Source: a bacterium
Lineage (GTDB): Bacteria > UBP6 > UBA1177
Assembly: GCA_017615095.1 (NCBI GenBank)
Contig: JAGAAT010000101.1
Span: forward strand, 1 to 32,572
Reading direction: 5' to 3'
DNA: 32,572 bases
Shown: piece by piece, positions 1 through 32,572 of the stretch
Layout: every line of letters starts with the position of its first letter
How positions within the stretch are numbered: position 1 is the stretch's first letter
The notes under the pieces: generated by a model
The model's input: only the letters and a program-made list of their open reading frames with translations
Databases searched by the model: none
What the model was told of the DNA's origin: nothing
Program-made: the position numbers and the translations under genes

Positions 1-264
1 AACAAAATCAGGGTCCTGGCGCTGAAAAAACGCAAAAAGCTCCTGATCGAGGTAAGCAACGACGGCCCGGAGATCCCGGAGGAGTTCAGATCTTCGATTT
101 TCGAGCCATTCTACACGACTAGAAAGAACGGAAACGGTCTCGGGCTTGCGGTTTGCGAAAAGGTCGTGAGACTTTCCGGCGGAACAATAACCCTGAAGGA
201 GAGCACTCAGAATATCACCAGATTTTTGATCTCCTTCCCGCTCGAGGCTGTCGTTTCCCGCTAG
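1..264 (+). CDS. Histidine kinase C-terminal end (partial)
   Basis: The open frame enters from the left edge and stops at TAG 262-264. It reads as the C-terminal half of a HATPase_c ATP-binding domain: SNDGPEIP corresponds to the G1 box region (usually DNGxGI), SIFEPFYTTRKNGNGLGL covers the F box and the G2 box, and AVCEKVVRLSGGTITL is the usual final helix and strand. The protein would autophosphorylate a His in the missing dimerisation domain and pass phosphate to a response regulator. No response regulator is visible downstream. The DGP in place of DNG is a mild deviation. The family is clear; the sensor input and partner cannot be known from this fragment. Confidence 0.85.
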   Translation, partial: NKIRVLALKKRKKLLIEVSNDGPEIPEEFRSSIFEPFYTTRKNGNGLGLAVCEKVVRLSGGTITLKESTQNITRFLISFPLEAVVSR

Positions 265-309
265 TAAAAAATTTTTTTCCCTAAAAATTGCGAAGCTTTA
301 ACTCAAAAT

Positions 310-337
310 TTGACATAACGACTTTGTAAACTACTAT
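310..337 (+). promoter_or_regulatory. Sigma70-type promoter of the Ser/Thr kinase gene
   Basis: TTGACA at 310-315, a 16-nt spacer and TACTAT at 332-337. The predicted start of transcription is about 344, very close to the TTG start at 352. Confidence 0.5.
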
Positions 338-351
338 ATGCAGAAGGACTG

Positions 352-2292
352 TTGTTTTTTTTGCGGTGCGATATGGAAGGTAAGCAGCTTACGACAAAAT
401 TTCCCTCTCTCTTCGGCAAATATTACCTGCTGGAGCTGGTAAACCTCGGTGGTATGGCCGAGATCTTCAAGGCAAAGATGTTCGGTGTCGAGGGCTTCGA
501 AAAGATCGTCGCGATCAAACGGATCCTGCCCGAAGTCGCAGTTGACGAAGAGTTCATCAAAATGTTTATCGATGAGGCCAAGATCGCCGTACGTCTGCAG
601 CACCCGAACATCGTCCAGATCTATGAGCTCGGAAACATCGACGGCTCCTACTTTATCGCGATGGAACTTGTCAACGGCAAGGATCTGAAGGTCATCCGCC
701 AGCGCCTGAAGAGAGTCGAGCTCCTGATGCCGGTCGAGCAGAGCGCATACATCATCTCTCAGGTCTGCGACGGTCTCGATTACGCACACCGCAAGACTGA
801 CGAGCACATGAATTCGCTCAACATCGTCCACCGTGATGTTTCGCCTCAAAATATCATCGTCTCCTACGAGGGAAACGTTAAGCTCATCGACTTCGGTATC
901 GCGAAGGCGCAGAGCAAATCCACAAAAACCCAGGCCGGGATGGTCAAGGGGAAGTTCAGCTATATGTCTCCCGAACAGGTCAACGGCAAGGTCCTGGACA
1001 GACGCAGCGATATCTTCTCGCTCGGCGTAGTCTTTTTCGAAATGCTCACCGGGAAGCGCCTTTTCCTCGGCAAGAGCGATGTCGAGACGCTTGAAAAGGT
1101 CCGTGCGGCCGAAGTCGTTCCGCCGAGTATGTTCAACAGCAGCGTTCCGCCGGAGATCGACAGGATCGTCATGAAGGCTCTGGCCCGCGAGCGCGAGGAC
1201 CGCTACCAGTGGGCGAGCGAATTTTCCGATGACCTGAAGAAGTTCAGCTACTCTTCGGACAAGCGTTTCTCGCGTCAGGACATGATGAATTTCATGAGCG
1301 AGTTCTTTGCCGACGAGCTTGAGGAGGAGACCGCAAAGCTCGAAAGCTATAAAAAGATCCCGAAGCCGCCCGAGGTCAAGACTCCTGCACCGGAATCCGC
1401 TCCGGCAGAAAGCAACACCTCTTCGATTTACGTCAACCGCAAGGCCAGCGATGCAAAGAAGGTCATGGCTATCCTGATCTCCGCGCTGGTCCTGATCGCT
1501 ATAACGATCACCGCTCTCGTTCTCGTGAAAAACCAGAAGGACGACACGGCGGCTCTGATAATCAACAGCGAGCCGCAGAAGACCATCGTCGTTCTGGACA
1601 AGGGGACAATGTACCAGAAACGCTGCGAGACTCCGTGCGTCATGGAGGGGCTTCTTCCCGGACAGCGCGAAATCGAGTTCTCACGCGAAGGCTACATCCC
1701 GCTGCGCGAAACGGTCATTCTCGGCAAGGGCGACAGGCTCGAAAAGTTCGTCAAGCTCTACAAGGTCGGCGAGCAGAAGACGATGATCACCGTCAAGTCC
1801 GATCCTGATAACGCGGTGCTTTACGTCAACGATAAAAAGGCGGCGTCGAACACTCCGACGGTCGTCAGCGATATCCCGGTCGGGATGGATGTCGTGGTCA
1901 GAGTCGAAAAACACGGCTACTATCCTTACGAGGAGAACATCGGAAAGGTCCCTGCGAACAGCAACAAGGAGCTGGAGATCATTCTTAAACCGATGAAAAA
2001 CGCTCCGGCGCCCCGCGAAAAGGATGTCAGGAAGGGCTCTTCAAAGTCTTCTGCGCAGGATAAGGCGCCTGTCGATTCATCTGAAACCGCATATATCACG
2101 ATCCAGGCGAATCCTTGGGCAAATGTATATCTCGACGGCAAGCTCATCGGCTCGACACCGATTTCAAAGTTCGCTCTGCCGGCAGGTTCGCACAAGATCC
2201 AGTTCAAGAATCCGAAATCGAAAATAGATAAGACTTTCCCCGTCGAACTGAAACCCGGCGAACATCACCGGATGGTTCAGAATTTCTACTGA
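352..2292 (+). CDS. Transmembrane Ser/Thr protein kinase with PEGA repeats
   Basis: This is a 646-residue Hanks-type kinase, predicted to sit in the inner membrane. The kinase domain spans about residues 22-300. It has a degenerate glycine loop (NLGGMAEIF), the VAIK lysine, catalytic loop HRDVSPQN (about 160-167), DFG (180-182) and SPEQ in place of APE. A Pro/Ala-rich linker precedes one membrane helix at about 371-393. The outer part carries three PEGA-like repeats, visible as CVMEGLLPGQREIEFSREGY, a second ending in HGYYPYEE and a third around VYLDGKLIGSTPI. PEGA domains are thought to bind surface structures or cell wall, so this is likely a sensor kinase. The start is TTG 352 with AGAAGGA just upstream; ATG 373 is an alternative but has no clear ribosome site. 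It ends in VQNFY, a tail echoed at the end of the second serpin. Confidence 0.93.
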   Translation: MFFLRCDMEGKQLTTKFPSLFGKYYLLELVNLGGMAEIFKAKMFGVEGFEKIVAIKRILPEVAVDEEFIKMFIDEAKIAVRLQHPNIVQIYELGNIDGSYFIAMELVNGKDLKVIRQRLKRVELLMPVEQSAYIISQVCDGLDYAHRKTDEHMNSLNIVHRDVSPQNIIVSYEGNVKLIDFGIAKAQSKSTKTQAGMVKGKFSYMSPEQVNGKVLDRRSDIFSLGVVFFEMLTGKRLFLGKSDVETLEKVRAAEVVPPSMFNSSVPPEIDRIVMKALAREREDRYQWASEFSDDLKKFSYSSDKRFSRQDMMNFMSEFFADELEEETAKLESYKKIPKPPEVKTPAPESAPAESNTSSIYVNRKASDAKKVMAILISALVLIAITITALVLVKNQKDDTAALIINSEPQKTIVVLDKGTMYQKRCETPCVMEGLLPGQREIEFSREGYIPLRETVILGKGDRLEKFVKLYKVGEQKTMITVKSDPDNAVLYVNDKKAASNTPTVVSDIPVGMDVVVRVEKHGYYPYEENIGKVPANSNKELEIILKPMKNAPAPREKDVRKGSSKSSAQDKAPVDSSETAYITIQANPWANVYLDGKLIGSTPISKFALPAGSHKIQFKNPKSKIDKTFPVELKPGEHHRMVQNFY

Positions 2293-2302
2293 TTTTAAGC
2301 TA

Positions 2303-2329
2303 TTGCTTTTTCCCCGTTTGAAGTACAAT
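2303..2329 (+). promoter_or_regulatory. Possible promoter of serpin 1
   Basis: TTGCTT (2303-2308), a 15-nt spacer and TACAAT (2324-2329) lie in the 118-nt gap after the kinase gene. The spacer is short, so this is tentative. A related GTTAAAGTACGATC segment lies upstream of serpin 3 near 5364-5376. Confidence 0.3.
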
Positions 2330-2383
2330 TACCTGTAATTTTTTTTTAAGGCGCACTGCGTTTTGAAAAAATTGCGGTCACAA

Positions 2384-2410
2384 TTACTGACTTTTCTGAT
2401 GGAGGTTCTC
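2384..2410 (+). promoter_or_regulatory. Conserved leader with ribosome site, serpin 1
   Basis: TTACTGACT at 2384-2392 is followed by TTTCTGATGGAGG and the ATG at 2411, with exactly 18 nt between the motif and ATG. The same leader precedes serpin 3. GGAGG at 2401-2405 fixes the start at 2411 rather than at an upstream in-frame TTG at 2363. Confidence 0.6.
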
Positions 2411-3781
2411 ATGAAAAGAAACATTTTTAAGCTGATGGCACTTGCATTTGTCTTTTTTCTGATGGTCAGCTGCGGCGGCTCTTCGAACGGCGACAATACG
2501 GACACAGGCGATTCCGGTGACACAACGGCTGATACGGGCGATACGACCGAGCCTGCGGATACCGGCGACACCGATGAGGGCAAGTGGGAAGCGAAGTACA
2601 AAAAGGCTGACGGACACGCTGATAAAGTTTCAAAGGATGTTGTCAAGGCGAACAACGATCTCGGAATGAAGCTCTTCAGCGCTCTTGCATCCGAAGAACC
2701 TGGCAAAAATATGATGATTTCACCGCTTTCGATCTCGATCGCTATGGCGATGGTCACAAACGGCGCATCCGGCGAAAACCTTGACGAAATGAAAAACGTC
2801 CTCGGCTTCGGCGATATGGATTTTTCCGAAATAAACGCTCAATTCGCCGATCTTGTCCAGAGTCTGGTCGAAGCTGACAAAGATCTGGTCCTTTCGATCG
2901 CGGATTCCGTATGGATGGATGACGAACTGGAACCGGATGTAAAGCAGGATTTCATTGATGTTCTCACGGAATTTTATGACGCGGCGTTTTTCACCGAAGA
3001 TTTCCAGGATGAGGCGACTGTCGGCAAGATAAATTCGTGGGTCTCCGAAAAAACTAACGGAAAAATCGAGAAAGTCATCGAAAAAATCGGTCCGCAGGCA
3101 GTCATGTATCTCATCAACGCGATCTATTTCAAGGCTGCGTGGACGACCTCTTTCGACAAAGAGAGCACTTATGAAGGCGCTTTCATCCTTTCCGACGGAA
3201 CGGAAGGCAAGGCAGACTACATGGCATTTGCTCCCGATCAGGAGGTCCCCGAGTTTAAAAATTATTCGACGGACTGGAGCGATGAAAACGGTTATTCAGT
3301 TGTCAGAATCCCCTACGGGCGTGATGTCTTTGCGTTTTACGGCATAGTTCCGAATCCTGGCAACAAAACAAATATAGACGAATTCATTAAGAAAATCGCT
3401 GAAAACGGTATTGATTCCTATTTTTCGCAGCTCGAAAAGGGCGGATTCCATGTCCAGCTCCCGAAGTTCAAGTTCGCTTACGACAAATCGCTTGTCGATG
3501 TCTTCAAGAGTTTGGGAATGGAAAAGGCTTTTGCTGAAGGAGGTCTTACGAATATCGCCGATGAACCGCACTCTCTGTTCATTTCAGATATTTTCCACAA
3601 GACATTTGTCGAAGTGAACGAAGAGGGTACCGAAGCGGCGGCGGTGACAGTTGTCGAAGTCGGTGAAAAAGCCGAGCCTTCAGGATTTTTTGCTAACCGT
3701 CCGTTCGTATTCGTGATCCGCGACGACAGAACGGGATCGGTCCTTTTCGTCGGAAAAGTAGAAAATCCGAAAGCTGAATAG
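2411..3781 (+). CDS. Serpin-family protease inhibitor, lipoprotein (serpin 1)
   Basis: A 456-residue serpin with a lipoprotein signal peptide (lipobox VSC, Cys21), a short Asp/Thr/Gly tether to about residue 55 and a full serpin fold. Visible family marks are the NAIYFKAAW strand, the hinge NEEGTEAAAVT and the C-terminal RPFVFVIRDDRTGSVLFVGKV. The Ala-rich, Thr-at-P14 hinge is that of inhibitory serpins, which trap a protease after loop cleavage. From the P15 Gly to the residue before PFVF the loop is 25 residues, which matches my memory of alpha-1-antitrypsin. That alignment puts Lys (codon 3668-3670) at P1 and predicts a trypsin-like target. It is probably displayed in the envelope or on the surface. 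Serpin 2 starts 32 nt downstream with its own ribosome site, so the two are probably cotranscribed. Confidence 0.93.
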   Translation: MKRNIFKLMALAFVFFLMVSCGGSSNGDNTDTGDSGDTTADTGDTTEPADTGDTDEGKWEAKYKKADGHADKVSKDVVKANNDLGMKLFSALASEEPGKNMMISPLSISIAMAMVTNGASGENLDEMKNVLGFGDMDFSEINAQFADLVQSLVEADKDLVLSIADSVWMDDELEPDVKQDFIDVLTEFYDAAFFTEDFQDEATVGKINSWVSEKTNGKIEKVIEKIGPQAVMYLINAIYFKAAWTTSFDKESTYEGAFILSDGTEGKADYMAFAPDQEVPEFKNYSTDWSDENGYSVVRIPYGRDVFAFYGIVPNPGNKTNIDEFIKKIAENGIDSYFSQLEKGGFHVQLPKFKFAYDKSLVDVFKSLGMEKAFAEGGLTNIADEPHSLFISDIFHKTFVEVNEEGTEAAAVTVVEVGEKAEPSGFFANRPFVFVIRDDRTGSVLFVGKVENPKAE

Positions 3782-3813
3782 GTGCTTCTGCAAACCTTCT
3801 AACGGAGATCAAA

Positions 3814-5334
3814 ATGAAAAAATCTATGATCCTTTTCACGGTTTTTACACTCTTTTTCCTCGTTTCGTGCGGCGGCGGCAGTAATGAAAACGGCGGCGAT
3901 ACTGCACCGGACGGAGACACAACTGACACAGGCGATTCCGGTGACACAACGGCTGATACCGGCGATACTGCACCGGACGGCGATACCGGAGAGACGGAAA
4001 CGGATGCCGATGCAACTGACACCGGTGATATCGGACCGGATGCGGATGAGGGCGATACCGAAGATCCGGCGTTGATACAGGCTTATTCAGTCGCCGATGC
4101 ACACGCAGAGGCTGTTTCAGCCGAGATCGTCAAGGCAAATACGAGGCTAGGGCTCAACATTTTTGAAAAGCTCGCGGTAGGAAAACACGAAAACATTATG
4201 ATTTCACCTCTTTCGATTTCGATCGCTATGGTGATGGCGGCGAACGGCACCGAAAACGAGTCTCTCGCCGAGATGAAGGAGGTCCTCGGGTACGGTGAGA
4301 TGGAGCTTCCGGCGGTGAACGAACAGTTCAGGGAGCTTATCGCAAGCCTTGTTTCTGCCGATAAGGATCTCGTTCTTGAGATCGCAAACTCGATCTGGCT
4401 CGACGATGCTATTGCGGATGAAATCAAAGAGGAGTTCATCGCTGTTCTTGAAGATAGTTACGACGCTGAGCTTTTCGAGGCAGATTTCGGCGATGATGCT
4501 ACAGTTGAGCTCATCAACTCCTGGGTTGCGGAAAAGACGCACGGCAAGATCGACAAAATTATTGACGGGATCGGTCCGGAGAGTGTCATGCACCTTATCA
4601 ACGCGGTCTACTTCAAGGCTACGTGGAGTGTAGCGTTCGACAAGGATGCGACTTTTAACAGAGAGTTCATTCTATCAGACGGAACCAAAACGGATGCCGA
4701 TTATATGGGCTTTTTTTCTAACGAGAAAAACATGGGCATAACATACGGGAACTATGTAATTTCGGGTCAGAATGTCGCCAGTGTCAGGATCCCATACGGC
4801 AGAGACGCGTTTGCCTTTTATGCGTATGTAGCCAATCCAGATTATGGCACTCCTGAGGACGAAGTCATCGGCGTTGACGAGATCATCGGCAAAATTGTTG
4901 AAAAGGGGCTGGAATGGTATCTCTCCTTCGCAAAACACATAGATTACACTATTCGTCTTCCCAAGTTCAAATTCGAGTATAATAAGTCTCTTAAGAATGT
5001 TTTTGAATCTCTCGGGCTTGAGAAACTTTTCGGAAGCGGAGGCATGTCGGCAGCTGCTCCTTCACTTTATGTGTCGGGAATCACTCATAAAACCTATATC
5101 GACGTGAACGAAGAGGGCACCGAAGCTGCGGCTGTCACGGATATAGACGTCGGTGATACCGGAGACGAAGGTCCCAACAGGTTTCAGGGTTTCTACGGCA
5201 AAAGACCATTCTTCTTCTTTATCCGCGACGAGAGGAACGGCACGATCCTTTTCATGGGCAAGGTCGAAAGACCCGAATACGAAGAGTGGTTCCTGAATTT
5301 CCGGTTTCGATCCAAGGTCAGAAATTTCTATTGA
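3814..5334 (+). CDS. Serpin-family protease inhibitor, lipoprotein (serpin 2)
   Basis: A 506-residue lipoprotein serpin starting at ATG 3814 behind GGAG (3804-3807); lipobox LVSC with Cys19. The acidic tether is longer than in serpin 1 (about residues 22-85, repeats of DGDT and DTGD). The serpin body includes NAVYFKATW, the hinge NEEGTEAAAVT and the end strand FFFFIRDERNGTILFMGKV. The reactive loop from P15 Gly to the residue before PFFFF is about 29 residues, four longer than in serpin 1, and acidic. By simple counting P1 would be Thr, so a target cannot be guessed safely. Most of the body is very close to serpin 3 (both contain AYSVADAHAEAVSAEIV). After the shared PEYEE end it carries 15 extra residues finishing in VRNFY, which look like the tail of the kinase gene at 2292. 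Confidence 0.92.
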   Translation: MKKSMILFTVFTLFFLVSCGGGSNENGGDTAPDGDTTDTGDSGDTTADTGDTAPDGDTGETETDADATDTGDIGPDADEGDTEDPALIQAYSVADAHAEAVSAEIVKANTRLGLNIFEKLAVGKHENIMISPLSISIAMVMAANGTENESLAEMKEVLGYGEMELPAVNEQFRELIASLVSADKDLVLEIANSIWLDDAIADEIKEEFIAVLEDSYDAELFEADFGDDATVELINSWVAEKTHGKIDKIIDGIGPESVMHLINAVYFKATWSVAFDKDATFNREFILSDGTKTDADYMGFFSNEKNMGITYGNYVISGQNVASVRIPYGRDAFAFYAYVANPDYGTPEDEVIGVDEIIGKIVEKGLEWYLSFAKHIDYTIRLPKFKFEYNKSLKNVFESLGLEKLFGSGGMSAAAPSLYVSGITHKTYIDVNEEGTEAAAVTDIDVGDTGDEGPNRFQGFYGKRPFFFFIRDERNGTILFMGKVERPEYEEWFLNFRFRSKVRNFY

Positions 5335-5425
5335 TTTTTCCTTTACTATTTTTTTTTTTTTTCGTTAAAGTACGATCATTGCTGTTTTTTCCGGGCATAT
5401 CGTGTCCGAATAAATCAGCGGTTAT

Positions 5426-5452
5426 TTACTGACTTTTCTGATGGAGGTTGTT
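5426..5452 (+). promoter_or_regulatory. Conserved leader with ribosome site, serpin 3
   Basis: TTACTGACT (5426-5434) plus 18 nt to ATG 5453, with GGAGG at 5443-5447. It is nearly identical to the serpin 1 leader over about 25 nt. The upstream ATG at 5441 overlaps the ribosome site and is not the start. A run of 14 T lies at 5349-5362, with no clear hairpin. Confidence 0.6.
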
Positions 5453-6910
5453 ATGAAAAGAGACATTTTTAAGCTTCTGGCTGCTGCACTTGTCCTCTTT
5501 CTGATGGCTGCCTGCGGAGGCGGTGACAAAAATGACGAGGATGCCCAGCCGGACGGAGACACAACGGACAGCGGTACTGTCGAGCCGACCGACACGGGCG
5601 ATACTGCGCCTGACGGTGATACCGGCGATACCGATCCTGACGGTGACATCGGAGACACGGAGACGGACGATGATAACGGTGACACCGAAGATCCTGCGGT
5701 GATGCAGGCTTATTCTGTTGCCGATGCACACGCAGAGGCTGTTTCAGCCGAGATCGTTGAGGCTAACACGAGGCTCGGGCTCAACATTTTTGAAAAACTC
5801 GCGGTCGGGAAACACGAAAACATTATGATCTCTCCGCTTTCGATTTCGATCGCTATGGCGATGGCGGCGAACGGCACCGAAAACGAATCTCTTGCCGAGA
5901 TGAAGGAGGTGCTCGGCTACGGCGAGATGGATCTTCCGACGGTGAACGAGCAGTTCAGAGAGCTTATCGCGAGCCTTGTTTCTGCGGATAAGGATCTCGT
6001 TCTTGAGGTCGCAAACTCGATCTGGGTCGATGAGATATTTTCCGAGGAGATCAGGGATGAGTTCATCACTGTTCTTGAGGAGAGTTACGACGCAGAACTT
6101 TTCAAGGCTGATTTCGGCGATGACGAGACGGTAGAACTCATCAACTCCTGGGTTGCGGAAAAGACGCACGACAAGATCGACAAGATCATCGATTCTATCG
6201 GTCCGCAGACTGTTATGCACCTCATCAACGCGGTTTACTTCAAGGCTGCGTGGAGTATCGCTTTCGACAAGGAGGCGACCTTTACCGCTAAGTTCATTCT
6301 TGCGGACGGAACATTAACGGATGCCGAATACATGGGCTTCAAGGAGTACAGCAGCCTGAACGGAGTTAAGTACGGCGACTATGTCATCTCGGATCAGGAT
6401 GTCGCCGGTGTCAGGATCCCATACGGCAGAGACGCATTCGCCTTTTATGCTTATGTCGCAAATCCATCTTTTGAGGCAGCGATCGACGGAGTTCTGACGG
6501 TTGACGAGATCATCAGCAATTTCGTAAAAAAGGGGAACTTCACCGGCTATATGCCCTCTGCTGCGCCGAATTATTACAAGATCCATCTCCCCAAGTTCAA
6601 ATTTGAGTATAAAGAGTCTCTCGTGGAGATTTTTAAATCTCTCGGGGTCGAGAAACTCTTTGAAGACGGCGGAATGTCGGCTGCTCATTCGGCTCTATAT
6701 GTTTCTGGAATCACTCACAAAACCTATATCGACGTGAACGAAGAGGGAACAGAGGCGTCGGCTGTCACGGATATAGAAGCCGATGTCGGCGGTCCTGAGA
6801 ATTTCCCCGGCTTCTACGGCAGAAGACCATTCTTCTTCTTCATCCGCGACGAGAGGAACGGCACGATACTCTTCATGGGCAAGGTCGAAAAGCCCGAATA
6901 CGAGGAGTAA
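5453..6910 (+). CDS. Serpin-family protease inhibitor, lipoprotein (serpin 3)
   Basis: A 485-residue lipoprotein serpin (lipobox MAAC, Cys21) with an acidic DGDTGD tether to about residue 85 and a full serpin domain: NAVYFKAAW, hinge NEEGTEASAVT and FFFFIRDERNGTILFMGKV. The loop from P15 Gly to the residue before PFFFF is 26 residues, acidic and Gly-rich (EADVGGPENFPG), and differs from serpins 1 and 2. By counting, P1 falls on Gly, so whether it is inhibitory against a common protease is doubtful, although the hinge is of inhibitory type. The body matches serpin 2 while the leader and the first residues of the signal peptide (MKRDIFKL against MKRNIFKL) match serpin 1, so the gene looks mosaic. 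It converges on the btuB-like gene with only 12 nt between stop codons. Confidence 0.92.
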   Translation: MKRDIFKLLAAALVLFLMAACGGGDKNDEDAQPDGDTTDSGTVEPTDTGDTAPDGDTGDTDPDGDIGDTETDDDNGDTEDPAVMQAYSVADAHAEAVSAEIVEANTRLGLNIFEKLAVGKHENIMISPLSISIAMAMAANGTENESLAEMKEVLGYGEMDLPTVNEQFRELIASLVSADKDLVLEVANSIWVDEIFSEEIRDEFITVLEESYDAELFKADFGDDETVELINSWVAEKTHDKIDKIIDSIGPQTVMHLINAVYFKAAWSIAFDKEATFTAKFILADGTLTDAEYMGFKEYSSLNGVKYGDYVISDQDVAGVRIPYGRDAFAFYAYVANPSFEAAIDGVLTVDEIISNFVKKGNFTGYMPSAAPNYYKIHLPKFKFEYKESLVEIFKSLGVEKLFEDGGMSAAHSALYVSGITHKTYIDVNEEGTEASAVTDIEADVGGPENFPGFYGRRPFFFFIRDERNGTILFMGKVEKPEYEE

Positions 6911-6922
6911 TTTCCCAAATCA

Positions 6923-9058
6923 TTAATTTTCAAGCTTCAAACCGATCCACGGGGTGATCCCCGGAGTCCCGTACTCGACCGAATAGGCGTAACTGTCGTT
7001 ATCCAGCATGTTGTCGATTTTTGCGAAGATCGTGACGAATTTGTGCACTTTCCAGGAGATCGCAAAGTTCAGCAGGACGAACTGGTCGACTTCGACGATG
7101 TACGGTGTTTTCGGATAGTTGTAGACCTCGTCGTTACGGACTCCGACATAGTCAAGACCAAGGAAAATATTTAATATTTTCTTGTAATTATAGTTTAGCT
7201 CCGCGCTGAATGTGTGCTTCGGACGGCGAAGCGGCGTGGTTTTGCTCTTGTACTTCCTGCCCTGATACTCCACGACTTTGTATTCGTTCAGCTTGAAGAT
7301 GAAGGTGTAGGCGGATTTGAAGCTCAGCCCCCAGAATGGTTTGGTCTGGAGCGAAAATTCGAGGCCGTGGTTTTCGATTCTGTAGTGATTTGAATACTTT
7401 CCGCTTTTGTCCAGGTCGATGTTGTTTATCTTGAGTTCATAAAAATAGCCGGCTTCAAGAAGGATTTTCCGCTTTACCAGATACTGCTGGATGACGCCGT
7501 CGAAGCCGTACGCGATCTCGTAAAGCAGCTCGTTGTAGAGGTCGGAATAGCGGCTGAAGCGCTGAAAAAGCGTCGGAGCTTTTGAGGCTCTCGCGAACCT
7601 TGCCTTGAACCCGAGTTCTATCGGCGTTTCATAGGCGATACCGGCCGAAAAGAGCGGTTCCGCCAGTTTTTTTGTCTTTGAAGGCAGCAGCTCGTCGGTG
7701 AGGCTGTCGAGGAGCGAGACCTGATAAAAGTTGGTCTGAAGCCTGAAACCGGCGTTTATCTCCAGTTTTTTCACTGGTTTGAAAATGTTCATCAGGTATA
7801 GCCCGAGTGCGAAGTCGGGGTTCGGCTTGAAGCTAAGGTCATACTTCCTGCCGCTTGAATAGTCTTCGTAATCGGCGATCCCGGCGGCAAGCTCGAACTT
7901 TATTCCCGCAAGGATCTCGTACCATTCGAGCGGCTTTAACGAGTTGTCCCAATCAAGGTTGAGAGTCAGCGCCTTGTAGAGGCTGTTCATGTCGCCGGTC
8001 ACCTTGCCCGCGTCTGCGGGATCGTCGTCGTAAAGCGCGTTGAGGTAGACCGACGCATTGAACTTGAGGTTCCAGAGCTTGTCGAAAAGGTCGGAATCTA
8101 TGCCGGTTTTGGCGGTAAGTGTCCTCGAACGCAGGATGCGGTTCGGGTCGTCGAGCCCGAGCCCGGGACCGTCGTCGATTTCGTATTTGCCGATGTCGGT
8201 GCGCAAAATCAGGTCCCACGTCGTCGCATCGCTGATGTCGACACCGCCCCGGAAGTAGATCTTTCCCTTGATCACGCCGTCGTTGTCGGGCGTTTTCGTG
8301 AAGAGGTTCTCCTTGACGCCGTGGTAGGAATCGGCTTCGGAAATGCCTTCGGTGTAGAAAAACGATCCTCCGCCGGAGTAGAAAAAACGCTCTTTCGAGC
8401 CGCGCACCGAGGCGTTGACGTTGAAGGTGTCCGGGACGAGCCGGTCGCTGCTCATGTCGAGAATGCCCGTCGAAATCGAGCTCACGAATTTAGGCTTTCC
8501 CGCCCCCTTTTTCGTGTGGATATCGATGACTCCGGCAATCGCGCCGCTACCGAAAAGAACGGGCTGAGGTCCCTTGAGAAGCTCTATCTTCGCAATGTCT
8601 TCTGGACTCTGGGCAAGATCCGCTGCGCCGTTCGGACTCACCGGGTTACGCATCGGAACACCGTCGACCAGCACGAGCACGTCCGCGCTCCGGAAGCCGC
8701 GCAGAAAGACATACTGCGACTGTCCGGTGTTGCCGCTGCCGTCGACGTAGACTCCCGCCATCTCCTTGATAGCGTCGCCCGTCGTGGTCGAAATTTTGTT
8801 TTCGATCTCGTTCGCGCTGATGGAAGCCTTTGCGGATGCGCCGTCCTGACTTTTGTTTTTTTTGCCGCGGACAGTGATCTCGTTTGCCGGATCTTTAGCC
8901 GGTTTCTTTTTTGTTTCAGCCTGCGTCTCAGTTTCGGTTTTCGGCTCTTCCTGCTGATTGGAAGTTGCCTCTTCCGAAACAGCCTGCTCTTCGGCGAACA
9001 TTGGGAAAAACAATAGTAAAATAAGATAGATGAGCGATTTTTTTAAGAGCCTCAGCAT
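6923..9058 (-). CDS. btuB: TonB-dependent outer-membrane receptor, BtuB-like (vitamin B12)
   Basis: A 711-residue receptor. The signal peptide (MLRLLKKSLIYLILLLFF) is followed by a Glu/Thr/Lys-rich stretch, a TonB-box-like EITVRG, a plug domain (about 55-175, with VFLRGFRSADVLVLVDGVPM and IELLKGPQPVLFGSGAIAGV) and a beta-barrel to the C terminus. The expected role is TonB-driven cobalamin uptake across the outer membrane. The B12 assignment rests mainly on the cobalamin riboswitch directly upstream, since the barrel alone cannot fix the ligand. The start at 9058 is set by GAGGAGG (9070-9076). A longer in-frame reading to 9181 would run through the riboswitch and is rejected. No BtuCDF or TonB genes are in the window. 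The protein ends in Asn rather than the usual terminal Phe. Confidence 0.88.
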   Translation of the reverse strand: MLRLLKKSLIYLILLLFFPMFAEEQAVSEEATSNQQEEPKTETETQAETKKKPAKDPANEITVRGKKNKSQDGASAKASISANEIENKISTTTGDAIKEMAGVYVDGSGNTGQSQYVFLRGFRSADVLVLVDGVPMRNPVSPNGAADLAQSPEDIAKIELLKGPQPVLFGSGAIAGVIDIHTKKGAGKPKFVSSISTGILDMSSDRLVPDTFNVNASVRGSKERFFYSGGGSFFYTEGISEADSYHGVKENLFTKTPDNDGVIKGKIYFRGGVDISDATTWDLILRTDIGKYEIDDGPGLGLDDPNRILRSRTLTAKTGIDSDLFDKLWNLKFNASVYLNALYDDDPADAGKVTGDMNSLYKALTLNLDWDNSLKPLEWYEILAGIKFELAAGIADYEDYSSGRKYDLSFKPNPDFALGLYLMNIFKPVKKLEINAGFRLQTNFYQVSLLDSLTDELLPSKTKKLAEPLFSAGIAYETPIELGFKARFARASKAPTLFQRFSRYSDLYNELLYEIAYGFDGVIQQYLVKRKILLEAGYFYELKINNIDLDKSGKYSNHYRIENHGLEFSLQTKPFWGLSFKSAYTFIFKLNEYKVVEYQGRKYKSKTTPLRRPKHTFSAELNYNYKKILNIFLGLDYVGVRNDEVYNYPKTPYIVEVDQFVLLNFAISWKVHKFVTIFAKIDNMLDNDSYAYSVEYGTPGITPWIGLKLEN

Positions 9059-9060
9059 TG

Positions 9061-9088
9061 GCAAATATCCCTCCTCGGGGCTGTTTGC
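9061..9088 (-). promoter_or_regulatory. Expression-platform hairpin enclosing the btuB ribosome site
   Basis: On the minus strand GCAAA (9088-9084) can pair with TTTGC (9065-9061), and the enclosed segment holds the GAGGAGG ribosome site with a CCC upstream that can pair with GGG. This suggests translational control through masking of the ribosome site when the aptamer binds ligand. Pairing was found by eye. Confidence 0.55.
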
Positions 9089-9089
9089 T

Positions 9090-9171
9090 GCGTGCGATGT
9101 ATCCGGCTTGCGTACAGCTTTACGGTTGCGGGACAGCATCGGAATCCCACCGATTTCCATCGTCTTCACGC
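9090..9171 (-). ncRNA. Cobalamin riboswitch aptamer (compact form)
   Basis: Read on the minus strand, the segment contains the conserved B12-riboswitch core: GGAAATCGGTGGGATTCC, then GATGCTGTCCCGCAACCGTAA, then the 3' box AAGCCGGATACATCGC. Closing stem: GCGTG (9171-9167) with CACGC (9094-9090), and CGATG (9162-9158) with CATCG (9099-9095), separated by a 4-nt bulge on one side. An internal hairpin pairs ATCGG (9154-9150) with CCGAT (9142-9138). Only about 10 nt separate the CCGTAA core from the 3' box, so the large peripheral arm of E. coli btuB-type aptamers is missing. It lies 32 nt upstream of the receptor start. Confidence 0.87.
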
Positions 9172-9179
9172 AATGCCGC

Positions 9180-9207
9180 AAGTTAAGTTTTAGAACGGCA
9201 ATGTCAA
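9180..9207 (-). promoter_or_regulatory. Promoter of the riboswitch-btuB transcript
   Basis: On the minus strand TTGACA lies at 9207-9202, with a 16-nt spacer and a weak -10 TAACTT at 9185-9180. Transcription would start just before the aptamer's first stem. Confidence 0.45.
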
Positions 9208-9235
9208 GCCCGCCCGCCGAAAAAGCAAAAAATAT

Positions 9236-9264
9236 TTGTCAAAGCAGAGTTCAAAATTTAAGAT
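9236..9264 (+). promoter_or_regulatory. Promoter of the LolC/E-type permease gene
   Basis: TTGTCA (9236-9241), a 17-nt spacer and TAAGAT (9259-9264). It runs divergently from the btuB promoter about 30 bp away. Confidence 0.5.
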
Positions 9265-9289
9265 TGGCGGATTTCTAGAGGGGTAGGAT

Positions 9290-10597
9290 TTGAAGGCTGA
9301 GTTATTCATAGGTCTCAGGTATCTTTGGAACACGAGACGGACGCGCTTTCTGAGCGTGATCACGCTGATTTCCGTCCTCGGGATAGCTATCGGTGTCGCG
9401 GCGATAATTTCTGTTCAGTCGATCATGGACGGGCTTCAGAACAAGATGAAGGCGGCGGTCCTCGGCGCGAAGACTCACATCAGGATCGAGCATGAGGCGG
9501 GTACAGTCTCTGACTATGAAAACGCGATCGCAAAAATATCAGACAACACGGAGTTTTACGGAGTCACGCCGATAATTTCACGCGATGTCATCGTCTCCTT
9601 CGGCAGCGAGCTGACCGGTGCGGTCGTCAACGGGATCGACATCGCAAGCGCCGGAAGCGCCCTGAAGCTCCCGGAACAGATCACGAAAGGGTCGCTGAAG
9701 TGCGTCGAAAATCCTGCGGATTGTCCTGAAATCGTTGAAAAACGGGAGGCGCTCGACAACTTTTTGAGAAAGCCCGGAGCGGGGGAGAAACGTTACGGCG
9801 ATATGCCTGGGATAGCGATCGGGAGCGAAATGGCGAAGTATTACGCCCTCGACATCGGCGATAAGATCAAAATAATCTCACCGACAGGCGGAAAGCTGAA
9901 CTCGCTCGGTCTGCCGACGCCGCTTGTGAAGACCTTCATCGTGTCGGCGGTCTTCTTCACCACCTATTACGAGTACGATTTCAGCTACGCATACATCACA
10001 CTTGACGCTGCGAAGGAGTTTTTCTCGACCGGAGGTGCGGTCGACCACATCGGGGTCAGGCTGAAGGACGTCTACGCGATCGAACCAGCTGAAAACTTTA
10101 TCAGATCGAAGCTCGGCGACGGCTTCAAAACCAAAAACTGGCGGGACATGAACAAGCCGCTTTTCTCTGCACTCGAGATGGAAAAGGTCCTCTGGTTCCT
10201 GATCCTCGGATTCATCGCACTCGTCGCCTCATTCAACGTCATCTCCGCACTCGTGATGCTCGTTATCGGCAAAAAGAGCGAGATCGCCGTCCTGCGGGCG
10301 ATGGGCTTCACCTCGCGCTCCGTTATGAAAATTTTTATGTTCGACGGACTGACGATCGGGATGATCGGAACGACTCTCGGCACGATCCTTGGAGTTGCCG
10401 CCTCCTGCCTGCTGAACGGTCTGCCGCTCGGAGACGCACAGGATGTTTACTACATCGAGACACTGCCGGTTGACCTCGCTCCGTCGACGCTCGTCATCGC
10501 GATCGCCGGATCACTTCTGCTTTCACTTGCCGCTACGATATATCCAGGTCTCCGCGCCGCCAATCTCAAACCTGTTGATGCACTGAGACACGAGTGA
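9290..10597 (+). CDS. LolC/LolE-family lipoprotein-release ABC permease
   Basis: A 435-residue FtsX-type permease: an N-terminal membrane helix at about residues 19-43 (SVITLISVLGIAIGVAAII), a large periplasmic region to about 295, then three C-terminal helices. The last one ends in YPGLRAANLKPVDALRHE, the usual LolC/LolE ending. LolCE with the ATPase LolD extracts outer-membrane lipoproteins from the inner membrane and hands them to LolA, which suits a window so rich in lipoproteins. No lolD or second permease gene is adjacent, so the ATPase must be elsewhere and one protein may serve as both LolC and LolE. The start is TTG 9290 behind the G-rich AGGGGTAGGA; no in-frame ATG exists nearby. 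Confidence 0.85.
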   Translation: MKAELFIGLRYLWNTRRTRFLSVITLISVLGIAIGVAAIISVQSIMDGLQNKMKAAVLGAKTHIRIEHEAGTVSDYENAIAKISDNTEFYGVTPIISRDVIVSFGSELTGAVVNGIDIASAGSALKLPEQITKGSLKCVENPADCPEIVEKREALDNFLRKPGAGEKRYGDMPGIAIGSEMAKYYALDIGDKIKIISPTGGKLNSLGLPTPLVKTFIVSAVFFTTYYEYDFSYAYITLDAAKEFFSTGGAVDHIGVRLKDVYAIEPAENFIRSKLGDGFKTKNWRDMNKPLFSALEMEKVLWFLILGFIALVASFNVISALVMLVIGKKSEIAVLRAMGFTSRSVMKIFMFDGLTIGMIGTTLGTILGVAASCLLNGLPLGDAQDVYYIETLPVDLAPSTLVIAIAGSLLLSLAATIYPGLRAANLKPVDALRHE

Positions 10598-10664
10598 TTT
10601 TTTAATTTAAGCTTGACTGTCCGTGTTGGAGTAAACTTCAGTATCAGGACACAGCATTATCGTA

Positions 10665-10964
10665 ATGCCTTCGACGCAGAAGATTTTGGAAGAAATGGGG
10701 GAGCAGATAAAACTTGCCCGCCTCAGAAGAAAACTCAGCGCGGAACTTGTTGCGGAACGCGCCGGAGTGAGCCGTGTCACGCTTTGGAACATCGAAAAAG
10801 GCTCATCTTCAGTCGCAATGGGTGCATACGCTGCGGTTCTCCATGCAATCGGCGGAATGGACAGGGATCATCTTCTTGTTGCAAAAGATGACGAACTGGG
10901 ACGCAAACTTCAGGATCTAGGGCTTCTGCCTAAAAAGCGCGCCCCGAAAAGAGGAGACGACTAA
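10665..10964 (+). CDS. hipB: HipB-like XRE-family antitoxin/repressor
   Basis: A 99-residue helix-turn-helix protein. IKLARLRRKLSAELVAERAG, then VSRVTLWNIEKGSSS, gives the five-helix XRE fold with the recognition helix at about residues 39-47. The C-terminal tail is basic (PKKRAPKRGDD). It lies directly upstream of hipA remnants, and its stop overlaps their ATG by one base (TAATG at 10962-10966), so it is the antitoxin and autorepressor of a type II HipBA pair. GAGGAG at 10951-10956 serves the downstream gene. Upstream, TGTCC (10618-10622) and GGACA (10647-10651) form a widely spaced inverted repeat that could be an operator, but the evidence is thin. The gene looks intact although its partner does not. 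Confidence 0.85.
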   Translation: MPSTQKILEEMGEQIKLARLRRKLSAELVAERAGVSRVTLWNIEKGSSSVAMGAYAAVLHAIGGMDRDHLLVAKDDELGRKLQDLGLLPKKRAPKRGDD

Positions 10965-11673
10965 TGGCGCAGGAAGAAAAGAAAATTTATGTTTATGAAA
11001 ACTGGTCTTCCGAAATTCCACGGGAACTCGGTATTCTTTATGTCAACAATGTTCGCGTAACGGAGATCTTTTCGTTTGAATACAACGAAGAATATCTGAG
11101 AAATCCTACTTCATGCAGCATTGATCCTGAATTTCCAAACAGGGCAGCACATTTCTTGTCAAAAGATTCGATAGATCCGGCAGTCGCCGCATACATTTTT
11201 CTTCAGCGATGACGATGCTCGGAAAAGTTGACGGAGCTTCAGCAAAAGACGGCACGTCATATCTTGAAATAGCCGATTTTATTATAAAAAACGGTGCAGA
11301 TCCCAAAAACGACCTTGCTGAACTATGGAAAAGGATCGTTTTCAATATGACCGTTTCAAATACTGATGACCATCTTCGCAACCACGGTTTTCTTCTTTCT
11401 GCCAAAGGCTGGCGGCTTTCTCCCGCCTACGATATGAACCCGAATGCCATGGGTGACGGACTCGCATTGAATGTGAATGAAAACGATAATTCGATTGATA
11501 TCGATCTCGCGATTGATACCTGCCGGTTTTTTCATCTGGAAAAAGATGAAGCGGTACAAATTGCTGCTGACATGTCTCTTGCTGTCCGCAAAAATTGGGA
11601 GAAAACTGCCATGAAATACGGTGCAAGCCGTGCCATGATCGAACTTATGCGCCCTGCATTCGTCATGTCGTAA
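10964..11673 (+). pseudogene. hipA: hipA kinase toxin, internally deleted and frame-broken
   Basis: Two reading frames carry the two ends of one HipA-type kinase. Frame A (10964-11212) holds the N-terminal domain: VYENWSSEIPRELGILYVNN, then VTEIFSFEYNEEYL and DPEFPN, after which it drifts into unrelated residues and stops. Frame B, open from 11131, reads STFLVKRFDRSGSRRIHFSS and continues through the ATG at 11209 to 11673 with NTDDHLRNHGFLL (catalytic loop) and LSPAYDMNP (metal-binding Asp region). Full-length relatives have roughly 150-200 residues between these blocks, including the nucleotide-binding lobe. That part is absent and the flanks are out of frame, with the junction near 11130-11150. 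The toxin is therefore almost certainly inactive. A separate C-terminal protein from ATG 11209 (154 residues) could still be made, but would lack the ATP-binding lobe. Confidence 0.82.
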
Positions 11674-11696
11674 ACTTTATTTTTTAATATTCCTGT

Positions 11697-11786
11697 TCAT
11701 TTTGAAATTTTTATAAGCTTTGAGTATACAACAAACCAGCCATCCAATTTGTCTAAAAATTTTTTTGAAGATTTTATTGTATCCAT
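11697..11786 (-). CDS. Possible small cationic peptide (29 residues)
   Basis: On the minus strand ATG 11786 follows GGAGG (11798-11794) at normal spacing and opens a 29-codon frame ending in TGA at 11697-11699. The peptide starts MDTIKSSKKFLDKLDGW, continues FVVYSKLIKISK, and is Lys-rich with hydrophobic residues in between, so a membrane-active or amphipathic helix is possible. I do not recognise it. It lies convergent to the hipA remnant. It could also be the decayed start of a larger gene. Confidence 0.3.
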   Translation of the reverse strand: MDTIKSSKKFLDKLDGWFVVYSKLIKISK

Positions 11787-11793
11787 GGATCTA

Positions 11794-11832
11794 CCTCCGG
11801 CTGAACGAAACCTTTTTGTTGCCGTTTTTCAT
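11794..11832 (-). CDS. Possible 12-residue leader peptide
   Basis: On the minus strand ATG 11832 follows TCGGAG (11845-11840) and opens the frame MKNGNKKVSFSR R, ending in TAG at 11796-11794 inside the ribosome site (GGAGGTAG) of the next small frame. This layout would allow translational coupling. It is preceded by TTTACTGACT and 18 nt, the same leader seen before serpins 1 and 3. It is very short and unconfirmed. Confidence 0.25.
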
Positions 11833-11850
11833 AGGGTCGTCTCCGATAGC

Positions 11851-11894
11851 AGTCAGTAAACGCCGGATTTTATTTGATTCTCGGAAATAGGCAA
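11851..11894 (-). promoter_or_regulatory. Promoter and TTTACTGACT leader of the small minus-strand unit
   Basis: On the minus strand TTGCCT (11894-11889), a 16-nt spacer and TAAAAT (11872-11867), with TTTACTGACT at 11860-11851 where transcription would start. In the 260-nt gap between the hipA remnant and the tRNA, this unit and its two small frames are the only organised features I see. Confidence 0.4.
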
Positions 11895-11931
11895 ACAGAA
11901 AAAGCATTTACAGGCAATAGAAAAAAAGAAG

Positions 11932-12007
11932 TGGAGCTACCGAGGTGACTTGAACACCCGACCTGCTGATTACGAATCAGCTGCTCTACCGACTGAGCCA
12001 CGGTAGC
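11932..12007 (-). tRNA. tRNA-Thr (anticodon CGT), CCA encoded
   Basis: Read on the minus strand, the acceptor stem GCTACCG (12007-12001) pairs fully with CGGTAGC (11942-11936). The D-arm contains GCTCAGTCGGTAGAGC. The anticodon stem GCTGA/TCAGC closes the loop TTCGTAA, giving CGT, which reads ACG (Thr). The T-arm is GGGTG TTCAAGT CACCT. The discriminator T is followed by an encoded CCA (11934-11932) and a T-rich tract. Confidence 0.95.
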
Positions 12008-12021
12008 ACCAACGGGCAGGT

Positions 12022-12049
12022 ATTGTAGTAAAAAGTTTTTTTATGTCAA
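12022..12049 (-). promoter_or_regulatory. Promoter of the tRNA-Thr gene
   Basis: On the minus strand TTGACA (12049-12044), a 16-nt spacer and TACAAT (12027-12022). The -35 box covers the nadD stop codon (12046-12048). Transcription would begin about 8 nt before the mature tRNA 5' end. Confidence 0.65.
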
Positions 12050-12624
12050 GATTTCGTCGTGTCGTAGAGGCGATTTTTGCAGATAAATTCCGGGATCCCG
12101 GCCGGAAGCAGATGTTCAAATGGTTTTCCTTCGGCGATAAGGCTGCGGATCTCCGAGCTCGAGATGTCAGGCAGGACGATCGACTTGTGATCGGGGCTTT
12201 CGTTACGTTCTCTGCCTACGACGATTATATCTTGGCATATATTTGAAATCTCATCGAAATTTTTCCATTTGTCTCTGACGTTCCAGTTGTCTGAACCGAT
12301 GATGAGCGAAAAGGCTCTTTCCGGGAATTTTGCTGTCAGAAACTTTAAAAGATCGATTGTGTAGACGGTCTCAAGACCGGTTTCGCGCTCGAATCCGCAG
12401 ACTTTTACGCGCTCTTCACCCCACGGGCGTGCCATGATACGGCACATCTCGAGTCTCTTTTCAAAGTCCGACGGCTTGAAACCGAACGGGTGCGAAAAGC
12501 TAGGAACGATCCAGACCTCGTCCATCCCGAATTTGTTCAGCGCCAGAAATACCGTGAGCTGGTGTGCCAGGTGCGGCGGGTCGAATTTGCCGCCGAAAAT
12601 CGCTGTTTTTTTAGGACTGTCCAT
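12046..12624 (-). CDS. nadD: Nicotinate-nucleotide adenylyltransferase
   Basis: A 192-residue nucleotidyltransferase of the NadD family, which joins ATP and nicotinate mononucleotide to form deamido-NAD in NAD synthesis. Visible motifs are the N-terminal GGKFDPPHLAH (GxFDPxHxxH, ATP binding), VPSFSHPFG, IIGSDNW and the C-terminal ISSSEIR with a typical ending LLPAGIPEFICKNRLY. The start is placed at ATG 12624 (MDSPKKTAIFGG), directly before the first strand, rather than at 12681. It overlaps the end of the upstream gene by 14 nt and is the last gene of the glnS operon. nadD often neighbours other small housekeeping genes. Confidence 0.88.
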   Translation of the reverse strand: MDSPKKTAIFGGKFDPPHLAHQLTVFLALNKFGMDEVWIVPSFSHPFGFKPSDFEKRLEMCRIMARPWGEERVKVCGFERETGLETVYTIDLLKFLTAKFPERAFSLIIGSDNWNVRDKWKNFDEISNICQDIIVVGRERNESPDHKSIVLPDISSSEIRSLIAEGKPFEHLLPAGIPEFICKNRLYDTTKS

Positions 12625-13774
12625 TGTCAGATGCCGATTTAGCGAGGATTTGTTCAATATCTTTGAGGACCTTTTCCTCAAGTTTCTCCCTGTTCTTTTC
12701 GTAGAAGGTTTTGAGTGTCGTGTCGAGCGTCAGAGACTTCTTTCGCTTGAGGAAGAAGTCAAGTACCTTGATGAAAATGCACTTGGTTTCGATGATTTGG
12801 GGGTTGCTGCCCGGATTTTCTTCGGATAAAAGCGCAAAGATCCGTCCCGTCGCAAACTTTACCGGCATTCTGGCGAGGAAAAAGGCGTATGTGATCTTGC
12901 AGCGCTTTTCAAGTGCGTGAAAGTCGTAAAATTCGCTGGCAAGCGCCTTCGAGATGAAGTACTGGCTCTTTTTCGACGCAAACTCCTTGTCGGATATCTT
13001 CTTTTCCTTGATGCTTTTTTTCATCAGCTCTACCGCCTCGCACATCTCGCTGCGGTTCTGGGAGAGCATGTAGATGAAGAGTATGTCCGGCGACGGCGCA
13101 AACTTTTCCATTGCCTGGAGGATCTTTTTCGAGTGGTTTTTGTTGTTAGGCGGAAAGAGTATCAGAAGCGTCAGCTTTTTTATGTGCTCCTGAGATATTA
13201 CCGGAAGATTCGGTAATGAATTCAGATAGAAAGCCAGACACGCAAGGTCTGTGTGGTCGATGAAATCCTCGATGTTCCCTTCGGCGATCTTCACGAACTG
13301 GAGGTATATGTTTGTCGACAGCCTGAGCTTCAGCAGCCCGAACTGGTTGAAAATGTGGCTTATCAGCTCCATCTGCTTCGCGGTGTCTCCGTCCAGGATG
13401 TCGGAGAGGAGCTCTCCTATTTCACGGCTTTCGCACCAGGTCGAGTCGGTGAAGAGCTCGTTCACGTGGAGCCTTAAAAAGTTCCTTGCCGGCGGGAAAA
13501 AGAATCCGTAGGGAGCTGATGCAGCCTCGCCGTTTTTCAGAAAAAAATAGACGGAGGCGATATCCGCAAAGCGTTTCTGACGGATAAAAAGCCTCAGGGT
13601 GCTCTCGATGTAGATCGCCGCGTTGTCGTGTTTTTCCCGTTCGGATGCGATCTTTTCAAGGGCTTCAGTGAAGAAGCGGAGCTGCTTGTCGCGATAGGCG
13701 AGGTAGCTGTTTGTCACCGGACGGCGTGCCGCTGCTATAAAAGCCGATAACTCCTTGGGATCATTTCGGCTCAT
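12611..13774 (-). CDS. Hypothetical protein, mostly alpha-helical, 387 residues
   Basis: I do not recognise a family. The protein is predicted soluble: no signal peptide, no membrane segment, and a run of amphipathic helices throughout, with a Lys/Glu-rich C-terminal region (about 325-380, KRKKSLTLDTTLKTFYEKNR). A helical-repeat scaffold is a reasonable guess from composition only. The start is ATG 13774, preceded by GAGGGG; a TTG at 13786 is less likely. It overlaps dapF by 14 nt upstream and nadD by 14 nt downstream, so it is translated as part of a tightly coupled operon and is unlikely to be spurious. Confidence 0.7.
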   Translation of the reverse strand: MSRNDPKELSAFIAAARRPVTNSYLAYRDKQLRFFTEALEKIASEREKHDNAAIYIESTLRLFIRQKRFADIASVYFFLKNGEAASAPYGFFFPPARNFLRLHVNELFTDSTWCESREIGELLSDILDGDTAKQMELISHIFNQFGLLKLRLSTNIYLQFVKIAEGNIEDFIDHTDLACLAFYLNSLPNLPVISQEHIKKLTLLILFPPNNKNHSKKILQAMEKFAPSPDILFIYMLSQNRSEMCEAVELMKKSIKEKKISDKEFASKKSQYFISKALASEFYDFHALEKRCKITYAFFLARMPVKFATGRIFALLSEENPGSNPQIIETKCIFIKVLDFFLKRKKSLTLDTTLKTFYEKNREKLEEKVLKDIEQILAKSASDNGQS

Positions 13775-14564
13775 AGATCCCCTCAAAGCATTTTTCAGGT
13801 ATTCCGCCTATCAGGATCTCATCGTTTTCTGCGATCCTGTATTCGATTATCCCGCCCGGGAAGCGGAGCCGCCAGGTCTCGTTCCTGCGTGCAAAACCGT
13901 TTAAAAAAAGCGACCTCATTACTGCCGCGCCGCCTGTACCGCAGCCGAGTGTGAATCCGACTCCGCGTTCGCAGACGATTACATCGGCATTTCTTCCGGC
14001 AGGATCTATGTTCGAAACGATCTCTGCATTGGCTTCAAAGCCGAGCGGGTTGTCAAAACGCAGACGCGACGCCATCGCATGAGTGTCGATATCGTTGCTC
14101 CTGATGAAAACGACGACGTGAGGATTGCCCATTGAGATGCCGGTTATGGCGAGTTCTCTCTCTCGGATGACGATCTTCTGCGTTGCAAAGAGGACTCTCG
14201 ACCTTCCGAGCGACGCCTGGACGTAAAGCTGTCCGTCCCGTTTTTCGACATTGACGTCAAGCGTGCCGTTGCCGGTCTCGATCCGAAGCGGATCCAAGGT
14301 CAGACCCCGTTCTGCTGTGAGGTAGGCTGCAAAGCAGCGGAGCCCGTTTCCGCACATTTCAGCAGTGGTGCCGTCGCTGTTGATGATCACCATTTTCGCG
14401 TCGTTCTGCGGGTCGTCCGGTCTGTAGTTGACGAGGATACCGTCTGCGCCTATCCCGAAATGGCGGTCGCAGAGCTTTTTTGCATCGACTTTTTCAAAAT
14501 CTGCGGCTTCAAGAATGACGAAATCGTTGCCTGCCGCCTGATATTTTGAAAAGTGAAGCGCCAT
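13761..14564 (-). CDS. dapF: Diaminopimelate epimerase
   Basis: A 267-residue PLP-independent epimerase that converts LL- to meso-diaminopimelate for lysine and peptidoglycan. Two pseudo-symmetric halves are visible. The first contains KYQAAGNDFVI and NSDGTTAEMCGNGLRCFA with the first catalytic Cys; the second contains GNPHVVVF and CERGVGFTLGCGTGGAAV with the second. The usual GxGET segment here reads GVGFT, a change next to the active site but not of the cysteines or of the ER pair. Length is normal. It begins one base after the gtrA-like stop and overlaps the next gene by 14 nt. Confidence 0.95.
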   Translation of the reverse strand: MALHFSKYQAAGNDFVILEAADFEKVDAKKLCDRHFGIGADGILVNYRPDDPQNDAKMVIINSDGTTAEMCGNGLRCFAAYLTAERGLTLDPLRIETGNGTLDVNVEKRDGQLYVQASLGRSRVLFATQKIVIRERELAITGISMGNPHVVVFIRSNDIDTHAMASRLRFDNPLGFEANAEIVSNIDPAGRNADVIVCERGVGFTLGCGTGGAAVMRSLFLNGFARRNETWRLRFPGGIIEYRIAENDEILIGGIPEKCFEGIYEPK

Positions 14565-14565
14565 T

Positions 14566-15048
14566 TCAGTGCTTTTCCGCCTTGAAAACGATGAATTTGC
14601 TGCCGATATAGTTTGTTATCATTCCCGCCAGGATACCGAAGAGGTTGGCGATCGCCGGAAGCATCGTGCCGTTCGTGAAGATGTGCGGCAGGAGCCAGTA
14701 GACGATCTGTCTCGGAACGAGCGAAATGAGACTTATCACCAGAAATGTGAGGAACGATTTGAACGAAGCGCTTCTTCCGGCTGTCTTCGGGCGGAACGAC
14801 CAGTAGTGGTTGATAAGATAGTTCTGGATGACTGCCGCCGCATAGCCGAAAACCGGAAGGATAAAGAGCATGAACGAGCCCGGCTGCGCGTTCGTGACAT
14901 TCTTCATGATGATGAAGATGGTCTCGTCGGTAATGACTCCGAGCGAGCCGGTTACCGCGAAGCGGATGAACTCGAACGAGAGCAGAAGCGGGATCAGTTT
15001 TTTTATTTTGGCTCCTGTCGAAGCCTCTTTGGGGTCGAAATTGTCCAT
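14566..15048 (-). CDS. GtrA-family membrane protein
   Basis: A 160-residue protein with four predicted membrane helices: FIRFAVTGSLGVITDETIFI, FMLFILPVFGYAAAVIQNYL, SFLTFLVISLISLVP with adjoining residues, and LPAIANLFGILAGMITNYIG. The pattern RFAVTGSLG, then QNYLINHYWSF, then NYIGSKFIVF is characteristic of the GtrA family, small proteins linked to flipping lipid-linked sugars or to cell-surface polysaccharide synthesis. The start at 15048 is set by AGGAGG immediately upstream; an upstream in-frame ATG at 15078 lies inside prmA. Its ATG overlaps the prmA stop by one base (TAATG). The substrate is unknown. Confidence 0.87.
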   Translation of the reverse strand: MDNFDPKEASTGAKIKKLIPLLLSFEFIRFAVTGSLGVITDETIFIIMKNVTNAQPGSFMLFILPVFGYAAAVIQNYLINHYWSFRPKTAGRSASFKSFLTFLVISLISLVPRQIVYWLLPHIFTNGTMLPAIANLFGILAGMITNYIGSKFIVFKAEKH

Positions 15049-15821
15049 TATTTCCTCCTGAAAAGATATGCTGACCATTCATTTTTTACTGCTTTGTCGA
15101 TCAGCTCGAAATCGCCGAGTTCCATCCTGTCTGCGAAGTAGGGCATCTCCGTTGCCAGAACGCCGGAGAGTACGAGCCACTTTGCCGAGAGGCGCTTGAG
15201 ATCGTCCGAAAGGAAGTAGAGAACCGACGAGATGATGTTCGCTACGACGATATCGCGTTTCTGCGTCTGCTTGAAAATCGGCTCGACCGTGAGCTCGATT
15301 TTGTCCGAAACGCCGTTGAGTTCCAGGTTCTCCGCAGCGTTTTCGATCGCATCGGGATCGTTGTCGATAGCCGTGATCCTGAGCTTGGGCGCTATGCGCG
15401 TCGCAGCTATCGAGAGTATCCCCGAGCCTGTACCGACATCGAGCATAGTTGAAATCGAACTGTCGAGCTTCAGCGCCTTTTCGATGAAGTCGAGCGAAAG
15501 CTGCGTCGTCTCGTGGTGCCCTGTCCCGAAGCCGCGGGCGGGGTTGATTATCAGGTTGCCTTCATCCTTTTTCCACGGCGGAACGACGACAAGCGAACCG
15601 ATTTTTACCGGAACGAAGTATTCGCGCCACTTCTCCTCCCAGTCGCCGTCGGAGATGACCGAAACGTCAAAGTCCCTGAGTGCCTGAAGGACGTCGTCGC
15701 GCTTTTCAAAGTACAAAATCACAGCGTTCGGCTGTTCGTAGCTTCCGAGAAAACCGTCGATCGCATAGAATTTATCCATGCTGCAGTCCTTCGGAAGAGC
15801 GATCTGATACCACTGGTTCAT
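15048..15821 (-). CDS. prmA: Ribosomal protein L11 methyltransferase
   Basis: A 257-residue SAM-dependent methyltransferase matching PrmA, which trimethylates ribosomal protein L11. The N-terminal substrate-recognition part runs to about residue 80. DWEEKWREYFVPVKIG and NPARGFGTGHHETT are family marks, followed by the SAM-binding LDVGTGSGILSIAA and AIDNDPDAIENAAENLELN, then VVANIISSVL (catalytic NI motif) and LSGVL. It is slightly shorter than E. coli PrmA (about 293 from memory), mainly at the N terminus. It starts 9 nt after the glnS stop in the same operon. Confidence 0.92.
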   Translation of the reverse strand: MNQWYQIALPKDCSMDKFYAIDGFLGSYEQPNAVILYFEKRDDVLQALRDFDVSVISDGDWEEKWREYFVPVKIGSLVVVPPWKKDEGNLIINPARGFGTGHHETTQLSLDFIEKALKLDSSISTMLDVGTGSGILSIAATRIAPKLRITAIDNDPDAIENAAENLELNGVSDKIELTVEPIFKQTQKRDIVVANIISSVLYFLSDDLKRLSAKWLVLSGVLATEMPYFADRMELGDFELIDKAVKNEWSAYLFRRK

Positions 15822-15830
15822 GCTTCCCCG

Positions 15831-17528
15831 CTAGTTTTTGAGTGTCTTTGAGAAGGTGTCCTTCAGCGTTACGATGCGGTTGACGACGATCTTTTCTGGC
15901 GTCGTGTCGGGATCTATGCAGAAGTAGCCGACTCTCTCGAACTGGAACTGCTGACCGGGTTTAAGGCTCCTGATATTGGTTTCGGCATAGGCATCGACGA
16001 CTTTCAGCGAGTTTTTGTTCATGTTTTCGATGAAGTCGTGACCCTCCTCGACCTCGAACGGATCCTCCATCTCGAAGAGGTTTTCGTAGAGCCGCGCCTC
16101 GATTTTCAGGCAGTTGCGGGCATCGACCCAGTGGATCGTACCCTTAACCTTTCTGCCGTCGCTGGACCAGCCGCCGCGTGTCTCGGGATCGTAGGTGCAG
16201 TGCAGCTCTACGATGTTCCCTGCCGTATCCTTGATGACCTCGGTGCAGGTGATGTAGTAGGCAGCGCGGAGTCTGACCTCCTTGCCCGGAGCGAGTCTGT
16301 GGAACTTTGATGGCGGGTTCTCCATGAAGTCTTCGCGCTCGATGAAGAGCTCTTTCGAGAAGGAGACGAGCCTCTTCGGCGAGTTTTCGTCTTCGGGGTT
16401 GTTGACTGCCTCGAACTGTTCGGTCAGGTCATCAGGATAGTTTGTGATGACGACCTTTATCGGGTCCAGAACGCCCATGAAACGGTCTGCCTTTTTGTTG
16501 AGGTCTTCGCGGACGCAGTGCTCGAGAAGTGCGAGCTCGACCGTGCTGTTCCTCTTCGCGACACCGATCTTTTCTGCGAAATCACGGATGGATTCGGGGG
16601 TGTAGCCGCGCCTTCTGATGCCGGCGATCGTGGGCATTCTCGGATCGTCCCAGCCGGAAACGTATTTTTCTTCAACAAGCTTTTTGAGGAAGCGTTTGCT
16701 CATAACGGTGTTTGTGAGGTTGAGGCGGGCAAATTCGATCTGCTGCGGCTTCTTTTCGATGCCGATCGCCTCCAAAAACCATTCGTAAAGCGGTCTGTGT
16801 GCCTCGAATTCGAGCGTGCAGATGGAGTGGGTGATACCTTCTATCGCGTCGCTCTGACCGTGCGTGAAGTCGTAAGTCGGATAGATGCACCACTTGTTGC
16901 CGGTCCTGTGGTGATTGACCTTTCTGATGCGGTACATTACCGGGTCGCGCAGCAGGACATTGGGGTGCGCCATGTCGATTTTTGCGCGGAGCATGTATTC
17001 GCCCTCGTTGAACTCTCCGTTTTTCATCCTCTCGAAAAGCTCGAGGTTCTCTTCTACGGAGCGGTTCCTCCACGGACTCTCCTTGCCGGCTCCAGTCGCG
17101 GTACCGCGGTCCCGGCGCATCTCGTCGAGAGTCTGCTGGCAGACAAATGCCTTGCCATCTTTGATGAGCTTTACAGCCCATTCGTAGAGCTGATCGAAGT
17201 ATGACGACGCGTAGAGGACCTTGTCGGGCTTGAAGCCGAGCCATGCGATATCCTCCTGGATCGAATCGACATACTCGACATCCTCTTTTTCAGGGTTCGT
17301 GTCGTCGAAGCGCAGGTTGCACTTGCCGCCGTACTGCTTCGCGAGACCGAAATTGAGGCAGATCGACTTTGCGTGACCGATGTGCAGATAGCCGTTGGGC
17401 TCAGGCGGGAAGCGGGTCTGGATAGCCGTGTGCTTGCCGCTTTCAAGGTCTGCGTCGATGATTGCCTTTATGAAGTTTGAAGAACTCTTTTCGTCCGTCT
17501 CTGGGACCTTTTTAATCTCCTCAGCCAT
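15831..17528 (-). CDS. glnS: Glutaminyl-tRNA synthetase
   Basis: A 565-residue class I synthetase charging tRNA-Gln directly. Motifs are [15 protein letters not shown] (HIGH signature), FDDTNPEKE, the GlnRS-type [18 protein letters not shown] and VMSKRFL in the KMSKS position, followed by two C-terminal anticodon-binding beta-barrels (from about residue 350). Length is close to E. coli GlnS. The start is ATG 17528 behind GGAG; the frame stays open far upstream to 18158, but that part overlaps the divergent protease gene and is not GlnRS. It is the first gene of the six-gene operon that ends with nadD. Confidence 0.96.
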
Positions 17529-17571
17529 TTTGTGCTCCGGTACAAAAATACTAATGTTACAAAAACCGAAA

Positions 17572-17599
17572 ATTATAATCAGGCGTGGAAAACGGTCAA
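17572..17599 (-). promoter_or_regulatory. Promoter of the glnS operon
   Basis: On the minus strand TTGACC (17599-17594), a 16-nt spacer and a perfect TATAAT (17577-17572), about 44 nt before the glnS ATG. Confidence 0.7.
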
Positions 17600-17631
17600 A
17601 TTGTTTGTGCCGAAAGTTCGTGCCTCTCTGT

Positions 17632-17659
17632 TTGAAATCGGGGCTCCGTTTGGTAAAAT
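17632..17659 (+). promoter_or_regulatory. Promoter of the S41 protease gene
   Basis: TTGAAA (17632-17637), a 16-nt spacer and TAAAAT (17654-17659). The predicted start is about 17666, leaving a short leader with GGAGG at 17676-17680. Confidence 0.6.
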
Positions 17660-17684
17660 AGCGCGCTTTTTCAACGGAGGAGTT

Positions 17685-19043
17685 ATGAATTTGAGATCTT
17701 TTGCCGCGGTTTTCGCGTTTTTTACACTTTTTTTCCTCTCTGCCGGCTGTGAGAACATCGTCCACGAGGAGTGTTCTCAGGCGAACATCAACCGGCACGC
17801 ATACGCCTTCATGCAGGACTGGTATCTCTGGTATGACCACCTTCCTGATATCGATGTTTCGCAGTTCGCGTCGCTTTCCGAAATGATAACGGCTGTGAAG
17901 TATGTCGATAACGAAACTGTCATCGACCGGTTTTCGTACGCTCTGAAGAAGCAGGAGCATGACGATTACTACGCCGGAAAGCGTTACGGGATGGGGTTTT
18001 CGATGGTCCGTGACGAAAATTCCGATATCTACGTCTCCATCGTCTATCCTGAGGGTCCGGCTGGAAAGGCAGGTATGCGCCGCGGTCAGAAGATCCTGTC
18101 GCTGAACGGAGTCACTGTTCAGGAACTTGATGAAAACCAGGACTACAACCATCAGCACAAGGGAGAAGATGGTTTTGTCGAAAAGCCCGACTGGAACAAC
18201 ATATACGATGCCGAAAACAAGGGCGAAGAGGTCTTTTTCAAGGTTCTGGACAGCTCTGAGGGCGAAAAGGAATTTTCAGTTATTCTGGATGATTACACAA
18301 TGAATTCTGTCCTAGCCGTATCGGTTTTGGAGCATCATGGCGCGAAAGTCGGATACCTCCACTTCAAATCATTCATAAAGCTCTCTCCTGATGAGCTCGA
18401 TGCAGCATTCGCGCAGTTTAAGGAGGCGGGGATAGATGAACTCGTCGTCGATATGCGCTACAACGGCGGCGGTCTAGTCAGCGTTGCCGAGCACCTTATC
18501 GATCTTATCGGCGGTGCTACTGTGAACGACGAAAAGATAATAAAGATCCTCTACAACGACAAACATACGGATTCGAACTACTCCTACAAAGGCAAAAAAC
18601 TTCCTGGTTCGCTGGATAAAATCAACAAAATCGTCTTCATAACGACACGCGGCACGGCGAGTGCTTCGGAGATGGTCATCAACGCTCTGACACCCTATTT
18701 CGACGTTGCGCTGGTCGGCGAGATGACGTACGGAAAGCCTGTCGGGATGAACTCGATGTCCTTCTGCGACCAGACGATCGTCCCGATAACATTCAAGAGT
18801 GCGAATTCGCAGGATTACGGTGACTATTTCCTGGGAATGGAGGTCGACTGCGGCTCTGCCGACGATTACAGGCATGATTTCGGCGATCCGGAGGAGGCTT
18901 CAGTGCGCGAGGCGCTCTATCTCCTCGAAAACGGCAGATGCTCGGAAAACGCGGCTCTCAAATCAGCCGGCAGAGCGAAATATCTTGAAGATCGGATCCC
19001 TGTTGAGTTGAAAGGAACCGGAAAAATCGATTATACTTTTTAG
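17685..19043 (+). CDS. S41-family (C-terminal processing type) protease lipoprotein
   Basis: A 452-residue lipoprotein (lipobox LSAGC, Cys22). A helical N-terminal part is followed by a PDZ domain (about 110-160, [20 protein letters not shown]) and an S41 protease core. [18 protein letters not shown] (nucleophile Ser in SASE) and [11 protein letters not shown] (general-base Lys) form the usual Ser-Lys site. The expected role is cleavage of envelope proteins or exported peptides. The start at 17685 is set by GGAGG and the signal peptide; the frame is open upstream to 17532 but that region holds the divergent promoters. Unlike the serpins it has no acidic tether. It converges with the glycosidase gene, 5 nt between stops. 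Confidence 0.93.
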
Positions 19044-19048
19044 TGGTT

Positions 19049-21844
19049 TCAGTTGCCTATCTTTGTCTGAAGGAACGTTACGGTTGAAAGATTGACGCGG
19101 TTGTAGACATCATCACCGCCGCCTACATCAGTTCCGTTGTAGCTTTTGAAATGTTCGAAGTAGGACATGTTCAGGTTGTCCTTTATCGTGAGCTTGTATG
19201 TTTTGCCCGCCTCGAGATCAATGCTGACGAATGAGGATTTGCCCCAGCGGTCCCAGTCGCCGGCGCCGAGGTGCGGCATGAAGATCATCCGGTTTTCAAC
19301 TATCTTCGTGCCGTTCTGATCCTCGACATCGATGAGCTTTGAGCAGCCCGTGATGCCGGTGTCGACAGGTCTTCCGCTGCCGTATTCGATCTCCAGAAGG
19401 TATGTGCCGCCTGAGGTCGGGGCGATGTTGCTGAGTGTCAGGGTCTCCGCCGGTCTGCCCCAGTCCGCAAAGTGCTGACGGTTGTGGTCGGAGGCGTTAG
19501 GAGCCTGGTCGAAATCTGTAGCTCCGAATGACAAAGCCGTGCGGCTGAAGCCCTCTCCCCAGTAGCAGATCGGGTCGGAGTGCTGAGCCTCAAGCCCGAA
19601 GGAGTTGACCGGAGCTACGCTGTAGCAGTGTGAAACCGTGGAATGATCGCTGGAATCCGGATCGGTCCACGGCGAGCCGGAAACGCCTGTCGCCGCCAGT
19701 CTGCCGTCACGGTAGATGTTGTATGTCATGTTTTGAGTGGTGCTCTGCGTGAAGCTGACCTTCAGCCTGCCTTCATCGAGGATCACGCCGTAGGGATCAA
19801 GCGGGATCTCGACAGGAAGCGGGGCATAGCAGGAATCCCCGATGTTGCAGTCGCGGAGGTCGATCGCGCCCGTTGATGCATCGTATTCAAGGTCGATTTC
19901 GACGGTGTTGGGCTCTTCGGTCAGGTCGCTTTCGGTAAATTCCTCAGTCCTGGCAACACCGTTGAGTTTGAGCGTACCAATTTGGTAGAAACCGTCTGCG
20001 CGCCCGTCGCGGACCGGCAGATTTATTGTGATTTTCAAAGTTTTGCCTCTGTATTCGAGGTCGGAGAGTTCGAGCTTTTCACTCTCCGCTAGAAAGCCGT
20101 TTCTGATCGAGACGGGGATCTTCGGCGAGAACCAGATGCCGTGAAGGCTCTGCTCTTTGCCGAAGAGCGAATCGAGAACGAGCGAAACGAAGCCGCCTAT
20201 GCTCCAGAGCTGACGGCGCGAGTTGACAACAGGACCGCTGAGTTCCGGGAACATCGTGTCGTGATAGTCCGCCGAAAGCGTCGTGAACTCGAGGTTTTCC
20301 ATGTTCGAGAGGTTGAGAGCCGCGCCGCGGACGAGGCTCATGAATGCGTTTTCGTAAAATTTGTCGTTGCCGGATTTCGCGGCCGATCTCAGGGCGTATG
20401 CGGTCACGAAAGGCCAGACCGCACGGTTGTGGTAGATGCGTGTCGCCGGCTCCTGCGGGAAGACGACTGACGGACCTGCTGCTGTGACAGGATAGCTTTT
20501 CGTGATTTCGAGAGCCTCGTTTTCGCTGACGATTCCGGTCAGGATGGCAAGCGATTCACCGAGCAGATCACGTTTTTCGACGGGTGAAGCGTCCAGGAAT
20601 GTTGTAGCGAACGACGAGAATTTCTTCGCTTCGGCGTTGTAGAATTTCGCCCTGATCCTGCTCCTCAGTTCACCTGCCCAGCCGCTGAATTTAGCTGCTT
20701 CGGAGTTTTTCCCGAGCTCAGTCGCAAGTTCAGCCGCGCTTTCTATCGCGATGAGGTGCGCCACGTTAGTCGAGAGTGATTTCGACATCCCGATGTGCCT
20801 GGTGTCGGCTGCCGTCCATGTCGGATAGGTCTGTTCGCGCCAGTCGAGGAACGATGTCTCGCCGGTGTAGATGCCGTCAGTCTGGTCAAAAATCATCGCA
20901 CGGTCGAACTCGACGGTGTTTTTTATCGCCTCGTAAGCCGTTGCCAGAAATTCGGTGTAATCGGAACCGCTCAGGTTTTTCAGGACCTCTTCGGCTCCGA
21001 TCGCCCAGATGACGCGGTCTGTGCTTATCGGCCACGAGCCGCCGCTTCCGGTATCCTGAACGATTTGCGGAGAGCCGCCTCCGACAGTTGCTTTTTTCGC
21101 CGAAATTTTGAAGTTCAGCGAGTTGCGGGAGCGCAGCGGATCGACCATTGCGAGACCGAGATCGACTGCGTATGCGGTGTCGCGAGTCCAGACGTAGTGC
21201 CAGTTTTCACCCGTCTCGAAGCAGTTGCAGTCAATCGGATTACCGTGGTTGAAAGATCCGTCGTTTATTGATGTCACGCTGTCCTGCTGAGCCTCCTCTA
21301 GTGCCATCGCGAAGAGGGCGTCGAGCATCGTAACGCCGCTGCGGAGCCTCATCCTGCCGGGCATTTCGGAGAATGTGCGGCTCTTCGATGCCGGTGTGTT
21401 GTCGCGAAGCTCGGCAGTCGTCGTGAGTGTGTAGGTCCTGAGTCCGCCGCCTGTCGCAGTGACGGTAGCCGTATCGTTGTTCCATACGATCGTTCCCGTT
21501 GACGGGTCCGACCCTGTGTCGCCGTCCGGTCCGGTGTTGCCGGTGTCTCCGTCGGGTTCGGTGTCACCCGTGTCGCCGTCAGGCTCGGAGTCACCTGAAT
21601 CGGAAGAGTCTCCGTCAGTTTCAGGTTCACCGCTGTCACCGTCCGGTTCCGTGTCGCCGTTGTCTGTCGGCTCGGAGTCACCTGAATCGGAAGAGTCCCC
21701 GTCGCCGAATGCCGTATCGGCGGAATCTTCATCGGTTACTGCGTCTTCGTCTGCGTGATCCGGCGGGGTATTGTTCGAACCGCCGCACGAAACAAGCGCG
21801 AATGCCGCTGCAAAAACAGCTAAAATCACAAACAGTTTTTTCAT
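19049..21844 (-). CDS. Six-hairpin (alpha/alpha)6 glycosidase-like lipoprotein
   Basis: A 931-residue lipoprotein (lipobox LVSC, Cys20). An acidic Asp/Gly/Ser/Pro tether of about 70 residues (45-117) is followed by a large helical catalytic module at about 165-640. ENWHYVWTRDTAYAVDLGLA, SFLDWREQTYPTW and IYHNRAVWPFVTAYAL recall (alpha/alpha)6 glycosidases such as debranching enzymes or GH15/GH63-type hydrolases. I cannot name the GH family or substrate. The C-terminal third holds beta-sandwich domains: a fibronectin-III-like part (NMTYNIYRDGRLAATG) and a carbohydrate-binding-like domain at the end. The start at 21844 is set by ATGGAG; a longer reading to 22003 is rejected because it enters the upstream gene. 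It lies 86 nt after the EGF-domain lipoprotein and is probably cotranscribed with it. Confidence 0.75.
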   Translation of the reverse strand: MKKLFVILAVFAAAFALVSCGGSNNTPPDHADEDAVTDEDSADTAFGDGDSSDSGDSEPTDNGDTEPDGDSGEPETDGDSSDSGDSEPDGDTGDTEPDGDTGNTGPDGDTGSDPSTGTIVWNNDTATVTATGGGLRTYTLTTTAELRDNTPASKSRTFSEMPGRMRLRSGVTMLDALFAMALEEAQQDSVTSINDGSFNHGNPIDCNCFETGENWHYVWTRDTAYAVDLGLAMVDPLRSRNSLNFKISAKKATVGGGSPQIVQDTGSGGSWPISTDRVIWAIGAEEVLKNLSGSDYTEFLATAYEAIKNTVEFDRAMIFDQTDGIYTGETSFLDWREQTYPTWTAADTRHIGMSKSLSTNVAHLIAIESAAELATELGKNSEAAKFSGWAGELRSRIRAKFYNAEAKKFSSFATTFLDASPVEKRDLLGESLAILTGIVSENEALEITKSYPVTAAGPSVVFPQEPATRIYHNRAVWPFVTAYALRSAAKSGNDKFYENAFMSLVRGAALNLSNMENLEFTTLSADYHDTMFPELSGPVVNSRRQLWSIGGFVSLVLDSLFGKEQSLHGIWFSPKIPVSIRNGFLAESEKLELSDLEYRGKTLKITINLPVRDGRADGFYQIGTLKLNGVARTEEFTESDLTEEPNTVEIDLEYDASTGAIDLRDCNIGDSCYAPLPVEIPLDPYGVILDEGRLKVSFTQSTTQNMTYNIYRDGRLAATGVSGSPWTDPDSSDHSTVSHCYSVAPVNSFGLEAQHSDPICYWGEGFSRTALSFGATDFDQAPNASDHNRQHFADWGRPAETLTLSNIAPTSGGTYLLEIEYGSGRPVDTGITGCSKLIDVEDQNGTKIVENRMIFMPHLGAGDWDRWGKSSFVSIDLEAGKTYKLTIKDNLNMSYFEHFKSYNGTDVGGGDDVYNRVNLSTVTFLQTKIGN
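21494..21712 (-). repeat. Acidic tether repeats in the glycosidase lipoprotein
   Basis: Imperfect repeats encoding DSGDSEP, EPDGDTGD and related units between the lipid anchor and the catalytic module. They are coding repeats, not an intergenic array. Confidence 0.75.
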
Positions 21845-21865
21845 CTGTATCTCCATCAATCCTTT

Positions 21866-21894
21866 AAAAAAAACGATAAATTTTAGGGATTTAT
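21866..21894 (-). terminator. Weak possible terminator between the two lipoprotein genes
   Basis: On the minus strand ATAAAT (21894-21889) can pair with ATTTAT (21881-21876), followed by eight T (21873-21866). The stem is AT-only, so at most it would attenuate. Confidence 0.25.
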
Positions 21895-21930
21895 GATCGG
21901 ATGACAAGGATTTTCGGCAGGGTGTGGGGA

Positions 21931-23040
21931 CTAGTTGATCGTTGCCTGTCCCGGAGTGTTGGTTGCAGAGGTGATTATCGCCGGGGTCGTGTCCGCATAC
22001 CACCAGCTTACGCCGTTGTCGAGCGAGAATCTGAAGATGTAGATGAAGCTTCCGGCTGCGTTTGTCGGGAAGTCTGCCATATATTCATGGTTGTTGTCGC
22101 CTGAGTGACCGGAATTGAATACAGCATCTACTTTGTTCCAAGTTCCTGCAATGACAGGATATTCAGCACTGCCGGTCCCTTCTTTGTAAAGCAGCTGAGC
22201 CTTCCACTCAGCGTGTTGGGGAACTTCAGAACCCGTCTGTCCTTCAACGTAAATCTGCCCGTAGACCTTCTTGTCAGCAGCATCGCTCGTGATCGTCGAC
22301 GGCCACTGGATGCCTACCCAGCCGGCAACGCTTGCACCTGTGATTTCGGTGCAGCTCGTGTTGTTGTCGTAATAACCGCTTGTGCAGTTGCATTTCGCAG
22401 CGCCGGATTCGACTGTGCAGACTCCTCCGTTTCCGCATTCAACACCTTCGCATAGGTCGGGTTCAACACAGATGTTGTGGGAGCAGATCTCGCCGGGATT
22501 GCAGTCGCCGTTTGCCATGCAGCCGAGTGAGGGGATCTCACTGTCGCCGTCGGTTTCAGGTTCTGTCGTGTCGCTGTCGGTTGCCGGCTCTACTGTGTCA
22601 CCGTCAGTTCCGGGGAGTTCGGCATCGTCAGGCTCAGTTCCTTCGTTGTCACTGTCAGTTTCCGGTTCTCCGTCGTCGCCTGCGGTGTCGCCGTCGGTCT
22701 CGGGTTCTGTCGTGTCGCCGTCGGTTTCAGGTTCAGTCGTGTCACTGTCAGTCTCGGGTTCTGTTGTGTCGCTGTCGGTTTCAGGTTCGGTGGTGTCACC
22801 GTCGGTTTCAGGTTCTGTCGTGTCGCCGTCAGGCTCAGGTTCGCCGGTGTCGGTCGGTTCGGTGTCGCCGGTATCGGTCGGTTCGGTGCTGCCGGTATCG
22901 GTCGGCTCTGTAGTGTCTTCGTCGGAAACCGTAGTTCCGTCGGAATCATTCTGGTCCTCGTTTGACTTGCTCGATCCGCAGGCACTCAGAAAGATGATGG
23001 CGAGTGCGAGCATCGCAATCAAAAACAGATTTTTTTTCAT
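21931..23040 (-). CDS. Lipoprotein with acidic repeats, a 4-Cys motif and an EGF-like domain
   Basis: A 369-residue lipoprotein (lipobox LSAC, Cys21). Residues 43-167 are a repeat tether built largely on the octad TEPETDGD or TEPETDSD. Next comes a four-Cys module (Cys174, 180, 186, 191), then a textbook EGF-like domain with six cysteines at 197, 202, 208, 217, 219 and 230 (spacing 4, 5, 8, 1, 10). The C-terminal 130 residues (IQWPS ... YGQIYVEGQTGS ... FSLDNGVSWWYAD) look like a beta-sandwich that I cannot assign, possibly carbohydrate- or surface-binding. It probably acts as a surface adhesin or accessory to the glycosidase encoded downstream. The start at 23040 follows ATGGAGAAC at good spacing. 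Confidence 0.78.
   Translation of the reverse strand: MKKNLFLIAMLALAIIFLSACGSSKSNEDQNDSDGTTVSDEDTTEPTDTGSTEPTDTGDTEPTDTGEPEPDGDTTEPETDGDTTEPETDSDTTEPETDSDTTEPETDGDTTEPETDGDTAGDDGEPETDSDNEGTEPDDAELPGTDGDTVEPATDSDTTEPETDGDSEIPSLGCMANGDCNPGEICSHNICVEPDLCEGVECGNGGVCTVESGAAKCNCTSGYYDNNTSCTEITGASVAGWVGIQWPSTITSDAADKKVYGQIYVEGQTGSEVPQHAEWKAQLLYKEGTGSAEYPVIAGTWNKVDAVFNSGHSGDNNHEYMADFPTNAAGSFIYIFRFSLDNGVSWWYADTTPAIITSATNTPGQATIN
22540..22914 (-). repeat. 24-bp coding tandem repeat array
   Basis: Degenerate tandem repeats with a 24-bp period encode octapeptides of the type TEPETD(G/S)D, five of them consecutive, flanked by shorter TEPTDTGD units. The array invites slippage, so copy number may vary between strains. 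Confidence 0.85.
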
Positions 23041-23074
23041 TCAAAGTTCTCCATTGAAAAAACAAATAATTTTG

Positions 23075-23103
23075 ACTCTACCCCATGTTTATGATAATTG
23101 CAA
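23075..23103 (-). promoter_or_regulatory. Promoter of the EGF-lipoprotein/glycosidase unit
   Basis: On the minus strand TTGCAA (23103-23098), a 17-nt spacer and TAGAGT (23080-23075). A plus-strand TTGACT (23072-23077) with GATAAT (23093-23098) at 15 nt overlaps it and could serve the lipid kinase gene. Confidence 0.4.
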
Positions 23104-23126
23104 GAGTTCTGATTTGCGGAGAAAGG

Positions 23127-24053
23127 ATGACGGAAATCGCTCTTATTTCAAGCCCGTATTCAAAGAAAAACAGGAAGAATCCTGCGGGTTTTGCCAGGCT
23201 GAAGGCTCTTGCGCCCGATCAGTCTCTGGTGCGTTCGCCGGAAACTTCCGAACAGATGGATGAGGCTATGGAGTATTTCAAGTCGCGCAATGTCGATGTT
23301 ATCGCCATCAACGGCGGAGACGGTACTGTCCATGTCGCGCTGACTTCGATGATCCGCGTTTACGGCTCGGATGTGCTTCCGAAGATCGCGCTCATCAAAG
23401 GCGGTACGATGAATCAGACTGCGACGAACCTCGGGATCAAGGGCGGGCCGGCGGAGATTTTCGGGCGGATAATCAAGGCTTCTACCGAAGAACGCGAGCT
23501 GAACTGCCGCAAGCTGATCCTGCTGAATGTTGACGGAAATTACGGTTTTCTGTTCGGCATGGGGGCTGTCTGTACCTTCATGGACTGGTATTTCGAGGGT
23601 ATGGGCGCTTCTCCTTTTTCTGCTGCCAAGGTACTGATAGCGCTGATGATTTCTACGCTTTTCAACGGCAGCATGGCACGCCGCTTCTTCCGCGGTGTCG
23701 AGCAGGAGATCCTGGCTGACGGCTTCTCTTTCGGAAAGATCGCCTACTGGATGACGCTGATTTCGACGATCCCGCAGATCGGGCTCGGCTTTGAGCTCAT
23801 GCACCGTGCGAGAGACAACCACGAGTCGGCGCACATGGTCGCATTCCACAGCAGAAAGGGGGTGCTTGTGCAGGTGATCCGCTCCTGGTTCGGACTTTCG
23901 CTTCCGCCGGATGTCGTGGATGACTCTACCGGCAAAGTATTTTTGATTAAAAGTGAAGAACCGTTTAAATATACACTGGACGGCGATATTTTTGCATCGA
24001 GCGGCCGTCTGCTTTTAAAAACTGGTCCTGTTGTTGAGATAGTCACGGAGTGA
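23127..24053 (+). CDS. Diacylglycerol/lipid kinase family protein (DAGK catalytic domain)
   Basis: A 308-residue protein with the DAGK_cat signature INGGDGTVH (nucleotide-binding GGDGT) at about residues 65-73, then IKGGTMNQTATNLGI as the second conserved loop. The C-terminal beta-sandwich ends with FKYTLDGDIF, the usual lipid-kinase closing motif. Relatives (YegS, DgkB, BmrU, sphingosine kinase) phosphorylate lipid head groups at the membrane; the substrate here is unknown. The start is ATG 23127 with GGAGAAAGG upstream rather than 23085. The following phosphatase gene starts 3 nt after its stop, so the two are an operon. Confidence 0.88.
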   Translation: MTEIALISSPYSKKNRKNPAGFARLKALAPDQSLVRSPETSEQMDEAMEYFKSRNVDVIAINGGDGTVHVALTSMIRVYGSDVLPKIALIKGGTMNQTATNLGIKGGPAEIFGRIIKASTEERELNCRKLILLNVDGNYGFLFGMGAVCTFMDWYFEGMGASPFSAAKVLIALMISTLFNGSMARRFFRGVEQEILADGFSFGKIAYWMTLISTIPQIGLGFELMHRARDNHESAHMVAFHSRKGVLVQVIRSWFGLSLPPDVVDDSTGKVFLIKSEEPFKYTLDGDIFASSGRLLLKTGPVVEIVTE

Positions 24054-24056
24054 AAC

Positions 24057-24824
24057 ATGAAATTTTTAAGTGCCGGTCTTACAAACCCTGGAATGAAACG
24101 TGAACTGAACGAGGATAACTTCCTGATTTTGAAGGATGAAGGCGTTTTTGTCGTTGCCGACGGAATGGGCGGTCACAACGCCGGAGAGGTCGCGTCGAAA
24201 ATCGCTGTAGATACGATCGCCGAGTTTTTCCACGCGGCGCGTGAGGACGAGGATGTCACCTGGCCCTACAAGCTCGATCCGACGCTTTCGTTCGATGCCA
24301 ACAAGCTGATGGTCTGCGTGAAATTCGCGAACCGCAGGATCTTCAAATGCTCGATCCTTACCCCGGAATACTCAGGAATGGGAACAACGATCGTTTCGAT
24401 ACTGGCGTTTGACGGTCAGGACGAGCTTTATGTCGCGCATGTCGGCGACAGCCGCTGTTACTGCCTTCACGACGGGCAGCTGAGTCAGGTGACCGAGGAC
24501 CACTCGCTTGTCAACGAGTACATCAAGGCGGGGCAGATCACTAAGGAGCAGGCGAAGACCTTCCCGAACAAGAACGTCATCATGCGTGCTCTCGGAATGA
24601 AGGACAATGTTCTTGTCGACATTCAGAAACGCCCTGCGTGTGCCGGAGATATCTACCTTCTCTGCTCGGACGGTCTTTCCGACATGGTGCCGGACAACGA
24701 CCTCGAAGCTCTGATGCGTCAGGATATCCCGCTTGACGAGATCTGTCAGCAGCTTATAGATTTAGCTAATTCAAACGGCGGCAAGGACAACATCACCGCT
24801 GTTTTGGTAAAGGTTACGGAATAA
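24057..24824 (+). CDS. PP2C-type Ser/Thr protein phosphatase
   Basis: A 255-residue PPM phosphatase of the bacterial Stp/PrpC type. All metal-site motifs are present in order: RELNEDNF, VVADGMGGHNAGEVAS, GMGTTIVS, VAHVGDSRCY, VTEDHSLV, LCSDGLSDMV and GGKDNITAVLV. It would remove phosphate from Ser/Thr in the cytoplasm and could oppose Hanks-type kinases such as the one at 352-2292, though nothing in the sequence proves they are partners. It is the normal length for a free-standing catalytic domain. It starts 3 nt after the lipid kinase stop with GGAG inside that gene's end. Confidence 0.95.
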   Translation: MKFLSAGLTNPGMKRELNEDNFLILKDEGVFVVADGMGGHNAGEVASKIAVDTIAEFFHAAREDEDVTWPYKLDPTLSFDANKLMVCVKFANRRIFKCSILTPEYSGMGTTIVSILAFDGQDELYVAHVGDSRCYCLHDGQLSQVTEDHSLVNEYIKAGQITKEQAKTFPNKNVIMRALGMKDNVLVDIQKRPACAGDIYLLCSDGLSDMVPDNDLEALMRQDIPLDEICQQLIDLANSNGGKDNITAVLVKVTE

Positions 24825-24835
24825 TAGGAGGAAAA

Positions 24836-25564
24836 ATGAAAAAGTTATTGATTACATTGGCGGTTCTTGCGTTTTCTTGCTTTATGATGGCGTGCGGCGG
24901 TTCTGATGGAAACAAGGATAAAGAGCCGCAGAACGATGAAAACAGCGATGTATCCGGCGATGCCGACGCGGCTGATGAGAGTGACGAAGAGCCTGCTTCC
25001 GACGAGGATGTTACAGCAGAACTCAAATATCCCGAGGTCGGTCCGAGCTGCAACAAAAACGGCACTATTGCCCACAACGTGATAATGTACGACGAGCTCG
25101 ACAACGAGCGTCAGCTTGCCGAGTGGTACAAGGAGAACAACCCGAAGAGCAAGCTCATCTGGCTCATCTTCTCGGCTTACGACTGCCCGCCGTGCAGGAT
25201 CATGAAGGAGGATCTGCTCGAAATCAACAAAAAGGAGTATCAGGATGCCGGATTCAGCGTGATCCTGGTTATGAACGGTCTTCTCGACGGTCCGGAGCCT
25301 GAGAAGGAGCCGGCAAAGATAGCAAACCTGAAGGAGATGTACACCGACGAGTATCCTGAGACCGGTCAGTTCGCGCTTTACAGCTATCTTAGAGAGCAGA
25401 AAGTTTTCAAAAAATACTGGTCGTCCATGATGGGAGTCTCCTACCCGACAAGTGCCTTTATCGACGCTTCGACGATGGAGATCCTCGACTACATGGAGGG
25501 TTGGGGCGAAGATCTTCAGGATCAGACCGAAAAGATGATCCAGATGCTCCTTGAAGAGCTGTAA
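24836..25564 (+). CDS. Thioredoxin-fold lipoprotein with CPPC motif
   Basis: A 242-residue lipoprotein (lipobox MMAC, Cys20) with a short Asp/Glu tether to about residue 60 and a thioredoxin-like domain. SAYDCPPC places the redox pair at Cys117 and Cys120, and GVSYPTSAF supplies the cis-Pro loop. An extra Cys72 lies before the domain. It probably works as a thiol-disulfide enzyme in the periplasm or at the outer membrane. A canonical ribosome site (AGGAGG) precedes ATG 24836. It is followed after 2 nt by a second thioredoxin-type lipoprotein, suggesting the two act together. Confidence 0.85.
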   Translation: MKKLLITLAVLAFSCFMMACGGSDGNKDKEPQNDENSDVSGDADAADESDEEPASDEDVTAELKYPEVGPSCNKNGTIAHNVIMYDELDNERQLAEWYKENNPKSKLIWLIFSAYDCPPCRIMKEDLLEINKKEYQDAGFSVILVMNGLLDGPEPEKEPAKIANLKEMYTDEYPETGQFALYSYLREQKVFKKYWSSMMGVSYPTSAFIDASTMEILDYMEGWGEDLQDQTEKMIQMLLEEL

Positions 25565-25566
25565 TT

Positions 25567-26100
25567 ATGAAAAGGCTTGTAATTATAGGGCTTTTTATCC
25601 TTGCTCTGATCTCGTGCGGAACGGCTGAAAAGGCAGGGAACGATGCGGCTCAGACATCTGACGGCGGCAGTACCGGCGGATTCAAGCTCGATCTGGAGCG
25701 CGTTGACGGCGGAAATTTCAGCTTTGAAGAGATCCGAGGGAAGAAGCACCTCGTCATAGCCTTCTGGGCTACCTGGTGCGACCCCTGCAAGGCTGAGCTC
25801 AAGGCGCTTGCCCAGATCTATCCGGAATTTTCCGACAAGGTCGAGTTCATCGGCGTTTCGACCGACACGGAAGACCTTATCGACAAGGTCAACGAGTTTG
25901 CGGTTTCGGCTGCGCTTCCGTTCCCTGTCCTGATCGATCCGGCCGGGAATGTAGTTTCGTCGCTGATCCCAGGCAGCGACTCTGTCCCGTATATGATCGT
26001 CGTCAGTAAGGACGGCGAAATCGTCTCAAAACACAGCGGCTATACCCCCGGTGACGAAAACCGTCTGGGTGAGGAGCTGAAAAAGCTCATCGAAAAATAA
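25567..26100 (+). CDS. TlpA/ResA-type thioredoxin lipoprotein
   Basis: A 177-residue lipoprotein (lipobox LISC, Cys17), a short linker and a TlpA-like domain: VIAFWATWCDPCKAELKAL (redox Cys71 and Cys74), FIGVSTDTED and the cis-Pro segment SDSVPYMIVVSKDG. Proteins of this group reduce disulfides for cytochrome c maturation or other exported thiols; no cytochrome maturation genes are here. ATG 25567 lies 2 nt after the preceding stop, so translation is probably coupled. It is the last gene of the 23127-26100 unit. Confidence 0.92.
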   Translation: MKRLVIIGLFILALISCGTAEKAGNDAAQTSDGGSTGGFKLDLERVDGGNFSFEEIRGKKHLVIAFWATWCDPCKAELKALAQIYPEFSDKVEFIGVSTDTEDLIDKVNEFAVSAALPFPVLIDPAGNVVSSLIPGSDSVPYMIVVSKDGEIVSKHSGYTPGDENRLGEELKKLIEK

Positions 26101-26130
26101 AAGTTTCTAAAAAAACATTACCCTATTTAT

Positions 26131-26158
26131 TTGCAAAGGTACTGAATTTTTATATAAG
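26131..26158 (+). promoter_or_regulatory. Promoter of the glycine cleavage operon
   Basis: TTGCAA (26131-26136), a 16-nt spacer and TATAAG (26153-26158). Only about 40 nt separate it from gcvT, too short for a tandem glycine riboswitch, which I do not see. Confidence 0.5.
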
Positions 26159-26200
26159 CCGGATTGTAGAGTTTTCTTAACTTAGTATATGAGGTAGACA

Positions 26201-27310
26201 ATGCAAAAAACACCGTTGTTTGAAAAACATGTGGCTATGGGTGCCACAATGGCTGAATTCGGTGGCTGGGACATGCCGCTTTGGTACAAAACCGGTCAGA
26301 CTGCCGAGCACAAGGCGACCCGCGAAAACTGCGGGCTCTTCGATATCTGCCACATGGGCGAATATATCGTAACCGGCAAGGATTCCTATGCTTTCTGGCA
26401 GAAGATCCTGACTAACGACGTAACGAAGATCGTTGACGGTCAGGCTCAGTACAACTTTATGCTCAACGAAAAGGGCTGCGTCATCGATGACTGCATCGTC
26501 TATCGCTTCAACGAAGAGAAGTGGATGCTTGTTGTCAATGCCGGCACGCAGGAGAGCGATTTCGAGTGGCTCTGCAAAAACAAGCTGCCCGACATGGAGC
26601 TCAAAAACATCAGCGCGACGACCGGAAAGCTCGACCTTCAGGGTCCGAAGGCGCCGAAGCTCGTTGCCGAGCTGGCTGGCAGAGAGGCGATCGAGGATCT
26701 CAAATTCTTCCGTTTTGCCGAGAACGTAAATATCTGCGGGATCAACGTCCTGCTGAGCCGTACTGGTTACACCGGCGAGATCGGATTCGAGATCTACTGC
26801 GACATCAACGACGTCGTAAAACTTTGGGATCTCCTTCTCGAGAAGGGGCAGAACTACGGGATCATGGCTGCCGGTCTCGGTGCTAGAGACACGCTCAGAC
26901 TTGAGGCAGGACTTCCGCTTTCGGGTCACGAGGTTCGTCCTGATGTAGTCGCAACGGGAACTCCGTGGGAATTTGCGATCTCTCACGAGCACGATTTCAT
27001 CGGCAAGGAGGCTCTCGAGGCACAGAAGGGGACTGTTTTTGCCTATGCGGTCACCATTGAAGGCAGAAGAAAACCCGGTGCACACTCGAAGGTCATGCTG
27101 AACGGCAGAGAGATCGGCGTCCTCACGAGCGAGATCATGGCGGTCAGCCTCGGAATGATCCCGGCAGGATTCATCCGCACCGACACAGAACTTGCACTGG
27201 ACAGCGAGATCGAGCTTGTAAACGAGAAAGGGAAGAGCTTCAAGGCATTCGTCAAGGAGACTCCGCTCGTTAAGGGAACCTCGAGAAAGAAAATGGCATC
27301 AATGCTTTAA
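26201..27310 (+). CDS. gcvT: Glycine cleavage system T protein (aminomethyltransferase)
   Basis: A 369-residue T protein that moves the methylene group from the lipoyl arm of GcvH to tetrahydrofolate, releasing ammonia. Recognisable segments are EFGGWDMPLWY near the N terminus, GLFDICHMGEY, LSRTGYTGEIGFEIY (folate-binding region) and GLGARDTLRLEAGLPLSGHE. The C-terminal barrel contains GRRKPGAHSKV and EIGVLTSE. Length is typical. It leads the gcvTHPAPB operon; gcvH follows after 39 nt with its own AAAGGAG ribosome site. Confidence 0.96.
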   Translation: MQKTPLFEKHVAMGATMAEFGGWDMPLWYKTGQTAEHKATRENCGLFDICHMGEYIVTGKDSYAFWQKILTNDVTKIVDGQAQYNFMLNEKGCVIDDCIVYRFNEEKWMLVVNAGTQESDFEWLCKNKLPDMELKNISATTGKLDLQGPKAPKLVAELAGREAIEDLKFFRFAENVNICGINVLLSRTGYTGEIGFEIYCDINDVVKLWDLLLEKGQNYGIMAAGLGARDTLRLEAGLPLSGHEVRPDVVATGTPWEFAISHEHDFIGKEALEAQKGTVFAYAVTIEGRRKPGAHSKVMLNGREIGVLTSEIMAVSLGMIPAGFIRTDTELALDSEIELVNEKGKSFKAFVKETPLVKGTSRKKMASML

Positions 27311-27349
27311 CTGTTTGATATTTAACAACTTTTTTAAAGGAGTAACATC

Positions 27350-27754
27350 ATGTCGAACTACAGTGTACCTTCAAATCTCAGATTCTCCGAAACTCATGAA
27401 TGGGTCGAGGATCTTGGCAACAACAAATACCGCATCGGTATCTCCGACTTCGCGGCACAGCATGTCGGCGACATCACCTACGTCGAGCTTCCCGAGATCA
27501 ATGAGGATGTAGACAACGAATCAGTCGTCTGCAACATCGAGACCGTAAAGAGCTCCGAGGACATCAACAACCAGATCTCCGGAACAGTTGTTTCGATCAA
27601 CGAAATGCTTTCGGAAAATCCGGAAATCGTAGGCGCAGACTGCTACGGCGACGGCTGGCTTTATGAGGTCCAGTCTGATTCCGACGAGGATTTCAAAGCG
27701 CTTATGTCGGCTGACGAATACGATAAATTCCTCGACGAGCAGGACGACGAATAG
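27350..27754 (+). CDS. gcvH: Glycine cleavage system H protein (lipoyl carrier)
   Basis: A 134-residue lipoyl-domain protein that shuttles the aminomethyl group between the P, T and L proteins. FSETHEWVEDLG is the conserved start, IGISDFAAQHVGDITYVELP the core, and the lipoylated Lys lies in IETVKSSEDI (usually VESVKA). It ends in an acidic tail (LDEQDDE). Size is normal. The 69-nt gap to gcvPA contains a small GGAAC-GCAA-GTTCC hairpin (27780-27793) with no T tract. Confidence 0.96.
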   Translation: MSNYSVPSNLRFSETHEWVEDLGNNKYRIGISDFAAQHVGDITYVELPEINEDVDNESVVCNIETVKSSEDINNQISGTVVSINEMLSENPEIVGADCYGDGWLYEVQSDSDEDFKALMSADEYDKFLDEQDDE

Positions 27755-27823
27755 TCCGTTCCAGGCACTTTTTGATCGCGGAACGCAAGTTCCATTCCAG
27801 AATTTAAACGTTAGGGGTAAAAT

Positions 27824-29182
27824 ATGAGATATCTTCCTATTACCGATTCAGAACGCAAGGAGATGCTCGAAAAGATCGGCGTCAAGTCCGTCGAGGATCT
27901 CTTTTCGCCGCTTCCGAAGAGCGTTCTGCTTAAAAAGGAGCTGAATATTCCCTCCTCGATGAGCGAGCCTGAGCTTGAAAAGATGATGGACGAGCTCGGC
28001 AGGGAGAACCGCGGAGCCAACATGCTTTCATTCCTGGGCGGCGGCTGCTACAGGCACTTCTGCCCGGCGCTGGTAGACCAGATGATCTCCAGAAGCGAGT
28101 TCTACACCTCCTACACGCCCTATCAGCCGGAGGTCAGCCAGGGAACTTTGCAGGCGATTTTCGAGTTCCAGACGATGATCGCGAACCTCTTCCAGATGGA
28201 TGTCGCGAACGCTTCGATGTACGACGGCGCGACAGCAGCTGCTGAGGCTGTCCTGATGGCGCACAAGATCCAGACGAAGCGCCACAAAGTGCTCATCGCA
28301 TCGACGATCAACCCGCAGTACCTTGAAACGGTCAGGACATACACGAGCTTTGTCGTTGACAGGATCGAACTGCTTGAGATGGATCCGGCAACCGGATGCG
28401 TTGCAGAGTCCGAGCTTGCAAAGATCGACAGCGATACGATCTGCGTGCTCTTCCAGTATCCGAACTACTTCGGAATGATCGAAAATCTCAAGAAAATTTC
28501 TGCACTTACGCATGAAGCTGGTGCGCTTTTGATCCCGGTAGTGACCGAGGCTACGGCTCTCGGCGTTATCGCGACTCCGGGCAGCATCGATGCCGATATC
28601 GCAGTCGGTGACGGTCAGGCACTCGGGATCCCGATGAACTTCGGCGGTCCTGGCGTAGGACTTTTCACCTGCAAAGAGAAGCATGTCCGCAAAATGCCTG
28701 GCAGACTTATCGGCGAAACCGTAGACAGGAACGGAAACAGATGCTTCGTCCTGACACTTTCGGCGAGAGAGCAGCACATCAAACGTGAAAAGGCGACCTC
28801 GAACATCTGCTCGAACCAGGGGCTGATGGCTACGGCAGCTTCGATCTACCTTGCCACGATGGGCAAGCAGGGTCTTCGCGATGTCGCGCTGATGAACCTC
28901 AAACGCGCAGACTACCTCAAGAAGAGGATCGCATCTGAAACAGCGTGCAAAATCGCCTTCAACGGCTGCAACTACAACGAATTCACGATCCTTGCGCCTA
29001 TGGATGCCTGCGAACTTCTCAAGGCTCTCGGCGAGAAGGGGATCCTGGGCGGGATCGCAGCTAAGAAGTACTTCCCGGAGCTTGACAACGCTGTCATCGT
29101 AAACACGACGGAAGTTCACACTTACGAGGAGCTTGACAGATTTGTTGACGCGCTCAAGGAGATCGCAGGAGGTGCAAAATGA
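27824..29182 (+). CDS. gcvPA: Glycine dehydrogenase (decarboxylating) subunit 1
   Basis: A 452-residue N-terminal-type subunit of the split P protein. It opens with YLPITDSERKEML and contains FLGGGCYRHFCPALVDQ, YTPYQPEVSQGTLQAIFEFQ and the PLP-fold region around MYDGATAAAEA. It pairs with the gcvPB product to decarboxylate glycine on PLP. The split alpha2beta2 form is common in Firmicutes, Thermotoga, archaea and some deltaproteobacterial lineages, whereas E. coli has one fused chain. The ATG of gcvPB overlaps its stop (ATGA, 29179-29182). Confidence 0.96.
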   Translation: MRYLPITDSERKEMLEKIGVKSVEDLFSPLPKSVLLKKELNIPSSMSEPELEKMMDELGRENRGANMLSFLGGGCYRHFCPALVDQMISRSEFYTSYTPYQPEVSQGTLQAIFEFQTMIANLFQMDVANASMYDGATAAAEAVLMAHKIQTKRHKVLIASTINPQYLETVRTYTSFVVDRIELLEMDPATGCVAESELAKIDSDTICVLFQYPNYFGMIENLKKISALTHEAGALLIPVVTEATALGVIATPGSIDADIAVGDGQALGIPMNFGGPGVGLFTCKEKHVRKMPGRLIGETVDRNGNRCFVLTLSAREQHIKREKATSNICSNQGLMATAASIYLATMGKQGLRDVALMNLKRADYLKKRIASETACKIAFNGCNYNEFTILAPMDACELLKALGEKGILGGIAAKKYFPELDNAVIVNTTEVHTYEELDRFVDALKEIAGGAK

Positions 29183-30645
29183 GTTATCCGGGAATGAGAG
29201 ACCTCAAGCTTCGTGAGGCACTTATCTTTGAAAGAAGCCGTGAAGGCAGACGCGGTTATTCGCTTCCCGCAGAAGACCTGACCGGCGCTGAATCGATCCT
29301 TCCGGCTGAGCTCCGCCGCGACGGGCTCGATCTGCCTGAGGTCAGCGAAGTCGATGTCGTAAGGCACTACACCAGGCTTTCGACCTACAACTTCAGCCTT
29401 GATCTCGGCTTCTATCCGCTCGGCAGCTGCACGATGAAGTACAATCCGAAGGTCAACGAAAAGCTTGTCCGCAACCCGCAGTTTACGGAGCTTCACCCCG
29501 AAACTCCGGCTCGGTTCGCACAGGGTACGCTCAAGATCATGTACGAAATGCAGCGTATGCTTGCAGAGATCGGCGGTTTCGCAGCCTGCACGCTGAACCC
29601 GTCGGCAGGTGCGCACGGCGAGTACACCGGTATCGGCATAATCCGCAGTTATTTTGCTAAAAAGGGTGATACAAAACGCAAAAAAATAATCATCCCCGAC
29701 AGTGCTCACGGCACCAACCCGGCAAGCTGTGCACTCAACGGTTTCGAGGTCGTTGTCCTTGAGAGCGACGAGCACGGCAAGGTCGATCTTGCAACGCTTA
29801 AATCGCTTCTTACCGACGAGGTCGCAGGCATCATGCTGACCAACCCGAACACTCTCGGAGTCTTCGAGAGCGACATCCTCGAGATCACGAAGATGGTTCA
29901 CGAGGCGGGCGGTCTTGTTTACGGCGACGGCGCCAACATGAACGCGCTTCTCGGTGTTGCAAGACCCGGCGATATGGGCATCGACGTCCTGCACTACAAC
30001 CTGCACAAAACCTTCTCGACGCCTCACGGCGGCGGCGGTCCAGGAGCAGGTCCGGTCGGGGTCTGCGAAAAGCTGGTCGAGTTCCTTCCGAACCCGTTCG
30101 TTGTCTGCGAAAACGGCGTCTACAGCTTCAGGAACTCCGACAGTGCGATGGGCAGAGTCCGCTCCTTCTACGGCAACATGGGTGTAACGCTCAAGGCGTT
30201 CATCTACATCCTTGAATACGGTCGCGAGCACCTCGGCGAGACGGCTAAAAACGCTGTTCTCAACGCGAACTACATCAAGGCTTGTCTGAAGAGTTACTAT
30301 CATTTGAAGTACAAATCAGACACGCTTCACGAGGTCGTTTTCGACGATTCCGAAATGCCGAACCACGTTACGACGATGGATATCGCGAAGGCTTTGATCG
30401 ACCGCGGCTATCATCCGCCTACAGTCTACTTCCCGCTTATAGTCCACGGCGCGCTCATGATCGAGCCGACCGAGAGCGAGAGCAAGGAGACGCTTGACGA
30501 GTTCATCGAGGCTATGATCGACATCGCCGAGAAGGCAAAGAGCGATCCGGAGAACATCCTGAACGCTCCTCTCAGCACGGCAGTCAGCCGTCCGGACGAG
30601 ACTCTGGCGGCAAGAAAACCCGTTCTGAAGTGGGTTAAAAACTGA
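29179..30645 (+). CDS. gcvPB: Glycine dehydrogenase (decarboxylating) subunit 2
   Basis: A 488-residue C-terminal-type subunit carrying the PLP Lys in HYNLHKTFSTPHGGGGPGAG, the glycine-rich loop that closes on the cofactor. Other marks are YPLGSCTMKYNPK near the N terminus, PSAGAHGEYTG, PDSAHGTNPAS and PTESESKETLDEF. It overlaps gcvPA by four bases. It is the last gene of the operon; a strong terminator follows 7 nt after its stop. The L protein (dihydrolipoamide dehydrogenase) gene is not in the window. Confidence 0.97.
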   Translation: MSYPGMRDLKLREALIFERSREGRRGYSLPAEDLTGAESILPAELRRDGLDLPEVSEVDVVRHYTRLSTYNFSLDLGFYPLGSCTMKYNPKVNEKLVRNPQFTELHPETPARFAQGTLKIMYEMQRMLAEIGGFAACTLNPSAGAHGEYTGIGIIRSYFAKKGDTKRKKIIIPDSAHGTNPASCALNGFEVVVLESDEHGKVDLATLKSLLTDEVAGIMLTNPNTLGVFESDILEITKMVHEAGGLVYGDGANMNALLGVARPGDMGIDVLHYNLHKTFSTPHGGGGPGAGPVGVCEKLVEFLPNPFVVCENGVYSFRNSDSAMGRVRSFYGNMGVTLKAFIYILEYGREHLGETAKNAVLNANYIKACLKSYYHLKYKSDTLHEVVFDDSEMPNHVTTMDIAKALIDRGYHPPTVYFPLIVHGALMIEPTESESKETLDEFIEAMIDIAEKAKSDPENILNAPLSTAVSRPDETLAARKPVLKWVKN

Positions 30646-30652
30646 TTTTTTC

Positions 30653-30680
30653 GGGGCGGGTCACTCCGCCCCCTTTTTTT
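30653..30680 (+). terminator. Intrinsic terminator of the gcv operon
   Basis: GGGGCGG (30653-30659) pairs perfectly with CCGCCCC (30666-30672) around a 6-nt loop, followed by C and seven T (30674-30680). It ends only 11 nt before the fmt ATG. Confidence 0.93.
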
Positions 30681-30691
30681 ACCGGAGGATT

Positions 30692-31618
30692 ATGAAAACA
30701 GTTTTCATGGGCAGTCCGGAAATTTCGGTTCCCTTTCTCGATTTTTGTCTTAAAAAAAGTGATGAAGTCATCGTTTTCAGCCAGAAGGACAAGATCCGCG
30801 GCAGAGGCAGGAATTTAGAGCCGACGCCGGTGAAAAAGAGGGCGTTGGAGCTTGGTCTTCCGGTTTACACATGTTCGGCTAAATCCGAGAAAGCTTTCGA
30901 AATTATTAACGATTTTAAGCCTGATCTCCTTTTTGTGGTAGCCTACGGACAGATCCTTCCGAAGAGGCTTCTGGATGCACCGGGGCTCTACCCTGTCAAC
31001 GTACACTTTTCGCTCCTGCCGAAGTACCGGGGCGCGACACCGGTCAATACTGCGCTTCTGAACGGCGACAGGGTGAGCGGCACGACGATCATGGTGATGG
31101 GTGAGGAGCTTGACAGCGGTGATCTCCTGCTCTCCAGCGAGTGTGAAGTTTTGCCTGAAGACAACGCGACGACCCTCTTTGAAAAGCTGACTGCTCTTTC
31201 GCTCAGGACGCTTGACGAAAACTGGGAAGATCTTGCTTCCGGTTCTCTAAAGGCAACTCCGCAGACCGGCGAACCAACTTTCACGAAAATGATCGGAAAG
31301 GAGGACATGTGGGTCGATTTTAACGACGACGCTGAAAAAATATTCAATAAAATAAGGGCATTGACTCTAGAACCCGGGATCCGTGCGGTATTCCGTGAAA
31401 ACATCGTCTCGATAGAAAAGGTCGAGCTTGTTCCAGATTGTTCCGGCAGACCCGGAGAGGTCACCGAGGTCTCTAAAAACGGCATCAAGGTAGCCTGCGG
31501 AGCCGGCGGTATTTTGATAAAAAGGTTGAAACCGGCCGGCAAAAAGGGGATGAGCGCAGCCGAATTTTTGAACGGAAACAGAGTCCAGACAGGGGAATTC
31601 TTCTCGGGAAGGTCATGA
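30692..31618 (+). CDS. fmt: Methionyl-tRNA formyltransferase
   Basis: A 308-residue enzyme that formylates initiator Met-tRNA using 10-formyl-tetrahydrofolate. MKTVFMGSPEISVPFL opens the Rossmann fold. RGRGRNLEPTPVKKRAL, VVAYGQILPKRLLD and NVHFSLLPKYRGATPVN carry the catalytic Asn and His, and MGEELDSGDLLL the catalytic Asp. The C-terminal OB-like tRNA-binding domain ends in LKPAGKKGMSAAEFLNG. The start has ideal GGAGG spacing (CGGAGGATTATG). The membrane-protein gene overlaps its end by four bases (ATGA, 31615-31618). No peptide deformylase gene, the frequent partner, is adjacent. Confidence 0.96.
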   Translation: MKTVFMGSPEISVPFLDFCLKKSDEVIVFSQKDKIRGRGRNLEPTPVKKRALELGLPVYTCSAKSEKAFEIINDFKPDLLFVVAYGQILPKRLLDAPGLYPVNVHFSLLPKYRGATPVNTALLNGDRVSGTTIMVMGEELDSGDLLLSSECEVLPEDNATTLFEKLTALSLRTLDENWEDLASGSLKATPQTGEPTFTKMIGKEDMWVDFNDDAEKIFNKIRALTLEPGIRAVFRENIVSIEKVELVPDCSGRPGEVTEVSKNGIKVACGAGGILIKRLKPAGKKGMSAAEFLNGNRVQTGEFFSGRS

Positions 31619-32508
31619 TCAGCAATATTGTGAAAAAAATCAATACGATTCCGCAGGTTTACGCTTTTCTGTTCTTTGAGTTTATGATAGGTGTGCGGGT
31701 CTATGCCGAGTTCGGTAAAGAGAATCCGCTGACGATTGCTGTTTTTCAGCTTTTCTGGTTTACATCGGTCCTGATCTATTTTTTTGCGCTCTTCAAATGG
31801 ATGCTGAAGCTGAAGGACGAGGATCTGACATTTTTTTCACTTGGCGGATTCCTGCCGATGATCCCTGTTGTTTATGCTCTTCTTGCCGGGCGTGAACTGA
31901 CTCTCAACTTTGTTGAACCGACATCTTTTCCTGCGGTTTTGAAGAATATCTTTACCCTCGAGGCGGCACATTCCTACAACTGGGCGCTCTTCCCGGAGCT
32001 TCTGGCTCTGCTTCTGCTCTCTTTTGCTGCCGGCTGGCTGATCTCCGGCAAAGCCCTGAAATCTGCTTTTACGGCTCTTTCGGCTACTGCGAGCTCTTTT
32101 TTGATGCTCGGTTTCTCCTGGATTTCTGTTGATCCGAAGCATCCGGCTCTTTTTGTTCTTCGTTCGGGTCTGAAAAACCATCAGAATTACGCGCTTTACT
32201 ACATATCGTTTTTCATAATTTTCTCATGTGTCGCTTTTAAAGAACAGCTCTCGGATTTTATTAAGGGATTTAAGCGTAAATGGCTTTTTGCGGTTCTGCT
32301 TTTGCTCGGAGTTCTGACCGATTTCGCAGCCTTTTGGTGTTTCGGGATCGATTTTACAGCCTTCGATCTGGTTGTGAACTTCCTTCCTGCTCTTGCACTG
32401 GTGTTGATGCCTTCTTTAATAAAGTCAAAGAGTTATAAGCTTTCTTTTCTTTTCGGCTGGAGCGTTCTGGGAGCCCTGACTATTCTCTTTTTTCCTCCAC
32501 GGTTTTAA
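31615..32508 (+). CDS. Polytopic inner-membrane protein, unknown function
   Basis: A 297-residue very hydrophobic protein with about eight predicted membrane helices, for example VYAFLFFEFMIGVRVYA, FQLFWFTSVLIYFFALF, GFLPMIPVVYALL, LFPELLALLLLSFAAGWLI and WLFAVLLLLGVLTDFAAFW, separated by short basic loops (FKGFKRKW type). I do not recognise a family or catalytic motif. It overlaps fmt by four bases, so it is translationally coupled to it. Its 3' end overlaps by 29 nt the end of the convergent efflux gene on the other strand. Confidence 0.75.
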   Translation: MISNIVKKINTIPQVYAFLFFEFMIGVRVYAEFGKENPLTIAVFQLFWFTSVLIYFFALFKWMLKLKDEDLTFFSLGGFLPMIPVVYALLAGRELTLNFVEPTSFPAVLKNIFTLEAAHSYNWALFPELLALLLLSFAAGWLISGKALKSAFTALSATASSFLMLGFSWISVDPKHPALFVLRSGLKNHQNYALYYISFFIIFSCVAFKEQLSDFIKGFKRKWLFAVLLLLGVLTDFAAFWCFGIDFTAFDLVVNFLPALALVLMPSLIKSKSYKLSFLFGWSVLGALTILFFPPRF

Positions 32509-32572
32509 AGCCTCCGGCAATTGCCTTGTAGAGGGCTATCCTGTTCAGAAGAAGCGAGCATCTTGCCGAAAG
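32480..32572 (-). CDS. C-terminal end of a probable NodT/TolC-type efflux outer-membrane protein (partial)
   Basis: A minus-strand frame enters from the right edge and stops at TAG 32482-32480. The 30 visible residues include SLLLNRIALYKAIAGGF, the ending typical of RND efflux outer-membrane factors (usually NRVALYKALGGGW). A short tail KTVEEKRE follows. Only this end is present, so the call rests on one motif. It converges with and overlaps the membrane-protein gene by 29 nt. Confidence 0.6.
   Translation of the reverse strand, partial: LSARCSLLLNRIALYKAIAGGFKTVEEKRE

Follow-up and report, generated by a model that had tools for sequence, protein, structure and literature searches.

Like the proteins described here, the serpin miropin of Tannerella forsythia has been reported to be a lipoprotein. 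Its structure is available (PDB 5ncs and related entries), it is placed in group T in the phylogeny of Spence et al. (2021), and its reactive loop, with 29 residues in the PDB alignment, is longer than 25. Miropin is reported to act on proteases of both host and bacterial origin, its targets including neutrophil elastase, cathepsin G, trypsin, papain, gingipain, and subtilisin (PMC6718151), and its loop sequence is reported to be the same in ancient as in modern strains of this one species (PMC7296668). An unpublished analysis quoted in the latter article attributes at least 12 serpins with varied loops to two oral Tannerella taxa; as in the lineage studied here, these taxa, which belong to another phylum, thus have many paralogues with differing loops, their gene order, recombination, and rates not being described there (PMC7296668). 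Other prokaryotic inhibitory serpins include tengpin (Thermoanaerobacter), chloropin (Chlorobium limicola), which forms complexes with proteases (PMC10090351), and the siropins (Eubacterium siraeum). Membrane-anchored prokaryotic serpins are a recognized category, and the reason why some bacteria keep serpins has been called enigmatic (PMC8233489).

The locus described here carries three adjacent genes, hereafter S1, S2, and S3, for serpins with a lipoprotein signal. Miropin, in contrast, is not described as part of a tandem array (PMC7296668), nor do the passages considered on tengpin, chloropin, and the siropins speak of lipid-anchored arrays in tandem. A triplet does exist in the gut Clostridia isolate pig4.7 (locus L037, 5927-10614), an unrelated pig-gut genome in which three consecutive serpins with different loops form an independent array; where the serpins studied here have a lipid anchor, each of these has a type I dockerin (cellulosome-type docking), and they are only 30-34% identical to S2. 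In animals, the clustered genes SERPINB3 and SERPINB4 arose by recent duplication and their products act on different proteases; their divergence is reported as adaptive (PMC4136820), in contrast with the loop dN/dS values below 1 of the present array. S1-S3 are thus further members of an established type of bacterial inhibitor, set apart by unusually clear evidence for in-place recombination and by a P1 pattern that can be tested.

Domains, anchor, and reactive loops

The stretch of DNA that was analyzed (the window, 32,572 nucleotides) is the entire contig C27 of a 1.69-Mb genome, 73% complete, from an uncultured bacterium of UBP6 type. It contains, at the positions announced in a preliminary description made from the sequence alone, three consecutive and complete serpin ORFs (Table 1), all with full-length matches to PF00079 (336, 286, and 286 bits for S1, S2, and S3, respectively, for a curated cut-off of 27), while an NCBIfam search of the three proteins assigned no family. 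AlphaFold2 models of S1 and S2 are of moderate confidence (pTM 0.76 and 0.71), with disordered reactive loops, and the top PDB matches listed by Foldseek for both models are serpins (E about 1e-32). The best structural neighbor of the S1 model is native miropin (E=1.9e-32; about 31% identity), and tengpin is a close PDB match. Residues that are invariant across 11 aligned serpins are retained in S2 and S3. Scans for promoters and terminators gave no clear excess over shuffled sequences.

Table 1. Features of the serpin array and its immediate surroundings (positions in the window).
Feature	Position	Strand	Description and basis
Ser/Thr kinase with PEGA repeats, upstream of the array	352..2292	+	Pfam; synteny
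S1 leader; takes in the final 13 bases and TGA stop of the kinase gene	2277..2410	+	Homologous to the S2-S3 gap; boundary of the repeat unit
S1, lipoprotein serpin	2411..3781	+	Pfam PF00079, E=3.9e-100; P1 Lys by count; loop GTEAAAVTVVEVGEKAEPSGFFANR; member of orthologue group A1 (12 genomes; tree)
Crossover point of the UBA1209 chimera	2821..2822 in S1, joining the S2 copy at 4305/4306	+	Both in one alignment column
S2, lipoprotein serpin	3814..5334	+	Pfam PF00079, E=7.2e-85; P1 Thr by count; loop GTEAAAVTDIDVGDTGDEGPNRFQGFYGKR
15-codon C-terminal tail of S2, WFLNFRFRSKVRNFY	5287..5331	+	Follows the normal end PEYEE; TAG-to-TGG stop loss
Second copy of the kinase-tail and leader unit, ahead of S3	5318..5440	+	Leader alignment
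S3, lipoprotein serpin	5441..6910	+	Pfam PF00079, E=5.2e-85; P1 Gly by count; loop GTEASAVTDIEADVGGPENFPGFYGRR
TonB-dependent receptor, convergent flank of the array	6923..9181	-	Pfam; synteny with UBA1209

In agreement with the earlier reading of these genes, the three proteins start with a hydrophobic stretch and a lipobox (MVSC in S1, LVSC in S2, MAAC in S3; pattern match), followed by an Asp/Thr/Gly-rich tether. A lipid anchor follows from the lipobox, and exposure at the surface of the envelope is putative. The idea that the acidic tether is peculiar to the serpins was rejected, as similar tethers are present on other lipoproteins: within the window, two minus-strand lipoprotein genes (19049-22003 and 21931-23040), one of them for a putative glycoside hydrolase, encode a tether of this Asp/Thr/Gly type. 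Because it is common to unrelated lipoproteins of the lineage, the composition of the tether is uninformative with regard to serpins or to exposure on the outer face; it looks like a lineage-wide feature of lipoproteins and is possibly an export or spacer signal.

The hinge of inhibitory serpins follows the consensus ExGTEAAAA from P17 to P9, with small residues at P12-P9 (Spence et al., 2021). All three proteins do have the inhibitory-type hinge noted previously (EEGTEAAAVT in S1 and S2, EEGTEASAVT in S3), and they fit this consensus (EEGTEAAAV twice, EEGTEASAV once) with Val at P9, as in miropin, which shares EEGTEAAAVT with S1 and S2 without a single difference. When loop length is counted from P15 to the residue preceding PF, the 25 residues given in the preliminary description are correct for S1, while S2 has 30 rather than 29 and S3 27 rather than 26; S2 and S3 are in this respect similar to miropin. 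The S1 loop fits the canonical length of 25, with a K-A bond at the predicted cleavage site, and the loops of S2 and S3 hold five and two extra residues, respectively. A 17-residue count starting at the P17 Glu returns the P1 residues proposed earlier (Table 1), but because of these extra residues P1 is uncertain for S2 and S3, and that of S2 moves by five residues if counted back from the PF anchor. Structure prediction, which had been put forward as a way to fix P1, bore out the serpin fold and left P1 unassigned, as the modeled loops are disordered and of low confidence. The P7-P1 segments of S2 and S3 are acidic, which would suit few familiar proteases.

Origin of the array by duplication and recombination

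Local alignment of positions 2277-2407 with 5318-5449 scored 53, while none of 200 shuffles exceeded 26. The S1 leader and the S2-S3 gap being homologous, the duplicated unit extended from the 3' end of the kinase gene through a serpin gene. The C-terminal tail of S2 bears the trace of this event: it closes with what is left of the kinase 3' end (NFY, TGA), NFY being also the end of the kinase itself, and the sister genome UBA1209 of UBP6 (G005) retains TAG where S2 has TGG. An orthologue of the PEGA kinase (about 70% identical) is also found upstream of a serpin of a different type in three relatives (L055, L059, and L072), so that kinase and serpin form a recurrent neighborhood.

In UBA1209, the syntenic flanks (kinase 97%, TonB receptor 90%, and FtsX 90% identical) enclose two serpin genes only, the first of which is an in-register chimera of S1 and S2. 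To the left of the break, this gene matches S1 at 130/136 informative sites, and to its right it matches S2 at 362/376 (Fisher p=1.6e-96); the chimera thus directly attests that neighboring serpins have recombined. Deletion by homologous crossing-over would be the simplest history of the UBA1209 locus; as to its direction, the state with three genes is probably the older one, because the 3' half of S1 groups with the A1 serpins of other genomes (see below). In addition, one tract of the second UBA1209 serpin is closer to S2 than to S3, which suggests gene conversion.

Distribution in the lineage and evolution of the loops

That serpins are uncommon in bacteria, as stated initially, is generally fair (3/14 control genomes) but does not apply to this lineage, where they were detected in 19/19 genomes of the family and 26/28 of the phylum. 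There are up to six serpin matches per family genome, and six in the genome of the window, one being truncated at the edge of a contig. Serpin genes lie next to each other in 9/15 genomes of the genus (G000, G005-G011, and G015, the pair being fragmented in G007) and in 0/4 genomes of sister genera. In related genomes, where the same array was to be looked for, neighboring serpins recur, with a content that shifts between close relatives; within the 19 genomes of the family, a triplet is present in the window only. A search of plasmids returned only distant serpins, the best being about 32% identical.

In a tree built on scaffold residues, i.e., excluding loop and tether, S1 falls in group A1 (12 genomes), whose usual tandem partner elsewhere is group A2, and group B contains both S2 and S3. 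Among the genomes searched, an S2 orthologue was found in UBA1209 only, and loops resembling that of S3 are also present in G006 and G007 (RCL alignment). The remaining paralogue groups carry loops of their own; loops are therefore specific to a group and largely conserved within it. In G006 and G007, the S3-like serpin gene is convergent with a lipoprotein gene (L054, 4470-6689, and L057, 4267-6393) whose product appears, by eye, to be prolyl oligopeptidase-like. Degenerate hinges, GAESGAYAY and GTESAGYTY, were observed in serpins of L073 and L074 (G015) and of L056 (G007), which are candidates for a lost inhibitory function. A divergent group of serpins (L050, L067, L069, L076, and L078) has the hinge MDEKGVEASAVT and loops that contain Cys or are long, and several of its members are located near a gene for alanyl-tRNA synthetase or oligopeptidase F.

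The preliminary description had also proposed that the loops are diversifying, and this is supported by some comparisons only. Between the paralogues S2 and S3, loops differ at 9/19 positions (0.474) and scaffolds at 81/354 (about 0.227), a roughly two-fold difference that places the loop in the top 5% of 11-residue windows. The orthologues of the array behave differently: they show loops no faster than the scaffold, the pattern named in the preliminary description as an argument against diversification, and accelerated loop evolution as a general rule was rejected for them. For S2 and S3, each represented by a single pair with UBA1209, differences amount to 0/22 in the loop (identical) versus 38/354 in the scaffold, and to 2/19 versus 46/355, respectively; for S1 and its 11 orthologues, the values are 0.24 for the loop and 0.19 for the scaffold. 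In every comparison dN/dS is below 1, with loop values of 0.10-0.17 for the S1 and S3 orthologues and no change at all in the S2 loop. Since loops have diverged beyond the scaffold between paralogues and not between orthologues, divergence accompanied duplication, the loops being held thereafter.

Among complete genes of groups A1 and A2, positions P15-P8 of the hinge are invariant. Past the hinge, the loop changes at 0.165 per site versus 0.155 for the scaffold in A1, and at 0.314 versus 0.162 in A2, with a loop dN/dS of 0.15 in the latter group. Of the 375 alignment columns of A2, only one varies more than P1 (K, N, S, or G), while P6, P5, P4, and P5' are fixed; as judged from this alignment, turnover of P1 is real in at least this one group. 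In A1, P1 is Asn in 10/12 sequences, the exceptions being Lys in the window and Ser in RGIG9961 from yak reticulum (G011).

Proposed function and possible targets

By a small margin over the even, we lean toward a reading of S1-S3 as lipid-anchored inhibitory serpins that form a recombined tandem array, and would provide a fixed set of a few traps protecting the cell surface against environmental proteases. The N-terminal lipid and the flexible acidic tether would hold the serpins at the cell envelope; upon attack of the exposed loop by a protease, the cleaved loop would insert into beta-sheet A and the protease would stay covalently bound. From established serpin biology, a hinge identical to that of miropin is expected to support the same suicide mechanism. 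The array grew through tandem copying of a unit that comprises a serpin, its leader, and the 3' tail of the kinase gene, and crossing-over and gene conversion between neighbors would have reworked it into paralogues with different loops, and therefore probably with different target proteases. As each loop is mostly conserved after duplication, the array would be a fixed small panel rather than a rapidly mutating arms-race locus. The varied loops would favor several targets, most likely environmental.

A less probable, yet serious, alternative is that the main targets are the secreted subtilases of the lineage itself, with serpins protecting the envelope from these endogenous enzymes or regulating them. 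Its seriousness comes from the orthologue, in 19/19 family genomes, of a subtilase of about 488 aa with an apparent signal peptide (in the genome of the window on contig C79, 68% identical), and from one locus in G017 (L077, G017:C72, 176-3099), where the gene of this subtilase starts 8 bases past the stop of an S1-orthologous serpin gene in an operon-like manner. Moreover, several S8 subtilases are encoded in every genome of the family, with seven matches in that of the window, and miropin, an inhibitor of subtilisin, has been suggested to guard against both host and endogenous proteases (PMC6718151). A constant serpin-protease gene pair was nevertheless rejected, since the pairing is seen in only 1/12 S1-type loci, most others adjoining cysteinyl-tRNA synthetase or other genes, and one conserved subtilase fails to explain either three loops or the varied P1 of A2. 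The neighbor of about 480-510 aa that recurs in seven genomes belongs to one family and is not a protease, two of its members having been scanned and matching cysteinyl-tRNA synthetase.

It is conceivable, but we consider it rather doubtful, that the array acts as a specificity cassette driven by recombination, in which in-register crossovers would swap the halves carrying signal, tether, and N-terminal region with the loop-bearing C-terminal halves, and point changes, concentrated at P1, would further tune the surface panel to local proteases. The lineage offers serpins that are universal in the family, distinct groups with conserved loops, gain and loss of copies by recombination, and one apparent serpin-subtilase operon; the choice between own subtilases and foreign targets, as well as the role of P1 turnover, is therefore directly testable with recombinant proteins.

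It is improbable that S1 alone has remained inhibitory, with S2 and/or S3 having drifted toward a non-inhibitory role as substrate, decoy, or structural protein. The two proteins do have longer loops (30 and 27 residues) with acidic P7-P1 segments and lower Pfam scores, S3 has Ser at P11, S2 has a C-terminal tail, and hinges have degenerated in some relatives of other groups (e.g., GAESGAYAY in G015). However, the hinges of S2 and S3 are both intact and conserved in their orthologues, the residues invariant among the 11 serpins are kept, and the loop of miropin, which is inhibitory, likewise exceeds 25 residues. Finally, an assembly artefact of the metagenomes as the source of the three-gene arrangement or of the UBA1209 chimera is very hard to credit, even with two incomplete and fragmented genomes and similar serpin genes, since scaffold residues differ by 23% between S2 and S3 and by 47% between S1 and S2, the S1/S2 junction of UBA1209 has no long identical stretch to mislead an assembler, and the same flanking genes enclose both arrays.

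Elsewhere in the window, the ORF at 11209-11673 aligns with the HipA C-terminal domain over the end of the model only (positions 86-213 of 213) and is perhaps a truncated HipA-type toxin gene.
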